Shown: one piece after another, positions 1 to 64,000 of the stretch
How the letters are laid out: every line of letters begins with the position of its first letter
How positions within the stretch are numbered: position 1 is the first letter of the stretch
Origin: Actinomarinicola tropica
GTDB lineage: Bacteria > Actinomycetota > Acidimicrobiia > Acidimicrobiales > SKKL01
Direction of reading: 5' to 3'
Assembly (NCBI RefSeq): GCF_009650215.1
Contig: NZ_CP045851.1
Coordinates: forward strand, 1,279,189 to 1,343,188
DNA length: 64,000 nt
The notes under the pieces: model-generated
Told to the model about the DNA's origin: nothing
What the model saw: only the letters and a program-made list of their open reading frames with translations
The model's database searches: none
Made by a program: the position numbers and the translations under genes

Positions 1-2
1 CC

Positions 3-446
3 GGGGTCGAGGCCCCACGGCTGCCGGGCATGGACGACCAGGAGACGGCGATGGCCGACCTGTGGGCCACCGGTGTCGCCCCCGACGGGCACCCGACCCG
101 CTTCGTCCGTCCCCGGCTCGACGAGCTCGGCGTCGTCACCGCCGCGGAGCTGGCCCGGATCGAGCACGGCACCCGGGTGCTCATCGGCGGGGTGGTCACC
201 CACCGCCAGCGCCCGGCGACGGCGTCGGGCATCACGTTCGTCAACATCGAGGACGAGACCGGCCTGGTCAACGTGGTGGTGTCGGTGGGGTGCTGGTCGC
301 GCTACCGCACGGTCGCCCGCACGGCACCGGCCATGCTGGTCCGCGGTCGCCTGGAGCGGGGCGACGGCGGCGTCATCAACGTGGTGGCCGAGCGGCTCGA
401 TCCGCTGCCGGTCGCCGCCGGTGCGCGGTCCCGCGACTTCAGGTGA
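3..446 (+). CDS. dnaE2: Error-prone DNA polymerase DnaE2, C-terminal fragment
   Basis: Only the last 147 codons of this gene lie in the window; the frame is open to the left edge. The fragment begins with the LPGM-type segment and the ATGVAPDGHPTRF stretch typical of the DnaE2/ImuC C-terminus. It then shows an OB-fold nucleic-acid-binding region (VLIGGVVTHRQRPATASG, then FVNIEDETGLVNVVV). DnaE2 is the alpha-type polymerase used for SOS mutagenesis and lesion bypass with ImuA' and ImuB; those partners would lie upstream, outside the window. The gene converges on the phosphopantetheinyl transferase and the two coding ends overlap by 8 bases, so it marks the left border of the peptide locus. The OB-fold tail and the ATG-type linker separate it from housekeeping DnaE1. 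The call is fairly safe despite truncation. Confidence 0.85.
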   Translation, partial: GVEAPRLPGMDDQETAMADLWATGVAPDGHPTRFVRPRLDELGVVTAAELARIEHGTRVLIGGVVTHRQRPATASGITFVNIEDETGLVNVVVSVGCWSRYRTVARTAPAMLVRGRLERGDGGVINVVAERLDPLPVAAGARSRDFR

Positions 447-1083
447 GCCAGGCCACCGCGGCCACGGTGCCCTCGATGGCGACCCCGCGGGTGGCCACGC
501 GCCCGAGCCCCTCGCCGGACACCCGCTCCTCGGCGTCGCCGGGTGCGACCCGGAACGTCCGCAGGTCCCGCTGCAAGCCCTCCCCGCTGAGCTTCACCAC
601 CGCCTCCTTGCGCACCCACACGGCGAGGAACCGCTCGAGCTGGCCCTCGCCCTCGCCGATCCAGCGGACCTCGTCGGGATGGAAGAGGTCGCGCGCGATG
701 TCGGCGGCCTCGGGCACCGGGGCCCGGGCCTCGACGTCGACCCCCACCGGGCCGTCCGCCAGCGCCACCAATCCGATGTCGCCGGAGCTGCTGGTCGACG
801 GGCGAGCCGTCCGTCCGTCGTCGGTGTGGACGACGAGCCGTCCGTCGATGCGCTCGAGCGCCAGGGACGCCGGCACCACCGCCAGCTCCGTCGCCACGAC
901 CTGGCGCAGGACGGCCCGACGGGCGAGCAGCCGGGCCCGTACGTCCCGGTCCATCCGTGGCAGGCGGGCGCGGTCCTCGTCGTCGAGCAGGGCGTGCTGG
1001 TCGTCACCGGGGTGCGGTGTGAGGGAGATGCGCCAGAGCCGGACGGGCGCATCCACCGCGACGGGCGTGGCGCGAGGGGTCAC
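439..1083 (-). CDS. 4'-Phosphopantetheinyl transferase, Sfp type
   Basis: This 214-residue enzyme should move the phosphopantetheine arm from CoA onto the carrier-domain serines of the two NRPSs next to it. It carries the Mg-binding GVDVEAR motif (Asp116, Glu118) and the WVRKEAVVK motif (Trp156, Lys159, Glu160, Lys164). In the upstream motif, where Sfp has SHS, this protein reads STSSSGD, so the CoA-contacting His appears replaced by Ser. The GTG start overlaps the TGA stop of the upstream NRPS as GTGA, so it is the last gene of a translationally coupled three-gene operon. Its 3' end overlaps the convergent dnaE2. A dedicated transferase at the end of the cluster supports peptide synthesis as the function of the locus. 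The family call is firm; exclusive service to these NRPSs is inference. Confidence 0.88.
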   Translation of the reverse strand: MTPRATPVAVDAPVRLWRISLTPHPGDDQHALLDDEDRARLPRMDRDVRARLLARRAVLRQVVATELAVVPASLALERIDGRLVVHTDDGRTARPSTSSSGDIGLVALADGPVGVDVEARAPVPEAADIARDLFHPDEVRWIGEGEGQLERFLAVWVRKEAVVKLSGEGLQRDLRTFRVAPGDAEERVSGEGLGRVATRGVAIEGTVAAVAWLT

Positions 1084-4000
1084 GGCTGGCCGTCGAGCAG
1101 CTGGCCGATCGCGGTGACCGTCTCGTCCACGTGGGGCGGCAGCAACACGCCGAAGTGGTCGCTCGGCAGGGTGCGCACGATGACGTCGTCGCACCACCTC
1201 GACCAACCGAGGTCGTCGCCGACCACGGCTTGGGTGTCGGTGGCGGCCAGGACGGTCAGCGCGCCGTCGTAGCGGCGCCCGCGCAGGCGCAGGAAGCCGC
1301 GCTCGTCCTGCTCGTCGCGCACGAGGCGCGCGGCGTGGGGGTCGGGCGGGTCGGACCGCACGGCGGCGCGTGCCGCGCGTGCCTCGGCGCGGGCCGCACG
1401 CTCCGTCGCCGGCGACGTCGCCCAGCGGCGGACGCGGTGGAGGGGGTGCTTGCGGCGCTCCCACCCCGTCATGGCGCGCAGGGTGTCGAGCAGCACGAGG
1501 CGACCCATCTTGGACCCGAGGTGGCGGGCGGCCTCGAGCGCCACGAGCCCGGAGGCGGAGTGCCCGAGGAGGTGCACGGTGCCGTCGCACGCTCCGGCGA
1601 TTGCGTCGGCCACGAGGCGCCCCTGGTGGGCGAGGTCGGCACGGCGGACGTGCAGCCGCGGCATGGGTCGGATGAGCAGCCACAGTGGACGGTCCTCGTC
1701 GATCGCGCGCAGCACGTGGCGCAGGTAGAGGCTGGTCTCCCCGTCGCGAGCGACGATGACCAGCGGGGCGAGGGAACCCTCGCGCAGGACGGTGATGGAG
1801 GCCTCGCCCCTGCTCTCGACCGGCTCGGCGTCCAGCCGGGCCGTCACCACCTGGACCAGGTGGGCGGGAGTGGCGTCCTCCAACAGGTCGGGCAGCTGCA
1901 CGGTCACCCCCAGGTGCCCGGTGAGCTCGGACACGAGCCGGGCGGCGAGGAGCGAGTGGCCGCCGAGGTCGAAGAAGTTGTCGAACATCCCGACCGGGCG
2001 CCCGAGCAACGCCTCCCACACGCCCACGATCGCCCGTTCGAGCGGTGAGGACGGCGGGACGCGCTCGTGGCCGAGGTCGGAGGGCTCGGGCGGCGGCAGC
2101 CGGCGACGATCCACCTTCCCCGACGTCGTGAGCGGCATGGCGTCGACGGTGACCACGACCGAGGGCACCATCCACTCGGGGAGCCGGGTGCGGCAGTGCG
2201 CCAGGACGTCGTCGCGGAGGTCGTCGGCGACGCCGGGACGTGGCTGCACCCACGCGACGAGCACGGGGGCGCCGGCCACGACCTCGTGGGTCCACGTCGC
2301 GGCCCGGAGGACATCGGGGTGGTCGCGGAGGACGGCGTCGACCTCGCCCGGTTCGATCCGGTAGCCCCGCACCTTCAGCTGGTCGTCGGAGCGGCCGTGG
2401 AACTCCAGCTCGCCGTCGTCGTTCCAGCGGACGCGGTCGCCCGTGCGGTACCAGCGGCGCCCGTCGATCTCGACGAACCGCGCCGCGGTCTGGGCGGGGT
2501 CGCCGATGTAGCCGTCGGCGAGGAGGTGGCCGGCGAGGAGGAGCTCTCCGATCGCCCCGCGGGGCATCGGTCGACCCTCGGCGTCGGCGACGCGCGCGAC
2601 GGTGCCGAGGACCGGCCGGCCGATCGGCACCAGGCCCTGCTCGACGTCGTCGGCCGTGCAGTCGTGGGCGACCGTCCAGACGGTGCACTCGGTGGGGCCG
2701 TACTCGTTCACGAGCCGGACGCCCGGAAGGCGACGCAGGTGGAGGTCGACGAGGGACGGCGGGCAGGCCTCGGCGCCGGTAGTGACCAGGCGGAGGCTCC
2801 CGAGGCCGTCCGCCGGTGCCTGGTCGAGGAGCAGCCGCAGGTGCGACGGAACGAGGTCGATCTGGCCCACCCCGTGTTCGTCGATCAGTCGGGCCAGCGA
2901 CACGGGGTCCAGCCGCTCGTCGTGCCCGGGGGTGACGAGGGTGCCGCCCATGGCGAGGTACCACACGGCGATGCCGAGGGCGGCATCGAACGCCATGTCG
3001 TGTCCGAGCAGCGCGACCTGGGGCGCGTCGGCGTAGTGGTCGAGGCGGGCCAGGGTCGAGGCGAGCAACGCCCTGTGGGGCACGACCACGCCCTTCGGCT
3101 CGCCGGTGCTGCCCGACGTGAAGAGCACGTAGGCCGGGTCGTCGCCGACGAGCGGGACCGCCTCGACGTGTGGGACGTCATCAGGGCGGGCCAGGCGCTC
3201 GGCCATCGACGCCTCGTCGAGGACCGCGGAGGCGTCGACGCGGCGCGCCAGCGCGGCGACCTTCGTGGCCGGTTGGCGGTCGCCGAGCGGGACGGGGACG
3301 GCGCCCAGCCACCAGCACGCGAGCAGCGCCTCGACCGCCGGCGCTCGATCGGCGGTGACCAGCACGTGGTCGCCGCGGCCCACCCCGTCGCGAGCCAGCG
3401 ACGCGGCGAGGCGGCGTGCCCGGTCGCCCAGCTCGCCCCAAGAGGTGGCGGCGCCGGTGTCGATCAGGGCGGCCCGGTCCGGCCGTCCGTCGACGTGCGG
3501 CCACACGAGGTCGAGGACGGTGCCGGCGGGCACGGGGCCCTCGTCGCCACCCAGGACCTCGGCATCCCTGCGGTCGCCCGGACCGGGCGCGACCAGGTCG
3601 TCGACCGGTGCGTCGAGGTGGTCGGGGAGCCGGGCGACGAGCTCGAGCCAGGCGTCGAGGAGGCGGTCGACGGTCGTCGGCAGCAGGCGACGGGGGTCGT
3701 GGTGGACCTCGACGTCGAGCGCACCGTCCTCGGCCGTGGTGCACACCACGTCGAGGTCGGTCAGCACGTGGGGGAGGGAGACGCCGTGGCGAGGGGCCGT
3801 GGAGGTGGACACGCGCTGGTTGAGCATGCTGACCATCACGTCGGGAAGCGCGAGCGGCTCGCCGTCGCGGTGGTCGCCGAGCACCGCCTCGACGGGGAGC
3901 CAGCCCCACTCGTCGCTCGCGACCACGTCCTCGGCCACCCCGCGGATCACATCGGCCACCGACCGCTCGCCTCGGGCGTCGACCCTGATCGGCACGAAGT

Positions 4001-6698
4001 TCGTGGTGCACGCCACGACCCGTTCGAGCTCCGGGAGGGGGCGGTTGGCGGTGGCCGTGCCGACGAGGAGGTCCTCGGGCGCGCCGAACCGACGCAGGGT
4101 GACGGCGAGCATCGCCGTGAGCGTGCTGAACGGCGACGCCCCGCATCGCCTGCTCACGGCCCCCAGGCTGGCGACGACCCCGGCGTCGAGTCGGCGACGG
4201 CGGGCCGCTGCGACGTGGTGGCTGTCACCGGTCAGCCGGCGGTCGTAGGGCAGGACCCCGCCGCGGAGCTCCGCCCCGCGGCGGAGGCGCTCGAGGAACC
4301 GTGACGCGGCGGCCGCGCCGTCGCCCTCCGTGCGGTCGTGCAGCCACACCGCGACGTCGACGGCGTCCACCTCCTTCTGGGCCAGGGTCGTGCCGGGATC
4401 GAGCGCGAGGGCGACGAGCTCGTCGACGAGCACGTCGACGGCCCAGCCGTCGGCGATCGCGTGGTGGACGACGAGCACCACGTCGACGCCGTCGGCCGCG
4501 TCCGCCACGTGGGCACGAACCAGCGGGGCCACGCCGAGGTCGAAGGGGCATCGGCCGAGCTCCCGGGCCCGTGCGTCGGCGTCGGCGTCTGGATCCAGCG
4601 GCTCGCAGGGGACGCGCACCTCGCCACGCGGGGCCACGACCTGTTCGAGCCCGTCCGGCCCGAGGCGCAGCGCGGTGCGCAACGACTCGTGGCGATCGGC
4701 GAGGAGGTCGAGCGCGCGCTCGACCGAGGACCGGTCCACGCCGTGCAGGTGCACGACCTCGACGAGGTTGCTGCCGCCTGCCCGACCGTCCTCCTGCTCG
4801 AGGTACCAGAACGACGTCTGCGCGGGGGTCGCCCGGCCCGTCCACCCGCCGTCCGGATCGCGGGCCACGCGCGCGACGGTCCGATCCGCGCGGGCGGGAC
4901 GGCGCCGCGCCAGCGACGCGAGGTCGGCGACGGTGGGGTGGTCGCGCAGGTCGCCCGGGTGCAGGTCCACCTGCAGCTGGCGGCGGAGGCGGGCGAGGAC
5001 GCGCGCCGCGGCGAGGCTGTCGCCGCCGACGCCGTAGAAGTCGTCCGCCGGACCGACCCGGACACCGAGGACCTCCGCGACGGCGTCGGCCACCGCCGCC
5101 TCGACGTCGTCGAGCGGCGCATGGCCGAAGGTGCCCACGGGTGGTGGGGCGGGGAGCGCCGCACGGTCGACCTTGCCGCCGACGGTGAGGGGGAGCCGAT
5201 CGCAGACGACGACGGTCGGTGGGACCTGAGCGGGCGGGAGCAGCTCGCCGAGCCGGCGGCGCACCTCGTCGCCGTCGAGATGGCGACCGTCGTGGCCTGC
5301 GACGTACCCCACGAGTCGGGGAGCGGGCCCCGTGCGGTCCACCTCCACCGCAGCTTGGGCGACGTCGGCCAGCCCGAGCAGCACGGCCTCGGTCTCGTCG
5401 GGCTCGACGCGCTCGCCGAGGATCTTCACCTGGCGGTCCTTGCGGCCGTGCAGCTCGAGCAGGCCGTCCTCGGTCCAGTGGGCGAGGTCGCCGGTGCGGT
5501 AGGCGCGGCCGTCGCCGAACGGGTCGTCGACGAAGACGTCGCCGTCGGGGCGGCCGACGTAGCCATGCGCCACCCCGGGTCCGGCGATCCACAGCTCGCC
5601 GATCCGGCCCGGTGGGGCGAGGTTGCCGTCGTCGACGACGTGGACCGTCGTGTTGGGGTGAGGGAGCCCGATCGGCACCGCCGTCCCGCTCCAGTCGGAC
5701 GGCACCTCGAAGGCGGTCGCGGCGATCGTGGCCTCGGTCGGGCCGTACTCGTTGACGAGCGCGCACGCTGGTAGCAGCTCGTGGTGCCGCCGGACGAGCC
5801 CGGGCGGCATCGCCTCCCCGCCGGTCACGACGCGACGGAGCGTGCGCAGCGCGCCGGGCGGGGCGAGGTCGAGCAGGCCCAGGTACCAGGAGGGGACGTT
5901 GGCGATGAACGTCACGCCGTGGGACGCCACGAGCTCGGCCGCGACCGACGGGTCGGCGGCGGCGTCGTCGGGCCCGACGACGAGGGTGCCGCCCGTGGCG
6001 AGGACCGGCAGGACGGTGGCCAGGCTGGCGTCGAAGCACAGCGAGGTCGTGAGGAGCGCCACGTGCGGAGGCTCGTGGAACCGCCGGAGCGACTCGATCC
6101 GCGCGACCACGTTGCCGTGGGTCACGGACACGCCCTTCGGTGTCCCGGTGCTCCCCGAGGTGAACAGCACGTAGGCCTCGTCGGCGGGGTCGATGACCGG
6201 GTGGCTCGGGGCCTCGGCGGTGCCCTCGGCGAGCTCGGAGGGGTTCGTCACGGCCTCGCCGGCGAACCCCTCGGTCGCCGGGACGCCGTGCGACGCCAAC
6301 ACGTGCTGCACGCCCGCGACCTCGAGGACCGTGCGCCACCGCGCTCCGGGGGCGCGAGGGTCGAGCGGGACGTAGGCGGCACCGCTGCGCAGCACGGCGA
6401 GCAGCGACGGGATCAGCCACCCGTCGCGACGGGCGACGAGACCGACGCGGGTCCCGGGCCCCACCCCCTCGTGCTGGAGCCCCGCCGCGATCCGGGCGGA
6501 GAGGGCGTCGAGCTCGCGGTAGGTCAGGCGCGGAGGTCCGTCGAGCCCCGGAGCCACGACGGCGACCCGCTGGCGGTCCGTCGCAGGAGGCGCAGCGGAG
6601 AGCGCGCCGGCGTGGGCGAGGCGAGGGGGCACCACGCGGCCCCGCCCCCGCGCCGTCGGCCGACCGACGTCGCCGGGGCGCCCCTCAGGGCCGGTCAT
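1080..6698 (-). CDS. Two-module non-ribosomal peptide synthetase, A-T-C-A-T-TE
   Basis: An 1872-residue NRPS. Domain order by eye: adenylation 1 (about 30-515; YVLFTSGSTGTPKG near 176-189, NEYGPTE near 316-322), carrier 1 (GGDSL, Ser561), condensation (about 620-1060; HHAIADG at 745-751), adenylation 2 (about 1080-1550; NEYGPTECTVW), carrier 2 (GGHSL, Ser1582) and thioesterase (1635-1872; GHSASG with Ser1714, Asp1738, His1848). With no condensation domain before module 1 it can start a chain itself, and with a thioesterase it can release one, so it may make a dipeptide-derived product alone. By-eye GrsA-numbered specificity codes are DAAAVGEIAK (A1) and DAGDTGEVWK (A2); I match neither to a known substrate. 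The A8 core of A1 reads RVEPDETE instead of the usual GEIE form, and A2 has WLGAVPVP-type sequence at core A2. Its start overlaps the upstream NRPS stop by 14 bases. Confidence 0.95.
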   Translation of the reverse strand: MTGPEGRPGDVGRPTARGRGRVVPPRLAHAGALSAAPPATDRQRVAVVAPGLDGPPRLTYRELDALSARIAAGLQHEGVGPGTRVGLVARRDGWLIPSLLAVLRSGAAYVPLDPRAPGARWRTVLEVAGVQHVLASHGVPATEGFAGEAVTNPSELAEGTAEAPSHPVIDPADEAYVLFTSGSTGTPKGVSVTHGNVVARIESLRRFHEPPHVALLTTSLCFDASLATVLPVLATGGTLVVGPDDAAADPSVAAELVASHGVTFIANVPSWYLGLLDLAPPGALRTLRRVVTGGEAMPPGLVRRHHELLPACALVNEYGPTEATIAATAFEVPSDWSGTAVPIGLPHPNTTVHVVDDGNLAPPGRIGELWIAGPGVAHGYVGRPDGDVFVDDPFGDGRAYRTGDLAHWTEDGLLELHGRKDRQVKILGERVEPDETEAVLLGLADVAQAAVEVDRTGPAPRLVGYVAGHDGRHLDGDEVRRRLGELLPPAQVPPTVVVCDRLPLTVGGKVDRAALPAPPPVGTFGHAPLDDVEAAVADAVAEVLGVRVGPADDFYGVGGDSLAAARVLARLRRQLQVDLHPGDLRDHPTVADLASLARRRPARADRTVARVARDPDGGWTGRATPAQTSFWYLEQEDGRAGGSNLVEVVHLHGVDRSSVERALDLLADRHESLRTALRLGPDGLEQVVAPRGEVRVPCEPLDPDADADARARELGRCPFDLGVAPLVRAHVADAADGVDVVLVVHHAIADGWAVDVLVDELVALALDPGTTLAQKEVDAVDVAVWLHDRTEGDGAAAASRFLERLRRGAELRGGVLPYDRRLTGDSHHVAAARRRRLDAGVVASLGAVSRRCGASPFSTLTAMLAVTLRRFGAPEDLLVGTATANRPLPELERVVACTTNFVPIRVDARGERSVADVIRGVAEDVVASDEWGWLPVEAVLGDHRDGEPLALPDVMVSMLNQRVSTSTAPRHGVSLPHVLTDLDVVCTTAEDGALDVEVHHDPRRLLPTTVDRLLDAWLELVARLPDHLDAPVDDLVAPGPGDRRDAEVLGGDEGPVPAGTVLDLVWPHVDGRPDRAALIDTGAATSWGELGDRARRLAASLARDGVGRGDHVLVTADRAPAVEALLACWWLGAVPVPLGDRQPATKVAALARRVDASAVLDEASMAERLARPDDVPHVEAVPLVGDDPAYVLFTSGSTGEPKGVVVPHRALLASTLARLDHYADAPQVALLGHDMAFDAALGIAVWYLAMGGTLVTPGHDERLDPVSLARLIDEHGVGQIDLVPSHLRLLLDQAPADGLGSLRLVTTGAEACPPSLVDLHLRRLPGVRLVNEYGPTECTVWTVAHDCTADDVEQGLVPIGRPVLGTVARVADAEGRPMPRGAIGELLLAGHLLADGYIGDPAQTAARFVEIDGRRWYRTGDRVRWNDDGELEFHGRSDDQLKVRGYRIEPGEVDAVLRDHPDVLRAATWTHEVVAGAPVLVAWVQPRPGVADDLRDDVLAHCRTRLPEWMVPSVVVTVDAMPLTTSGKVDRRRLPPPEPSDLGHERVPPSSPLERAIVGVWEALLGRPVGMFDNFFDLGGHSLLAARLVSELTGHLGVTVQLPDLLEDATPAHLVQVVTARLDAEPVESRGEASITVLREGSLAPLVIVARDGETSLYLRHVLRAIDEDRPLWLLIRPMPRLHVRRADLAHQGRLVADAIAGACDGTVHLLGHSASGLVALEAARHLGSKMGRLVLLDTLRAMTGWERRKHPLHRVRRWATSPATERAARAEARAARAAVRSDPPDPHAARLVRDEQDERGFLRLRGRRYDGALTVLAATDTQAVVGDDLGWSRWCDDVIVRTLPSDHFGVLLPPHVDETVTAIGQLLDGQP

Positions 6699-9600
6699 CG
6701 AGGATCTGCGCCAGGGCAGCGATGGTGGCGTCGACGTGGGGCGGCATCAGGACGCCGAAGTGGTCGCCGGGGAGGGGGAGCACCTCGAGATCGTCGCACC
6801 AACGCGACCACCCCAGGTCGTGCCCCCACCCGTCGGCGGTCTGTTCCGCCGCGAGCAAGGTGACGGAGCGGGTGAACCGCCGCCCCCGGTACCGGCCGAA
6901 CCCGCGCATGTCCTGGGCGTCGCGGACCTGGCGCACCGCCATCGGGTCCGGCTCGGCGGTGGGCCTCCGGAGGGTGCGCTCGGCGCGCCGCAGCGCCACC
7001 AGGGAACGCCACTCGCCGCGGGGGTCGGCGAGCCAGGCTCGAACCCGACGGACCGGCTCCCGCACCACGTCGTCGGGGCCGTTCGGGCGGACGGTGTCGA
7101 GGAGGGTGACCGTCGCGGCCTGGGCTCCCAGGCGCTCCGCCGCCTCCAGGGCGACCACCCCCGATGCCGAGTGGCCGAGCAGGTGCACGGCCGGGGCGCC
7201 TGCGGTCCGGAGCGCGGCAGCGACCCGGTCGCCGTGGTGGACGAGGTCGAACGCACGCTCCGAGATCGTCGGGGCCGGCCGCAGCACGAGCCACAACGGA
7301 CGACGGGGGTCGAGGACCTTCAGCACGTGGCGCAGGTAGAAGCTCGTCTCGCCGTCGCGGGCGACGATCGCCAGCGGGGCGAGCTCGCCGTCGCGGAGGA
7401 CGTGGATCTCGGCGTCGGGACGCTCCTCCGTCCACGACCGTGCCGCGCGGCGCTCGATCACCTCGGTGAGCCGCCGCGGGGTCGCGGCGTCCATCAGGTC
7501 GGCGAGCGTCACGGTGGCGTCGAGGCGCTCGGCGAGGACGTTGATCAGCTGGGCGGCGAGGAGCGAGTGCCCGCCGACGTCGAAGAAGTCGTCGTCGGGT
7601 CCGACGTGGCTGCGGTCGAGCAGCTCGGCCATGGCCGAGGCGATCGAGGAGATCGCGGCGTGGACCGGGGCGGCGACGTCGTCGGGGGGCGGGGCGTCGT
7701 CGTCGGGTCGGGCGTCGCCGACGAGCTCGGGAAGGGCGCGACGGTCGAGCTTGTCGCCGAGCGTCCGGGGGATCGCGGCGACCTCGACCACCTGGCTGGG
7801 CACCCAGGCGCGCGGCAGCGTGCGCGCCAGCTCCGCACGGGCCTCGCCGGAGCTGCGACCCGAGACGGGGCTGACCAGGGCCACGAGGCGCGCGGTGGAT
7901 CCCGATCCGACGACGTCGACGAGGGCGTCCTCCACCCCGTCGAGGGCCAGGACGGCGTGCTCGATCTCGCTCAGCTCGATGCGCTGGCCCCGGAGCTTCA
8001 CCTGGCGGTCGAGCCGGCCGAGGAAGACGATGTCGCCGTCCTCGGTCCAGCGCACCTGGTCACCCGTCCGGTACCAGCGGACGTCCCGGTCGTCGGACGG
8101 CTCGACGAACGCCGCGGCGGTGAGGTCGGGTCGACCGTGGTAGCCGGCGGCGACGCAGGGGCCACCGAGGAGCAGCTCACCTGCCGCACCCACGCCGGTC
8201 GGCCCGCCGTGGCGGTCGACGATGCGTGCGAGGGTCCCTGGATGGGGTCGACCGATCGGGATGGCGACCGATCCGCCGGCGTGGACCCCAGGATCGATCG
8301 GTGCGCTCGTCGCCGTCACGACCGTCTCGGTCGGCCCGTAGACGTTGACGAGGGCGGTGTCGGGTGCCGCGGCCGCGTGCTGCGCCACGAGCGACGGCGT
8401 GAGCTCCTCGCCGCCGATCAGGACCGTCCGCATGCCGGCGACCGCCCCCGGCACGACCTCGAGGAGCAGCCGGTGGACGGTGGGCACGACGAACATCGTG
8501 TCGACCTCGCCGTCGGTGATGACCGCCCCGAGGCCACCGGGATCGGCGGCCGCCTCGTCGGGCGCCACCACGAGCGTCCCGCCGGTGTCGAGGACCCAGA
8601 ACATGAAGATGCTGGCGTCGAAGCCGAGCGCCGACTGGTGGAGGAACCGGGAGGCGACGCCGTAGGCCTCGCGGAAGGAGTCGATGCGGCGGCGGAGCGC
8701 CTCGTCGGTGACGACGACCCCCTTCGGTGTGCCCGTGGACCCGGAGGTGAAGAGCACGTAGGTGGTGGATCCGGGCGGCCGGTCGGGCCACGCGGCCGGT
8801 GCCGGCGCGCGACTCGTGGGACGACCGTCGTCGTCGAGCAGGATCGACGTGACACCGCGGTGCGCGGCGAGGTCGTCGATCCACGGTCGGGTGCCGATGA
8901 CGGCACGGGCGTCGACCTCGTCGGCGAGGAGGCGCTGGCGCTGGACCGGGTGGCCGGCGTCGATCGGCACGAACGCGCACCCGGCCCGCAGCACGCCGAG
9001 GACCGCGGTGACCATCGGGATCCCGCGCTCGGAACTGACCGCGACGCACGACCCGGGGGCGATCCCTGACGCGACCAGAGCTGCGGCGACGTCGTCGGCT
9101 CGTTCGGCGAGCTCGGGGCCGGCGACGACGCGCCAACTGCCGTCGGCGGAGAGGGCGGACACGGCGGCACCGGAGGTCGCGAGGGCGTCCCACAGCGATG
9201 TCACCAAGGGCCGGAGCGGCTGCTCCGGCAGCTGACCTCCGAAGGCGACGACCTCGGCGAGGAGGTGGGCGGGCAGCGCGGGCAGGTCGGCCACCGCCTG
9301 CGTCGGCGCGTCGAGGGCGACGGTCAGGACGTGCTCCACCTCGTCGAGCAAGCGCTCGGCGGTCCGTTCACCCAGACGTGACCAGTCGAGGTCCAGGCGC
9401 ACGACGATGCCGTCCTCGCGACGGACGAACGTCCAGTTCACATCGAACATCGGTGCGAGCGGCTCGTCCTGGAGCACCTCGAGCGCGGGACCGCCAGGTC
9501 CGAGGTGCGGCACGACCATCGAGTCGGCCTCGATCCAGCCGACGTAGGTCTGGAGCGGATCGCCGTGGGTCGGGAGCTCCCCGTGCCGCCGGAGCTCGGC

Positions 9601-12600
9601 GACGACGGCGTCGAGCGGGAGGGCGCTGTCGAGCAGGTCGGCCACGTGACCGAGGACGTCGGCGGCGGTGTCGACGAGCGACCGTCCGACCGGGTCGCGC
9701 ACGGGGAGCATCCCCGTCTCGACCATGAAGGCCACGGTGCGAGCGGCGTCGGGGTACCGCCAGCGCAGGTCGACGGGGGCACCGACGACGAGGTCGTGCA
9801 CACCCATCCGACGCGCCGAGACGACGCCGACGGCGGCGGCAGCGAGCGAGAACGGCGTCACCGAGTGCTGGTCGGCGACCGCGACCAGGCGTGCGGCGAG
9901 TTCGGCGTCGAGGGTGCGCTCGGCCTCGACCGAGCGCCGTACACCGGGGGTGGCGTCGTCGGCCACCGGGAGGCGTGCGCTGAGGTCGATGCCGGAGAGC
10001 GACGTCGTCCACGCGGCGACGTCGGCAGCCCGTCGCGCCTCCGAGCGGGCGGCCGCGAGGTCCGCGGCGATCGGCCCCGGATGGGCAGCCTCGGGCACCT
10101 CGGCGGTCTCGCGTCCCGCGGCGCGTGCGTACAGCCGGCCCAGGTCCTCGACGAACGTCGCATCCGCGGTGGCGTCGGAGATGACGTGGTGCACGACGGT
10201 CGTGAGGACGTGGTGGTCCCCCGACGGGGCGACCCCGATCCGCCAGGGTGCCTCCGACCCGAGGTCGAACGTGCGGGCGGCGAGCTCGCGGCTCCAGGCC
10301 GTCGCGTCGCATCCATCGGGAGCGACCAGGAGGCCGACGAGGGGGTCGTCGTGCACGCGCTGCACCGGTGCCCCGTTGATGACCGCGATGGTCGAGCGGA
10401 GCCAGGGGTGCCGTCGGCCGAGCTCCCTGGTCGCGGCGTCGAGCGCCTCGACGTCGAGTCCACCGTGCACCCGAGCGATCCTGACCATGTGGTAGGCGTC
10501 GGCGGTCGATTCGAGCTGGGTCAGGTACCAGAGGCGCGCCTGGTGCGGGGCGAGCGGCCATGTGGTGCGATCACGGTCGCCGCGGGCCGCGACGCTGCCG
10601 GCCGCGCGCTCCCGCTCCGCCACGGTGCCCGCCCCGTCGAGCTGGTCGACGAGGGTCGCGATGCGGCGGATCGTCGGTGCGTCGAGCACGTCGCGCAGGC
10701 CGATCGCCGAGCCGGTCGCCTCGCGGACACGCACCGCCATCTGGGCAGCGAGCAGCGAGTGGCCTCCGGCAGAGAAGAAGTCGTCGGTGACGCCCACGCG
10801 GTGGCCGAGCAGGTCGGCCCAGACCTCCTGGACGCGCTCCTCGGTCGGCGTCGCCGGCTGCTCGGCCTCGGCGCCGACGTCGATCTGGGGTCGGGGCAGG
10901 CGGCGTCGGTCGACCTTGCCGCTCGTCGTCAGCGGCATCTCGTCGACCACGACGAGGTGGGCGGGGACCATCCATTCCGGCAGGCGGGTGCGGCAGGCGG
11001 CCAGCAGGTCGGTCGCCGACACGGTGGCCCCACCCGCAGGCTGGACCCACGCGGCGAGCACGGGGGCTCCGGCGGCGAGCTCCACGGCGCCGACCTTGGC
11101 ACGTACGACGCTCTCGTCCTCGACGAGGACCTGCTCCACCTCACCCGGCTCGATCCGGTAGCCACGCAGCTTCAGCTGGTCGTCGACGCGACCGTGGAAC
11201 TCGAGCTCGCCGTCGGTGCTCCACCGCACGCGGTCGCCGGTCTGGTACCACCGGCGCCCGTCGTGGACCACGAACCGCTGCGCGGTCTGCTCGGGTTCGT
11301 CGAGGTACCCCTCGCCGAGGAGGTGGCCGCCGAGCAGTAGCTCGCCGATCGCGCCGCGTGGCACCGGACGCCCACGTGGGTCGGCGACCCGGACCACCGT
11401 GCCCGGGATCGGCCGGCCGATGGGCACGACCTCGCGCTGCTCGTCCTCGGCCGTGCACTCGTGCGCCACCGTCCACACGGTGCACTCCGTCGGCCCGTAC
11501 TCGTTGACGAGTCGTGCCCCGGGGACGCGGGAGCGGTGGAGCTCCACGAGCGACGGCGCCACGGCCTCGCCGCCCATGGCGACGAGCCGCAGGCTGGGGA
11601 GCCGCCCCGGCTCGACCGACTGGAGGAGCGCCCGGTGGTGGGACGGGACGAGGGCGATCTTGCCGATCGAGTGGCGGTCGATGAGGTCGGCCAGGAGTGG
11701 GAGGTCGAGGCGGTCCTCGTGGTGGACGGTGACGAGCGTCCCGCCGACGGCGAGGTACCACGTGACGGTGGCCATGGCGGCGTCGAACGCCATGTCGTGG
11801 AGCTGGAGGCACGTCCCCGGCGTCTCGTCGTACCAGGCGAGCCGGGCGTCGGTGGAGGCCCGCAGCGCGCGGTGTGAGATCACGACGCCCTTCGGCCGGC
11901 CGGTGCTCCCCGAGGTGAAGAGGATGTACGCCGGGTCCGAGCCGTCGAGGTCACGACGCCCGAGGGGTGCTCGTCCGGCAGCGTCGTCGACGAGGGCCGC
12001 CACGTCGGCGGGATGGAGGACGAGGCGCGCCTCCGTGCGTTCGGCGATCTCCGCCAGCTTCGTCGCCGGTTGGCGCTCGCCCTGCGGGACCGGGACGGCG
12101 CCGAGCCACCAGCAGGCGAGCAGGATCTCGACGCCCTCCACGCCGTCGAGGGCCATCACGATGCGATCGCCCGGGCCTGCGCCGCGCTCGGCGAGGGCCG
12201 ACGCGAGTCGTGGCACCAGGTGGCCCAGATCCGACCAGCTGACCTCGCGCTCTCCGGTGATCACCGCGGCGTGCGCGCCCCCCGCCTCCAGGTGGGGGAG
12301 GACGAGGTCCATGATCGTCCCCCGCGGGGCGGGCCCCTCCTCGCCGCCGAGCCACGTCGCCTCCTGTTCGTCGACGAGCCGCGGACCGAGGAGGGACGCG
12401 AGCGGTGTCGCCGGGTCGCCCGCGAGGAGCTCGAGGGTGTGGCGCCAGGCGTCGGCCAGCGCCTCCACCGTCGGGCGGTCGAGCCGGTGCTCGTGGTGCA
12501 CGAGGGATATCGACATCCCGTGGTCGGTCGGTGCGATCTCGACGCTGAGGTCCGTGAGGGCCATCCGGGACGGCGGTGTCCGGCGGACGTCCGAGGCGAC

Positions 12601-15498
12601 GCGGTAGTTCAGCATGCTGACCATCACGTCGACGAGGTGGCCCGAGCGCGCACGGGGCTCCGCGCGCAGCGCCAGCTCGCTCGGGAACCACGACCAGCGC
12701 TCCGCGGCGCGGATCTCCCCGTCGACCGAGGTGAGGAGGTGGCCGATCGTGCGGGACTCGTCGAGCCCGACCTCCAACGGGACGAAGTTGGCGGTCGTGG
12801 CGATCAGCGCCTCCAGCTCGGGGAGCGGTCGGTTGGCCATCGCCGCGCCGAGCGTGAAGCGCTCCGGCGCGCCGTACCGGCGCAGCGTCACCGCCAGGCC
12901 CGTCACGAGCAGGCCGAACAGCGACGTGCCACCCCGGGCCGCGGCATCGGTGAGCCGGCGTCGTGCGTCCGCATCGAGCTCGAGGCGCACCTCGTCGGTG
13001 TCGAGCGGGTGGCCCGCCCGCGGCCGGTGGTCGTAGGGGAGGACGAGACCCTTCGTCTCGTCGGCGAGCCGGACCCGACGTCGCCAGTGGGCGAGGGCGT
13101 CCTCGCCGTGGCGCTCGACCCGCTCGGCGACCCACCTCTGCAGGTCGACGGCATCCAGCTCGGCGTCCGGCAGCGGCGTCCCAGGGTGCGCTGCCAGCGC
13201 GACGAGCTCGTCGACCAGCGTCTCCAGCGCCCATCCGTCGGCGATCGCGTGGTGGACCACGACACCGACGTCCACCCCGCCGGGGGTCGGGGCGACCAGG
13301 ACCCGCCACAGCGGTGCGACGTCCAGGGCGAACGGCCGCGCTGCGGCGTGGTCGATGTGCGAGGCACCCAGGGCATCGAGTCGTTCCACGGTGAGGGCCA
13401 CGGTCCCTGCCGGGTGGACGAGCTGGACCACGCCCTCGGCGCGCAGCTCGAACGACGTCCGCAGCCCGGCGTGCCGCTCGACGAGGACGTCCACGGCGCG
13501 CTGCACCTCGTCGACGTCGACGCCGACGACGTGGCGCACGGCGCTGATGTTGCTGCGCCCTGCCCGGCTGGGCTCCTGCTCGAGGAGCCAGAAGGACGTG
13601 TGGGCGTCGGTGGCGGGGGCGACGTGGACGCGAGAGGGGTCGCGCTCGACGTGGTGCGGGACGTCGTCGTCGAGGGGGCGGGGAGGTCTGGCCCGGAGCA
13701 GCGTCGCGAGCGCGGCGGCCGTCGGCGCGTCGCGCAGGTCGGAGGGTTCGACGTCGACGCCGTCACGGCGGCGGAGGCGTGCGGCGATGCGGGCGGCAGC
13801 GAGGCTGTCCGCTCCGATCGCCGCCAGATCGGCATCCCGTCCGATCGGCTCGACAGCGAGGACCTCCTCGGCGGCGCGCAGGATCGATCGCTCGAGGTCG
13901 TCGTGGCCCTCGCCCCCGTCGGCCGCCGCCCCGGCTGGTGGGGGCGCCAAGGCCGTGCGGTCGATCTTGCCGCCCGGCGTGGTCGGGAGAGCATCGAGGA
14001 CGACGACGACCTCGGGCTGCTGGGCCGGCGGGAGGATCCGGGCGAGGCGAGCCGCGACGTCCTCCCGTGTGGGGGACGCGCCCGGGCGGGGGGCCACGTA
14101 GGCCACGAGGCGCGGCGAGCCGGTGGAGCGGTCGACCTCCACCGCGGCGTTGGCGAGGTCGTCGAAGGCCGGCCCGAGGAGCACCATCTCGGTCTCGTCG
14201 GGCTCCACCCGCTGACCTCTGATCTTCACCTGGCGGTCGGCCCGCCCGTGGAGGTCGAGCAGGCCGTCGTCGCGCCACGAGACCAGGTCACCCGTCCGGT
14301 AGCAGGGCGCGCCGGTGACCGGATCGGGGGCGAAGGCGGGGTCGTCCGGTCGGCCGAGGTACCCCTGGGCGACGCCGTCGCCGAGGATCCAGAGCTCACC
14401 GGTCTCGCCGGGTCCGCACGCCGTGCCGTCGGGCGCCACCACGTGGACGACGGTGTTGGCGTGGGGCCGACCGATCGGGACGCGCGCACCGCTCCACCCG
14501 ACGGGGACCTCCCATGAGGTGGCCGAGATCGTGGCCTCCGTCGGGCCGTAGTCGTTCACGAGGCGGGCGTGGAGGCGCCGGTGGTGACGGGTCACGAGCT
14601 CGGGCGGGAGCACCTCCGCGCCGACGACGACGATGCGGATCGAGTCGAGCGCGCCGGGTGGTGCCAGATCGAGGAGCGCGGCGTACCACGACGGCACGCC
14701 GTCGACGTAGGTGACCTGCTCGTCGGCGATCAGCTGGGCGGCGAGCGCGGGGTCGGCGGCGTGCTCGTCGTCGGCGAGGACGACCGCCCCGCCGGTGGCC
14801 AGCGTGGCGAGCAGCGGGGCGAGCGCGGCGTCGAACGCCAGCGTCGTCTGCAGGAGGCTGCGGGGTGGCGTCGGGTGCAGCCCGACGAGGTGATCGAGCC
14901 GGACCGCGAGGTTGGCGTGGCTGACGACCACGCCCTTCGGTCGACCGGTCGTGCCCGAGGTGAAGAGGACGTAGGCCTCCGCGCTGCCGTCGACCGACGA
15001 CGGCCGGTCCTGTGGCTCGGCGTCGGCGTCCCAGGGCACCGTGCGGACTGCGGGCGGGAGGTCGCGGTCGGCCAACAGGCTCGCCGCCCCGACGACGTGC
15101 GTGACCTCGGCGATGTCGAGGACCGCCGCCCAACGCTCGTCGGGCGAGCGTGGGTCGACGGGGACGTAGGAGATGCCGGCGCGCCACAGCGCGAGGACTG
15201 TGACGACGAGGTCGACGTGCCGGGCGGCGACGACCGCCACGCGCCGCGCGTCGTCGAGCTCCGCGACGAGGCCGGCGACCCGTGCGCGCACCGCGCGGTC
15301 GAGCTCGGCGTAGGTGATCTCCAGGCGGATGCCACCGGGGCCGGGCCCGATCAGCGCGGGCGCGTCCGGCGCGGTCGAGGTCCCGTGGTCGAGCAGGTCG
15401 GCCATCGACGTGAGCGCGGGCGCACGGCGCGGACCCGTCGTCCAGGAAGGGGGGACGCGCACGTCCTGCGGACGTGGATCGTGGCGTGGCGTGGACAT
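6685..15498 (-). CDS. Three-module non-ribosomal peptide synthetase, A-T-C-A-T-C-A-T-TE
   Basis: First gene of the peptide operon, 2937 residues from the ATG used here. Domains by eye: A1 (about 30-515), T1 (GADSL, Ser565), C1 (about 630-1050; HHAIADG 749-755), A2 (about 1070-1540), T2 (Ser1581), C2 (about 1645-2080; HHVISDA 1770-1776, so the usual last Gly of HHxxxDG is Ala), A3 (about 2110-2600), T3 (Ser2645) and TE (2698-2937; GHSASG with Ser2777, Asp2801, His2913). By-eye specificity codes: A1 DAADVGDISK (acid-rich, somewhat like Arg codes), A2 DAAAAGEVWK (unassigned), A3 DAFFLGVVTK (close to the isoleucine code DGFFLGVVYK). The A10 core of A3 is GDKLDR rather than GKxDR. A GTG at 15579 would add 27 residues and lies 13 bases after a TACCTT hexamer; no Shine-Dalgarno sequence settles the choice. 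Substrates are inferred. Confidence 0.94.
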   Translation of the reverse strand: MSTPRHDPRPQDVRVPPSWTTGPRRAPALTSMADLLDHGTSTAPDAPALIGPGPGGIRLEITYAELDRAVRARVAGLVAELDDARRVAVVAARHVDLVVTVLALWRAGISYVPVDPRSPDERWAAVLDIAEVTHVVGAASLLADRDLPPAVRTVPWDADAEPQDRPSSVDGSAEAYVLFTSGTTGRPKGVVVSHANLAVRLDHLVGLHPTPPRSLLQTTLAFDAALAPLLATLATGGAVVLADDEHAADPALAAQLIADEQVTYVDGVPSWYAALLDLAPPGALDSIRIVVVGAEVLPPELVTRHHRRLHARLVNDYGPTEATISATSWEVPVGWSGARVPIGRPHANTVVHVVAPDGTACGPGETGELWILGDGVAQGYLGRPDDPAFAPDPVTGAPCYRTGDLVSWRDDGLLDLHGRADRQVKIRGQRVEPDETEMVLLGPAFDDLANAAVEVDRSTGSPRLVAYVAPRPGASPTREDVAARLARILPPAQQPEVVVVLDALPTTPGGKIDRTALAPPPAGAAADGGEGHDDLERSILRAAEEVLAVEPIGRDADLAAIGADSLAAARIAARLRRRDGVDVEPSDLRDAPTAAALATLLRARPPRPLDDDVPHHVERDPSRVHVAPATDAHTSFWLLEQEPSRAGRSNISAVRHVVGVDVDEVQRAVDVLVERHAGLRTSFELRAEGVVQLVHPAGTVALTVERLDALGASHIDHAAARPFALDVAPLWRVLVAPTPGGVDVGVVVHHAIADGWALETLVDELVALAAHPGTPLPDAELDAVDLQRWVAERVERHGEDALAHWRRRVRLADETKGLVLPYDHRPRAGHPLDTDEVRLELDADARRRLTDAAARGGTSLFGLLVTGLAVTLRRYGAPERFTLGAAMANRPLPELEALIATTANFVPLEVGLDESRTIGHLLTSVDGEIRAAERWSWFPSELALRAEPRARSGHLVDVMVSMLNYRVASDVRRTPPSRMALTDLSVEIAPTDHGMSISLVHHEHRLDRPTVEALADAWRHTLELLAGDPATPLASLLGPRLVDEQEATWLGGEEGPAPRGTIMDLVLPHLEAGGAHAAVITGEREVSWSDLGHLVPRLASALAERGAGPGDRIVMALDGVEGVEILLACWWLGAVPVPQGERQPATKLAEIAERTEARLVLHPADVAALVDDAAGRAPLGRRDLDGSDPAYILFTSGSTGRPKGVVISHRALRASTDARLAWYDETPGTCLQLHDMAFDAAMATVTWYLAVGGTLVTVHHEDRLDLPLLADLIDRHSIGKIALVPSHHRALLQSVEPGRLPSLRLVAMGGEAVAPSLVELHRSRVPGARLVNEYGPTECTVWTVAHECTAEDEQREVVPIGRPIPGTVVRVADPRGRPVPRGAIGELLLGGHLLGEGYLDEPEQTAQRFVVHDGRRWYQTGDRVRWSTDGELEFHGRVDDQLKLRGYRIEPGEVEQVLVEDESVVRAKVGAVELAAGAPVLAAWVQPAGGATVSATDLLAACRTRLPEWMVPAHLVVVDEMPLTTSGKVDRRRLPRPQIDVGAEAEQPATPTEERVQEVWADLLGHRVGVTDDFFSAGGHSLLAAQMAVRVREATGSAIGLRDVLDAPTIRRIATLVDQLDGAGTVAERERAAGSVAARGDRDRTTWPLAPHQARLWYLTQLESTADAYHMVRIARVHGGLDVEALDAATRELGRRHPWLRSTIAVINGAPVQRVHDDPLVGLLVAPDGCDATAWSRELAARTFDLGSEAPWRIGVAPSGDHHVLTTVVHHVISDATADATFVEDLGRLYARAAGRETAEVPEAAHPGPIAADLAAARSEARRAADVAAWTTSLSGIDLSARLPVADDATPGVRRSVEAERTLDAELAARLVAVADQHSVTPFSLAAAAVGVVSARRMGVHDLVVGAPVDLRWRYPDAARTVAFMVETGMLPVRDPVGRSLVDTAADVLGHVADLLDSALPLDAVVAELRRHGELPTHGDPLQTYVGWIEADSMVVPHLGPGGPALEVLQDEPLAPMFDVNWTFVRREDGIVVRLDLDWSRLGERTAERLLDEVEHVLTVALDAPTQAVADLPALPAHLLAEVVAFGGQLPEQPLRPLVTSLWDALATSGAAVSALSADGSWRVVAGPELAERADDVAAALVASGIAPGSCVAVSSERGIPMVTAVLGVLRAGCAFVPIDAGHPVQRQRLLADEVDARAVIGTRPWIDDLAAHRGVTSILLDDDGRPTSRAPAPAAWPDRPPGSTTYVLFTSGSTGTPKGVVVTDEALRRRIDSFREAYGVASRFLHQSALGFDASIFMFWVLDTGGTLVVAPDEAAADPGGLGAVITDGEVDTMFVVPTVHRLLLEVVPGAVAGMRTVLIGGEELTPSLVAQHAAAAPDTALVNVYGPTETVVTATSAPIDPGVHAGGSVAIPIGRPHPGTLARIVDRHGGPTGVGAAGELLLGGPCVAAGYHGRPDLTAAAFVEPSDDRDVRWYRTGDQVRWTEDGDIVFLGRLDRQVKLRGQRIELSEIEHAVLALDGVEDALVDVVGSGSTARLVALVSPVSGRSSGEARAELARTLPRAWVPSQVVEVAAIPRTLGDKLDRRALPELVGDARPDDDAPPPDDVAAPVHAAISSIASAMAELLDRSHVGPDDDFFDVGGHSLLAAQLINVLAERLDATVTLADLMDAATPRRLTEVIERRAARSWTEERPDAEIHVLRDGELAPLAIVARDGETSFYLRHVLKVLDPRRPLWLVLRPAPTISERAFDLVHHGDRVAAALRTAGAPAVHLLGHSASGVVALEAAERLGAQAATVTLLDTVRPNGPDDVVREPVRRVRAWLADPRGEWRSLVALRRAERTLRRPTAEPDPMAVRQVRDAQDMRGFGRYRGRRFTRSVTLLAAEQTADGWGHDLGWSRWCDDLEVLPLPGDHFGVLMPPHVDATIAALAQILDDRP

Positions 15499-15627
15499 GG
15501 CTGTGGTGCCCGTCGGAGGCCGATCGAGGTTGTTGAGGACCGAACGACCCAGCGCGGGCGGGTGCGCGCGAGCAGGCACCCGGCGCCCCGAGAAGGTACC
15601 GCGTGCGGGCTGGCGATCTGCCGGTCG

Positions 15628-15918
15628 CTACCGGAGGCTCTGGGCCATCCGCCCGAGGATCCGCGCGATCTCGGCGTGGGCCGACGGGTCGGGCAACCCG
15701 GAGCCGTGGTCGTTCACCTGCTCGCCGAGCAGTCGCAGCGTGGTGGCGACGGACTCGGACTCGCTGCGGGTGACGCTGTCGCGGTCGCTCCGGAGCTGGG
15801 GCACGACCTGGTCGAGCTGGAGGGCCATGGCGGCCGCGGCGTCACCGGGGTCGAGGCGATCCTCGAGGACGGCACGCGCCGTCTCGACGGCGAACCGGAC
15901 GCGCTCGGAGGGGTGCAC
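15628..15918 (-). CDS. Small hypothetical protein coupled to murA
   Basis: A 96-residue protein that I do not recognise. It has no membrane segment or signal peptide; it is mostly helical-looking, with a conserved-looking N-terminal HPSERVRFAVETARAVLEDRLDP segment rich in charged residues. It starts with GTG behind a strong GAGGAG ribosome site that overlaps the murA stop codon, with only 9 bases between the two coding regions, so translation is probably coupled to murA. It could be a cytosolic partner or a regulator of the envelope genes, but nothing in the sequence shows this. The NRPS gene begins 130 bases downstream on the same strand and may or may not share its transcript. Confidence 0.7.
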   Translation of the reverse strand: MHPSERVRFAVETARAVLEDRLDPGDAAAAMALQLDQVVPQLRSDRDSVTRSESESVATTLRLLGEQVNDHGSGLPDPSAHAEIARILGRMAQSLR

Positions 15919-15927
15919 GGCGTCTCC

Positions 15928-17217
15928 TCAGACGGGGGCGCGCTCGATGTGCGCGCCGAGCGAACGGAGCTTCTCGTCGATCCGCTCGTACCCGCGGTCG
16001 ATCTGGTGGACGTTGCCGATCGTCGAGCGGCCCTCGGCGCACAGCGACGCCATGAGGAGGGCCATGCCGGCCCGGATGTCGGGCGACTGGAGACGCGCCC
16101 CGCCCAGCTTCGAAGGTCCGGTGACCACGGCGCGGTGGGGGTCGGCGACGATGATGCGCGCCCCCATCTCGATGAGGCGGTCGGTGAAGTACAGCCGGCT
16201 CTCGAACATCCACTGGTGGAGCAGCACGGTGCCCGACGCCTGGGTGGCGACGACGAGGGCGATCGACATGAGGTCGGCGGGGAAGCCGGGCCAGGGCGCC
16301 TCGTGGATCCGGGGGATCTTGCCGCCGTGGTCCTCGCGCACGTGGAGGTCCTGCGCCGAGGGGACGACGATGTCGTCGCCGTCCTGGTCGACCCGCACGC
16401 CGAGGACGTCGAACTTCGAGATGATCATCCGCAGGTCGTCGTGGCGCACGGGGCCGATGCGCAGATCGCCCTCGGTGATCGCGCCGAGCCCGATGAACGA
16501 CCCGACCTCCATGAAGTCGGGCGACACCTCGGCCTCGGTGCCGTCGAGGGCGTCGCGGCCCTCGATGGTGAGCAGGTTGGAGCCGATCCCGTCGATCGAC
16601 GCGCCCATGGCGACGAGCATCCGGCACAAGTCCTGCACGTGGGGCTCGGAGGCGGCGTTGCGGATGGTGGTCGTGCCCTTGGCGAGGACCGCCGCCATCA
16701 CCGCGTTCTCGGTGGCCATCACGCTGGCCTCGTCGAGGAGGATGTCGGCGCCGGTGAGCCGGCCGGACGGCGCACGCAGGTCGTGGACGAAGTCGACGAG
16801 GGTCATCTCCGCGCCGAGGGCGTCGAAGGCGTGCCAGTGGGTGTCGTTGCGCCGCCGGCCGATCGTGTCGCCCCCGGGCGGCGGGATCGTCGCCCGGCCG
16901 AACCGCCCGAGCAGGGGACCGGCGAGGAGGAGCGAGGCACGGATCCGGGCCGACTCGTCGGGGTCGAGCGCACGCGGGGCGACGCCGGTCGGGTCGACGG
17001 TGACGGTGTGATCCGCGCCGCGCTCGACCGTGCCGCCGAGGGCCTCGATGAGCCGCACCATCGTGCGGACGTCACCGATGTCGGGGACGTTGCGGAGCGT
17101 GCTCGGCGTGGAGCCGAGCAGCGTGGCGGCGAGCATCGGCAGCGCCGCGTTCTTGTTCCCTGCGGGTCGGACCGTCCCCGACAGGGGTTGGCCGCCGGTG
17201 ATGACGAAGCGCTCCAT
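15928..17217 (-). CDS. murA: UDP-N-acetylglucosamine 1-carboxyvinyltransferase (MurA)
   Basis: This 429-residue enzyme transfers enolpyruvate from PEP to UDP-GlcNAc in the cytosol, the first committed step of peptidoglycan synthesis. Family landmarks are the N-terminal [12 protein letters not shown] (Lys22-Asn23 region), the catalytic loop PPPGGDTIG and the C-terminal DIRAGMALL. The loop residue that is Cys115 in E. coli is Asp117 here, as in mycobacterial MurA; enzymes with this change are active but are not alkylated by fosfomycin. The RPxDxH motif after the loop is altered to RRNDTH. A TAGGCT hexamer lies 9 bases before the ATG, so the message may be leaderless. The next gene downstream is coupled through an overlapping ribosome site. 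A paralogous EPSP-type role is unlikely given full-length similarity. Confidence 0.93.
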
Positions 17218-17226
17218 CCGGCGGGG

Positions 17227-17232
17227 AGCCTA
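17227..17232 (-). promoter_or_regulatory. TAGGCT -10 hexamer of murA
   Basis: TAGGCT ends 9 bases before the murA ATG and no ribosome site follows, so the message may be leaderless or nearly so. Confidence 0.5.
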
Positions 17233-17238
17233 CCGGGA

Positions 17239-18258
17239 TCAGCTGGGAGGCCCGATGGCGCGTCCTTCGTCGCCGTGATCGTCGCGACGGACGACGGTGC
17301 TGCGCTCGGCGTCCTCGTCGCCGGCACGGAACAGCTCGCCGATGCCGGCCACCGAGCCGGCCAGCCCGCTGACGTCGGCGGGAAGGAAGATCTTCGTGGC
17401 CTGGCCGTCGGCTATCTTGCTCAGGGCCTCGAGGTACTTGATCGCGATGAGGTCGGTGCTCGGGTTGCCGTCGTGGATCGCCCGGTAGACGCTGCGGATG
17501 GCCTCGGCCTCGCCCTCGGCGACGGTGAGCTGGCGGAACTTCTCGGCCTCGGCCACGGCCTTGATGGCGTTGGCCTCGCCCTCGGCCTCGAGGACCTGGC
17601 GCTCCTTGATGCCCTCGGCCTGGAGGATGGCCGCGGCCTTCTCGCCCTCGGCCCTGGTGATGGCGGCGGTGCGCTCGCCCTCGGCGGTGGTGACCACGGC
17701 GCGGCGGGTGCGCTCGGCCCGCATCTGCTCGTGCATGGCCGACATGACGTCGGGCGGCGGGTCGATCCGCTGGATCTCGACCCGGACGACCCGGACGCCC
17801 CACTTGTCGGTGGCGTCGTCGAGGATCTGGCGCAGGTTGATGTTGACCTTGTCGCGGGAGGTGAGCGCCTCGTCGAGGGTCATGTCGCCGATGACGTTGC
17901 GGAGGTTGGTCTGGGCCAGCTTGGTGACCGCGAGCAGGAAGTTGGCGACGTTGTAGGTGAGCCGCTGGGGGTCGGTCGGCTCGTAGTAGACGACGGCGTC
18001 GACGGTGACCGACACGTTGTCGGAGGTGATGACCTCCTGGGGCGGCACGTCGACGACCTGCTCGCGCATGTCGACCAGGCGGATGGTCTGGACGAGCGGG
18101 ATGATCACCCGCAGGCCGGGGTCGACGATGCCCTTGAACTTGCCGAGCTGCTCGATGAGTCCCTGCTGGTAGGGCCGCACGATGCGGATGCCCGAGGCGA
18201 CCAGGACGACGAGGAACAGCAGGGCGATGATGAAGATGACGATCACGGCGGCTTGCAC
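17239..18258 (-). CDS. SPFH/band 7 domain protein, paraslipin-like
   Basis: A 339-residue membrane-anchored scaffold protein of the stomatin/prohibitin family. One N-terminal transmembrane helix (about residues 4-22) is followed by the band 7 domain (VRPYQQGLIEQLGKF, DMREQVVDVPPQEVITSDN). A long alanine- and glutamate-rich coiled coil (about 180-260, with repeats such as AEGERTAAITRAEGEKAA) comes next, then a hydrophobic KIFLPADVSG segment. Members oligomerise into membrane microdomains, usually with an NfeD partner, and the gene upstream is exactly such a partner, 21 bases away on the same strand. The GTG start follows an AAGGGAA site. The C-terminal tail is charged and low in complexity. 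The family is clear; the cellular role is not. Confidence 0.9.
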   Translation of the reverse strand: MQAAVIVIFIIALLFLVVLVASGIRIVRPYQQGLIEQLGKFKGIVDPGLRVIIPLVQTIRLVDMREQVVDVPPQEVITSDNVSVTVDAVVYYEPTDPQRLTYNVANFLLAVTKLAQTNLRNVIGDMTLDEALTSRDKVNINLRQILDDATDKWGVRVVRVEIQRIDPPPDVMSAMHEQMRAERTRRAVVTTAEGERTAAITRAEGEKAAAILQAEGIKERQVLEAEGEANAIKAVAEAEKFRQLTVAEGEAEAIRSVYRAIHDGNPSTDLIAIKYLEALSKIADGQATKIFLPADVSGLAGSVAGIGELFRAGDEDAERSTVVRRDDHGDEGRAIGPPS

Positions 18259-18279
18259 GGTGGTTCCCTTCGTCGTGGC

Positions 18280-18771
18280 TCAGGTGGGGTCGGTGTCGGG
18301 GTCGGTGCCGCTCTGGGCGATCTCGACGGGGAAGACGACGGCACGGGTGCCACGCACCTCGACGACGCGGACGAGCGTGCCGGCGGGGATGCCCCGGCCG
18401 TCGAGGCTCTCGATCCGCCACTCCTCGCGCCCGATGCGGGCCATGCCGAGGTCGTGGCCGTCGTCGGGCACCGGTTCGATGACGTGCGCGGTCTCGCCGA
18501 TCAGCCGGCGGGCGCCGATGCCCTGCACCGGGTCGACGGCGTCGAGTCGGCGGGCGATGGGCCGCAGGGCGAAGAAGGAGCCCCCGGAGGTGCCGAGGAA
18601 GATCAGCCACTGGGCGAGGACCGGCACGTCGAGCGCGGCGGCGAGGCTGGCGAGCAGCGCCCCGGCGGCGAAGGGCAGGAAGAACAGCGTCCCCGCGGCG
18701 AGCATCTCGACGGCACCGAGGAGGAGGGCCGTCCCCAGCCAGATCCAGATCCAGATGTCCGGGTTGTCCAT
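18280..18771 (-). CDS. NfeD-like membrane protein
   Basis: A 163-residue protein with three or four hydrophobic helices (about residues 6-70; IWIWLGTALLLGAVEMLAAG and ALLASLAAALDVP segments). A C-terminal OB-fold (about 85-150; GARRLIGETAHV, GREEWRIES, VRVVEVRGTRAVV) is typical of the short NfeD1b class. It is the first gene of a two-gene unit with the SPFH protein, and the two products usually act together at the membrane. The short form lacks the ClpP-like protease domain of long NfeD proteins. The function of the pair in this organism is unknown; quality control or raft organisation is inferred from the families only. Confidence 0.85.
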   Translation of the reverse strand: MDNPDIWIWIWLGTALLLGAVEMLAAGTLFFLPFAAGALLASLAAALDVPVLAQWLIFLGTSGGSFFALRPIARRLDAVDPVQGIGARRLIGETAHVIEPVPDDGHDLGMARIGREEWRIESLDGRGIPAGTLVRVVEVRGTRAVVFPVEIAQSGTDPDTDPT

Positions 18772-18857
18772 GTGGATCGGTCCGCTCCCCCGAGCCCTCG
18801 CTCGTCATCACCCTACCTGGCCGCGGTGAGGAGGGAGGGAGCGGTGGGACGCGTTGG

Positions 18858-18863
18858 TAGCTT
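18858..18863 (+). promoter_or_regulatory. TAGCTT -10 hexamer of mca
   Basis: TAGCTT ends 8 bases before the mca ATG, which fits the leaderless pattern and supports this start codon. Confidence 0.55.
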
Positions 18864-18871
18864 TCCCGCTC

Positions 18872-19756
18872 ATGGCCCGCCCCGTCATCCTCACGGTCCA
18901 CGCCCACCCCGACGACGAGTCGTCGAAGGGCGCACCGACCATCGCGAAGTACCGCGCCGCCGGCGCCCACACCGTGCTCGTGTGCTGCACCGGCGGGGAG
19001 GAGGGCTCGATCCTCAACCCGGCGATGGACACCGAGGAGGTGCGCGCCGACATCGCCGGGGTCCGCGAGCGCGAGCTCGACCTCGCGGCGTCGGTCATCG
19101 GTTACGAGGTCGTCGAGCGGCTCGGCTACCGCGACTCGGGCATGGCCGGCGAGCCCTCGAACGACCACCCCGACTGCTTCTGGAAGGCCGACCTCGACGA
19201 GGCGATCGGCCGCCTGGTGGCGGTCATCCGCCGGGAGCGCCCGCAGGTCGTCGTCACCTACTCCGACGACCAGCGGGGCTACGAGCACCCCGACCACCTG
19301 CGGGTGCACGACATCACCGTCCCGGCGTTCGAGCGGGCCGCCGACCCGGAGTGGTACCCCGAGGCGGGGGAGCCCTGGCAGCCGCTGAAGCTGTACTACA
19401 CGACCTGGTCGCGGGCCCGCATGGTGGCCATGCACGAGAAGTACCTGGAGCTCGGGCTCGAGTCGCCCTTCGCCGAGCGCTTCCTCGACACCGAGCGCCG
19501 CCCGGACCAGGACCACCGCATCACCACCCAGGTGCCCGTCGACGGCTACATGGACGCCCGCACCGAGGGGCTCCTGGCCCACGCCACCCAGGTCGACCCC
19601 GAGTCGCCGTTCTGGTTCGGGCTGCCCCGGGACGTGGCCAACTCGGTCCACCCCTACGACGACTACATCCTCGCCCGGTCGCTCGTGGAGTCCGCGGTGC
19701 CCGAGGACGACCTGTTCGCCGGCATCCCCGACCTCGACTGGGAGCCGCTGTCGTGA
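18872..19756 (+). CDS. mca: Mycothiol S-conjugate amidase
   Basis: A 294-residue zinc amidase of the PIG-L family that cleaves mycothiol S-conjugates to a mercapturic acid and GlcN-inositol, a cytosolic detoxification step. Zinc-binding residues are visible in HAHPDDESSKG near the N-terminus and in EHPDHLRVHD around residue 140. The TGGEEGSILNPAMD segment matches Mca more than the biosynthetic deacetylase MshB. An ATG 8 bases after a TAGCTT hexamer is used as the start; an in-frame TTG 18 bases upstream is less likely. The stop overlaps the GTG of an SCP2 protein, so the two are translationally coupled. Its presence implies that the organism makes mycothiol and is an actinobacterium. Confidence 0.92.
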   Translation: MARPVILTVHAHPDDESSKGAPTIAKYRAAGAHTVLVCCTGGEEGSILNPAMDTEEVRADIAGVRERELDLAASVIGYEVVERLGYRDSGMAGEPSNDHPDCFWKADLDEAIGRLVAVIRRERPQVVVTYSDDQRGYEHPDHLRVHDITVPAFERAADPEWYPEAGEPWQPLKLYYTTWSRARMVAMHEKYLELGLESPFAERFLDTERRPDQDHRITTQVPVDGYMDARTEGLLAHATQVDPESPFWFGLPRDVANSVHPYDDYILARSLVESAVPEDDLFAGIPDLDWEPLS

Positions 19757-20142
19757 GCGAGCTGCTGAGCGACGAGTGGTTCGCGGCGGTCGACGCCGCC
19801 CTGGCGTCCGCGGCCGACGACGGGCCGGCTGCCGAGCCGGTCGCGGCGGAGGTCGAGCTGGTCGTCAGCGGCGCCGCCGCGGGCACCGTGGCGACGAGGT
19901 GGGTCGTCGAGGACGGACGTCTGGCCTCCGTGCGCCCGGCCGGGGACGGCGACGAGGCCACCACCACGGTGCCCATCACCGCCGAGGACCTCCGTGCCGT
20001 CCTCGTGGGCGAGGACGACGCCGCCATCCGCTACATGCGCGGGGACCTGAAGCCCGAGGGCCGCACGGCCGACGTCCTCGCCCTCGTATCGGCGTTGGCC
20101 CGTCCGGCGTGTCGCGCCGCGCTGGCCGGGACGGTCGACTGA
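19753..20142 (+). CDS. SCP2 sterol-carrier-domain protein
   Basis: A 129-residue single-domain protein with the SCP2 fold: an N-terminal LLSDEWFAAVDAAL helix, a central sheet ending in VPITAEDLRAVLVG, and the MRGDLKPEG turn that is the hallmark of the family. SCP2 domains bind lipids or acyl-CoA, and also occur as C-terminal modules of mycothiol-dependent isomerases. The GTG start overlaps the mca stop as GTGA, so the product is made together with the mycothiol amidase. That placement makes a role in handling mycothiol conjugates or their hydrophobic adducts possible, but this is inference. The gene converges on the deacetylase gene with 9 bases between stops. Confidence 0.8.
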   Translation: MSELLSDEWFAAVDAALASAADDGPAAEPVAAEVELVVSGAAAGTVATRWVVEDGRLASVRPAGDGDEATTTVPITAEDLRAVLVGEDDAAIRYMRGDLKPEGRTADVLALVSALARPACRAALAGTVD

Positions 20143-20151
20143 CCGGCGAGG

Positions 20152-20991
20152 TCAACCGGCGCGCTGCACGTCCCGCAGCTCGCGGTAGGAGATGAGCGTG
20201 GCGCCGGCCGCCGCGACCTGACGACGCAGGTCGGGGTCGTAGGTGGCCATGTGCAGGTCGTCGACCCGGTGGGTCCAGTCCGGCGCCAGCGCCCGCAGCT
20301 CGGGCGTGTCTGCCGCGGGGTGGATGTAGACCTCGGTGACGCCGGGCTGCAGGTCGGCGAGGACCTGGCCGATGGCCCGCCGGCTGCCCACGCCGGCGCC
20401 CGGGACGACGGCGAGGCGGTCGGGGTAGAGGATGCCCTCCTCGGTCGCCAGGCCCCGCATGGGGAACCCAGCCGTGCGCTCCAGGTCGGTGCCGGGGAGG
20501 CGGATCGGGAGGCCGAACTCGACGGCGAGGTCGAGGTAGACGTCGAAGAACTCCGGGCGCATGTGCAGCGCACCGAGGTGGGAGTCGAGGTGGCTGATGT
20601 CGAAGCCCCAGATGATCGCCCGCTCGATCTGGGTGCGGCACTCCCGGCGCACCTCGTCGAGGTCGGCGTGCTCCCACAGCTCGGCGGGCGTGCGTGGGAA
20701 CCCGCCGTCGCCGTCCACCAGGGACGGGGCGTGGGTGACCGGTGCCCACCGGTAGGTGTCCAGCTCGGCGTTCAGCGTGAGCTGCACCCCGACGGCCTCG
20801 CCGCGGTGCTCGGCCGCGGCGGCGCGCGCCCAGGGGGCCGGCACCATCAGCGACGCGCTGGTGGCGATGCCGTCGCGCAGCGCCTGGTAGACGCCGAGGT
20901 TCGCGGCGTGGCTGGAACCGAGGTCGTGGGCGGTGACGATGAGCAGGCGGGCGTCGGGCGGGTGGCCGAGCCGTTCGGCGAGCGAGGTCAC
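20152..20991 (-). CDS. YdjC/ChbG-family carbohydrate deacetylase
   Basis: A 279-residue protein of the YdjC family, metal-dependent deacetylases that act on N-acetylated sugars or on hopanoid and glycan intermediates. The metal site appears as HDLGSSHAANLG (usual form DDxGxSxxxN) and as SHLDSHLGALHMRP, which has the HxDxH pattern. SLMVPAPW and the late EVYIHPA motif are also typical. The first Asp of the usual DDF/DDxG motif is His here, which may alter metal binding. A GTG start lies 6 bases after a TAGCGT hexamer with no ribosome site, suggesting a leaderless message. The substrate cannot be read from the sequence. Confidence 0.82.
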   Translation of the reverse strand: MTSLAERLGHPPDARLLIVTAHDLGSSHAANLGVYQALRDGIATSASLMVPAPWARAAAAEHRGEAVGVQLTLNAELDTYRWAPVTHAPSLVDGDGGFPRTPAELWEHADLDEVRRECRTQIERAIIWGFDISHLDSHLGALHMRPEFFDVYLDLAVEFGLPIRLPGTDLERTAGFPMRGLATEEGILYPDRLAVVPGAGVGSRRAIGQVLADLQPGVTEVYIHPAADTPELRALAPDWTHRVDDLHMATYDPDLRRQVAAAGATLISYRELRDVQRAG

Positions 20992-20997
20992 GCTGCG

Positions 20998-21003
20998 ACG
21001 CTA
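20998..21003 (-). promoter_or_regulatory. TAGCGT -10 hexamer of the YdjC deacetylase
   Basis: TAGCGT ends 6 bases before the GTG start; its first three bases are the stop codon of the nuclease gene. Confidence 0.55.
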
Positions 21004-21564
21004 GCGGTCCGACAGCGGATCGACGGGCACGCCGGGGCCGCCGCAGGCACCCCACAGACCACGTTCGGCGTCGCGTGCCTGGCGCTCGGCGTCCGCGAGC
21101 ACGTCGCGGTGGGCGTCGTTGGGATCGATGGCGAGGGCCACCGCGGCCCCCTCGAGCACCATCTGCCGGTTGACGAAGATCTCGGAGCCGTCGGCGGCGG
21201 TGGCGTGGACGTAGAGGAGGAGCCGGCCGTAGTGGTCGCGCGCCTCCTCGTCGCGCTCGAGCCGGAGGACCGCTCCCGGTGGTGTCAGCGCGGCGAGGCG
21301 GTCGCTGGCCTCGGCGCCGTAGCACTCGACCGGCCGGGTCGGGTGGCGGACCTCGGGCGTGTCGATGCCGAGCAGGCGGACCGTCTCCTCCTCCCCGCCG
21401 ATGTCGAGTCGCAGGGTGTCGCCGTCGACCACGTCGACCACGCGCCCGTGGCCGGCGGGAACAGGATCGGCGGCGTCGCCGTCGGGGCGGAGCACGAGCA
21501 GCGCCACGGCGACGAAGACGGCGACGACCAGGATCGCGGCGCGCAGTGGGAGGCGGGAGGTCAT
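21001..21564 (-). CDS. Secreted or membrane-anchored thermonuclease (SNase family)
   Basis: A 187-residue protein with an N-terminal hydrophobic helix (about 7-26), acting as a signal or anchor, and an SNase domain (about 40-165). The domain shows VVDVVDGDTLRLDIGG, VRLLGIDTPEVRHP, a DHYGRLL turn and VNRQMVLEGAA, with the catalytic Arg/Glu-bearing segments in place. Such enzymes hydrolyse DNA or RNA outside the cytoplasm with calcium. It ends 10 bases before the deacetylase promoter hexamer on the same strand, so co-transcription with the deacetylase gene is possible but that gene seems to have its own promoter. No lipobox cysteine is visible. Confidence 0.86.
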   Translation of the reverse strand: MTSRLPLRAAILVVAVFVAVALLVLRPDGDAADPVPAGHGRVVDVVDGDTLRLDIGGEEETVRLLGIDTPEVRHPTRPVECYGAEASDRLAALTPPGAVLRLERDEEARDHYGRLLLYVHATAADGSEIFVNRQMVLEGAAVALAIDPNDAHRDVLADAERQARDAERGLWGACGGPGVPVDPLSDR

Positions 21565-21673
21565 GGCGTGGTCGGTGGTCGGGACGCGTCACGGCGCATC
21601 GGCGGGGCTCCTCGATGGTGTGGAGGCGGCCGATGCGCCGCGAGCTGCGGACCGGTCGGGCGACCGGCCGCCG

Positions 21674-22846
21674 TCAGATCCGCTGGATGATGGTGCCGGT
21701 GCCCAGGCCGCCGCCGCAGCACATGGTGACGAGGGCGTGCTCGCCGTCGATGCGCTCGAGCTCGTGCAGCGCCTTGGTGAGCAGGATGGCGCCGGTGCCG
21801 CCGAGCGGGTGACCGAGGGCGATGGCGCCGCCGTTGGGGTTGACCTTGTCGAGGTCGGCGCCGCACTCCTTGGCCCAGGCGAGCACGACCGAGGCGAAGG
21901 CCTCGTTGACCTCGCTCACGTCCATGTCGGCCATGGTGAGGCCGGTGCGGGACATGAGGTGCTGGGTGGCGTCGATCGGCCCGGTGAGCATGAGCACCGG
22001 GTCGACGCCGACGTTGCAGGTGTCGACGATGCGCGCCCGCGGGGTGAGGCCCAGGGCGTCGGCCTTCTCGCGGGTCATCAGCAGGACGGCGCCGGCGCCG
22101 TCGGAGATCTGGGAGGACGACCCGGCGGTGTGGACACCGTCCTCGCGGGCCACCGGCTTGAGCGTGGCCAGCTTCTCGAGCGTGGTCTCGCGCAGGCCCT
22201 CGTCCTTCTCGACCCGGTGGGTGGTGCCGGTGGGCTTGCCCTCCTCGTCGACGTCGGGGGCGTCGATGGGGACGATCTGGGTGTCGAAGCGGCTCTCCTC
22301 CCACGCCTGGATGGCCCGCTGCTGGGAGAGGAGGCCGAACTCGTCGGTGTCCTGGCGGGAGATGCCCCACTTGTCGGCGATGCGCTCCGCGCCCTCGAAC
22401 TGGGAGGTCATCTCGTACTGGCCGAAGTAGCTGTTGGGCGTGGGCCGGCCGAAGTCGGTGCGCATCGGCGCGCCGATGGGCACCCGGCTCATGACCTCGA
22501 CGCCGCAGGCCACCGCGGCGTCGACCACGCCGCCGGCGACGAGCGCGGTGGCGAGGTTGGTGGCCTGCTGGGACGAGCCGCACTGGGCGTCGACCGTGGT
22601 GGCGGCGACCGACAGCGGGAGGCCAGCGGAGAGCCACGCCGTGCGGGCGACGTTGAAGGTCTGCTCGCCGACCTGGCTGACGCATCCGCCGACGACCTGG
22701 CCGATCTCGGTCGGGTCGATGCCGACCCGCTCGATGAGCTCGGACTGCACGGCGCCGAGCAGGTCGGCGGGGTGGATGGTGGACAGGCCGCCGTTGCGCC
22801 GCCCGATGGGGCTGCGCACGGCGTCGACGATGACGACTTCGTTCAT
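21674..22846 (-). CDS. Acetyl-CoA acetyltransferase (thiolase), FadA5/steroid-like type
   Basis: A 390-residue thiolase that should cleave 3-ketoacyl-CoA to acetyl-CoA plus a shortened acyl-CoA, or run the reverse condensation. The nucleophile lies in VDAQCGSSQQ (Cys89). The second and third catalytic segments are EVNEAFASV and NPNGGAIALGHPLGGTG, and CCGGGLGTG near the end carries the base cysteine. The QCGSSQQ context and length resemble the mycobacterial thiolases used on sterol side chains and fatty acids. A TAGCAT hexamer ends 6 bases before the ATG, so translation is probably leaderless. The small gene upstream ends just before it, with its stop codon inside the hexamer. Confidence 0.9.
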   Translation of the reverse strand: MNEVVIVDAVRSPIGRRNGGLSTIHPADLLGAVQSELIERVGIDPTEIGQVVGGCVSQVGEQTFNVARTAWLSAGLPLSVAATTVDAQCGSSQQATNLATALVAGGVVDAAVACGVEVMSRVPIGAPMRTDFGRPTPNSYFGQYEMTSQFEGAERIADKWGISRQDTDEFGLLSQQRAIQAWEESRFDTQIVPIDAPDVDEEGKPTGTTHRVEKDEGLRETTLEKLATLKPVAREDGVHTAGSSSQISDGAGAVLLMTREKADALGLTPRARIVDTCNVGVDPVLMLTGPIDATQHLMSRTGLTMADMDVSEVNEAFASVVLAWAKECGADLDKVNPNGGAIALGHPLGGTGAILLTKALHELERIDGEHALVTMCCGGGLGTGTIIQRI

Positions 22847-22852
22847 GGTCGG

Positions 22853-22858
22853 ATGCTA
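22853..22858 (-). promoter_or_regulatory. TAGCAT -10 hexamer of the thiolase
   Basis: TAGCAT ends 6 bases before the thiolase ATG and shares bases with the stop codon of the small gene upstream. Confidence 0.6.
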
Positions 22859-23044
22859 CGCCGCGGTGGACTGAGTGTCCTCATTGTCGGGGTGACCGGC
22901 GTCGTGATGGGCCAGGGCGTCGCGGAGGGCCTGCCGAGCGGCCGCGATGCCCTCGCGGCCGACCTGGCGGGTGCGGTCGTCGAGCCGCCACTGGTCCGGC
23001 TCGGATCCGTTGCTGTCGATGAGAACCAGCTGCCTCGTCTCCAT
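22856..23044 (-). CDS. Small conserved-looking hypothetical protein
   Basis: A 62-residue soluble protein that I do not assign. It begins METRQLVLIDSNGSEPDQW and continues with a helical RQVGREGIAAARQALRDALA segment, then an acidic tail. A GGGGAGG ribosome site lies 8 bases before the ATG, which decides this start over an in-frame codon 42 bases upstream. The stop codon lies in the promoter hexamer of the thiolase gene, so the two are on one strand but probably separately started. The fold suggests a small helical adapter; this is a guess. Confidence 0.65.
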   Translation of the reverse strand: METRQLVLIDSNGSEPDQWRLDDRTRQVGREGIAAARQALRDALAHHDAGHPDNEDTQSTAA

Positions 23045-23148
23045 GTGCACATCCTCCCCGGGGGGTGTGACACTGAAGCCCTGCACGACGCCCGATCGTG
23101 ACCGATGTCACACGCGGCGGACGACGTCGACCAGGGGGAGAGACCCAG

Positions 23149-24141
23149 ATGCGCTACGGAATGACCGTCCCGTTCGGCGGGGTGCCGCTGCACGCCCAGC
23201 GGGAGTGGTTCGAGGAGCTCGTCGACCTCGGGTACACCGACGCCTGGTCCGCGGAGAGCGACGGCGCCGACGGCTTCACGCCCCTGGCCCTCGCCTCGGT
23301 GTGGGCCCCGACGCTCCGGCTCGGCACGGCGATCATCCCGGCCTTCACCCGCGGCCCCGCCTGCATGGCGCAGTCCGTGGGGTCCCTCGCCCAGGCGGCG
23401 CCCGGGCGCTTCGCGATCGGCCTCGGGTCGTCCTCGAACGTCATCGTCGAGGGGTGGAACGGCATCCCGTTCGAGGAGCCGTACCAGCAGGTCCAGGCGA
23501 TGGTCCGCTTCCTGCGCGACGCCATGACCGGCGAGAAGGTCACGCGCGACTACGGCCGCTTCTCGGTCCGCAGCTTCCGCCTGGGCGTGGTGCCGCCCGA
23601 ACCGGTCCCGATCCTCGTCGCCGCCCTGCGCGAGGGCATGCTCCGCCTGGCGGGCCGGGAGGGCGACGGCGCCATCCTCAACTGGCTGTCGCCTGCGGAC
23701 GTCGCTCAGGTGACCCCTCACGTCGCCGAGGGCGCGGCCCGCTCCACGCGCGAGAGCGACACGGGCGAGCGCGAGATCGCCGCCCGCATCTTCGTCATCC
23801 CGAACCCCGACGCCGAGGTCGCCCGCGGCGCAGCGCGGCGCATGATCGCCGCCTACCTGAACGTGCCGGTCTACGCGAGCTTCCACGAGTGGCTCGGCCG
23901 AGGCGACGACCTGAAGCCGATGTGGGACCTCTGGTCGGCCGGGGACCGCAAGGCCGCCCTCGACGCCATCCCGGACCACGTCGTCGACGACCTCGTCGTG
24001 CACGGCGACCCGGCCGCGTGCCGCGAGACGATCGCGGCCTACGTCGAGAACGGCGTGACCACCCCCGTGCTGGCCGTGCTGCCGTTCGGCGTCGACATGC
24101 GTGAGAGCATCAGGGCGCTGTCCCCCTCGGCGGGTTCCTAG
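23149..24141 (+). CDS. LLM-class, probably F420-dependent oxidoreductase
   Basis: A 330-residue luciferase-like TIM-barrel protein. Typical segments are MRYGMTVPFGGVPL at the strand-1 end, LRLGTAIIPAFTRGPA, APGRFAIGLGSSSNVIVEGWNG, and PVPILVAALREGMLRLAGREGDGAI. The barrel binds reduced F420 or FMN and reduces or oxidises small organic substrates; the LGSSSNVIVE pattern is common in actinobacterial F420 members. The ATG is preceded by AGGGGGAG at good spacing, so the longer upstream frame is rejected. It stands alone between the divergent small gene and the antitoxin-like gene. The substrate is unknown. Confidence 0.85.
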   Translation: MRYGMTVPFGGVPLHAQREWFEELVDLGYTDAWSAESDGADGFTPLALASVWAPTLRLGTAIIPAFTRGPACMAQSVGSLAQAAPGRFAIGLGSSSNVIVEGWNGIPFEEPYQQVQAMVRFLRDAMTGEKVTRDYGRFSVRSFRLGVVPPEPVPILVAALREGMLRLAGREGDGAILNWLSPADVAQVTPHVAEGAARSTRESDTGEREIAARIFVIPNPDAEVARGAARRMIAAYLNVPVYASFHEWLGRGDDLKPMWDLWSAGDRKAALDAIPDHVVDDLVVHGDPAACRETIAAYVENGVTTPVLAVLPFGVDMRESIRALSPSAGS

Positions 24142-24191
24142 GGCGCTCGCCGGGTAGGGGCTCCCGCCGCCCACCGACACGAGGAGGCTCC

Positions 24192-24443
24192 ATGGGCTTC
24201 ATGGACGACGCGATGAAGAAGGTCAAGAAGGCCAAGGACCAGGCCACCAAGGCCGTCGCGGACAACGAGGACAAGATCGACGGCGCGATCGACAAGGTGG
24301 CCGGCGCCGCCGACGGCAAGCTCAAGGGCAAGCACCGCGACAAGGTCGCCAAGGCCGCCGATGCCGCGAAGAAGGGCGTCGACAAGATCGCCGGCGACAA
24401 GGGCGGCGAGGGCGGTGGTGGCGGGGCGCCCGGCGCCCGCTGA
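24192..24443 (+). CDS. Rv0909/MT0933-type antitoxin-like small protein
   Basis: An 83-residue, very lysine- and alanine-rich helical protein, beginning MGFMDDAMKKVKKAKDQ, with an NEDKIDGAIDKV repeat-like middle and a glycine-rich tail. This pattern, GFxD followed by repeated KxxK/DKxDxxxD helices, matches the MT0933-type antitoxin family. A GAGGAGG ribosome site precedes the ATG. No toxin-like gene lies beside it: the neighbours are an F420-type oxidoreductase and a nitroreductase. The family contains many solo members with uncertain function, so a general nucleoid- or stress-related role is as likely as antitoxin activity. A strong hairpin follows it. Confidence 0.7.
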   Translation: MGFMDDAMKKVKKAKDQATKAVADNEDKIDGAIDKVAGAADGKLKGKHRDKVAKAADAAKKGVDKIAGDKGGEGGGGGAPGAR

Positions 24444-24468
24444 CGACGGTCGAGCTCCGAGGACGCCG

Positions 24469-24495
24469 GTGGGCCCGCGCTCGGCGCGGGCCCAC
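24469..24495. terminator. Strong hairpin between convergent genes
   Basis: A perfect 12-bp stem (GTGGGCCCGCGC and its complement) closes a 3-base loop. It sits between the stop of the antitoxin-like gene and the stop of the convergent nitroreductase gene. No T-run follows on either strand, as is usual for GC-rich actinobacteria. It can end transcription from both sides. Confidence 0.75.
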
Positions 24496-24503
24496 CCGTC
24501 AGC

Positions 24504-25145
24504 TCACGAGCCGAGCGTCTGCTTCCACTCGTTGAAGTACGTGATCTCCGCCGCCGGGCGCCGCTTCGCCGGCTTGAAGTCGTCGCCGGTGTAGTACCCG
24601 ACCGGGATGAGCGCGGCCTGGCTCACGGTGTCGGGGATGCCGAGCAGCTCGGAGGCCTCGCGCTCGCGCATGAGGTGGATCGTGGTCAGCGCCGTGCCGA
24701 GGCCGCGGCTGCGGGCCGCGAGCATGAAGCTCCAGGCCGCGGGCAGCACCGACCCCCAGTAGCCGGGGCCGTCGCCTCGGTCGAGGAGGCAGGGGATCAG
24801 CATGGCCGGGACCTCGTGGAAGTGGTCGGCGAGGTAGTCCGCCGAGTCCGACACGCGGGTGTCGGCCTCGAGGCCCTGCTTGACCCGCACGGCCTTCTGC
24901 GACTCGAGGTAGGGGCCCCAGCCCTCCCGGTACATGTCGGCGAGCGCGGCCTTCTTCTCCGGCTCGTCGACGACGACCCACCGCCAGCGCTGGGTGTTGC
25001 CGCCGGTGGGCGCCTGGACGGCGACCTCGAGGCATTCGAGGATCAGCTCCCGGGGCACCGGCCGGGTGAGGTCGAGCCGCTTGCGCACGGCGCGCGTGGT
25101 GGTCAGCAGGTGGTCGACCTGCTGCAGGTCGAACTCGAAGCTCAT
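24504..25145 (-). CDS. Nitroreductase-family FMN oxidoreductase
   Basis: A 213-residue flavin reductase of the nitroreductase fold. The FMN phosphate-binding arginines are in TTRAVRKRLDLTRPVP, followed by VQAPTGGNTQRWRWVVV (family form APSGxNxQPW) and the late LGIPDTVSQAALIPVGYY segment. It would reduce nitro, quinone or enone substrates with NAD(P)H in the cytosol. A GGGGGAG site precedes the ATG. It forms a single-gene unit ending at a shared hairpin. RWRW replaces the usual QPW, which marks an actinobacterial subgroup. The natural substrate is not visible. Confidence 0.87.
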   Translation of the reverse strand: MSFEFDLQQVDHLLTTTRAVRKRLDLTRPVPRELILECLEVAVQAPTGGNTQRWRWVVVDEPEKKAALADMYREGWGPYLESQKAVRVKQGLEADTRVSDSADYLADHFHEVPAMLIPCLLDRGDGPGYWGSVLPAAWSFMLAARSRGLGTALTTIHLMREREASELLGIPDTVSQAALIPVGYYTGDDFKPAKRRPAAEITYFNEWKQTLGS

Positions 25146-25188
25146 GGGTGCTCTCCCCCTCGTGGATGGTCGGGGGCGACCCTAGCGG

Positions 25189-26664
25189 TCATGGACGACG
25201 CGTCAGCAGCTGGTCGACGGGGGCGTGGTCGTCGGTCAGGACCTCCGCGTCGCCGATCCACTCCCGGGCCGCCCCACCGGTGAGCACGCGGCCGTCCTCG
25301 GCGGGCACGGCGCCGGGCGCGAGGAGGGCGTCGAGCGGGGCGTCGCTCGCCACCAGCACGTGGTTGACGGGGCGGCCGCCGCTCGCGGTGGGAGGGAGGA
25401 TCACGGCGACGTGCTCGAGCTCGGCGGCGAGGGTGGCGGCCTGGGCCCGGGCGAAGCGCGCGCTACCGCCGTCGATGACGTTCGCGACGTAGACGCCGTC
25501 GGGACGCATGACGCGATCGATCGCCTCGACGACCTCGCGGGTCGTCAGGTGCCACGGGACCGACAACCCTCCGAAGGCGTCCCCGACGACGAGGTCGACG
25601 GCGTCGTCGTCGAGGTCGTCGAGCGCCAGGCGGGCGTCGCCGGTCACGACCCGCAGACCCGGTCCCTGCTCGAGGTCGAGGTGGTCCTCGGCGATGCGCA
25701 CCAGCTCGTCGTCGATCTCGAGGACGAGGTTGGTGGAGCCGGGTCGGGCGGCGTCGAGGTGGCGGGGGAAGGTGAAGCCGCCGCCGCCGAGGTGCAGCGC
25801 GTCGAGCGGGCCCTCGGGCATCGTCGCCGACGCGACGTCGTCGAAGAGCCGGATGTAGCGGAACTCCAGGTGGGAGGGGTCGTCGAGGTCGACGTAGCTG
25901 TGCCGGAGCGTGTCGAGCCACAGCACGCGCCCCGAGGGGTTCGTGAGGTCGCGCTCGATCGTGATGCAGAAGTACGCCGTCTCCCAGCGGCACGGGCTGG
26001 TGTCCGCGGCCGCCAACCCGCCGGAGCCGACGACGACGGCGAGGGTCAGCGCCGCGGCGCCCGGGCGCGGCATGCGCGAGGCGTGGCGGAACCAGACGAG
26101 CAGCCCGGACAGCACCAGCGCAGCGCCGATCGCGAGGACGATGGGACGGGTCGGCCAGGCCGCGACGAGGACGAAGCCGGTGAGGAACGTGCCGACGAGC
26201 GCCCCCGCCGTCCCCGCCGCCGACAGCCCACCCACGACCTCGCCGGTGTGCGCGACGTCATCGAGGCGCAGCTTCGCGACCATCGGCGAGATGGCCGACA
26301 GCACGGCGGCGGGGAGGAAGAAGGCGACGGTCGTGAGGAGCACGATCGCGGCGGGCCCCTCCCCGGCGCCGGGCCCGAGCGCGGCGAGGGCGGGCAGGGA
26401 GAGCCAGGCGAGCGCGCCTCCGGCGATCAGTGACGGACCGAGGAGCCGGCGGGGGTCGAGCCGGTCGGCGAGGCGGCCGCCGACGGCCGTGCCGAAGGCG
26501 ATGGCGGCGAGGATCGTCCCGATGATGCCGGTGTAGGTCTCGAGGCTGACGCCGACGTAGGGAGCGAGGAGGCGCCCGGCGAGGATCTCGAGGACCAGGA
26601 CCGCCGCCGAGGTCGCGAAGACGAGGAGCACCGCGGCGCGGCGGCCGATGAGGGGCGTGGCCAT
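25189..26664 (-). CDS. Membrane-fused spermidine-synthase-like protein
   Basis: A 491-residue protein with an N-terminal membrane half of about seven helices (residues 8-225) and a C-terminal spermidine synthase/SAM-binding domain (about 235-490). The soluble half shows LDALHLGGGGFTFPRH, LVLEIDDELVRIA, VVTGDARLALDDLDDDAVDLVVGDAFGG and a VANVIDGG strand. The aminopropyltransferase motif is only partly kept, so it may use another nucleoside substrate. The membrane half resembles the MFS-like part of fused spermidine synthases. Its 3' end lies about 40 bases from the nitroreductase start on the same strand. A CAGAAT hexamer 6 bases before the ATG suggests a leaderless start. The true reaction is uncertain. 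Confidence 0.82.
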   Translation of the reverse strand: MATPLIGRRAAVLLVFATSAAVLVLEILAGRLLAPYVGVSLETYTGIIGTILAAIAFGTAVGGRLADRLDPRRLLGPSLIAGGALAWLSLPALAALGPGAGEGPAAIVLLTTVAFFLPAAVLSAISPMVAKLRLDDVAHTGEVVGGLSAAGTAGALVGTFLTGFVLVAAWPTRPIVLAIGAALVLSGLLVWFRHASRMPRPGAAALTLAVVVGSGGLAAADTSPCRWETAYFCITIERDLTNPSGRVLWLDTLRHSYVDLDDPSHLEFRYIRLFDDVASATMPEGPLDALHLGGGGFTFPRHLDAARPGSTNLVLEIDDELVRIAEDHLDLEQGPGLRVVTGDARLALDDLDDDAVDLVVGDAFGGLSVPWHLTTREVVEAIDRVMRPDGVYVANVIDGGSARFARAQAATLAAELEHVAVILPPTASGGRPVNHVLVASDAPLDALLAPGAVPAEDGRVLTGGAAREWIGDAEVLTDDHAPVDQLLTRRP

Positions 26665-26716
26665 CCGGGGATTCTGTCAGGTGGACCCGGCGACCGCGAG
26701 GTCGCGGCGGTCGGTG

Positions 26717-28540
26717 TCAGCGGGCGCCGAAGCTCCCGCCGCCTCCGCCGCCCCCGCCGCCGGCCGAGAAGCCGCCGCCCGCGCCGCTGCCGCTCGACTG
26801 CGGCGTGGCGCTGGAGATCGCGGCGCCGCCGACGCTCGAGCCGAAGTCGCCGATCGAGCCCAGGCGGCCGTGCGCGCCCGATCGACCGGCCACGCCGACG
26901 TACCAGGGCGCCATGGCGCCGGGGCCCTCCTGGAGCACCTCGGGGAACCACACCTCGAGCCCCTCCAGCAGCTCCTCCGCCACGCCGAGCGCGACGGCCG
27001 CGACGAGGTACTGCTCCCACAGGACGAGGTGCCCGGCCGGTGCCTCGTCGAGGCGGGAGAAGTCCTCCATGTAGCGCTGGAGGCCCTTCCACTCGTGGTA
27101 GCGGCGGGCGCCGGCGGGCGTGCGGCTGCGGTGGAGGATCCCGAGCGGGAGGAGGACGAGCGCGGCCACGCCCGCCACGCCGGCCGCCACCCACGCCTCC
27201 ACCAGGAGGGCCCCGACGGCGAGTGCGACGAGGAGGACGACGATCAGGCCGTGGAGGAGGAACGCAGCCGTCTTGCCCCGTGCCACGTACCGGCGCGCGT
27301 CGAGGTCCTCCTTCACCTCGCGCTGGAACGACGTCCAGGTGCGGTGCGCCGCCTTCTGGTCGCTCTTGTTCCGGTCGACCAGCTCCTCCTGGGTGGTGAC
27401 GGGTCCGTCCTCGAAGAGCCAGTCGAGCAGCCGCCGCTCGAAGGGGCGGAGCTGGTCCTGCGGCGGTGGCGTCCGCACGAACCGGTGCTGGACCTCGTCG
27501 CGGCGCAACAGGCGCTCGACGGTGTACTCCTCGATGCGCAGGTGGCCCCGCCGGGCGAGGTCGAGCAGCGTCGCCGAGTAGGCGTCGGCGCCGATCGTGC
27601 CCCACGAGAGCAGCGCTGCCGCCACCGCCGGCGGGTCGTCGGGGACCTCGCGCCAGTAGTCGCCGAGGTCCTCGGGCCGCTTCGGGTCCTTGCCCCAGCG
27701 GCGCCAGATCATCCAGAACCCCCAGCCGCCGAGGGCGACGAGGGGCACGACGAGGACGTCGAGCGCCCGGGCGACGTCCTCGCGGAGCTCCTCGCGCCGT
27801 CGCTGCTCGTCGCGCCGGGCGTTGGCCTCGTCGGCCAGGCGTCCCTCCTCGTCGAGGATCGCCGGGAGCAGCTCGGCGTCGCCGGGGGGCACGTCGAAGC
27901 GCTCGACGGGCACGGCCAGGCGGGTCTCGACGAACTGGCCGGCGGGCACGCCGTCGACCCGGGCCGTGGCGATCGGGTCCTCGACCTCGATCACCCCGTC
28001 GAGCGGGCCGTGGGCCCACCCCCGCAGGCGGCCGGCGCCCTCGGGCACCGTGACGCGCGCCGTCCAGCTCCCGACGCTCGGCCCGTCGGTGCCGATCCAC
28101 TGCCGGTAGAGGTCGACGACGTCGCTGCCCACCTCGACGCCGTCGACGACCTCGTAGCGCAGCTCGTAGGTGCGGGTCCCCGAGCGGGCGGGCGCGATGT
28201 CCCACTCGAACAGCTCCGGGGTCTGCACGAGCGTGTCGAGGCGCTGGCCGTCCTCGTCGTACGCGGCGATCGAGGTGATGCGGCCGCTCCTCTCCGAGGG
28301 CTGGAACGAGCGCGTGCCGACGGTGAACGGCTGGCTGTCCGCGCCACGGAAGGTGTACGTGACCCGCTCGACGACCTCGAGTCGCCCGTCCGGGTGGAGC
28401 GTGGCCTCCACGTCGATGGCGTCGATCGACGCGGAGCGCTCCTGCGCCGCGGCGGGGTCGCCGACACCGACGACACCGACGAGGACGAGAAGGGCGAGGA
28501 GCAGCGCCGGGAGGCGACGGCCGCGGGTCGCGGCGGTCAC
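26717..28540 (-). CDS. DUF2207 membrane protein
   Basis: A 607-residue membrane protein with a signal peptide (about 1-32, ending DPAAAQ). An extracellular DUF2207 domain follows (about 38-240; [19 protein letters not shown] and [12 protein letters not shown] are typical), then one helix near 262-280 and a cytoplasmic part. A hydrophobic hairpin lies near 425-470, and the glycine/serine-rich C-terminal tail ends [17 protein letters not shown]2207 proteins are widespread in actinobacteria and of unknown function; the N-terminal fold may bind envelope components. The GTG start overlaps the stop of the upstream SDR gene as GTGA, tying it to that gene. The glycine-rich tail ending in Phe-Gly-Ala-Arg is a common family feature. 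Confidence 0.85.
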
Positions 28541-29322
28541 AGCGGCTGGGTGTAGCGGGCCTGGAGCCGGCGCATCCCGGCCAGCCAGCGATCGTGGTCC
28601 GTCGCCTTGCGCCGGACGTACTCGGCGACCTCGGGATGGGGGAGGATCAGGAAGCTCTCCTCGGCGAGACCGGCCACCACCGCGTCGGCGACCTCCTCGG
28701 GCTCCATCATCCCGTCCACGCCGGCGACGCCTCCCCCCTCGCTACCGGCGGTCATGTTGGTGCGCACCGCCTGCGGGCAGAGGACCGAGACGCGGATGCC
28801 CTGGTCGCCGTGGGTGACGGCCATCCACTCGGCGAGCGCCACCGCGGCGTGCTTCGTGACGGCGTAGGGCGCCGAACCGATCTGGGTGAGGAGCCCGGCC
28901 GCCGAGGCGGTGTTCAGCAGGTACCCCTCGCCCCGCTCGATCATCGCCGGGAGGGCGGCGCGGGCGGCGTACACGTGCGCCATCACGTTGATGTCGATGA
29001 TCCGACGCCAGTCGTCGTCGGGCACCTCGACGCCTCCGGCGATGCCGATCCCGGCGTTGGAGCAGACGAGGTCGACCGGCCCGATCGCCTCGGCGGCGGC
29101 GACCAGGTCGGCGACGTCGTCCTCGCGGGCCACGTCGCAGCGCCGGGTGACGACCTCCGCTGCACCGGCGCCGAGGTCGTCGGCGACCCGGCCGAGCGCG
29201 TCCTCGTCGAGGTCGCCGAGCACCAGGGCCCGGGCTCCCTCCGCGGCGAACCGGCGGGCCAGCGCCGCTCCGATCCCGTGCGCCGCGCCGGTGATGACGA
29301 CGATCCGATCCCTGAGGTCCAT
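28537..29322 (-). CDS. Short-chain dehydrogenase/reductase
   Basis: A 261-residue Rossmann-fold NAD(P)-dependent oxidoreductase. It has the cofactor motif [15 protein letters not shown], an acidic [10 protein letters not shown] strand suggesting NAD or F420-independent NADH use, the CSNAGIG segment, and the catalytic Ser with Tyr-x-x-x-Lys in YAVTKHAA. The start is the ATG 8 bases after a TAGCAT hexamer, which trims 32 non-homologous-looking residues. The end overlaps the DUF2207 gene by four bases, an unusual pairing of a metabolic enzyme with a membrane protein. The [11 protein letters not shown] tail occurs in SDRs linked to lipid or steroid metabolism. The substrate is unknown. Confidence 0.88.
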
Positions 29323-29330
29323 GCCGTCGG

Positions 29331-29336
29331 ATGCTA
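29331..29336 (-). promoter_or_regulatory. TAGCAT -10 hexamer of the SDR/DUF2207 unit
   Basis: TAGCAT ends 8 bases before the SDR ATG and supports that start over the longer frame. Confidence 0.55.
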
Positions 29337-29492
29337 GGTGTCCACGAGGGTGCGCCGAGGAGGTGGGCGTGAACCTCGGGTGATCGGGGAAGACGCGGGC
29401 ATGAAACGTCGTTGTCACGGATGGTCGCTATGGTGGCCTCCACGGATCGGGTCGGCCGATCCGACACCCCCAGCGAGCTCGGGAGGGATCGC

Positions 29493-29684
29493 ATGACTGA
29501 GACGGCTGCCGTCGACACCATCGCCGAGGCGCTGGCCCTCATCGACAGGGGCCTGGGTGACATGCAGCACCGTGAGCTCGTGTCCACCGACGAGGTGTCC
29601 GACCTGCTGCTCGACGTGCGTCTGCTCCTCGCCGCCCAGCACGGCGACGACGAGGCCCTCGAGTCGGCCCTCACGCCGAACTAG
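29493..29684 (+). CDS. Small hypothetical protein
   Basis: A 63-residue acidic helical protein (MTETAAVDTIAEALALID start, then a STDEVSDLLLDVRLLLAA helix). I do not recognise it. A GGGAGGG ribosome site lies just before the ATG, supporting the start. It converges on the WS/DGAT gene with 12 bases between stops. Composition and codon use fit a real gene; the helix pattern suggests a small dimer or a regulatory subunit, without proof. Confidence 0.6.
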   Translation: MTETAAVDTIAEALALIDRGLGDMQHRELVSTDEVSDLLLDVRLLLAAQHGDDEALESALTPN

Positions 29685-29696
29685 GCGGGCGGCGGC

Positions 29697-31097
29697 TCAG
29701 ACCGCCGCCGACACCTCCTGGAGCGCGCCCACCACGGCGTCGCGCAGCAGCTCGGGTGCGGTGACCACCCCGGCGTCCACGTGGATGCCGAGGTCGACGC
29801 GCCCGTCGTAGGTCATCATCGTCACGTTCACCGGGGTCCCGACGAGGGGGCCGAGGGCGTGGGTGGAGATGATGCGTGCCCCAGCCACGTAGAGCGGGAA
29901 CGGCGCCGCGCGCACGTTGGAGCACACGAGGTCGGTCGCTCCGGTCTGGCGGCGGACGACCTCGGCGAGCACCCCGGTGGGGACCACCTCGGCCAGGCCG
30001 GCGAGGCGACCCATGAGCGAGGCGCCGGGCCGGTCGATCTCGGCGCGGAGCAGGTCAGCCACCTGGCGCAGGTGGGGTGAGGCCGCGAGGTCGTCGCCCG
30101 CCGGGAGGACGACGCGGATGGGGGCGAAGGCGTTCCCGCCGGTCCGGCTGTCGTGGCGGGTGCTGACGGGGACGGCGACGCGCAGTTCGGCGATCTGCTC
30201 CCCGTGCTGGCGGTGGTAGGAGGCGGCGCCGCGGAGGACCGCGGTGACGAACACGGCGTTCACCGACGTGCCGGTGCGCGTCGCGGCGGTGCGCACCGGC
30301 TCGAACGGCACCGAGCCGACGACCAGGCGCCGCCCGGCGCTCCGGTGCGCCCACAGGTCCGAACGCGCCGGGCCGGTGACGAGCAGCTGGCGTCGGAGGG
30401 CATCCACCGCCTCGACGGCGGCGCCGCCGGCCACCGCGAAGCGGCCGGGATCCGCGAGGCCCTCTGTCGTCCACCGCGTGGCCGCCGCCAGCTGGCGGGC
30501 GAGGTCGCCCGCACGCTCGGCGGTCCGCACGACCGCCCGTTCCACGCGCGTGCCCTCCGGCGGCGCCGGCCCGGCGACGAAGGGATCGGGCGCGGGGTCC
30601 GGCGCGTCGGGCCGCGGATCGACGTAGTGCTGGGACAATCGGATGCCGCCGACGCCGTCGGAGACCACGTGGTGCATCCGCTGGATCAGAGCGGCGCGAC
30701 CGCCGGGCACGCCCGTGACGACCTCCATGTCCCACAGCGGTCGATCGGGGTCGAACGGGGCGGCCACCAGGTCGGCGGCGCGGCCGAGGAGGGCCGGCTC
30801 GTCGGCGCCGTCCGCATCGGCCTCGGACCACCGCAGGTGGTGGTCGAGCGCGAAGCCCTCGTCGTCGCGCCACGTGGGAGGCGCGCCGGGTAGGACGGCG
30901 GGAGCGACGAGTCGCCGCAGCCGTGGGAGCGCGGCGACCGCGCCCGCCATGCGTCGTCGCAGGCGGTCGGGGTCGGGCTCGCCCTCGAGCAGGCTGATCG
31001 TGCCGAAGGCCGCCGAGAGACCGGGGTGGCCGCCGACGCGCCACATCAGCGACTCGAGGCCGGTGAGGGCGGTCCCTTCACGCTCGTCGTCGGGCAC
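29697..31097 (-). CDS. Wax ester synthase/diacylglycerol acyltransferase (WS/DGAT) family
   Basis: A 466-residue acyltransferase of the family that makes triacylglycerol or wax esters from acyl-CoA at the membrane surface. The catalytic HHxxxDG motif appears as MHHVVSDGVG near residue 141. The family's later segments are also present: a VNAVFVTAV-type helix, RVAVPVSTRHD and the conserved VCSNVRAAPFPLYVAGARI. Length matches the family norm of about 460. A TAGCCT hexamer lies 6 bases before the GTG start. Activity on neutral lipid is likely, but some paralogs are inactive. It supports a lipid-storing actinobacterium. Confidence 0.88.
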   Translation of the reverse strand: MPDDEREGTALTGLESLMWRVGGHPGLSAAFGTISLLEGEPDPDRLRRRMAGAVAALPRLRRLVAPAVLPGAPPTWRDDEGFALDHHLRWSEADADGADEPALLGRAADLVAAPFDPDRPLWDMEVVTGVPGGRAALIQRMHHVVSDGVGGIRLSQHYVDPRPDAPDPAPDPFVAGPAPPEGTRVERAVVRTAERAGDLARQLAAATRWTTEGLADPGRFAVAGGAAVEAVDALRRQLLVTGPARSDLWAHRSAGRRLVVGSVPFEPVRTAATRTGTSVNAVFVTAVLRGAASYHRQHGEQIAELRVAVPVSTRHDSRTGGNAFAPIRVVLPAGDDLAASPHLRQVADLLRAEIDRPGASLMGRLAGLAEVVPTGVLAEVVRRQTGATDLVCSNVRAAPFPLYVAGARIISTHALGPLVGTPVNVTMMTYDGRVDLGIHVDAGVVTAPELLRDAVVGALQEVSAAV

Positions 31098-31103
31098 CCG
31101 CCA

Positions 31104-31109
31104 AGGCTA
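31104..31109 (-). promoter_or_regulatory. TAGCCT -10 hexamer of the WS/DGAT gene
   Basis: TAGCCT ends 6 bases before the GTG start, with no Shine-Dalgarno sequence between. Confidence 0.6.
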
Positions 31110-31126
31110 ACGGGGGTCCGGGTGCC

Positions 31127-31726
31127 TCAGCGGCGGATGGCGGTGTGCTTGAACTCGTTGAGCTGGGGCCAGCCGGTGAGCATGTCGACGATCCGCTCGA
31201 CGGTCGAGGTCGCGAGCTCGGCGTCGCCCCGTGGCGGCTCCATCAGCCGCACGAACACGGCGTCCGTCTCGCTCATGAACGTCGGCACGCCCCAGACCGA
31301 CAGGTCGCGGACCGACGCCTCGTGCTCCTCCTTGACCGTCGTCAGCGGGGCGCCGGTGGCGACCTCCTGGAGGATGGCGTCGGCGTCGAGCCCGGCGGCG
31401 TCGAGGACCTGGATGATCTCGCCCTTGTCGGAGAGGTCGCGAGCGTGGGTGTGGCGCAGCTCGAACAGCTCCCGGTGCACCGTGGGGAAGGCATCGGCGT
31501 GCTGGTCCCGCACGACCACCGACACCTGGAGGGCCAGGAGCCCCGAGTCGCGGTCCGGCTCGTCCCACACGTCGACGCCGCCGTCCTCGACGTGCGTCTG
31601 GCCGAGGGAGAACGGGACGAAGCGGACGTCCCAGTCGGCGCCGGCAGCGAGGCCCTCCAGCACGTGGAGGTGGGCGATGCGTGCGAACGGGCAGCGGTAG
31701 TCGTAGGTGAGCGCGAAGGAAGCCAT
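31127..31726 (-). CDS. DsbA-family protein (thioredoxin-like, FrnE/HCCA isomerase type)
   Basis: A 199-residue cytosolic thioredoxin-fold protein. It starts with a beta strand and the YDYRCPFARIAHLHVLE active-site region, which keeps a single Cys-Pro rather than CxxC, followed by a helical insertion and the cis-proline strand VWGVPTFMSE. A lone Cys argues against general disulfide oxidation and for a glutathione- or mycothiol-linked isomerase or transferase activity, as in 2-hydroxychromene-2-carboxylate isomerases. No ribosome site is seen at the ATG. It is probably a single gene; the next gene upstream ends about 90 bases away. Confidence 0.8.
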   Translation of the reverse strand: MASFALTYDYRCPFARIAHLHVLEGLAAGADWDVRFVPFSLGQTHVEDGGVDVWDEPDRDSGLLALQVSVVVRDQHADAFPTVHRELFELRHTHARDLSDKGEIIQVLDAAGLDADAILQEVATGAPLTTVKEEHEASVRDLSVWGVPTFMSETDAVFVRLMEPPRGDAELATSTVERIVDMLTGWPQLNEFKHTAIRR

Positions 31727-31813
31727 GGTCGGTCCAACGCGTGGACCGTGCGGGATGTTCCGGCCACCGGACGTGGCGGTCGCGGAGCGCGGTCCCGGTC
31801 CCGGGGAGCGGTG

Positions 31814-33268
31814 TCAGTCCCGGGGGAGCGGGGCGAGGCGCACGGCGGCCTCTCCGAGCACGATGCCGAGCACCGCGCCACCCACCACGTCGGAGGGGTG
31901 GTGGATGCGCACGTGGACCCTGCTCGTGGCGACGACGGCCGCGAGCGCGTACCAGAGCGGTCCGAGCCCGTTGCGGTCCGAGAGCAGCCGTGCCGCCATG
32001 AACGCCGAGCTGGCGTGCCCGCTCGGGAAGCTCGACGTGGCCGGCATCCGGAGGGTGTGCGGGCGCTCGCCGTCGTGGATCGGCCGCGTCCGGCGGAACA
32101 GCGACTTGATCGCCCCGTTCACCAGCGCCGACTCGATGCCGAGGCTCGTCGAGAGGCGGGCCGCCCTGCGGATGCCGTGGCGGCGGTCGGCCACCCCCTG
32201 GGCAGCACCGGCGAGGTGCCAGATCAGGCTCCAGTCCCCGAGCGCCGAGGCGGAGTAGAAGACCCGATCGACGACGGGGATGCCCCGCAGCCGCTCCCAG
32301 GCGCGGTCGATCTCGGCGTCGATCCGGCCGACGGCGTGGCCGAACCCGGGGGTGGCCGCGGCGACCGAGGCGGCGACGGGTTCGTCGTCGGTGTCCGGGG
32401 CGGGTGGGGGGAGCGGCGTGAACGAGCTGGTCTCCTCGAACGCCTCCCGGATCCGCGCTGCGATGCCGGCCGGGTCCTCGAGCGGGCCGAAGTGGCCGAG
32501 CTCGGGGTGTTCCTCCAGCCGTCCCATCGGGAGGCCGTCGGCGATGCGGGGGGCGATCGTGGCCGGGAACCCGCCGTCGCCTCCGGCGGCGATGGTGACC
32601 GGGCAGGCGATGTCGTCGAGGCGCTCGAAGGTGTCGTGCGTGCCGCTGCTCGAGTACACGGCGGCCTCGTCGACACCTCGGCACTTCAGCCGGACGGTGC
32701 CGTCGGCGAGGTCCTCGAAGCCGTGGTCGACGTAGGCACGGAGGCACGCGGGGTCGAGCGAGGCGAGAGGCGGCTTCGAGGCGTAGTTCCCGTAGGCGGC
32801 CTCCCGGGAGTCGAACACCTCGCGCCGGCGTCGAGCCCCCTCCGCGAGGGGGTTGGAGCCCTCGGCGGAACGCACCTCGAGGATCTCGGTGGGCAGGACG
32901 ATCGGCTCGAAGCACCAGAGGGACGCGAACGTGCCGGGTCGGGCCGCCTCGGCCATCAGCAGCGCGGCGCCGCCCTTGGAGTGGCCGACACCGAAGACCG
33001 GGCCCTCGACGACGAGGTCGTCGACCACGCTCAGCACGTCGCGGCCGAACCGGTTCCAGTCGAACTCGTGGTCCTCCGGCACCCGGGTGTCGCCGTGGCC
33101 CCGGAAGTCGATCGCCAGGCAGTGGAACATGTCGCCCAGGCGGTCGGCCAGGGGCTGCCAGACGCGACCGTGGAAGCCGGTGGCGTGGGCGAAGAGGAGC
33201 ACCGGACCGGTGCCCCCGAGGTCGTGGACGGCGACGTCGACGCCGTCGGGGGTGCGGACGCGGTGCAT
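31814..33268 (-). CDS. Fusion of alpha/beta hydrolase and PAP2-type lipid phosphatase
   Basis: A 484-residue two-domain protein. The N-terminal half (1-275) is an alpha/beta hydrolase with DFRGHGDT and the nucleophile elbow GVGHSKGG (Ser97), then LGHFGPLE with the likely catalytic His259. A proline- and acid-rich linker (about 283-300) leads to a PAP2/phosphatase domain (about 310-480). All three PAP2 signatures are present: KSLFRRTRP (388-396), FPSGHASSAF (PSGH 415-418) and SRVHVRIHHPSD (Ser449, Arg450, His456, Asp460). The PAP2 part should dephosphorylate a lipid phosphate or similar, and the hydrolase may cleave an ester of the same molecule. The start is the ATG after a CACGAT hexamer. 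One frame runs unbroken through both domains, so this is a real fusion here; the joint substrate is inference. Confidence 0.87.
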   Translation of the reverse strand: MHRVRTPDGVDVAVHDLGGTGPVLLFAHATGFHGRVWQPLADRLGDMFHCLAIDFRGHGDTRVPEDHEFDWNRFGRDVLSVVDDLVVEGPVFGVGHSKGGAALLMAEAARPGTFASLWCFEPIVLPTEILEVRSAEGSNPLAEGARRRREVFDSREAAYGNYASKPPLASLDPACLRAYVDHGFEDLADGTVRLKCRGVDEAAVYSSSGTHDTFERLDDIACPVTIAAGGDGGFPATIAPRIADGLPMGRLEEHPELGHFGPLEDPAGIAARIREAFEETSSFTPLPPPAPDTDDEPVAASVAAATPGFGHAVGRIDAEIDRAWERLRGIPVVDRVFYSASALGDWSLIWHLAGAAQGVADRRHGIRRAARLSTSLGIESALVNGAIKSLFRRTRPIHDGERPHTLRMPATSSFPSGHASSAFMAARLLSDRNGLGPLWYALAAVVATSRVHVRIHHPSDVVGGAVLGIVLGEAAVRLAPLPRD

Positions 33269-33305
33269 GCGCCCATCGTGGCGCAGCGGGGTCACGGGGT
33301 GCAGA

Positions 33306-34922
33306 TCAGCGTCCGAGCTCGGCCCGGGCGTGGGTGGTGAGACCCTTGTAGTCGACCTTGCCGTTGGCGGCCCGCCCGATGGTCGGCACGTAGACGACGT
33401 GGCGCGGTGCCTTGTAGGACGCGAGCCGGCCCTTCACGTGGGCGATCAGCTCGTTCTCGGCGGGCTGGCCGCCGTCCGCCGGCTCGACGACCGCGGTGAT
33501 CGCTTGGCCGAACTTCTCGTCGGGCACGCCCACGACGACGGCGTCGCGCACCTCGGGATGGGTCTTCAGCGCCTCCTCGACCTCCTCGGGGAAGACCTTC
33601 TCGCCGCCGGTGTTGATGCACACCGAGCCGCGTCCGAGGAGGGTGAGGGAGCCGTCGGCCTCGACCGTGGCGTAGTCGCCGGGCATCGAGTAGCGCTGGC
33701 CGTCGATGGTGATGAAGGTGGCCGCCGTCTTCTCCGGGTCCTTGTAGTAGCCGACCGGCACCCGGCCGGCGACGGCGACGCGACCGATGGTGCCCGAGCC
33801 CGGCTCCACGTCATGGCCGTCGTCGTCGATCACCCTGGCGTTCTGGCCGAGCGAGAACTTGGCGGTCTTGGCCGCGGCCCCGGCGGCCGAGACCGACTGG
33901 CCCATGCCGAGCGCCTCCGAGGAGGAGAACGCGTCGACGAGGAGCATCCCCGCGTGGTGGCGCAGCAGGCCCTCCTTGGTGGCCTCGCTCCACATCACGC
34001 CCGACGAGCTCATCATCTTCAGGCTCGAGATGTCCCAGCGGTCGGGCTGGGCGTCGAGCGCGGCGAGCATCGGCTTGGCGAAGGCGTCGCCGACGATCGC
34101 CGCGCCGTTGACGCCCTCCCGCTCGATCGTGTCGAGCATCTCGACCACGTCGAAGGTGCGACCCTCCATGGTGACGACCGTCCCGCCGGTGAGCATGCCG
34201 ATCAGCGCGTTGAACCAGCCCGTGCCGTGCATGAGGGGGCAGGCGGGGAGCACGACGAGCCCCTCGGCGAGCGAGTCGACGGCGGCGGCGACGTCGGTCG
34301 GGCCGGCGAACACCGGGTTGGTGTTGCCGCCGAGGATCGAGATGAGGTCGGTCTGGCGCCACATGACGCCCTTCGGCATGCCGGTGGTGCCGCCGGTGTA
34401 GAGCATGAGGATGTGGTCCCCGCTGCGGCCCCAGGGTGGGACGACGCGCTCGGTGGCGGCCGACGCCGCCTGCTCGTAGGGGATGGCCCAGTCGGGGCAG
34501 GGGCCGGTGCCGTCGTCGACCCAGATCCACGTGCGGACGTTCGGCACGCGGGGTCGCACCGCGTCGCAGCGGTCGGCGAAGCAACCGTGGAAGATCACCG
34601 CGACGGCGTCGGCGTTGTCCCAGAGGTAGGCGAGCTCGTCCTCGACGTAGCGGTAGTTGGTGTTCACCGGGACGAGCCCGGCTTTGAAGATCCCCATCTG
34701 GGACTCCATGTAGGCGTCGCAGTTGTAGAGGTACTGCGCGACCTTGTCCTGCTCGACCGCGCCGGCGTCGAGCAGCGTGCGGGCGATGCCGTCGGCGCGG
34801 CGGTCGGCCTCGGCCCACGTGCGGTGCACGTCCCCGTGCACCAGGAGGGTGCGGTCGCCGTAGCGGTCGGCGATGCCCTCGATGACGTCGGCGAAGTTCC
34901 AGTTCTCGGTGGTGTCCCCCAT
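33306..34922 (-). CDS. Acyl-CoA synthetase (AMP-forming, FadD-type)
   Basis: A 538-residue adenylating ligase that activates a carboxylic acid to its CoA thioester. The P-loop is LYTGGTTGMPKGVMW (about 179-193). The A5-type region is altered to VDAFSSSEALGMGQ, the hinge and A8 region is SLTLLGRGSVCINTGGEKVFPEEVEEAL, and the catalytic Lys is in GRAANGKVDYKGL near the end. MLYTGGTTGMPKGVMWR is typical of the mycobacterial FadD19/FadD3-like group used on steroid or branched acids. It is divergent from an acyl-CoA dehydrogenase with 45 bases between start codons and a shared palindrome, so the two are probably co-regulated. The substrate is unknown. Confidence 0.9.
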   Translation of the reverse strand: MGDTTENWNFADVIEGIADRYGDRTLLVHGDVHRTWAEADRRADGIARTLLDAGAVEQDKVAQYLYNCDAYMESQMGIFKAGLVPVNTNYRYVEDELAYLWDNADAVAVIFHGCFADRCDAVRPRVPNVRTWIWVDDGTGPCPDWAIPYEQAASAATERVVPPWGRSGDHILMLYTGGTTGMPKGVMWRQTDLISILGGNTNPVFAGPTDVAAAVDSLAEGLVVLPACPLMHGTGWFNALIGMLTGGTVVTMEGRTFDVVEMLDTIEREGVNGAAIVGDAFAKPMLAALDAQPDRWDISSLKMMSSSGVMWSEATKEGLLRHHAGMLLVDAFSSSEALGMGQSVSAAGAAAKTAKFSLGQNARVIDDDGHDVEPGSGTIGRVAVAGRVPVGYYKDPEKTAATFITIDGQRYSMPGDYATVEADGSLTLLGRGSVCINTGGEKVFPEEVEEALKTHPEVRDAVVVGVPDEKFGQAITAVVEPADGGQPAENELIAHVKGRLASYKAPRHVVYVPTIGRAANGKVDYKGLTTHARAELGR

Positions 34923-34931
34923 AGGTGCCGG

Positions 34932-34937
34932 ATCCTA
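34932..34937 (-). promoter_or_regulatory. TAGGAT -10 hexamer of the acyl-CoA synthetase
   Basis: TAGGAT ends 9 bases before the ATG; the operator-like palindrome lies just upstream of it. Confidence 0.5.
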
Positions 34938-34941
34938 TTGC

Positions 34942-34963
34942 CAGGACGACAACTAGTGTCCTG
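34942..34963. promoter_or_regulatory. Operator-like palindrome in a divergent promoter
   Basis: CAGGAC and GTCCTG form perfect 6-bp arms around a 10-base spacer. The site lies inside the 45-base gap between the acyl-CoA synthetase and acyl-CoA dehydrogenase starts and covers the TAGTGT hexamer of the dehydrogenase. Size and position fit a TetR-family repressor acting on both genes; the regulator is not in the window. Confidence 0.5.
34954..34959 (+). promoter_or_regulatory. TAGTGT -10 hexamer of the acyl-CoA dehydrogenase
   Basis: TAGTGT ends 8 bases before the GTG start and lies within the operator-like palindrome. Confidence 0.5.
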
Positions 34964-34967
34964 AATC

Positions 34968-36089
34968 GTGGACTTCGACCTCCCCGCCGACGACGATCCG
35001 CGCCGGACCGAGGTGCGGGCGTGGCTCGCCGAGCACCCCTCGCCGACCGGCAGGGACCTGGCCGAGGCGGGATACGTCGCGCCGCACTGGCCCCGGCCCT
35101 ACGGCCTCGACGCCGACCCGATCACCCAGATCGTCATCGACGACGAGCTGGCCCGCGCCGGCGTGGTCCGGCCGTCGAACCCCATCGGCGTCGGCTGGGC
35201 GGGACCGACGATCCTCCACGCCGGCACCGAGGAGCAGAAGGCGCGCTACCTGCCGCCTCTGCTCTCCGGCGAGGAGGTGTGGTGCCAGCTCTTCAGCGAA
35301 CCCGGCGCCGGCTCGGACCTGGCCTCGCTGTCGACCCGCGCGGAGCGCGACGGCGACGAGTGGATCGTGAACGGCCAGAAGATCTGGACCTCGCTCGGGC
35401 ACCAGGCGACGTTCGGCATCCTCATCGCTCGCACCGACCCCGCGGCCCCGAAGCACCAGGGCATCTCCTACTTCGTGTGCCCCATGGACCTGCCCGGCAT
35501 CGAGGTCCGGCCCATCATCGAGATGACCGGCGGCCACACGTTCAACGAGGTGTTCTTCACCGACGTGCGGCTGCCCGCGGGGTCGCTCGTGGGCGACGAG
35601 CACCGGGGCTGGACGCTCGCGAAGGTCACCCTCGGCAACGAGCGGGTGTCGCTGTCGAGCGGCGGAGCCCTGTGGGGGAGGGGTCCGGTCGCCGAGGACC
35701 TGCTCGACGTGGTCCGCGCCGCCGGCGGCACGTCCGACCGCGTCCTGCGCCAGGAGCTCGCCCGGCTCCACATCGAATCGGAGATCCTCCGGCTCATCCG
35801 CCTGCGCACGGTCACCGCGGCGATCAAGGGCGAGCCGCCCGGGCCGGAGGCGTCGATCCGCAAGGTCCTGGCCGACGAGCACGGCCAGCGGATCATGGGC
35901 CTGGCCAAGGATCTGAGCGGCCCCGGCGGCATGCTGGCGGACCGCGGACCGCTCGGCTCCGACCCCGCCCTGTGGCACTACGGCTTCTTGTTCTCACCTG
36001 CGCTCACCGTCGGAGGTGGCACGGGGGAGGTCCAACGGAACATCATCTCCGAGCGCGTCCTGGGCCTGCCCCACGACCCCGACGTCTGA
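34968..36089 (+). CDS. Acyl-CoA dehydrogenase
   Basis: A 373-residue flavoprotein that should introduce a double bond into an acyl-CoA and pass electrons to ETF. Family segments are GWAGPTILHAGTEEQK, the FAD-binding WCQLFSEPGAGSDLA (ACADH signature 1 form), WIVNGQKIWTS, FNEVFFTDVRLPAG and the C-terminal GGGTGEVQRNIISERVLGLP. The region where most ACADs have a catalytic Glu reads GTGEVQRN, where the residue cannot be placed by eye. A GTG start lies 8 bases after a TAGTGT hexamer within a palindrome shared with the divergent acyl-CoA synthetase, so the two probably work in one pathway. A small gene follows 23 bases downstream. Length is slightly short but within the family. Confidence 0.9.
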   Translation: MDFDLPADDDPRRTEVRAWLAEHPSPTGRDLAEAGYVAPHWPRPYGLDADPITQIVIDDELARAGVVRPSNPIGVGWAGPTILHAGTEEQKARYLPPLLSGEEVWCQLFSEPGAGSDLASLSTRAERDGDEWIVNGQKIWTSLGHQATFGILIARTDPAAPKHQGISYFVCPMDLPGIEVRPIIEMTGGHTFNEVFFTDVRLPAGSLVGDEHRGWTLAKVTLGNERVSLSSGGALWGRGPVAEDLLDVVRAAGGTSDRVLRQELARLHIESEILRLIRLRTVTAAIKGEPPGPEASIRKVLADEHGQRIMGLAKDLSGPGGMLADRGPLGSDPALWHYGFLFSPALTVGGGTGEVQRNIISERVLGLPHDPDV

Positions 36090-36112
36090 TCCACCCCACC
36101 GAGGAGACCCCT

Positions 36113-36313
36113 GTGGCCGACACCGACACCACCGACGAGCTGCGCCGCCACCAGAAGGTGACGGCGGCGACCGACCTGATCGGTGTCCCCGCCGGCACGA
36201 AGGGCAAGGTGCTGCTGGTCAACGGCCTCGGGCCGTGGATCCGCTACCGCGTGCTGTTCGAGAACGGCGTCGAGCGTGGCAACGTCCTGCGGGAGCAGCT
36301 CGACGAGGCCTGA
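36113..36313 (+). CDS. Small hypothetical protein with SH3-like strand pattern
   Basis: A 66-residue protein starting GTG behind a GAGGAG site. After a polar N-terminus and a DELRRHQKVTAATDLI helix it shows GTKGKVLLVNGLGPWIRYRV and LFENGVERGNVL, a pattern of short strands and turns like a small SH3-type barrel. I do not recognise a named family. It lies 23 bases after the acyl-CoA dehydrogenase and is probably in that transcript. Tight linkage suggests a regulatory or assembly role for the pathway, which is inference. Confidence 0.65.
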   Translation: MADTDTTDELRRHQKVTAATDLIGVPAGTKGKVLLVNGLGPWIRYRVLFENGVERGNVLREQLDEA

Positions 36314-36390
36314 TCCCTCCGTCGCGGCGCCGACGCACCCGCGACCACGCGTCGCACCTGCATGGGGAGGCGCAGCGCCCATGGAGGTGG

Positions 36391-36428
36391 TGTGGCTCCC
36401 CGTGGCCCGCCCTCGGGGAGGCGCCACA
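36391..36428. terminator. Imperfect GC-rich hairpin between convergent genes
   Basis: TGTGGC plus TCCCCG pairs with CGGGGA and GCCACA across an 11-base loop, with three unpaired bases on one side. It lies between the convergent small gene and the nitronate monooxygenase gene and is placed to end both transcripts. Confidence 0.55.
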
Positions 36429-36489
36429 CGTCGGAGCGTGCTGCCGCTCCCCACGCAACGGGCGGGCAGGTGGCGGCGGGGCTCCGCGC

Positions 36490-37446
36490 TCAGCCGATGC
36501 GGGCGAGGGTGGCCTCGGCCTCCTCGACGAAGCGCACGACCAGCTCCCCGGCGGGGACGAGCTCCTCGATGGCGCCGGCGCCCTGGCCGGCGGGCCAGAA
36601 CTCCTTGTCGGGGTCGACCTCGGCCGTCTCGTCGGCGCCGAGGTGGTTGGCCCCGTCCGAGCTCGAGCGGAGGAACTGCTGGGGGAACGGCTGGAGCTCC
36701 TCGGGGTGCTCCTCCCAGTACTGGGTGTAGCTGTTCCGCACGACGCGGCACGTCTTGCCCGTGTAGCCCCGGGAGATGACGGTGCCGTCGTCCTGCAGGG
36801 CGATGAGGCGCTCCTTGTAGCCCGGCGTGGCCCGGGCCTCGGGGGTGGCGATGAAGCGGGTGCCGACCCACACGCCGTCGGCGCCGAGCGCCAGGGCGGC
36901 GGCCAGGCCCCGCCCGTCGACGATGCCGCCGGCGGCGACCACGGGCACCCGCTCGCCCACGGCGTCGACGATCTGGGGGACGAGGGCCATGGTGGCGACC
37001 TGCCCGGTGTGGCCGCCGGCCTCGGTGCCCTGGGCCACGACGATGTCGCACCCGGCCTCGACGGCGGCGATGGCGTGGCGCACCTTCCCGCACATGTTCA
37101 TCACGAGGACGTTGTTGTCGTGGCAGAGGTCGACGACGTCGCGGGGCACGCCGAGCCCGGCGACGAACACCTGGGCGCCGCCGTCGATGATCTCCTTGAC
37201 CTTGGCCTCCATGTCGCCGGGCGAGGCGGTGAGGAGGTCGACGCCGAAGGGCTTGTCGGTGGCCTCGCGCACCTGGCGGATCTCGCCGACCATCTCGTCG
37301 AACCCCATGGTCGAGGCGCCCATGCAGCCGAAGCCGCCGGCCTCGGACACCGCGGTGACGAGCTGGTGGTACGACACGCCGCCCATGCCGGCGAGCATGA
37401 CGGGGTGGTCGATCTGGAGGGCCTCGGTCAGGCGGGTGCGCAGCAT
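36490..37446 (-). CDS. Nitronate monooxygenase (2-nitropropane dioxygenase-like)
   Basis: A 318-residue FMN TIM-barrel protein of the NMO family. Typical segments are MLAGMGGVSYHQLVTAVSEAGG, FGVDLLTASPGD, VVAQGTEAGGHTGQVATMALVPQIVDAV (His in GGHTG) and VVAAGGIVDGRGLAAALALGADGVWVGTRF. It would oxidise alkyl nitronates, or act as an enoyl- or quinone-reductase-like flavoprotein, as some family members do. A TAGTGT hexamer lies 6 bases before the ATG. It is a lone gene. A role in lipid or nitroalkane metabolism is only suggested by its neighbours. Confidence 0.88.
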   Translation of the reverse strand: MLRTRLTEALQIDHPVMLAGMGGVSYHQLVTAVSEAGGFGCMGASTMGFDEMVGEIRQVREATDKPFGVDLLTASPGDMEAKVKEIIDGGAQVFVAGLGVPRDVVDLCHDNNVLVMNMCGKVRHAIAAVEAGCDIVVAQGTEAGGHTGQVATMALVPQIVDAVGERVPVVAAGGIVDGRGLAAALALGADGVWVGTRFIATPEARATPGYKERLIALQDDGTVISRGYTGKTCRVVRNSYTQYWEEHPEELQPFPQQFLRSSSDGANHLGADETAEVDPDKEFWPAGQGAGAIEELVPAGELVVRFVEEAEATLARIG

Positions 37447-37762
37447 GCGCGCACACTATCGAACGGCGTGTCAACGAGCCGGGAGCGCTCCACGCGGGAC
37501 CTGGGCGCTTCCGGGTACGCGGATCGACCGCGGGTGTCGTGTTCGGTACCGAGAACGGCGGGATGCCCCGGGGCGCGCCGGACCCCTCGCAGCTCCCCAG
37601 GGGGGAGGGAGCCACGAGGGGGATCCGGACCGGTCGGACCGTCGCACCGAGGATGACCGTTCCCTGGGGCCCGACCTGTTGGGCGCAACGTACCGAGGTC
37701 GTGTGTCGGGCTCGTGTCGTGGCCGTGAACGCGTCGCGTCGGCGGCCTCGCCGGCCGGGGCG
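37447..37762. other. Intergenic region with no supported gene
   Basis: This 316-base gap lies between the nitronate monooxygenase start and the stop of the geranylgeranyl-reductase-like gene. Apart from the TAGTGT promoter hexamer at its left edge I find no Shine-Dalgarno site, strong hairpin or reading frame with protein-like composition. One plus-strand frame of 75 codons is arginine- and proline-rich, like other shadows. It may hold a regulatory RNA or a decayed gene, but I see no positive sign of either. Confidence 0.5.
37453..37458 (-). promoter_or_regulatory. TAGTGT -10 hexamer of the nitronate monooxygenase
   Basis: TAGTGT ends 6 bases before the ATG, with no ribosome site. Confidence 0.6.
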
Positions 37763-38992
37763 CTAGGTCCGGTCCGACGGGACCGCAGGTGCGCCGGCGT
37801 ACGCGGGCGGGCCGCTGAGCGCGCCCCGGCGCCAGCGGCGTGGCGTCAGCGCGATGCCACGGGGGGAGTCCTCGAACAGCCAGCGGCCCACGTTGCGGCG
37901 CGTCCAGGGGTGCAGCCCGACGACGGCGATCGCCGCTTCGGCGCCCCACCGCTGGGCGAGGATCGTGCCGAGCGCGGACGCCATCCGGTGGTCCGCGGCG
38001 AGCTCGCGGCGCACCTCGTCGGTGTAGCGCCGGACGACGTCGGCGGCCGGAGCCCGGCCACCGGCGATGACGGCTTCCGCGGCCAGGCGTCCGGTGAGGA
38101 GGGCCTGACCGATCCCCTCGCCGGTCATCACGTCGGCGGCGCGTGCGGCGTCGCCGACGAACAGCGCCCGGCCGGTCCCGAGCGTCGCGGCGTCGATCCC
38201 CGCGGGGATCGGCCACGCCCGGTGCGGACCCTCGGGCTCGGCTCGAGGGCCGAGGACCCGCCGGATCGGTGCGCGCTCCAGGAGGTCGGGCCACAGGCGG
38301 GCGAGCGCGCCGCCGTCGAGGTGGTGCCCGCGCAGCACGCCGAAGCCGACGTTGGCCCCGCCGTCCGGGAGCGGGAACGACCAGGCGTAGCCGGGCAGCA
38401 GGTCGGGCTCGAACCAGACGTGGAGGTCGCGGGTGCCGGGTCCGGTGTCGCGGAAGTACTGCCGGAACGCGTGCCACTCGCCCCGGTAGCCGGGATCGTG
38501 GACGCCGAGCGCCTTGCGCAGCGGCGACCACATGCCGTCAGCCCCGATCGCCCAGCGGGCGCGCACCGGCTCGTGGCCCTCGACGGCCACCTCCACCGAG
38601 TCGTCGACACGCGTCGCCGAGCGGAGGGCCGCTCCCTCGAGGACCGTGACCCCCTCCGAGCGGGCGAGGTCGACGAGCGCAGCGTCGAGGTCGGCCCGGC
38701 GGGCGACCGCGGCGTACGTGCCCGGACCCTCGGGCAGCGGGAGGGTGACGATCCGGCGCGCGGGCGAGTGGAGGAACATCCGCGGCACGTCGATCCACGA
38801 CGCCACGTCCGCCGGTGGGAGTCCGAGCGCCTCCAGCTCGCGCAGGGCGAGCGTGGTGAGCCCGTCGCCGCAGGTCTTGTCGCGGGGGAACCTCGCCTTG
38901 TCGATGACGACCACGTCGAGCCCGGCCCGGTGCAACGTGAGCGCCGCCGCTGTGCCCGCCGGACCGGCGCCGACGACGACGACGTCGATCAT
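37763..38992 (-). CDS. Geranylgeranyl-reductase-family FAD oxidoreductase
   Basis: A 409-residue FAD enzyme of the geranylgeranyl reductase family. It has the dinucleotide motif VVVGAGPAGTAAALTL, then DKARFPRDKTCGDGLT, a substrate-strand region with AIGADGMWSPLRKALG, and the second FAD motif FVGDAARAADVMTGEGIGQAL. Such enzymes saturate isoprenoid double bonds, for example in menaquinone or carotenoid side chains, or hydroxylate aromatic substrates. The ATG overlaps the stop of the upstream VanW gene as ATGA, so the two are translated together. Reduction of an envelope isoprenoid or quinone is plausible but not shown. Confidence 0.87.
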   Translation of the reverse strand: MIDVVVVGAGPAGTAAALTLHRAGLDVVVIDKARFPRDKTCGDGLTTLALRELEALGLPPADVASWIDVPRMFLHSPARRIVTLPLPEGPGTYAAVARRADLDAALVDLARSEGVTVLEGAALRSATRVDDSVEVAVEGHEPVRARWAIGADGMWSPLRKALGVHDPGYRGEWHAFRQYFRDTGPGTRDLHVWFEPDLLPGYAWSFPLPDGGANVGFGVLRGHHLDGGALARLWPDLLERAPIRRVLGPRAEPEGPHRAWPIPAGIDAATLGTGRALFVGDAARAADVMTGEGIGQALLTGRLAAEAVIAGGRAPAADVVRRYTDEVRRELAADHRMASALGTILAQRWGAEAAIAVVGLHPWTRRNVGRWLFEDSPRGIALTPRRWRRGALSGPPAYAGAPAVPSDRT

Positions 38993-40740
38993 CCGCCGGC
39001 CTCGGGCGGCGGGGGAGCCGGGGGAGGGGGTGGCGGAGCGGCCGGCGCCGCGGGCTCGGTCGTCGGCACGCTCGACTCGCCCGAGCAGTTCTCGCCCTCG
39101 CGCCGGCGGTAGAGCGCGCCGACGGTGTCGACCTCGACGCGCCCGTCGAGGAAGCGCCGGGTGCGCTCGGTGCGCACGCGGGTGCACACGCCCTGGGGCT
39201 CGGTGGTCTGGCCTGTCTGCTCCACGTCGACGTGCTTCGTGGAGTAGAGGGTCACCGTGATCTCGGTGTCGGTGTAGCTCGGCCAGATGAGGACGCCGTA
39301 GGGGGAGGTGTTGCGGATCTGGAGGTCCGGGTGGGGCCACGACAACGTGGCCTCGCGCCCGTAGGGGTAGCGCGAGAAGTAGATCGAGTGGGCCTGGTAC
39401 TCGCCGAAGTCGAGCCCCGCGAAGAAGGCGGCGTTGAACAGCGTCGTGGTGAACTGCGAGATGCCGCCGCCGAGCTGGTCGACGACGACGCCGTTCGTGA
39501 TGCCGCCGGCGGGCAGGTAGCCCTTCTCGGCCGTGCGCTGGCCGACGTGCTCGTTGAGCGAGAACGTCTCGCCCGGTGGGATGACGACGCCGCGCGTGGC
39601 GTCGGCGATGAGGTGGATGTTCGTCACCCGGTTCTGGCAGCACGTGTGGGTGGTGGTGAAGCTCGCCACCTCCTCGACGATGCCGAGGCCCTCGGCCCAC
39701 TCCCGGTCCCGCTCGCTCTCGGCGGGGATGAGCTCGAGGTCGACGGTCTCGGCCCGGTCGTGGAGGGCGTCGTCGAGGCGTTCGACGCTGCCGTCGCCGC
39801 AGCAGGTCGTCGGGTTCTCGCCGCCGACGATCTGCACCACGCCGTCCTGCACGGTGAAGCTGGCGTCGGTGCCCGCCGTCCCGGCGTCGGCGTACAGCTC
39901 GGCGAGAGCGGGCGCCGCCAGCGACTCGTCGAGGGTCCAGTCGACCTCCGACGGGTCGTCGGCCTCGAGCACCAGCCACGACCGGAGGGCGGTCACGTCG
40001 AGGGGGCGCTCGACCGCACCCACCACGACCGTGGGCGGGGAGGCGGTGGCCGCTTCCGCGTCGCGCGCCGCGGCGTCGGCCTGCTCGTCGGACACGAGCG
40101 GGGCGATCTCGGTGAGCGGTGCGCGGACCCGGACGGTGTCGAGCGCGGGGTCCGCCGCGTCGGCTGCGTCCTGCAGGGCGTCGGCCAGGTCGGCGGCGTC
40201 GACACCGGCACCGGGCGTGCCGGCGACCGCCCGCACGCCGTTGGCGTCGCCCTCGAGCGACGGTTCGCTCGCCTCGGTGACGCCGGGCAGCTCCGTCTCG
40301 CTGAGCGAGGAGCGCAGGACGGACTCGTCGACCTGGTGGCGGAGGGGGACGTCGCGCTGGCCGACGAAGCTCCCGATCCAGCGGAAGGGGCGCGTCAGCA
40401 GAGGGCCCTCTCCCTCGTCGACCTGCTCGATGGTGGCGTCGTGGTCGACGCTCAGCCCGAGGGAGCGGGCGTCGGTGGTCGCGGTGCCGGACCCGGTGTC
40501 GAGGACGATGCGCAGGTCCTGGCGCTCGGCGGCGATCCGCTCGACGGCCCGTTCGAGGTCCTCGGCGTCGAGCCCGGAGATGTCCTCGCCGGCGAGGGTG
40601 ACGTTGCGCTCGACGTCCTCGCCGGCGAACCCGGGATCGAGGAAGGAGGCCGCCATCAGCAGGCCGTAGAGGAGCAGGAGCGCACCGGCGCCCCACACCA
40701 GGGCCCAGCGCCCCCTGATGGTCTGGAGCACGCGCGACAT
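38989..40740 (-). CDS. VanW-family protein with N-terminal membrane anchor
   Basis: A 583-residue envelope protein. One hydrophobic helix (about 13-32) precedes an extracellular region with two YoaR/PG-binding-4-like domains (VTLAGEDISGLDAEDLERAV near 47 and a second copy around 220-290). The VanW domain follows (about 345-490; FTTTHTCCQNRVTNIHLIA, PPGETFSLNEHVGQRT, VVDQLGGGISQFTTTLFNAAF). Paired cysteines occur in TTCCGD and HTCCQN. The tail is proline-rich and the protein ends in PPPPPPAPPPPEAGG. The domain has been linked to glycopeptide resistance clusters, but its function is unknown. The gene is coupled to the downstream FAD enzyme by ATGA. It probably acts on or binds peptidoglycan outside the membrane. 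Confidence 0.88.
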   Translation of the reverse strand: MSRVLQTIRGRWALVWGAGALLLLYGLLMAASFLDPGFAGEDVERNVTLAGEDISGLDAEDLERAVERIAAERQDLRIVLDTGSGTATTDARSLGLSVDHDATIEQVDEGEGPLLTRPFRWIGSFVGQRDVPLRHQVDESVLRSSLSETELPGVTEASEPSLEGDANGVRAVAGTPGAGVDAADLADALQDAADAADPALDTVRVRAPLTEIAPLVSDEQADAAARDAEAATASPPTVVVGAVERPLDVTALRSWLVLEADDPSEVDWTLDESLAAPALAELYADAGTAGTDASFTVQDGVVQIVGGENPTTCCGDGSVERLDDALHDRAETVDLELIPAESERDREWAEGLGIVEEVASFTTTHTCCQNRVTNIHLIADATRGVVIPPGETFSLNEHVGQRTAEKGYLPAGGITNGVVVDQLGGGISQFTTTLFNAAFFAGLDFGEYQAHSIYFSRYPYGREATLSWPHPDLQIRNTSPYGVLIWPSYTDTEITVTLYSTKHVDVEQTGQTTEPQGVCTRVRTERTRRFLDGRVEVDTVGALYRRREGENCSGESSVPTTEPAAPAAPPPPPPAPPPPEAGG

Positions 40741-40906
40741 CGGACCCCATCATTCCATCCCGTCGAGCGTGCTCCACATCGCTGCGGTCGGCGGTCCCGG
40801 ACGGAATGGGTGTGCCCGGTGTCCCTCTGCAATGATCCGGGGCGGGCCCGTCCGGGGGACGGACGCGGCCGACGTGTCGCCCTACATCCAGGAGAAGAGT
40901 CACACG

Positions 40907-41833
40907 ATGGGAATCCTCGACGGTCGAGTCGCCATCATCACCGGCGCCGGTCGCGGCATCGGTCGCGAGCACGCGCTGATGATGGCCGAGCAGGGTGCGA
41001 AGGTCGTCGTGAACGACCTCGGCGCGGAGATGGACGGCAGCGGCGGTGGCACCGGCCCCGCCGGCGAGGTCGTCGAGGAGATCCGCGGCATGGGCGGCGA
41101 GGCCGTCGTGAACGGCGACGACGTCTCCTCCTGGGAAGGCGCCCAGAACATGGTCAACCAGGCCGTCGAGACCTTCGGCGACCTCAACGTGGTCGTGAAC
41201 AACGCCGGCATCCTCCGGGACCGCATGCTCACGAACATGACCGAGGAGGAGTGGGACGCGGTCATCAAGGTGCACCTGAAGGGCACCTTCGCTCCTGCCC
41301 GCTGGGCCGCCGCCTACTGGCGCGAGCAGTCGAAGGCCGGCAAGGAGGTCTCGGGCCGCATCATCAACACCGCGTCCCCGTCGGGCATCTACGGCAACGT
41401 CGGCCAGACCAACTACGGCGCGGCGAAGGCCGGCATCGCCAGCTTCACCGTCATCGCCGCCCTGGAGCTCGCCCGCTACGGCGTCACCGTCAACGCCATC
41501 GCCCCCACGGCGCTCACCCGCATGACCGAGAACCTCGGCATGGGGCAGCTGCCCGAGGAGGCGAAGGAGCAGATGTCGCCGCGTTGGATCTCGCCGATCG
41601 TCACCTGGCTGGCGTCCGACGAGGCGAAGAACGTCACCGGTCGCGTCTTCGACGTGAGCGGCCGCTACCTCGGCATCGCCGAGGGCTGGCACCGCGGCCC
41701 GACCGCCGACCCGGTCGACGATCCGGCCCAGCTCGGCGCGGTCGTCGATCAGCTCATGAAGGACGCCCGCCTCAACGCCGACATGAGCGGCAAGGACGCC
41801 GAGGGCCCCGGCCGTCCCGGCAAGGGCATCTAG
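40907..41833 (+). CDS. SDR-family (3R)-hydroxyacyl-CoA dehydrogenase-like protein
   Basis: A 308-residue SDR with ITGAGRGIGREHALMMAEQGAKVVVNDLGAEMDG at the N-terminus, NNAGILRDRMLTNMTEEEW, and the catalytic Ser/Tyr/Lys in NTASPSGIYGNVGQTNYGAAKAG. The NDLG/DGSGGG region and NNAGILRDRM are hallmarks of the dehydrogenase half of type 2 multifunctional beta-oxidation enzymes. It is followed 37 bases later by a MaoC-type hydratase, the partner activity of the same enzyme type. An AGGAGAAG site precedes the ATG. Together they could catalyse hydration and oxidation in side-chain or fatty-acid beta-oxidation in the cytosol. The exact acyl substrate is unknown. Confidence 0.88.
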   Translation: MGILDGRVAIITGAGRGIGREHALMMAEQGAKVVVNDLGAEMDGSGGGTGPAGEVVEEIRGMGGEAVVNGDDVSSWEGAQNMVNQAVETFGDLNVVVNNAGILRDRMLTNMTEEEWDAVIKVHLKGTFAPARWAAAYWREQSKAGKEVSGRIINTASPSGIYGNVGQTNYGAAKAGIASFTVIAALELARYGVTVNAIAPTALTRMTENLGMGQLPEEAKEQMSPRWISPIVTWLASDEAKNVTGRVFDVSGRYLGIAEGWHRGPTADPVDDPAQLGAVVDQLMKDARLNADMSGKDAEGPGRPGKGI

Positions 41834-41870
41834 CCTCCATCCGACACGCACGACGACAGGGGGGAACGTC

Positions 41871-42725
41871 ATGCCCATCAACCCGGACGCTGTCGGCTCC
41901 AAGGGTGAGCCGGGTCGGCGCAGCTGGAACAGCAAGGACGCACTGCTCTACGCGGTGAGCGTCGGCGCCGGCAGCCTCGACCCGGTCACCCAGGAGCTCG
42001 AGTTCACGACCGAGAACACCAAGGGCGTGCAGCAGCGCGTCCTGCCCACCATGGCCGTGGTCCTCGGCGCCGGTCGCGGCGCCATGGGCAAGGTCGGGAC
42101 CTTCAACCCGGCCATGCTCGTCCACGGCGAGCAGGCGATCACCTTGCACCGCGAGATCCCCGTCGAGGGCGAGCTCGAGGCCGAGAGCGAGATCGTCGGC
42201 ATCTACGACAAGGGGAAGGGCGCGGTCATCGTGACCGAGTCCCACTCCAAGCTGGTCGACACCGACGAGCCGCTGTTCAGCACCCGCTCGTCGGTGTTCA
42301 TCAGCGGCGAGGGCGGCTTCGGCGGCGATCGGGGCCCGTCGGGCCCCACGAACGTCCCGCCCGAGCGGGCGCCGGACCACGAGGTCACCTACTCGACCCG
42401 GCCCGACCAGGCGCTCACGTACCGCCTGAACGGCGACCGCAACCCGCTGCACTCGGACAAGCAGTTCTCCGACATCGGCGGGTTCCCGAAGCCGATCCTG
42501 CACGGGCTGTGCACCTACGGCTTCACGGGTCGGGCGCTGCTCCACTCGCTCTGCGACGGCGATCCCGCCCGGTTCCGGCACATGGAGGGGCGCTTCGCCT
42601 CGCCGGTGCTGCCAGGCGACGACCTCACGGTCCGCATGTGGCGGACCGGTGACGGCGAGGCCCTGTTCACCACCTCGGTGGGGGACAAGACGGTCATCAG
42701 CGGCGGGCTCTGCCGCTTCGACTGA
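41871..42725 (+). CDS. MaoC-type (R)-specific enoyl-CoA hydratase 2, double hot-dog
   Basis: A 284-residue two-domain hot-dog protein. The N-terminal half is a degenerate hot-dog (LLYAVSVGAG, AMGKVGTFNPAMLVHGEQ). The C-terminal half carries the hydratase 2 motif YRLNGDRNPLHSDKQFSDIGG followed by FPKPILHGLCTYGFTGRAL, with Asp and His catalytic positions in NGDRNPLH. Length matches the hydratase part of peroxisomal multifunctional enzyme 2. It sits directly after the SDR gene on the same strand, so the two reproduce MFE-2 activities as separate proteins. A strong hairpin follows. It belongs to CoA-ester degradation; the substrate is not visible. Confidence 0.92.
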   Translation: MPINPDAVGSKGEPGRRSWNSKDALLYAVSVGAGSLDPVTQELEFTTENTKGVQQRVLPTMAVVLGAGRGAMGKVGTFNPAMLVHGEQAITLHREIPVEGELEAESEIVGIYDKGKGAVIVTESHSKLVDTDEPLFSTRSSVFISGEGGFGGDRGPSGPTNVPPERAPDHEVTYSTRPDQALTYRLNGDRNPLHSDKQFSDIGGFPKPILHGLCTYGFTGRALLHSLCDGDPARFRHMEGRFASPVLPGDDLTVRMWRTGDGEALFTTSVGDKTVISGGLCRFD

Positions 42726-42738
42726 GACCTGCTCCGTC

Positions 42739-42776
42739 GGCGGGTCGGCCCGGGCTGCGGTCCGGGCCGACCCGCC
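42739..42776 (+). terminator. Strong terminator hairpin
   Basis: A perfect 15-bp stem (GGCGGGTCGGCCCGG and its complement) encloses an 8-base loop, 13 bases after the MaoC stop. There is no T-run. It should end the SDR/MaoC transcript before the DUF427 gene. Confidence 0.8.
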
Positions 42777-42814
42777 GGTGGAATCCTCCTCGGGTCCGCG
42801 GCGTTGTCGCGACC

Positions 42815-43174
42815 ATGAGCTCAGGTCACACCGTCACGATCGCCCCCGCCGACGCCCACGTGGAGGTGCGTCTGGGCGATGTCGTCCTCGCCGACAGCCG
42901 CCGCGCGCTGCGCCTGGACGAGACCGGGCTCCCGCCCCGGTACTACGTCCCGAAGGACGACGTCCGGATGGACCTGCTCGAGCCCACGACGTTCCACACG
43001 ACGTGCCCGTTCAAGGGCCAGGCGTCCTACTGGTCGGTCGAGGTCGCCGGCACGCGCCACGACGGCCTGGCCTGGGCCTACGAGACGCCCATCGACGGCG
43101 CGACCGACATCGCCGGCCACCTGTCGTTCTACCCCGACCGCGCCGAGGTGCGGGTCGACGGCGACGCGATCTAG
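42815..43174 (+). CDS. DUF427 protein
   Basis: A 119-residue beta-rich protein of the DUF427 family. The typical segments are VEVRLGDVVLADSRRALRLDET, PPRYYVPKDDVRM, TTCPFKGQASYWSV and WAYETPI followed by GHLSFYP. The family folds as a small sheet cage. Its function is not established; members often sit near thioredoxin-fold or redox genes and use the Cys in TTCPFKG. It is a single gene between a terminator and the Rieske gene, and no ribosome site is obvious before its ATG. Confident family, unknown role. Confidence 0.85.
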   Translation: MSSGHTVTIAPADAHVEVRLGDVVLADSRRALRLDETGLPPRYYVPKDDVRMDLLEPTTFHTTCPFKGQASYWSVEVAGTRHDGLAWAYETPIDGATDIAGHLSFYPDRAEVRVDGDAI

Positions 43175-43199
43175 CGGGTCCGGTCTCTTGCCGGGCCGC

Positions 43200-43205
43200 T
43201 ACGGT
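43200..43205 (+). promoter_or_regulatory. TACGGT -10 hexamer of the Rieske gene
   Basis: TACGGT ends 7 bases before the ATG of the frameshifted gene, so its promoter looks intact. Confidence 0.55.
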
Positions 43206-43212
43206 CCGGGCG

Positions 43213-44240
43213 ATGGATCTCCCGAGGGGTCTTCCGCCGCGGCTCTACGTCGACGACGAGGTGTTCGCCGCCGAGCGCGAGCGGATCTTCGGCGGATCGT
43301 GGCTCCCGGTGTGCCGGACCGAGGACGTCGCTCGTCCCGGCGACTACGTGGCCCGTGAGGTCGGCGGCGAGCCCGTCGTCGTCGCCCAGCGCGCGACGGT
43401 GGGCTCACCGCGCTCGCCAGCGTGTGTCGCCACCGCAACATGGTCCTGCTGAGCGGGACCGGCAACGCCGCGGCGATCCGGTGCCCGTACCACCTCTGGA
43501 CCTACTCGTGGGACGGCAGCCTCGTCGCGGCGCCGCAGACGGCAGGGCTCGACGGGTTCGACCGGTCGGAGGTCTGCCTGCCGCGCCTGGCCGTCGAGAC
43601 CTGGCAGGGCTTCGTTCTCGTCAACACCGACCTCGACGCCGAGCCGCTCGCCCCGCAGCTCGTCGGCCTGGACGAACGGCTCGCGGGGCTCCGGATCGAC
43701 GAGATGGTCCGCGTCGGCGCCATCGAGTGGGACCAGCCCTGGAACTGGAAGACCACGTTCGAGAACTACGCCGAGTCCTACCACCACCAAGGCGTGCACC
43801 CCGACACCCTCCAACCGATCTTCCCCGGGGAGCGCTCCCTGCCCGCGACCGGGGGCGACGCGCCGTGGCTGGCGCTCGACCACGAGTCCACGGTCGAGGG
43901 GGTCGAGCCCATCCTCGTGCTGGCCGTGTTCCCGCTCCTGTGGCCGACCGTCGTGCGGCCCGACTCGATGGTCTGGCTGCGGATCGAGCCCCACGGACCG
44001 GCACGGTCCACACTCACCACCGAGGTGTTCGTGCTCCCCGAGCTCGCCGACGACGAGGAGGTCGTGGCCGGCCACCTCGAGGCCACCCGTGCCGTGAACG
44101 CCCAGGACGAGGTGCCGAACCGGGGTGTGGCCGCCGGCCTCGCGAGCCGCTACGCCACGACGCCGGTCCTGCATCCGCTCGAGGCGGGCATCGACCACTT
44201 CACCCGCTGGTACCTCCAGCGCATGGGAGCCGACGCGTGA
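43213..44240 (+). pseudogene. Rieske 2Fe-2S oxygenase alpha subunit, frameshifted
   Basis: Two reading frames together make one ring-hydroxylating oxygenase. Frame 1 starts at the ATG after a TACGGT hexamer and gives the N-terminus (LPPRLYVDDEVFAAERERIFGGSW and CRTEDVARPGDYVARE). After EPVVVAQR it runs out of homology and stops at 43452. The C-terminal frame, displaced by +2, continues from GGLTALASVCRHRNM and holds the Rieske ligands (CRH and CPYH) and the iron site NYAESYHHQGVHPD. The break lies in the GCGCGCG run at 43389-43395: one missing or two extra bases restore the frame. Both halves have gene-like composition, so the lesion is recent or a sequence error. The intact protein would be about 340 residues. 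Its substrate is unknown and no reductase is adjacent. Confidence 0.82.
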
Positions 44241-44328
44241 CGGTTCCGCAGGATGAGAACCGCCGCCGGCTTCCGTCGCTGCCTCATCCACCGGAGGTGC
44301 CCGATCCCGGAGAACACCGCGTGGCGGC

Positions 44329-44988
44329 CTAGAAGAGGCGCAGCTCGTTCGACTCGATGCCGCGCAGCTCGTCGTAGTCGACCTCGACGCAGGTGATCCC
44401 GCGCGTCGCGGCGAGCGTGCGCGCCTGGGGCTTGATCACCTGGGCGACGAACATGCCCTGGACGTCGGCCATCGCCGGGTCGCTGCGCAGCAGCGTCAGG
44501 TAGCGGGTCAGCTGCTCGACACCGTCGATCTCGCCGCGGCGCTTCACCTCGATCGCGACGAGACGGCCGTCGGCGTCGCGGCACATGAGGTCGACCGGCC
44601 CGATGTCGGTGGGGTACTCGCGCCGGACGAGCGACAGACCCTCGGCGAGCGTGCCGGTGTTGGCGGCGAGGAGCTCCTGGAGGTGCGCCTCCACGCCGTC
44701 CTTCGAGAGCCCCGGGTCGACCCCCATCTCGTGGCTCGAGTCCGAGAGCACCTCGTGCAGCGTGATCGTGAGCTGCTCGCCCTTCGGGTTGACGACCGTC
44801 CACTCGCCGTCGCCCTCCACGAGGCGGTTCGGGGCGTTCATCCAGTTGAGCGGCTTGTAGGCGCCGCCGTCGGCGTGGATGGCGACGCAGCCGTCCGCCT
44901 TCACCATGATGAGGCGCACGGCTTCGGGGAGGTGGGCGGTGAGGCGTCCGGCGTAGTCGACGGAGCAGCGGGCGATCACGAGGCGCAT
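44329..44988 (-). CDS. nucS: Endonuclease NucS/EndoMS
   Basis: A 219-residue mismatch-specific endonuclease, the core of the MutS/MutL-independent mismatch repair of actinobacteria and archaea. The N-terminal dimerisation and DNA-binding half carries [13 protein letters not shown]. The C-terminal nuclease half shows [22 protein letters not shown] (Asp, Glu and Lys of the PD-ExK type) and QLTRYL (Gln-x-x-x-Tyr). The protein ends in LRLF, which fits the usual C-terminal sliding-clamp contact. A TACGGT hexamer lies 9 bases before the ATG. It stands 53 bases after the aarF stop on the same strand but with its own promoter. The function is well founded. Confidence 0.93.
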
Positions 44989-44997
44989 CGTCGGAGC

Positions 44998-45003
44998 ACC
45001 GTA
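44998..45003 (-). promoter_or_regulatory. TACGGT -10 hexamer of nucS
   Basis: TACGGT ends 9 bases before the nucS ATG, giving it its own promoter after the aarF gene. Confidence 0.5.
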
Positions 45004-45040
45004 GCGGCCAGGCGCCGGGGGCCCGCGACGCCCCGCGCCG

Positions 45041-46636
45041 CTACTTCAGGTCGGCGCCGCGCTTGCGGAAGCGCTCCCGGATGAGCTCGCGCCGGGCCTG
45101 GAGGTCGCGGTAGGTGAGGCTCTCCGCGACGGACGGATCGACGCCGAAGCTGGCCTTGACCCCGCTGAGGTCGAGCTCCACCGAGCGGGGATCGACGCCG
45201 ATGTCCTTCGCGATCGTCTCGCCGTGGCGGGTCGTGAAGTACATGGCGATCTGGGTGATCTCGGCGAAGAGGTCGAGGTCGGGAGCGAGGCGGGCGATGG
45301 CGCCGTCGAGGAAGACCATGTTCTTCACGAAGAGCATGAGCTCCTTCGGCATCCGGGCGCCGTAGCCGAGCAGGGCCTTCACCACGTCCTGGATCTCGGA
45401 GATGAGCTCGTCGGGGGTGAGTGCCGTCGGGTCGAGCGGCGGGCGGTCGAGGCCGAGGTCGACGACGACGGCGTCGAGGTCGGTGTCGGGCGGCAGGGCA
45501 CCGAGGTCCCGCAGGGCGGCGAGCTGGCCCTTGATGTCGTTGACGCTCGCGGTGAGGAGCAGCCGCAGGAACGCCAGCCGGCGTGGCTCGCTGAGGCGGC
45601 CCGTGATGCCGAAGTCGAGCAGCGCGGTGCGACCGTCGCGCATCACGAACAGGTTCCCGCCGTGGAGGTCGCCGTGGAAGATGCCGTGCAGCATCGCCCC
45701 CTCCATGAAGCCGATCATGCCGGTGCGGATGATCGCCTCGGTCTGGAGCCCGGCGGCGTGCATGCCGGCGACGTCGTCGAACGCGAACCCCTCGAGGCGC
45801 TCCATGACGAGGACCCGACGGGTGACCATCGTCGGGTGCGGGCGGGGGATGACGTAGCCGCGCTGGTCGAGCGCCGCGAAGGTCCGCGCGACGTCGAGCA
45901 TGTTCTCGGCCTCGACGCGGAAGTCGAGCTCCTCGGTGATCGTCTCGGCGAACACCTCCACGAGGGCAGGCGGGTTGGCGAGGGCGGTGACCGGGATGCG
46001 CCCGACGAGGAAGGGCGCCAGCCAGGCCATCACCTCGATGTCGCGGTGCACGAGGTGGGCGACCGTGGGTCGCTGCACCTTGACGACGACCTCCTCGCCC
46101 GTGTGGAGGCGAGCGGTGTGGACCTGGGCGATCGACGCGGCGGCGAGCGGCTCGGGGTCGAAGCGGGCGAACAGGACGTCGAGGGGCGCGCCGAGGTCCT
46201 CCTCGACGACGCGCCGGACGTCGTCGTAGGGCTCGGGTGGGACCCGGTCGCGGCACTTCTTGAACTCGTCGACGAGCTCGTTCGGGAACAGGCCCTCACC
46301 CGAGGAGATGATCTGGGCCAGCTTGATGAAGGTGGGACCGAGCTCCTCGATCGCGATGCGCATGCGCCGGGAGAGCCCGGCACGCGAGCGGGATCGGTCG
46401 CCGCTGCGCTTCTCGACGAGCCGCCAGCCGATGAGGGCGCGGCCGAGGTGGAGGACGACGACGGCGAGCCGGCGCAGGGGCGGCACCTGCCGGGGGCTGA
46501 TCAGCCGGGGGAGCTCGCGGCGGACGACGGCACGTGCGGTGGGGACGGCCCGGCGCCACGGCATGTCGTCGGGCACGACCGTCCACGGCGCGTCGTCGGA
46601 GAAGGAACCGATCCCGAGGTCGGCGGGCGATCGCAC
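45041..46636 (-). CDS. AarF/UbiB/ABC1-family atypical kinase
   Basis: A 531-residue ABC1 protein kinase-like ATPase. Signature segments are [22 protein letters not shown] (family form KxGQ at the start is KLAQ here), [11 protein letters not shown], the ATP-binding [20 protein letters not shown] and LLDFGITG with the Mg-binding Asp. A C-terminal hydrophobic region ([13 protein letters not shown] onward) is usual. These proteins support ubiquinone or menaquinone synthesis or lipid homeostasis at the membrane. The GTG start is 4 bases after the CysQ-like stop, so the gene is in one transcript with cysQ and ettA. The specific role is unknown. Confidence 0.88.
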
Positions 46637-46640
46637 GGCG

Positions 46641-47450
46641 CTATGCCCACATCTCGGCTTCGTCGTCCTCGATCGAGGTGCCGACGCGCGCCCGGACGAG
46701 CTCGATGATGCGCTCGGCGTGCTCGGGTCGGCAGATGAGGAGGTCGGGGAGCCACGGGTCCGGCCGGTTGTAGCGCAGCGGGCTGCCGTCGATGCGCGAG
46801 ACGTGGAGCCCGGCGGCCGCGGCGACCGCCACGGGGGCGCAGGAGTCCCACTCGTACTGGCCGCCGGCGTGGGCGTAGATCTCGGCCTCGCCCCGGACGA
46901 CGGCCATCGCCTTGGCCCCGGCCGACCCGAGCGGCACGAGCTGCCCGCCGAGGTCGTCGGCGATCACGTGGCAGATCATCGCCGGGCGGCTCCGGCTGAC
47001 GACGAGGCGCGGACCGTGCGCGGGAGCGGGCGGCAGGGTCGGCGCAGGGTGGGTCGACAACGTCGTCGCGAGGGCCGGGAGCGCCACGGCGCCGGCGACC
47101 GGGGCGTGGTCGACGACGAGGGCGACGTGGACCGCGAAGTCGTGGCGGAGCTCGCCGTACTCGCGGGTGCCGTCGAGCGGATCGACGATCCAGGTGCGCT
47201 CGGCGGTGAGCCGCGAGGCGTGGTCGCGCCCTTCCTCCGACAGCACGGCGTCGCCGGGGGCGAGCTCGGTGAGGGCGTCCATGATGAGCTCGTGGGCGCG
47301 GCGGTCGCCTTCCTGCTCGATCGCCCAGCGCGGCGCGCCGGCATCCACCAGCTCGGCGCGCAACGCGGTGAGGAGCTCGCCGGCGGCGGTCGCCACCTGC
47401 GCCGCGATGGCGTGGTCGTCGAGCTCCTCGCTCGGCGCGTCGGAGGGCAC
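46641..47450 (-). CDS. cysQ: Inositol monophosphatase-family, CysQ-like 3'(2'),5'-bisphosphate nucleotidase
   Basis: A 269-residue Li-sensitive phosphatase-fold protein. Metal and catalytic motifs are [38 protein letters not shown] (DPLDGT), and [18 protein letters not shown] (WDSCAP). The [11 protein letters not shown] context and the absence of inositol-type features fit CysQ, which removes the 3'-phosphate of PAP in sulfate assimilation and in detoxification. A GTG start 8 bases after the ettA stop is used. It forms an operon with ettA upstream and an AarF kinase downstream. A broader inositol phosphatase activity cannot be excluded. Confidence 0.82.
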
Positions 47451-47458
47451 GGTTCCGG

Positions 47459-49138
<1,680 letters not shown>

Positions 49139-49145
49139 CGACTCG

Positions 49146-49151
49146 ACACTA
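49146..49151 (-). promoter_or_regulatory. TAGTGT -10 hexamer of ettA
   Basis: TAGTGT ends 7 bases before the ettA ATG and rules out the longer upstream frame. Confidence 0.6.
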
Positions 49152-49188
49152 CCGGGCGGTCCGCGCGTCCCACCCCGGCCCGGACGCG

Positions 49189-49219
49189 GCGATGCCCCGG
49201 CGTGGTGCCGGGGCATCGC
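49189..49219 (-). terminator. Terminator hairpin after the NYN/S1 gene
   Basis: A perfect 13-bp stem (GCGATGCCCCGGC and its complement) around a 5-base loop lies 17 bases downstream of the NYN/S1 gene stop and upstream of ettA. It separates the two minus-strand units. Confidence 0.75.
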
Positions 49220-49236
49220 GCATCAGGAGCGTGGGC

Positions 49237-50652
49237 TCAGCGTCGAGCGGGCGCCTTCTTGGCGGGGGCCTTCTTCGCGGGGGCCTTCTTGGCCGGTGCC
49301 TTCTTCGCGGGCGCCTTCTTGGCCGGTGCCTTCTTGGCGGGCGCCTTCTTGGCCGGTGCCTTCTTGGCGGGCGCCTTCTTGGCCGGTGCCTTCTTGGCCG
49401 GTGCCTTCTTGGCGGGCGCCTTCTTGGCCGGTGCCTTCTTCGCGGGCGCCTTCTTGGCCGGTGCCTTCTTGGCCGGTGCCTTCTTCGCGGGCGCCTTCTT
49501 GGCCGGTGCCTTCTTGGCCGGTGCCTTCTTCGCCGCAGCCTTCGCGGGGGCCTTCTTGGCCGGTGCCTTCTTCGCTGCCGTCTTCTTGGTTGCCACGGGT
49601 GTGGTTCTCCTTGTCCGGGATGTGGTGGTCGCCGGCTCGTTCGACGCGAGTTGGTCTCCTGCCGGGCTGGGTGCTGCACCGGCGTCGTCGACGCCGTCCT
49701 CCTCCTGCTCGGGTTCCGCCGTCGCGAAGCCGGGCAGGGCGAGATCGATGCCGCGTCGCGGCGTGTCGAAGGATTGGACCACGAAGGTTCGCGACTCGCC
49801 AAGGGTGAGCACGTCACGGGCGCGGCGCGGCGCGGGGTCGTCCATGGCCTTCAGCGGGATGTAGCACTGCGCGTCGCCGATCGTGACGTACGCACCGTGC
49901 GACGAGAACCGGTCCACGACGCCGTCGACCTCGGAGCCCAGGGGGTGCTCGGCGATGAACTCGATGAAGACCATCGGAGCGTTGAGCGGCTCGGTGCTGC
50001 CCCCACGCTTGCGGCGGCGGCCGGAGTCGGTTGCGGTCGACTTCTGCTCGGAGGAGGTGTCGTCGGTTGGCGCCGGTGCAGGTGCCGCGGCACGCGAGCC
50101 CCGACTGCGCTTGGCGGGAGCCTTGGTGTCCGCGTCGTCCTTCGCAGGTGCCTTCTTGGCCCTCCGCCGGCTCGGGGCGGGGGAGGTGCCGGCACCCTGC
50201 TTCGCGTCCTTGATCGACTTGCGGCTCGCCGGACCACGGACGGGCGTGCGGGGGAGGAACACCCAACCGACGTGCTCGACCGGCTTGCCGCCCACCAACC
50301 GGCCCTCGTCGAACAGCCACCCGTACTGGCCGTGGAACTCCTGGAAGGAGTCGTTGGAGAGGACGGTGGCGTCGGCTCGGTCGGCGATGAGCAGCACGAA
50401 GGCGTCGCCGCGGCCGATGGCGCCTGCGGGCGGCGACACGATCTCGCCCGCGAGCACGGCCTCCTCGTAGCGCTGCCGCTCGCTCGCGTCGATGCGGTGA
50501 CCGAAGGTCGCGTCGACGACCACGGTGACGACGTCGTGGGGGTGCTGGGCGAGGAACGCGCGGACCGCGTCGTCGAGCTGCTGGAGGCTCGGCGCGGTGC
50601 GTCCCTCGGTCGCGATGTTGGAGCCGTCGACGACGACGTGGTGGGCACTCAT
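49237..50652 (-). CDS. NYN ribonuclease-like protein with S1 domain and KKAPA repeat tail
   Basis: A 471-residue three-part protein. Residues 1-150 form a Zc3h12a-like NYN domain with acidic metal residues in [24 protein letters not shown] and [16 protein letters not shown]. Between 150 and 215 is a charged Ala/Lys/Pro linker. Around 225-320 is an S1-like RNA-binding barrel ([28 protein letters not shown]). From about 350 the tail is made of KKAPA pentapeptides (21 copies, 19 of them unbroken), ending in KKAPARR, like a histone H1 or nucleic-acid-coating tail. NYN domains cut RNA with a metal; together with S1 this suggests an RNA-degrading or RNA-binding enzyme tethered by its basic tail. 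Target and activity are unknown. It has its own unit ahead of ettA. Confidence 0.85.
49250..49578. repeat. 15-bp tandem array encoding KKAPA units
   Basis: About 21 copies of a 15-base unit (gccttcttggccggt and close variants on this strand) encode the basic tail of the NYN/S1 protein. The unit is a multiple of three, so copy changes stay in frame. Two interruptions near its right end encode KAA and KKT. Copy number may vary between strains and be misassembled. Confidence 0.9.
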
Positions 50653-50711
50653 CTCGCAGACAGTCAAGCAGTTCCCGGTGGCACCGCTGCGGACCCACCG
50701 CGTGCGATGCC

Positions 50712-50717
50712 TACGAT
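50712..50717 (+). promoter_or_regulatory. TACGAT -10 hexamer of the HAD hydrolase
   Basis: TACGAT ends 6 bases before the ATG, with no Shine-Dalgarno sequence. Confidence 0.6.
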
Positions 50718-50723
50718 CGCCCG

Positions 50724-51368
50724 ATGATCCGTGCAGCGCTCTTCGACTTCGGTGGCGTCATCCTGTCCAGTCCGTTCGAGGCGTTCGACCGCTACGAGCG
50801 GGAGAACGGGCTCCCCGAGGGGTTGATCCGGACGTTGAACGCGACCAACCCTGACGACAACGCCTGGGCGAAGCTGGAGCGCAGCCAAGTCGACCTCGGT
50901 CAGTTCGCCGAGCTCTTCGAGGCGGAGGCTCGCGCCGTCGGGTACGAGGTCGACGGGCGCGCGGTCCTGGGGCTGCTCGGTGGCACGGTCCGACCGGAGA
51001 TGGTCGAGGCGCTGCGCCGCTGCAAGGAGCGGTTGCTCACCGGGTTGCTCACGAACAACTTCGTCAGCGGCGCGGCTCGCGACGCCGCCGAGGATCCCAC
51101 CGGACGTACGGCGCAGATCGCCGAGATCATGGGCATGTTCGACGCGATCGTCGAGTCGTCGAAGGTCGGGGTCCGCAAGCCGGACCCGCGCTTCTACGAG
51201 ATGGCGTGCGAGATGCTCGGCATCGAGCCGTCGGAGGCCGTGTTCCTCGACGACCTCGGGATCAACCTGAAGCCGGCCCGGGCGCTCGGCATGACGACGA
51301 TCAAGGTCGTCGACCCCGACGCCGCGATCCGCGAGCTCGAGGCCGCGGTGGGCTTCCCTCTCCGCTGA
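50724..51368 (+). CDS. HAD-superfamily hydrolase (epoxide-hydrolase N-terminal-like)
   Basis: A 214-residue HAD phosphatase-fold protein. Its motifs are [12 protein letters not shown], where the usual DxD reads DFG so the second catalytic Asp is replaced by Gly, [22 protein letters not shown] (Lys motif 3) and [14 protein letters not shown] (motif 4). The missing second Asp of DxD is typical of the HAD-like domain of mammalian soluble epoxide hydrolase and of haloacid-type members, and may mean weak or altered phosphatase activity. A TACGAT hexamer lies 6 bases before the ATG. It converges on kgd with 4 bases between stops. The substrate is unknown. Confidence 0.85.
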
Positions 51369-51372
51369 GGAC

Positions 51373-54300
51373 CTACAGGCCGCCGAGCGCTCGATCGAGG
51401 ATGTCGGCCTGCTCGTAGGCGTGGATCGCCGCGGAGCCGGATGCCGGGCTGCCGGACTCGGCGCGGCTGACGCGTCGGATCGAGTGCGTGTCGCCGTGCG
51501 CCTCGTACAGGCGGCCCTTCGCGAAGTTCCAACCGCCCATGTTCTCTGGCTCCTCCTGGAGCCAGACGATCTCGCGGGCGTTGCCGTAGCGGTCGAGGAG
51601 CTCGGCGATCTGGTCGAACGGCCACGGGTAGAGCTGCTCGACGCGCACGACGGCGACGGGCGCGCCGGTCTCGTCGCGGCGGGCGAGCGCGTCGTGGCCC
51701 ACCTTGCCGCTGCAGAGCACGACGCGTCGGATCGCTGCGGGATCGTCGACCCGGGGGTCGTCGAGCACCTCGCGGAACGAGCCGCTGGTGAGGTCGTCGA
51801 TGGTGCTGCGCGCCGGCTTGGCCCGCAGCAGCGACTTGGGCGTGGCGATGACCAGCGGCTTGCGCACGTCGCGGTGCATCTGACGCCGGAGGAGGTGGAA
51901 GTACTGCCCGGCCGTGGTGGCGTTGGCGACCTGGATGTTGTCCTCGGCGGCGAGGATGAGGAAGCGCTCGATGCGGGCCGACGAGTGCTCGGGGCCCTGG
52001 CCCTCGTAGCCGTGGGGCAGGAGCAGCACGAGCCCGGATGTCTGGTGCCACTTGTCCTCGGCGGCGACGAGGAACTGGTCGATGATGATCTGCGCGCCGT
52101 TGACGAAGTCGCCGAACTGCGCCTCCCAGCAGACGAGCGCGTCCTTGTTGGCGACGGAGTAGCCGTACTCGAAGCCGAGGGCGGCGTACTCCGACAGCAG
52201 CGAGTCGTAGATCCACAGGCGCGTGTCGCCGTCGGCCATGGACTCGAGCGGCACGTACTCGGCGCCGCTCTCGAAGTCGACCAGGGTCGAGTGTCGCTGC
52301 GAGAACGTGCCGCGGCGTGAGTCCTGGCCGGCCAGGCGGATCGAGATGCCCTCGTCGAGGAGCGACCCGAAGGCCATCGCCTCGGCCAGGGCCCAGTCGA
52401 CCTCGCCTTCGGCGAACATCTTGTCCCGGGCCTCGAACTGGCGAGCCAGCTTCGGGTGCATCGTGAAGCCCTCGGGCAGGGTCGAGAGCACCTTGTAGAG
52501 GCGGTCGACCACCGAACGGTCGACGCCGGTGGGCACCTGCGGGAGCACGCCGTGCGTCTCGAGCCGCCGTGGCGCGTGGGCCCCGGGCTCGGGAGCGGTG
52601 GACCGGGTCTCGTCGAGCGCGGCCTGGAGGCGGGCCTGGTAGTCGTCGAGCGCCTGCTCGGCCTCTTCGAGGGAGATGTCCCCACGCTTCACGAGCGCCT
52701 CGGTGTACTGCTTCCGGACCGACCGGCGATCGTCGATCTTCTTGTACATCTGCGGCTGGGTGTAGCTGGGGTCGTCGCCCTCGTTGTGCCCGTGCCGGCG
52801 GTAGCAGAACATGTCGATGACGACGTCCTTGTTGAACCGCTGGCGGTAGGCGAACGCCAGGCGGGCCACGCGGACGCACGCCTCGGGGTCGTCGCCGTTC
52901 ACGTGGAAGATCGGCGCCTGGACCATCTTGGCCACGTCGGTCGGGTACTCCGACGAGCGGGCGGCGTGCGGCGGGGTGGTGAAGCCCAGCTGGTTGTTGA
53001 TGATCACGTGGATCGTGCCGCCGACGCGGTAGCCCTTGATCATCGAGAGGTTGAGCGTCTCGGCGACGACGCCCTGGCCGGCGAAGGCCGCGTCGCCGTG
53101 GATCAGCACCGGCAGGACCGGGTAGTCGCCGGAGTCGGCGGCGTCCATGTGGGCGCGGGCCATGCCGACGACGACGGGGTCGACGGCCTCGAGGTGCGAC
53201 GGGTTCGCGGCGAGCTCGACCGGGATCTCCTGGCCGGACTGGCTGACGAAGGTGCCCGACTGGCCGAGGTGGTACTTCACGTCGCCCGAGCCCTGGATCG
53301 ACTCGGGGTCGATGTTGCCCTCGAACTCCTTGAAGATCTGGTCGTAGGACTTGCCGACGATGTTCGTCAGCACGTTGAGGCGACCCCGGTGGGCCATGCC
53401 GAGCACGGCGCGCTGCATGCCCGAGTCGGCGGCCTCGCCGAGGATGGAGTCGAGCAGCGGGATGGTGCTCTCCGCACCCTCGATGCCGAAGCGCTTCTGG
53501 CCGACGTACTTGGTCGAGAGGAACTTCTCGAACGCCTCGGCGGCGTTCAGCCGGCCGAGGATGTGCCGCTGCTCCTCGGTGGTGACCTGGACCGACACGC
53601 CCTCGACCTGCTCCTGGATCCAGCGCTTCTCGGCCGGGTCCTGGATGTGCATGTACTCGATGCCGATCGTGCGGCAGTACGCGTCGCGCAGCACGCCGAG
53701 GATGTCGCCGAGGGGCATCTTCGAGCGCCCGCCGACCGGTGCGTAGATGCCGGCGCCGCTGGCGGTGAGGAACTCGCGGTCGAGGTCCCAGATCGTCAGC
53801 CCGTAGGTGGCCGGATCGAGCTCGGGGTGCATCGTCGGCTCCTCGGACGCCAACGGATCGAGGTCGGCGATGAGGTGGCCACGCACGCGGTACATGTTGA
53901 TGAGCGTGTTGACCGCGATCTGCTTCTCGAGCTGGGACTCCTCGCGGTCGATCGGGTTGATGTCCCGACGCCACTGCACCGCCTCGTAGGGGACGCCGAG
54001 CGAGCGGAACACGTCGTCGTAGAAGTGGTCCGCGCCCATCAGGAGCTCGTGGACCTTCTTCAGGAAGAGGCCCGACTCCGCACCCTGGATGATCCGGTGG
54101 TCGTAGGTGGAGGTGATCGTGATCACCTTCGAGATGCCGAGGTCGGCGAGCGTCCGGGGGTCGGCGGCCTGGTAGGCGGTCGGGTAGTCGATCGAGCCGA
54201 CGCCGACGATGAGGCCCTGGCCCGGCATGAGGCGCGGCACCGACTGGACGGTGCCGATCGTGCCGGGGTTGGTGAGGCTGACGTTGGTGCCCGAGAAGTC

Positions 54301-55041
54301 GTCGGGGGAGAGCTTGTTGGTGCGGACCTTGCGGATCAGGTCCTCGTAGGCCGTGTGGAAGCCGGCGAAGTCCATCGTGTCGGCGTCCCTGATGCAGGGC
54401 ACGAGGAGGGTGCGGGAGCCGTCGGACTTCTCGACGTCGACCGCGATGCCGAGGCCGACGTGGTCGTGGCGCACGACGTAGGGCTTGTCGTCCTCGCCCC
54501 GCTCGAACGTGCTCTTCATCACCGGCATGGCGTCGGCGATGGCGCGCACGACGGCGTAGCCGATGAGGTGGGTGAACGAGACCTTCCCGCCGCGCGTGCG
54601 GCCGAGGTAGCCGTTGATGACCTTGCGGTTGACCTCGAGCAGCTTCGCCGGCACCTCGCGGAAGCTCGTGGCCGTCGGGACCTCGAGGCTGCGCTCCATG
54701 TTCTCGACGATGCGGGCGCCGGCGCCACGGATCGGGTCGCCGGGTGCGGGTGCAGGGGCCGTCGCAGGCTCGGAGGGTGTGGCAGCGGCGCCGTTGGTGG
54801 CGGGGGGAGCGGGACTCGGCGCCGGGGGAGCGGCCGCGGGTGCGGGGCTCGGGGCCGGTGCGGGAGGGGCGGTGGCCGTCGCCCCGGTGGAGCCGGTCGG
54901 CTCACGTCGGTAGTCGGTGAAGAACTCCTGCCAGCTCTCCGAGACGGAGCTCGGATCGTCCAGGTACTGCTCGTACATCTCGTCGACGAGCCAGGCGTTC
55001 GGTCCGAGCGTCGAACCTGATGGGGGTTGTGTATCGGCCAC
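51373..55041 (-). CDS. kgd: Multifunctional 2-oxoglutarate metabolism enzyme (Kgd)
   Basis: A 1222-residue fused enzyme. N-terminal residues 1-50 (AWLVDEMYEQYLDDPSSVSE) form the SucA-like docking part, followed by an Ala/Pro-rich linker of about 60 residues. The E2-like acyltransferase domain (about 115-355) ends in TYDHRIIQGAESGLFL, and the E1 region (about 370-1222) is ThDP-dependent; VLPVLIHGDAAFAGQGVV and IINNQLGFTT lie near its ThDP-binding loops. No lipoyl domain is present, as in mycobacterial Kgd, so the acyl transfer depends on a separate lipoyl protein. It gives 2-oxoglutarate decarboxylase, carboligase and dehydrogenase activity in the TCA cycle. A TATCAT hexamer lies 6 bases before the GTG start. 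Length matches the mycobacterial protein. Confidence 0.95.
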   Translation of the reverse strand: MADTQPPSGSTLGPNAWLVDEMYEQYLDDPSSVSESWQEFFTDYRREPTGSTGATATAPPAPAPSPAPAAAPPAPSPAPPATNGAAATPSEPATAPAPAPGDPIRGAGARIVENMERSLEVPTATSFREVPAKLLEVNRKVINGYLGRTRGGKVSFTHLIGYAVVRAIADAMPVMKSTFERGEDDKPYVVRHDHVGLGIAVDVEKSDGSRTLLVPCIRDADTMDFAGFHTAYEDLIRKVRTNKLSPDDFSGTNVSLTNPGTIGTVQSVPRLMPGQGLIVGVGSIDYPTAYQAADPRTLADLGISKVITITSTYDHRIIQGAESGLFLKKVHELLMGADHFYDDVFRSLGVPYEAVQWRRDINPIDREESQLEKQIAVNTLINMYRVRGHLIADLDPLASEEPTMHPELDPATYGLTIWDLDREFLTASGAGIYAPVGGRSKMPLGDILGVLRDAYCRTIGIEYMHIQDPAEKRWIQEQVEGVSVQVTTEEQRHILGRLNAAEAFEKFLSTKYVGQKRFGIEGAESTIPLLDSILGEAADSGMQRAVLGMAHRGRLNVLTNIVGKSYDQIFKEFEGNIDPESIQGSGDVKYHLGQSGTFVSQSGQEIPVELAANPSHLEAVDPVVVGMARAHMDAADSGDYPVLPVLIHGDAAFAGQGVVAETLNLSMIKGYRVGGTIHVIINNQLGFTTPPHAARSSEYPTDVAKMVQAPIFHVNGDDPEACVRVARLAFAYRQRFNKDVVIDMFCYRRHGHNEGDDPSYTQPQMYKKIDDRRSVRKQYTEALVKRGDISLEEAEQALDDYQARLQAALDETRSTAPEPGAHAPRRLETHGVLPQVPTGVDRSVVDRLYKVLSTLPEGFTMHPKLARQFEARDKMFAEGEVDWALAEAMAFGSLLDEGISIRLAGQDSRRGTFSQRHSTLVDFESGAEYVPLESMADGDTRLWIYDSLLSEYAALGFEYGYSVANKDALVCWEAQFGDFVNGAQIIIDQFLVAAEDKWHQTSGLVLLLPHGYEGQGPEHSSARIERFLILAAEDNIQVANATTAGQYFHLLRRQMHRDVRKPLVIATPKSLLRAKPARSTIDDLTSGSFREVLDDPRVDDPAAIRRVVLCSGKVGHDALARRDETGAPVAVVRVEQLYPWPFDQIAELLDRYGNAREIVWLQEEPENMGGWNFAKGRLYEAHGDTHSIRRVSRAESGSPASGSAAIHAYEQADILDRALGGL

Positions 55042-55047
55042 GGGTCG

Positions 55048-55053
55048 ATGATA
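55048..55053 (-). promoter_or_regulatory. TATCAT -10 hexamer of kgd
   Basis: TATCAT ends 6 bases before the kgd GTG, which decides this start within a much longer open frame. Confidence 0.6.
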
Positions 55054-55130
55054 TCGGCGCCCCTCGGGGGCCCTGCCCGACCCCTGGTCCCCTCGTCGCG
55101 GCTCGGGCGGGCCGGCCGCACCGTGGTCGC

Positions 55131-55136
55131 TATCGT
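55131..55136 (+). promoter_or_regulatory. TATCGT -10 hexamer of xth
   Basis: TATCGT ends 7 bases before the xth GTG; an in-frame longer start lies upstream of it and is less likely. Confidence 0.55.
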
Positions 55137-55143
55137 CGCCGTC

Positions 55144-55935
55144 GTGCGCATCGCGACCTGGAACGTCAACTCCCTGAACGCCCGCATGCCGAGGGTCGAG
55201 GCGTGGCTGGCCGACGTGCAGCCCGACGTGCTCTGCATGCAGGAGACGAAGCTGGCCGACTCGGCGTTCCCCGCCATGGCGTTCGAGTCGCTCGGCTACG
55301 AATCGGTCCACCACGGCGACGGCCGGTGGAACGGCGTGGCGATCCTCAGCCGCGTCGGCCTCGACGACCCCCTGTTCGGCTTCCACGAAGGCCTGGAGCC
55401 CGACAGCGACACCCGTCTCGTGTCCGCCACCTGCGGGGGCGTCCGGGTGCACTCGGTCTACGTGCCGAACGGCCGCGCGCTCGGCGACCCGCACTACGAC
55501 TACAAGCTGTCGTGGCTCGGTCGACTGCGGTCGCACCTGGACGAGACCTGTGACCCGAGCGCGGACGTCGTGGTGTGCGGCGACTTCAACATCGCGCCCA
55601 CCGACATCGACGTCTGGGACCCGGCGGCGTTCGAGGGCTCGACCCACGTCACGGCGCCCGAGCGGGACGCGCTGGCGCAGGTCGTCGACTGGGGTCTCGT
55701 CGACACGTTCCGCCGGCGGTACCCGGACGTCGAGGGCCTCTTCTCCTACTGGGACTACACCGCCGGCCGCTTCCACAAGCGCCAGGGGATGCGCATCGAC
55801 TACGTCCTGGCGTCGCAGCCGCTCGCGGCGCGCAGCACGATCGACCTCGTCGATCGCAACGCCCGCAAGGGGACGAAGCCCTCCGACCACGCGCCGGTGA
55901 TCGCCGGCTTCGGGCCGCGGGGCACCGGTGCCTGA
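55144..55935 (+). CDS. xth: Exodeoxyribonuclease III
   Basis: A 263-residue Mg-dependent AP endonuclease/3' exonuclease of the exonuclease III family. The active-site residues appear in TWNVNSLNARMPRV, CMQETKLADSAFP (catalytic Glu), VYVPNGRALG, VVCGDFNIAPTDIDVWDP (Asp and Asn), DTFRRRYPDVEGLFSYWDY and the final KPSDHAPV (Asp and His). It works in base-excision repair in the cytosol. A TATCGT hexamer lies 7 bases before the GTG start. The last eight bases overlap the GTG-started hot-dog gene, so the two are coupled. Transcribed away from kgd. Confidence 0.9.
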   Translation: MRIATWNVNSLNARMPRVEAWLADVQPDVLCMQETKLADSAFPAMAFESLGYESVHHGDGRWNGVAILSRVGLDDPLFGFHEGLEPDSDTRLVSATCGGVRVHSVYVPNGRALGDPHYDYKLSWLGRLRSHLDETCDPSADVVVCGDFNIAPTDIDVWDPAAFEGSTHVTAPERDALAQVVDWGLVDTFRRRYPDVEGLFSYWDYTAGRFHKRQGMRIDYVLASQPLAARSTIDLVDRNARKGTKPSDHAPVIAGFGPRGTGA

Positions 55936-56665
55936 CGAACGCCCACCGGGCCGCACCGCGCCGCCGGGAGCCAGCGGCTGGGCCGCGCCGTTCATCACCG
56001 GTGAGGCCGACGTCGAGCTCACCCCGCACCGGCTCGAGAAGCGGCGCCTCGCCGCTGCCGTGCGGCGCATCGTCGACGCCGCGATCTCGATGGACCTCTC
56101 GGCCGACGAGGTGACGTCGCTCGCCGATCGCCTCGACGCCATGGCCTCCGAGCTCAGCGATCGGCCCGCCGCGGCGTACGAGGGCTTCGCCGAGGCAGCC
56201 ACCTCCCCGTGGGCCGACGGGTTCTTCGATCGCAGCCCCGTGCTCGGGGAGGCCAACGCGCTCGCCCCGCCCATCCGGCTCGAGTTCTCCCCCGACCGCA
56301 TCGTCGGTCGGGTGGTCTTCGGGGCCGCCTACGAGGGTCCGCCGTCCTGCGTGCACGGCGGTTGGATCGCTGCGGCGTTCGACGAGGTGCTCGGGGCGGC
56401 GCAGTCGATCAGCGGTGCCGGCGGGATGACCGCCTACCTGAAGGTCGACTACCGCGCCCCGACGCCGCTGCACGAGGAGCTCGTGTTCGAGGGGGAGCTC
56501 GCTCGCCGCGAGGGCCGCAAGATCTTCACGACGGGACGGGTCCGCCACGGCGATCTCGTCACCGCCGAGGCCGAGGCGCTCTTCATCTCCATCGACTTCT
56601 CCCGCTTCGCCGAGATGCGTCGCGCTCGTGGCGACGAGGTGGAGGGCACCACCGGCGACGCCTGA
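55928..56665 (+). CDS. Hot-dog thioesterase-like protein (PaaI/DUF4442 type)
   Basis: A 245-residue protein with an N-terminal helical region (about 30-95) and a hot-dog fold (about 105-235). The fold has the thioesterase pattern SCVHGGWIAAAFDEVLGAA followed by TAYLKVDYRAPTPL and RKIFTTGRVRHGDLVTAEAEALF. It probably hydrolyses acyl-CoA or acyl-carrier thioesters. The GTG start overlaps the xth coding end by 8 bases. Pairing with a DNA-repair gene looks accidental and reflects gene packing. The exact substrate cannot be read. Confidence 0.78.
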   Translation: MPDERPPGRTAPPGASGWAAPFITGEADVELTPHRLEKRRLAAAVRRIVDAAISMDLSADEVTSLADRLDAMASELSDRPAAAYEGFAEAATSPWADGFFDRSPVLGEANALAPPIRLEFSPDRIVGRVVFGAAYEGPPSCVHGGWIAAAFDEVLGAAQSISGAGGMTAYLKVDYRAPTPLHEELVFEGELARREGRKIFTTGRVRHGDLVTAEAEALFISIDFSRFAEMRRARGDEVEGTTGDA

Positions 56666-56701
56666 ACGGGGGGCGACGGAAGCGCCAACCACGGTTGCAA
56701 G

Positions 56702-56716
56702 TGAGAACCGTCCTCA
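56702..56716. promoter_or_regulatory. Zur/Fur-type inverted repeat
   Basis: TGAGAACCGTCCTCA is an imperfect 7-1-7 palindrome with 12 of 15 positions symmetric, close to the TGAnAAnnnTTnTCA form of actinobacterial Zur boxes. It lies just upstream of the TATCGT hexamer that precedes the znuA ATG, in the place of the -35/spacer, where a bound repressor would block transcription when zinc is plentiful. Confidence 0.6.
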
Positions 56717-56717
56717 A

Positions 56718-56723
56718 TATCGT
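56718..56723 (+). promoter_or_regulatory. TATCGT -10 hexamer of znuA
   Basis: TATCGT ends 7 bases before the znuA ATG and directly follows the Zur-like palindrome. Confidence 0.6.
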
Positions 56724-56730
56724 TCTGGCC

Positions 56731-57723
56731 ATGCGTCTGCTCCGGACCGTCCTGGCCGCCGTGCTCCTCGTCGCCGGCGTCGCTGCGTGTGGCGACGACG
56801 ATGCGGGAGGTGACGGCGCGAGGGTCGTCGCGACGACGTCGATCCTCGGCGACGTCGTCCGCTCGATCGTCGGGGACGACGTCGAGGTCGAGGTGCTGAT
56901 CCCGCCGGGCACCGATCCCCACGATGCCGCACCCTCGGCCCGCCAGGCCGCCGACCTGCGCTCGGCGTCGCTGGTCGTCGCCAACGGGTTGGGGCTCGAG
57001 GCCGGCCTCGCCGACGCGCTCGACGCTGCGGCGGACGACGGCGTGCGCGTCATCGAGATCGGCGAGCTCGTCGAGCCGCTCCCCTTCGGTGATGCCCACG
57101 AGCACGACGACGAGGGCGAGCACGACGAGGGCGAGCACGACGATGACGAGGGCGACCACGACGAGGGCCAGGACCACGCGCACGGCGACGAGGATCCCCA
57201 CCTGTGGCACGACCCCGTCCGCATGGCGCAGGCCGTCCCCGGCCTCACCGACGCCCTCGTCGACGCCCTGCCCGACATGGACGCCGACGCGATCCGGGCC
57301 CGGTCCGACGACCTGGTCGCCGAGCTGGAGGCGCTCGATGCGGAGATCCGCGAGATCCTCGCCGCCGTCCCCGCTGAGCGGCGCTACCTGCTGACCAACC
57401 ACGAGACGTTCGGCTACCTCGCCGAGCGCTACGACTTCGAGGTCATCGGTGCGGCCCTGCCCGGTGGCGACACCCTGTCGCGCCCGAGCGCGCAGGAGAT
57501 CGCGACGCTCGTCGAGGAGATCGAGGCCCACGACCTGCCGGCCATCTTCGCCGAGAACGTGTCGGGCGATCAGCTCATCCGCACGATCGCCGAGGAGGCA
57601 GGCCGGGAGGTCGAGGTCGTCGCCCTGCACACCGACGCGCTCGGCGAACCGGGCAGCGGGGCCGACACCTACCTGGGCATGCTGCGCACCAACGCGGAGC
57701 TCATCGCCTCGGCCCTCGGGTGA
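56731..57723 (+). CDS. znuA: Zinc ABC transporter substrate-binding lipoprotein
   Basis: A 330-residue periplasm-facing lipoprotein. Its signal ends in the lipobox VAACGDD (Cys20). The cluster-9 domain begins VVATTSILGDVVRSIVGDDV, and metal ligands include DPHDAAP (His), DPHLWHDP (His), TNHETFGYLA (His) and IFAENVSGDQLI. A loop at about 112-152 is extremely rich in His, Asp and Glu (AHEHDDEGEHDEGEHDDDEG), a zinc-loading feature. It starts 7 bases after a TATCGT hexamer behind the Zur-like palindrome. The permease follows at once, but no ATPase gene is present. Manganese transport is possible but less likely than zinc. Confidence 0.93.
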   Translation: MRLLRTVLAAVLLVAGVAACGDDDAGGDGARVVATTSILGDVVRSIVGDDVEVEVLIPPGTDPHDAAPSARQAADLRSASLVVANGLGLEAGLADALDAAADDGVRVIEIGELVEPLPFGDAHEHDDEGEHDEGEHDDDEGDHDEGQDHAHGDEDPHLWHDPVRMAQAVPGLTDALVDALPDMDADAIRARSDDLVAELEALDAEIREILAAVPAERRYLLTNHETFGYLAERYDFEVIGAALPGGDTLSRPSAQEIATLVEEIEAHDLPAIFAENVSGDQLIRTIAEEAGREVEVVALHTDALGEPGSGADTYLGMLRTNAELIASALG

Positions 57724-57734
57724 GCGTGCCTGCG

Positions 57735-57740
57735 TAGGCT
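57735..57740 (+). promoter_or_regulatory. TAGGCT -10 hexamer of znuB
   Basis: TAGGCT ends 6 bases before the znuB GTG, suggesting a second promoter inside the znuAB pair. Confidence 0.5.
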
Positions 57741-57746
57741 CCCGCC

Positions 57747-58598
57747 GTGGACTGGTTGATCGCCCCCTTCGAGCCGGAGTTCATGCAGCGCGCCCTGCTC
57801 GCCGGGGTGCTCGCCGTGGTGACGACATCGCTCGTCGGCACCTGGGTCGTGATCCGCGGCATGACCTTCATCGGCGACGCGCTGGCCCACGGCGTCCTTC
57901 CCGGCATCGCCCTGGCGTTCGTCTGGGGACTCGACCTGCGACTCGGGGCGATGGTCAGCGCCCTCGCCATGGTCGGCGGCGTCGGGCTCGTGAACCGACG
58001 GGCACGGCTGCCGGAGGACGCCGGCATCGGGTTGCTCTTCGTCGGGATGCTCGCCCTCGGCGTGATCATCGTCTCCCGGCAGCGGTCCTACTCCGGGGAG
58101 CTCAGCTCCTTCCTCTTCGGCGACATCCTGGGGGTCACCCGTGGTGACCTCGTCGTGCAGGGGCTGGTGGCGCTCGGGGTGCTCGCGGCGGTCGTCGGCG
58201 GGTTCCGCGCCTTCCTCGCGCTGTCGTTCAACGCCGACACCGCCGCCGTCCTCGGCCTCCACCCCCGGGCCAGCCACCTGGCGATGCTCGGCCTGGTCGC
58301 AGTGGCGGTCGTCGCCTCGTTCCAGGCCGTCGGCACGCTCCTCGTGTTCGGCCTGCTCGTCGCGCCGCCGGCCACCGCGTCCCTCCTCGTCCGCCGGGTC
58401 CCCGCGATGATGCTCGTCGGCGTCCTCGTCGGCGTGGCGTCGGTCTACGTGGGGCTCGTCGTCAGCTACCACCACGGCACGGCGGCCGAGGCCACGGTGG
58501 CGTTCACGTCGGTGTCCACGTTCTTCGTCGTCCTCGCCGGGCGGGAGGCTGTCGTCGCGGCACGTCGCGGCGCGGCGACGTCCGCCGCACCGGGCTAA
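57747..58598 (+). CDS. znuB: Zinc ABC transporter permease
   Basis: A 283-residue membrane protein with about eight transmembrane helices. The characteristic GVLAVVTTSLVGTWVVIRGM start and the EAA-like loop near LFGDILGVTRGDLV mark a cluster-9 permease. It has helices around residues 40-58, 62-80, 92-106 and 128-150, and LFGDI and AVGTLLVFGLLVAPPATA near the C-terminus. It pairs with the substrate-binding lipoprotein upstream. A TAGGCT hexamer 6 bases before its GTG suggests a second promoter. The stop overlaps the convergent helicase gene by 4 bases, leaving no room for an ATPase gene. Confidence 0.9.
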   Translation: MDWLIAPFEPEFMQRALLAGVLAVVTTSLVGTWVVIRGMTFIGDALAHGVLPGIALAFVWGLDLRLGAMVSALAMVGGVGLVNRRARLPEDAGIGLLFVGMLALGVIIVSRQRSYSGELSSFLFGDILGVTRGDLVVQGLVALGVLAAVVGGFRAFLALSFNADTAAVLGLHPRASHLAMLGLVAVAVVASFQAVGTLLVFGLLVAPPATASLLVRRVPAMMLVGVLVGVASVYVGLVVSYHHGTAAEATVAFTSVSTFFVVLAGREAVVAARRGAATSAAPG

Positions 58599-60637
58599 CC
58601 GGGCGTGCGGCCGTGCTCCGCGACGACCGACAGCAGGTCGTCGCCATGGCGCTCCGCCTTCACCGGTCCGATGCCGGGGAGCCCGAGCAGCTCGGCCCGG
58701 CTGGCCGGCCGCCGGCTGGCGACCGCGACGAGCGTGGCGTCGTTGAAGACGACGTAGGCCGGGACCCCCGCGGCTCGGGCGCGGGTGGCGCGCCACTGGC
58801 GGAGCGCCTCGAAGAGCGGCTGGTCGGCCGGATCGAGCTCGGTCGGTGCGCCGCCGCTGCGTCGTCGGCCCCGGTCGCGCGGGCCGCTGCGCAGCGCCTC
58901 CCGTTGGGCGCGCAACGTGGCTCGGCGGGCCGAGACGTCGCCCCCGGCATCGTCGAGCGCCGCCTCCACCTGCACGAGGTAGGGCGAGGGCTCGCGCTGG
59001 GCGGTGCGCTGCCCGAAGGTGCGGGTCTCGGCCCAGCTGCAGAGGAGCCGCTCCTCGGCCCGGGTGACCGCGACATAGAAGAGGCGCCGCTCCTCGGCGA
59101 GGGCCGCGGGCGTGGTGGCGTGGCCGATCGGCACGTAGCCCTGCTCGAGGCCGGCCAGGTGCACGACCGGCCACTCCAGTCCCTTCGCGGCGTGGAACGT
59201 CGTGACGTCGACGGCGTCGCGGTCGGGGGCGTCGGACCCGACGGTGGCCCGCAACCAGGCGAGGAAGCCGTCCGAGGTCGGCGCCAGGTCGATCCGCTGG
59301 TAGTCGCGTGCGAGCCGGACGAGCATCTCGAGGTTGGCGCGCCGCTCGGCCACCGCGTCGGACGTGTCGGTGGGCGCCGCGGCCGCTTCGTCGTCGGGGT
59401 CCGCCGTGGGCTCGGGCTCGATCGTGGCCTCGAGGTCGGCGATCGCGACGTCGAAGGCTCCGTGGTGCCGTCGGAGGCCGGCGAGCGCGGTGCGGACCTC
59501 CGCCTGCTCGAGGAGCCCGGTGCCGCCCCGGACCCGATGGGGGATGCCGGCGGCCTGCAGGGCCTCGCTGAGCAGCGCGGTCTGCGCGTTGGTGCGGACC
59601 AGGACGGCCTGCGTGCTCCAGCGTGCGTTCGGGGCCCGGGCGTCCCGGACCGCCCGGGCGATGCCCCGTGCCTCGGCGGCGTCGGAGGGGAATGAGCGGA
59701 TGAGCGGCGCCGGACCGTCGGGACGGTTGGCGCGCAGCGACGCGCCGTGGCGGCTGCGGGCCAGGACGGCGTTGGCCGCCGCGAGGATCTGCGGCGTGGA
59801 CCGGTAGTTCTCGACGAGCGCCACGCTCTCGGCTCCCGGGAACCAGCGGTCGAAGTCGACGAGGTAGCCGGCGTCGGCGCCGTTCCACGCGTAGATCGCC
59901 TGGTTCGGATCGCCCACCACGCACAGGTCGGTGCGGTCGCCGAGCCAGGCGCGCAGGAGGTCGAACTGCAGCGGGTTGACGTCCTGGAACTCGTCGACGA
60001 AGAGGTGGCGGAAGCGCCACCGCTGGGCGGCGGCGACCTCCGGGTCGCCCATGTCCCTGATGCAGAGCGCGAGCAGGTCGTCGAAGTCGACCATGCGACG
60101 CTGGCGCTTGGTGGCCTCGTACCTCGCGAACGCCTCGGCCACGACGTGCGGGGCCATCGGCGGCGTGCGGGCGGCCCGGTGGGCGGCGTCGACGTAGGAG
60201 TCGGGACCGACGCGTCGGGCCTTGGCCCACTCGATCTCGCCGACGACGTCGATGGCCTTCACGTCGCGGGGGAGGAGGTCGGCGACGAAGCGGACCTTGC
60301 GATCGAGCAGGTCGGGCGGGCGGATGCCGCGCTCCTCCCAGCGGGCGCGCAGCTGCGCGAAGGCGATCGAGTGGAACGTGCCGGCGGCCACGGTGTCGCG
60401 CATGCCCAGCTGGCGCAGCCGCGTGCCGAGCTCGCCCGCCGCCTTGCGGGTGAAGGTGAGCGCCAGCACGTGGCGCGGGTCGGCGTCGTCGGTGGCGACC
60501 CGGTGGCCGATGCGGCGGGTGAGCACGCGCGTCTTGCCCGACCCGGCGCCGGCCAGGATGCAGAGAGGGGCTGCGGTGCTGGTGACCGCAGCCCGCTGCG
60601 CGTCGTTGAGGTCGGCGAGGAGGCGGTCCGGGTCCAC
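58595..60637 (-). CDS. uvrD2: UvrD2-type superfamily 1 DNA helicase with HRDC domain
   Basis: A 680-residue ATP-dependent 3'-5' helicase. Motifs are ILAGAGSGKTRVLTRR (Walker A), ALTFTRKAAGELG (motif Ia), FVDEFQDVNPLQ (motif II), VVGDPNQAIYAWNGA (motif III), VALVENYRSTPQIL (motif IV), VTTFHAAKGLEW (motif V) and FYVAVTRAEERL (motif VI). After about residue 590 comes an HRDC domain (LFEALRQWRATRARAAG, ASRAELLGLPGIGPVKAERHG), as in mycobacterial UvrD2. An acidic insert near 395-425 is poorly conserved. It works in DNA repair and replication in the cytosol. A TAGGGT hexamer lies 8 bases before its GTG, within a 39-base palindrome shared with the divergent zincin gene. Confidence 0.93.
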   Translation of the reverse strand: MDPDRLLADLNDAQRAAVTSTAAPLCILAGAGSGKTRVLTRRIGHRVATDDADPRHVLALTFTRKAAGELGTRLRQLGMRDTVAAGTFHSIAFAQLRARWEERGIRPPDLLDRKVRFVADLLPRDVKAIDVVGEIEWAKARRVGPDSYVDAAHRAARTPPMAPHVVAEAFARYEATKRQRRMVDFDDLLALCIRDMGDPEVAAAQRWRFRHLFVDEFQDVNPLQFDLLRAWLGDRTDLCVVGDPNQAIYAWNGADAGYLVDFDRWFPGAESVALVENYRSTPQILAAANAVLARSRHGASLRANRPDGPAPLIRSFPSDAAEARGIARAVRDARAPNARWSTQAVLVRTNAQTALLSEALQAAGIPHRVRGGTGLLEQAEVRTALAGLRRHHGAFDVAIADLEATIEPEPTADPDDEAAAAPTDTSDAVAERRANLEMLVRLARDYQRIDLAPTSDGFLAWLRATVGSDAPDRDAVDVTTFHAAKGLEWPVVHLAGLEQGYVPIGHATTPAALAEERRLFYVAVTRAEERLLCSWAETRTFGQRTAQREPSPYLVQVEAALDDAGGDVSARRATLRAQREALRSGPRDRGRRRSGGAPTELDPADQPLFEALRQWRATRARAAGVPAYVVFNDATLVAVASRRPASRAELLGLPGIGPVKAERHGDDLLSVVAEHGRTPG

Positions 60638-60643
60638 TGCGGC

Positions 60644-60682
60644 TCACCCTACCGAGGGCCTGTGACGCCTTCGGTAGGGTGA
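60644..60682. promoter_or_regulatory. Back-to-back leaderless promoters in a 12-bp inverted repeat
   Basis: TCACCCTACCGA and TCGGTAGGGTGA are perfect 12-bp complements around a 15-base spacer. Each arm carries TAGGGT on the strand reading outward, 8 bases before the uvrD2 GTG on the minus strand and 6 bases before the zincin GTG on the plus strand. The symmetry may simply reflect two strong hexamers, or may bind a shared regulator. Confidence 0.7.
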
Positions 60683-60686
60683 CGTC

Positions 60687-61031
60687 GTGATCCGGGTGAG
60701 CGCGACGCGGTTCGAGGAGCTCGTCGCCGACGCGCTCGACGAGATCCCCGAGGAGCTCGTCGCGCTGATGGACAACGTCGTGGTCGTCGTCGAGGACGAA
60801 CCCGACGAGCCAGGCCTCCTCGGGCTCTACGACGGCACGCCGCTCACCTCCCGCGAGGCCTACGGCGGCTTCGAGCTGCCGGATCGCATCACGATCTACC
60901 GCAACCCCATCTGCGCCATCGCCCACGACGAGGACGACGTCGTCGAGGAGGTCCTCGTCACCGTCGTCCACGAGGTCGCCCACCACTTCGGCATCGAGGA
61001 CGAGCGGCTCCACGAGCTGGGGTGGGGATGA
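60687..61031 (+). CDS. Zincin-like metallopeptidase (TTHA0227 family)
   Basis: A 114-residue minimal zincin. The HExxH site is HEVAHHFGIEDERLHELGW near the C-terminus, in which a downstream Asp/His can be the third ligand. The N-terminal part (SATRFEELVADALDEIPEEL, NVVVVVEDEPDEPGLLGLYDGTPL) is typical of this family. Proteolytic activity is not proved for it. A TAGGGT hexamer is 6 bases before the GTG start and no ribosome site is present. An ACT gene follows 25 bases later in the same direction. Confidence 0.85.
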   Translation: MIRVSATRFEELVADALDEIPEELVALMDNVVVVVEDEPDEPGLLGLYDGTPLTSREAYGGFELPDRITIYRNPICAIAHDEDDVVEEVLVTVVHEVAHHFGIEDERLHELGWG

Positions 61032-61056
61032 GCACCACGTCCAGGAGGATCGAACC

Positions 61057-61593
61057 ATGACGCACGAGCTGTCGGTGACCGCGATCGGGGAGGACCGACC
61101 CGGCGTCGTCGCGGCGATCACCGGTGCCCTGGCCGACCTCGACGCCAACCTCGAGGACACGTCGATGACGATCCTCGGCGGTCGCTTCGCGATGGTGCTC
61201 ATCGTCGACGTGCCCGACGACGTCGGCCCCGCCGAGGTCGAGGCCGCGCTCGCCCGGCCCGCCGCGGACCTCCACCTCGACGTCAGCGTCCACGCCAGCG
61301 ACCCGTCGTCCACGCCGACCGACGGCGCCCGGCACAGCGTCGCGGTCTACGGCGCCGATCGGCCGGGCATCGTCCACGCGGTCGCCCGGGCGCTGGCGGA
61401 CGCGGACGTCAACATCACCGATCTCGCGACCCGGGTCGTCGGCGGGTCCGAGCACCCGGTCTACGCCATGCTCCTCGACGTCACCGTCCCCGCCGGTACC
61501 GACGTCGAGGCGGTCGAGGCCGAGCTGCGGCACGTCGCGGCCGCGCTCGGCGTCGAGCTCTCGATCCACCCGGCCGACGCCGACATCCTCTGA
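61057..61593 (+). CDS. Tandem ACT-domain protein, GcvR-like
   Basis: A 178-residue protein of two ACT domains (about 3-80 and 95-172). The first carries SVTAIGEDRPGVVAAITGALADLDANLED and the second SVAVYGADRPGIVHAVARALADADVNI. ACT pairs bind amino acids and regulate enzymes or other proteins; GcvR-type members control glycine cleavage in other bacteria. An AGGAGG site precedes its ATG, so it is translated from the zincin transcript. Its next neighbour is peptide deformylase, 10 bases downstream. Its target is unknown. Confidence 0.85.
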   Translation: MTHELSVTAIGEDRPGVVAAITGALADLDANLEDTSMTILGGRFAMVLIVDVPDDVGPAEVEAALARPAADLHLDVSVHASDPSSTPTDGARHSVAVYGADRPGIVHAVARALADADVNITDLATRVVGGSEHPVYAMLLDVTVPAGTDVEAVEAELRHVAAALGVELSIHPADADIL

Positions 61594-61603
61594 GGTCCGA
61601 CGC

Positions 61604-62101
61604 GTGATCCGGCCCGTCGTCATGCTGCCCGCGCCCGTCCTCTCGACGCGGGCCGAGGAGGTCACCGCGTTCGGTGCCGAGTCGCGGGCTCTGGCGGACG
61701 ACCTGCTCGACACCATGCGGGCGAGCGCGCACTCGGTCGGCATCGCCGCGCCGCAGATCGGTGTCGGCCTGCGCGCCTTCGCGCTCGACGTCACCGGGCA
61801 CAAGAAGGCCGACAGCTGCCACGGCGAGGTGGTGCTGTTCAACCCCGAGGTGGTGCTCGCCACCGGGCGCGACGTGGGACGGGAGGGGTGCATGAGCGTC
61901 CCCGACCTCACCGGCGACGTCGCCCGCCGCACCCACGTCGTCGTGCGCGGCCTCGACCCGGATGGCGTGGAGCGGGTGCTCGAGTGCAACGCCTTCGAGG
62001 CGCGCGCGGTCCAGCACGAGATCGACCACCTGGACGGGCACCTCTTCCTCGACCGCGTGGTCGCGGCGGACCGCGTGTTCCCCCGGCGCGTCTACCGCTA
62101 G
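61604..62101 (+). CDS. def: Peptide deformylase
   Basis: A 165-residue Fe/Zn deformylase that removes the N-formyl group from new proteins on the ribosome. All three motifs are present: SVGIAAPQIG (motif 1), EGCMSVPD (motif 2, with the metal-ligand Cys) and QHEIDHLDGHLF (motif 3, two His ligands and the catalytic Glu). The C-terminus is short, as in actinobacterial enzymes. The GTG start is 10 bases after the ACT gene stop, so it belongs to the same transcript. The second motif has M where E. coli has L, a common variation. Confidence 0.92.
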   Translation: MIRPVVMLPAPVLSTRAEEVTAFGAESRALADDLLDTMRASAHSVGIAAPQIGVGLRAFALDVTGHKKADSCHGEVVLFNPEVVLATGRDVGREGCMSVPDLTGDVARRTHVVVRGLDPDGVERVLECNAFEARAVQHEIDHLDGHLFLDRVVAADRVFPRRVYR

Positions 62102-62104
62102 ACG

Positions 62105-62110
62105 TACACT
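62105..62110 (+). promoter_or_regulatory. TACACT -10 hexamer of the PH/SHOCT gene
   Basis: TACACT ends 6 bases before the GTG start, directly after the def stop codon. Confidence 0.55.
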
Positions 62111-62116
62111 TCGCCG

Positions 62117-62749
62117 GTGGCGTTCCCCGAGGACTACCTCCATCCGAACGAGGAGCTCATCCTCGACCTCAAGCCGCACTGGTTCCGCCTCGTGCTGCCC
62201 GCCGGGGCTCTCGTCGTGGCGCTCCTGGTCGGCCTCGTCGTCGTGCTCAACGAGGTCCACGCCGTCGTCAACCTCGCGGTGGGGGTCCTCCTCATCGCCG
62301 CCGTGGCGTGGTTCGGCGTCGAGTACGCCCGGTGGGTCAGCACCCACTTCGTGCTCACCTCCGACCGCGTCATCCACCGGTCGGGGATCATCAGCCGCGA
62401 GGGCATCGAGATCCCGCTCGAGCGGATCAACACGGTCTTCTCCTCGCAATCCGTCTTCGAGCGCATGATCGGCGCCGGCGACCTCGTCATCGAGTCGGCA
62501 TCGACCGAGGGGCGCCAGGAGTTCAACGACATGCGCAAGCCGGGCTCGATCCAGAACGAGATCTACGTCGCCATGGAGGAGAACGAGAACCGCAAGTTCG
62601 ACCGCATCGGTCGGGGCGGTGCGCCGGCGCCCGCGGCGGCCCCGTCGATCGCCGAGCAGATCGAGCAGCTCGACTCGCTCCGCCAGCGGGGGCTGATCTC
62701 CGAGGAGGAGTTCACCCGCAAGAAGTCGGAGCTGCTCGACCGCATGTGA
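62117..62749 (+). CDS. Membrane protein with bacterial PH domain and SHOCT motif
   Basis: A 210-residue protein. Two hydrophobic helices (about 27-44 and 50-66) precede a PH/DUF304 domain (about 70-150; FVLTSDRVIHRSGIISREGIEIPLERINTVFSSQS). A short linker leads to a C-terminal SHOCT helix pair (IAEQIEQLDSLRQRGLISEEEFTRKKSELLD). PH domains in this class are membrane scaffolds of unknown ligand. A TACACT hexamer 6 bases before the GTG suggests its own leaderless promoter, directly after def. Function is not known. Confidence 0.88.
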   Translation: MAFPEDYLHPNEELILDLKPHWFRLVLPAGALVVALLVGLVVVLNEVHAVVNLAVGVLLIAAVAWFGVEYARWVSTHFVLTSDRVIHRSGIISREGIEIPLERINTVFSSQSVFERMIGAGDLVIESASTEGRQEFNDMRKPGSIQNEIYVAMEENENRKFDRIGRGGAPAPAAAPSIAEQIEQLDSLRQRGLISEEEFTRKKSELLDRM

Positions 62750-62797
62750 GCTAGCGTCACCGACCCCCGCGCCGACCGCGGGGGAGGGGGCGTCGGA

Positions 62798-63595
62798 GTG
62801 CGACTGTGGTTCGAGGTGGCGCGGCGCAGCTTCCGGAGGTGGTCGACCTACCGGGTGGCGACGGCCGCGGGCGTGTTCACCAACACCGCCTTCGGGTACC
62901 TGCGCGCCTACATCCTCATCGCCGTCGCCGCCGCGGGCGGGGCGGCGGCCACCGGCTGGGACGAGGCCACGCTCGTCACCTTCGCCTTCATCACCCAGGC
63001 GCTGCTCGCAGGTACGGGGGCGTTCGGTGAGTCGGAGCTGGCCGAGCGGGTGCGCACCGGCGACGTGGTCGTCGACATGTACCGGCCGGTGGACCTCCAG
63101 GCGTGGTGGCTCGCCTCCTGGCTCGGCCGCTCGTCCTTCACGTTCCTCGCGCGCGGCATCCCGCCGGTGCTGCTCGGTGCCGTCGTCTTCGACCTCGTCG
63201 TCCCGACGACGGTGGTCGGGTGGCTGGCGTTCCTCGTCTCGGTCCTCCTCGCCTCGCTGGTCGGCTTCGCCCTCCGCTTCGGCGTGAACCTCACGGCCTT
63301 CTGGCTGCTCGACAACCGGGGGCTCGACCAGCTGGTGACGCTGGTGCTGACGTTCTTCGGCGGGCTGCTCCTCCCCGTCGTGCTCTTCCCCAGCTGGCTG
63401 GAGTCGGTGGCGCGCGCTCTGCCCTTCGCGGCGATGGTGCAGATCCCGGCCGAGGTGTTCATGGGGCGCCACGAGGGCGCATCCGAGCTGGCGGCGGCGC
63501 TCGGGTCCCAGCTCGGGTGGTTCCTGGCCCTCGGGCTCGTCGGCCGGATGCTGCTCTCGGCGGCGACGCGCAAGGTCGTGATCCAGGGTGGGTGA
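62798..63595 (+). CDS. ABC-2-type transporter permease, DUF990/PF06182-like
   Basis: A 265-residue membrane protein with about six hydrophobic helices. The N-terminus (LWFEVARRSFRRWSTYRVATAAG) and the conserved middle (SELAERVRTGDVVVDMYRPVDLQAWWLASWLGR) are typical of the six-helix ABC permease family. The family usually pairs with a second permease of the same kind and an ATPase. The second permease overlaps its stop by eight bases. The GTG start follows a GGGGGAGGGG sequence. The ATPase is not in the window and could lie just beyond it. The substrate is unknown. Confidence 0.86.
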   Translation: MRLWFEVARRSFRRWSTYRVATAAGVFTNTAFGYLRAYILIAVAAAGGAAATGWDEATLVTFAFITQALLAGTGAFGESELAERVRTGDVVVDMYRPVDLQAWWLASWLGRSSFTFLARGIPPVLLGAVVFDLVVPTTVVGWLAFLVSVLLASLVGFALRFGVNLTAFWLLDNRGLDQLVTLVLTFFGGLLLPVVLFPSWLESVARALPFAAMVQIPAEVFMGRHEGASELAAALGSQLGWFLALGLVGRMLLSAATRKVVIQGG

Positions 63596-64000
63596 GCTGC
63601 GCGTCCTCGCCCGCACCTACCGGCGGCTCGTCGGGGCCAAGATCCGCTCGGACTGGCAGTACCGCCTCTCCTTCGCGTTCTTCCTCCTCTCCCAGACGGT
63701 CGTCACGGCGCTCGACCTGGTGGTGATCCTCGTGCTGTTCGACGTGGTGCCGTCCCTCGGCGGGTGGGACCTCGCGCAGGTGGCGGTGCTCTACGGGTTG
63801 ACCACGCTGGCGTTCGGACTCGGCGACCTGTTCGTCAGCCAGGTCGAGACCTCCGCCGACCACATCCGCGCCGGGACCTTCGACCAGTTCCTCCTGCGGC
63901 CCCTGCCGACCCTCCTCCAGATCTCCGCCCGGGAGTTCGCCCTCCGACGGGTCGGACGCTCGATCCCCGCCGCCACCACCCTCGTCGTCGCCCTCGCCGC
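63588..64000 (+). CDS. ABC-2-type transporter permease, second subunit, truncated by the window
   Basis: The GTG start overlaps the end of the preceding permease by eight bases. The 137 codons present begin GELRVLARTYRRLVGAK and show a first helix (SFAFFLLSQTVVTALDLVVI), a VAVLYGLTTLAFGL helix and the DHIRAGTFDQFLLRPLPTLLQ loop. That loop parallels the RTGDVVVDMYRPVDL loop of its neighbour, so it is the second half of the same transporter. The gene continues past the right edge. Confidence 0.85.
   Translation, partial: MGELRVLARTYRRLVGAKIRSDWQYRLSFAFFLLSQTVVTALDLVVILVLFDVVPSLGGWDLAQVAVLYGLTTLAFGLGDLFVSQVETSADHIRAGTFDQFLLRPLPTLLQISAREFALRRVGRSIPAATTLVVALA

Follow-up and report, generated by a model that had tools for sequence, protein, structure and literature searches.

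Enzymes of the PAP2 superfamily are reported to supply diacylglycerol for triacylglycerol in Streptomyces (PMC3599759) and in mycobacteria (PMC8225852). In the relevant passages of two further studies, no PF01569 occurs near PF03007 in the contigs covered (PMC10351704), and the Kennedy-pathway operons of R. jostii RHA1 are described with no PAP2 gene (PMC4850399). A HAD-acyltransferase fusion has been proposed as the phosphatidate phosphatase (PAP) in rhodococci (PMC4850399). PAP2 proteins that are soluble, and seemingly derived from membrane ancestors, have also been spoken of (PMC12419801).

Here we analyse a stretch of 64,000 nucleotides from Actinomarinicola tropica (referred to as the window), in which one gene encodes an alpha/beta hydrolase joined by a linker to a PAP2 phosphatase. 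Both enzyme families are well known, and the novelty is the joining alone. Narrow full-text searches found no Abhydrolase-PAP2 fusion in print.

A single reading frame joins two enzymes

The fused gene forms one uninterrupted frame (Table 1), and its product passes the Pfam cut-offs for both the alpha/beta hydrolase half and the PAP2 half. The single polypeptide with both families proposed in the sequence-only reading is thus confirmed, and the linker between the halves is rich in Pro and Asp, as had been stated. An alternative in-frame GTG lies upstream, at 33295, and would lengthen the fusion to 493 residues. Two competing long frames overlap the gene (602 aa on the minus strand and 731 aa on the plus strand), which is usual at 72-74% GC. 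We chose the 484-codon frame because homologs extend across both halves and GC3 is 0.90-1.00 in every full 40-codon block.

Table 1. Features of the fused gene and of its neighbours, in window positions.
Feature	Position	Strand	Remarks
Fused gene: alpha/beta hydrolase - linker - PAP2 phosphatase	31814..33268	-	single 484-codon frame plus stop; 484 aa
Alpha/beta hydrolase domain (Abhydrolase_6), residues 24-271	32456..33199	-	Pfam 58.0 bits, cut-off 26.3
Nucleophile Ser97 codon (GHSKGG)	32978..32980	-	identical in 49/49 rows; role from family
Glu121 codon, likely catalytic acid after strand 6	32906..32908	-	identical in 49/49 rows, and position in model; role inferred
Catalytic His259 codon	32492..32494	-	identical in 49/49 rows; role from family
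Pro/Asp-rich linker	32351..32425	-	about residues 282-306; without usual start or stop codon
PAP2 domain (PF01569), residues 372-478	31835..32155	-	Pfam 58.3 bits, cut-off 27.2
Acyl-CoA synthetase (FadD-like), upstream neighbour	33306..34922	-	NF005863 above cut-off; 37 nt before fusion
DSBA-like thioredoxin-fold protein, downstream neighbour	31127..31726	-	87 nt after fusion
WS/DGAT acyltransferase	29697..31097	-	PF03007; 29 nt after DSBA-like gene
Short-chain dehydrogenase (SDR), further downstream	28537..29418	-	
Acyl-CoA dehydrogenase, divergent	34968..36089	+	

The gene fusion is real. High-GC genomes may carry indel errors, and this general risk is the one point that we found in favor of a sequencing or assembly error having joined two genes. 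Against such an error, the coding strand has no ATG, GTG, or TTG in any of its three frames, and no frame-0 stop, from nt 781 to nt 1060 of the fused gene. After codon 248, the nearest of these starts in frame is codon 359, which falls within the first core helix of the PAP2 half; the scan covered ATG, GTG, and TTG and excluded CTG, which occurs in frame at codons 251, 327, and 348. A separate full-length PAP2 protein would therefore have no usual start near the position at which PAP2 starts in the relatives, nor would slippage by one base within the linker create one. An internal start for the PAP2 half was rejected for the same reason. The even GC3 along the frame and the agreement of a second genome of the genus (described below) also speak against an artefact, which we consider extremely improbable. 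The sequence-only reading had named resequencing that separates two genes as a possible outcome. This is unlikely, given the missing start codons and the contig ends of that second genome, both of which fall inside the linker with the same frame open.

Spread of the fusion

Three sets of genomes were searched with limits on E, which more distant or more diverged fusions could escape. Of 59 near genomes, counting the window's own, 56 gave a match at E <= 1e-20, and residues 1-484 were covered in one piece in the window's own genome only. Matches at E <= 1e-60 were found in 177 of 298 genomes of the order; among the matches listed, the window's own genome alone spans both halves free of stops, and in two others (G202 and G250) both halves share one frame with one stop between them. 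The 396 genomes of the phylum, a draw overlapping that of the order, gave 26 matches at E <= 1e-45, and the only uninterrupted one among those listed is again the window's own. As far as seen, the fusion is confined to one genus, with a second genome of that genus (G001) probably carrying it as well.

The G001 assembly carries the two matches on different contigs: the hydrolase match stops 3 nt short of the end of C36 (60,740 nt), and only 6 nt lie between the start of the PAP2 match and the end of C115 (12,153 nt). Within the linker, both ends stay open in one frame. They show no strict end-to-end overlap of at least 9 nt; the final 20 nt of one end equal nt 2-21 of the other, again in the same frame. 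A GTG near that end of C115 could act as a start for PAP2. The arrangement of these ends suggests that G001 carries the fusion and that its assembly broke at a short repeat. The window's fusion and its counterpart in G001 are only 70% identical.

The PAP2 half

The motif forms of the PAP2 superfamily are KX6RP, PSGH, and SRX5HX3D, and the PAP2 half carries all three, with its 11 motif residues kept. All 50 rows of the PAP2 alignment (A3) agree at K388, R395, P396, P415-S416-G417-H418, S449, R450, H456, and D460; this alignment consists of 49 of 51 rows and the window, with L010 omitted as short and L055 as a near-copy of L054. A joint alignment (A1), in which the fusion was aligned with every relative of either half, proved wrong, as its hydrolase rows showed 10-20% identity to the fusion against 37-67% in the separate hydrolase alignment (A2), and it was replaced by A2 and A3.

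The two halves were modelled separately. The AlphaFold2 model of residues 300-484 (pLDDT 93.0) contains one N-terminal helix and five core helices, with the PAP2 half starting near residue 307 and the first core helix near residue 331. Foldseek placed B. subtilis PgpB (5jki, E 1.3e-5) and Aquifex LpxE (6ebu, E 1.7e-4) nearest to this half, both at only 24-26% identity, followed by acid phosphatases of similar TM-score. The acid phosphatases are soluble. PgpB (according to the title of 5jki) and LpxE are transmembrane enzymes, whereas the PAP2 family of the fusion is hydrophilic.

Hydrophobicity was scored as 19-residue Kyte-Doolittle means, for which 1.6 is the usual limit. The fusion has one peak at or above 1.6, against four each in PgpB, YbjG, and the genome paralog L001, and two in the first 320 residues of the paralog L002. 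Among 50 PAP2 family members, none of the five core helices exceeds the limit in 30, one does in 15, two in four, and three in one; this scoring covered helices with at least 15 residues left after gaps. The hydrolase half has no strongly hydrophobic segment on the same scale. Membrane insertion of the PAP2 family is thus doubtful, and since the family is so markedly hydrophilic, a substrate in the bilayer is not assured. If the five core helices were inserted, their number would place the N-terminus and the PAP2 active site on the same side; with no hydrophobic segment at the N-terminus, the fused hydrolase domain would then be cytosolic and the PAP2 site would lie at the cytosolic face.

The nearest named models of the PAP2 half are the undecaprenyl-diphosphatase equivalogs of NCBIfam, whose scores fall well short of the cut-offs (34.8 against 229 bits and 30.5 against 250 bits). 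These scores, with PgpB and LpxE as the nearest structures, lend something to the idea that the substrate of the PAP2 half is a prenyl or sugar-lipid phosphate, in the recycling of a cell-envelope carrier, while the hydrolase acts on something unrelated. Yet two matches to BacA/UppP and a further PAP2 of greater hydrophobicity are present in the genome, and several neighbours of the fusion are lipid genes, so we regard this as quite improbable. The narrower proposal that the fusion is the sole undecaprenyl-diphosphatase was rejected in view of the two BacA.

The paralog L002 (C1:595431-595766, minus strand, of the window's own genome) is a further PAP2 domain, lying in an 883-codon frame. Hydrophobic segments and a weak match to a protein kinase (23.8 bits, under the cut-off of 31.7) occur in the part of the frame that was scanned (805 aa). 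It is a second multi-domain PAP2 protein of the same genome.

The hydrolase half

The AlphaFold2 model of residues 1-285 has a pLDDT of 96.7. The sequence-only reading held that all catalytic residues of both families are present. This stands for the PAP2 motif set, Ser97, and His259; the Asp past strand 7 (D231), in contrast, is kept in only 11 of the 49 rows of the hydrolase alignment (48 of 51 relatives and the window; L019, L034, and L082 omitted as short). In the model, D231 follows the strand of residues 224-229, and Glu121 comes directly past the strand of residues 116-120. Since Glu121 is kept in all 49 rows and stands directly after strand 6, it is probably the acid of the hydrolase in place of the beta-7 Asp. 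With Glu121 as the acid, as its place and conservation suggest, the Ser-acid-His triad of the alpha/beta hydrolase superfamily is present.

No particular substrate follows from the alpha/beta fold, which is too general for that. Foldseek matched the hydrolase half to E-2-(acetamidomethylene)succinate hydrolase (3kxp) at E 1.8e-19. This enzyme and a Thermogutta esterase (4uhc) resemble the half in fold or sequence at 20-23% identity, and a monoglyceride lipase is among its sequence relatives. Their substrates are diverse, and the half is assigned to the superfamily level only. Its scores reached the cut-off of none of the named hydrolase models of NCBIfam: the best was 64.3 bits against 390 (the exception model PcaDC), and the best equivalog, BchO, gave 56.8 against 172.55.

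These relatives bear on the scheme offered by the sequence-only reading, in which the same lipid phosphate loses an acyl chain to the hydrolase and its phosphate to the PAP2 half, for example from phosphatidate to monoacylglycerol or glycerol. The intact catalytic sets of both halves and the monoglyceride lipase among the relatives agree with it. Esterases and hydrolases of many other substrates match equally well or better, however, and among the matches listed for the order and phylum genomes the fusion appears in no other genus. We consider the scheme improbable.

Gene order in unfused relatives and the proposed route to fusion

The statement that hydrolase and PAP2 are known as separate proteins agrees with the relatives examined, in which they are separate genes. 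After removal of four loci whose PAP2 DNA is identical to that of another (L084, L092, L101, and L112), 60 loci were left, including the window's own. Neighbours were sought with single window proteins (for the nuclease, that of L067) at E <= 1e-12. The counts below refer to loci with enough flanking sequence, the window's own excluded; long flanks came from 33 of the 55 other matching near genomes and from 10 order genomes, so that the counts describe a non-random sample.

A hydrolase gene lies upstream, within 2.5 kb of the related PAP2 gene, at 39 of 57 loci, and a PD-(D/E)XK nuclease gene lies just upstream of PAP2 at 35 of 57. The nuclease stands between hydrolase and PAP2 in 30 of the 39 neighbouring pairs. 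It is about 280 aa long and carries domain PF12705 (118-128 bits) in the three cases tested; one example is L067:9476-10318. No nuclease lies at this place in G000-G003 and G043, and their matches elsewhere, just 32-35% identical, are read as likely paralogs. In G002 and G003, from a sister genus of the same family, the hydrolase and PAP2 genes overlap by 4 nt (ATGA and GTGA). Other direct neighbours overlap at TTGA (L039, L041) or TGATG (L048, L074), or are 3-6 nt apart (L035, L036, L111, L112).

A tree was built from the concatenated hydrolase-PAP2 pairs of the 34 loci having both genes. The two fused rows group together in this unrooted tree (SH-aLRT 98), nested in a clade with G002 and G003 (SH-aLRT 99). 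Eight direct-neighbour rows occupy four places, and the remaining 24 rows carry the label of an intervening nuclease, which was given by default to every row off the list of direct pairs, including L080, where the hydrolase is 10.8 kb away. The locus L040 (QEUP01000001.1), from a record titled Acidobacteria, has the order hydrolase - nuclease - PAP2 and groups with Acidimicrobiales rows; it may be a misnamed bin.

The simplest reading of this unrooted tree is a passage from an intervening nuclease to direct neighbours to a fused gene. The ancestral order would have been hydrolase - nuclease - PAP2. The nuclease gene would then have been lost, with hydrolase and PAP2 coming to overlap by 4 nt, and loss of the stop and the start would have left a linker joining the halves. 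A series from separated through overlapping to fused genes is readable in the relatives.

The same series raises the possibility that translationally coupled neighbours merged by loss of the stop and start with no gain, the halves keeping unrelated jobs. The restriction to one genus among the matches listed (298 order and 396 phylum genomes, overlapping draws) fits this, as do the frequent intervening nuclease and the overlapping or short-gap direct neighbours, which occur in four places of the tree, three of them lacking a fusion. Against it, the motif residues of both halves are all kept, and the second species of the genus appears to retain the fusion at an identity as low as that given above. 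We judge a neutral merger somewhat unlikely, though it deserves serious weight.

Gene neighbourhood

FadD, the fusion, the DsbA-like gene, and WS/DGAT form a tight minus-strand array with gaps of 37, 87, and 29 nt. At E <= 0.001, PF03007 has no match in the 3.7-Mb genome other than this WS/DGAT. FadD, WS/DGAT, and the acyl-CoA dehydrogenase surround the fusion, which bears out the lipid setting. Scans for promoters and terminators found none. Elsewhere in the window, 38989-40740 (minus strand) encodes a VanW-domain protein with a peptidoglycan-binding match just under the cut-off, and 26717-28540 (minus strand) encodes a DUF2207 membrane protein with a glycine-rich C-terminus.

Among related PAP2 loci, a DsbA-like gene lies within 1.5 kb downstream at 22 of 55 and was not found at 33. 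A WS/DGAT gene lies within 4.5 kb downstream at 19 of 48 and was not found at 29. An SDR gene occurs within 7 kb at 7 of 21 loci and was not used as evidence; SDR and FadD are large families, and some of the neighbour matches may be other members. Loci lacking the neighbour thus outnumber those having it for DsbA-like, WS/DGAT, and SDR, and the reverse holds for the hydrolase and the nuclease. In five genomes picked for the PAP2 half as best match (L116-L120), none of the neighbours sought was found.

Proposed function

On the basis of this neighbourhood, we tentatively read the fusion as a bifunctional neutral-lipid enzyme whose PAP2 half supplies diacylglycerol to WS/DGAT, a reading to which we give somewhat less than even confidence. 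The PAP2 half would dephosphorylate phosphatidate or lysophosphatidate, and the resulting diacylglycerol or monoacylglycerol would serve the WS/DGAT, whose gene lies two places downstream. The hydrolase half, with Ser97, Glu121, and His259, would act within the same lipid pool, cleaving an acyl ester or thioester, and the released acid would be re-activated by the FadD encoded upstream. The two activities would be coupled, and both active centres would lie on the cytosolic side.

Several findings count against this reading. With a nuclease between them in most neighbouring pairs, the closeness of hydrolase and PAP2 need not be functional, nor need it imply a shared reaction. The genome also holds two further PAP2 matches over the cut-off. 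At C1:1672681-1673805, moreover, a single 474-codon frame matches both a HAD phosphatase and an acyltransferase; it resembles the PlsC-HAD fusion of rhodococci (PMC4850399) and is a possible other PAP. The hydrophilic character of the PAP2 family and the many related loci at which WS/DGAT or the DsbA-like gene was not found count against the reading as well.

A more specific form of the neutral-lipid reading, which we consider rather unlikely, is that this PAP2 branch is partly or wholly off the membrane, serving as the cytosolic phosphatidate phosphatase of an Acidimicrobiales triacylglycerol cluster and joined here to a lipase that recycles the same acyl chains. If true, it would fill the PAP step that was not found beside WS/DGAT genes earlier. 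Taken with its unfused relatives, the fusion draws attention to a PAP2 family that often lies near WS/DGAT (at the 19 of 48 loci given above) and is a candidate phosphatase of fat storage in Acidimicrobiia. The fusion itself is a small, recent variation on known enzymes, a modest new domain combination with a readable origin.

Comparison with known systems

Lpp-alpha and Lpp-beta of Streptomyces and MSMEG_0634/Rv0308 of mycobacteria likewise belong to the PAP2 superfamily and are proposed to convert phosphatidate to diacylglycerol for triacylglycerol (PMC3599759, PMC8225852). The likeness to the fusion lies in the superfamily and the proposed step, and the passages describing these enzymes mention no fusion to a hydrolase (PMC3599759, PMC8225852). 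Streptomyces Lpp activity is described in membrane fractions (PMC3599759), whereas the PAP2 family of the fusion is hydrophilic.

Two other described proteins combine a phosphatase with a second lipid enzyme. The actinobacterial MSMEG_0633-type protein also joins PAP2 to a second lipid-enzyme domain (PMC8225852), but its partner is a lipid kinase, a diacylglycerol kinase, in place of the alpha/beta hydrolase found here. In the rhodococcal PlsC-HAD protein, a presumed phosphatidate phosphatase is fused to another Kennedy pathway enzyme, in an operon with the WS/DGAT gene atf9 (PMC4850399). Its phosphatase is of the HAD superfamily and its partner an acyltransferase, unlike the PAP2-hydrolase fusion described here.
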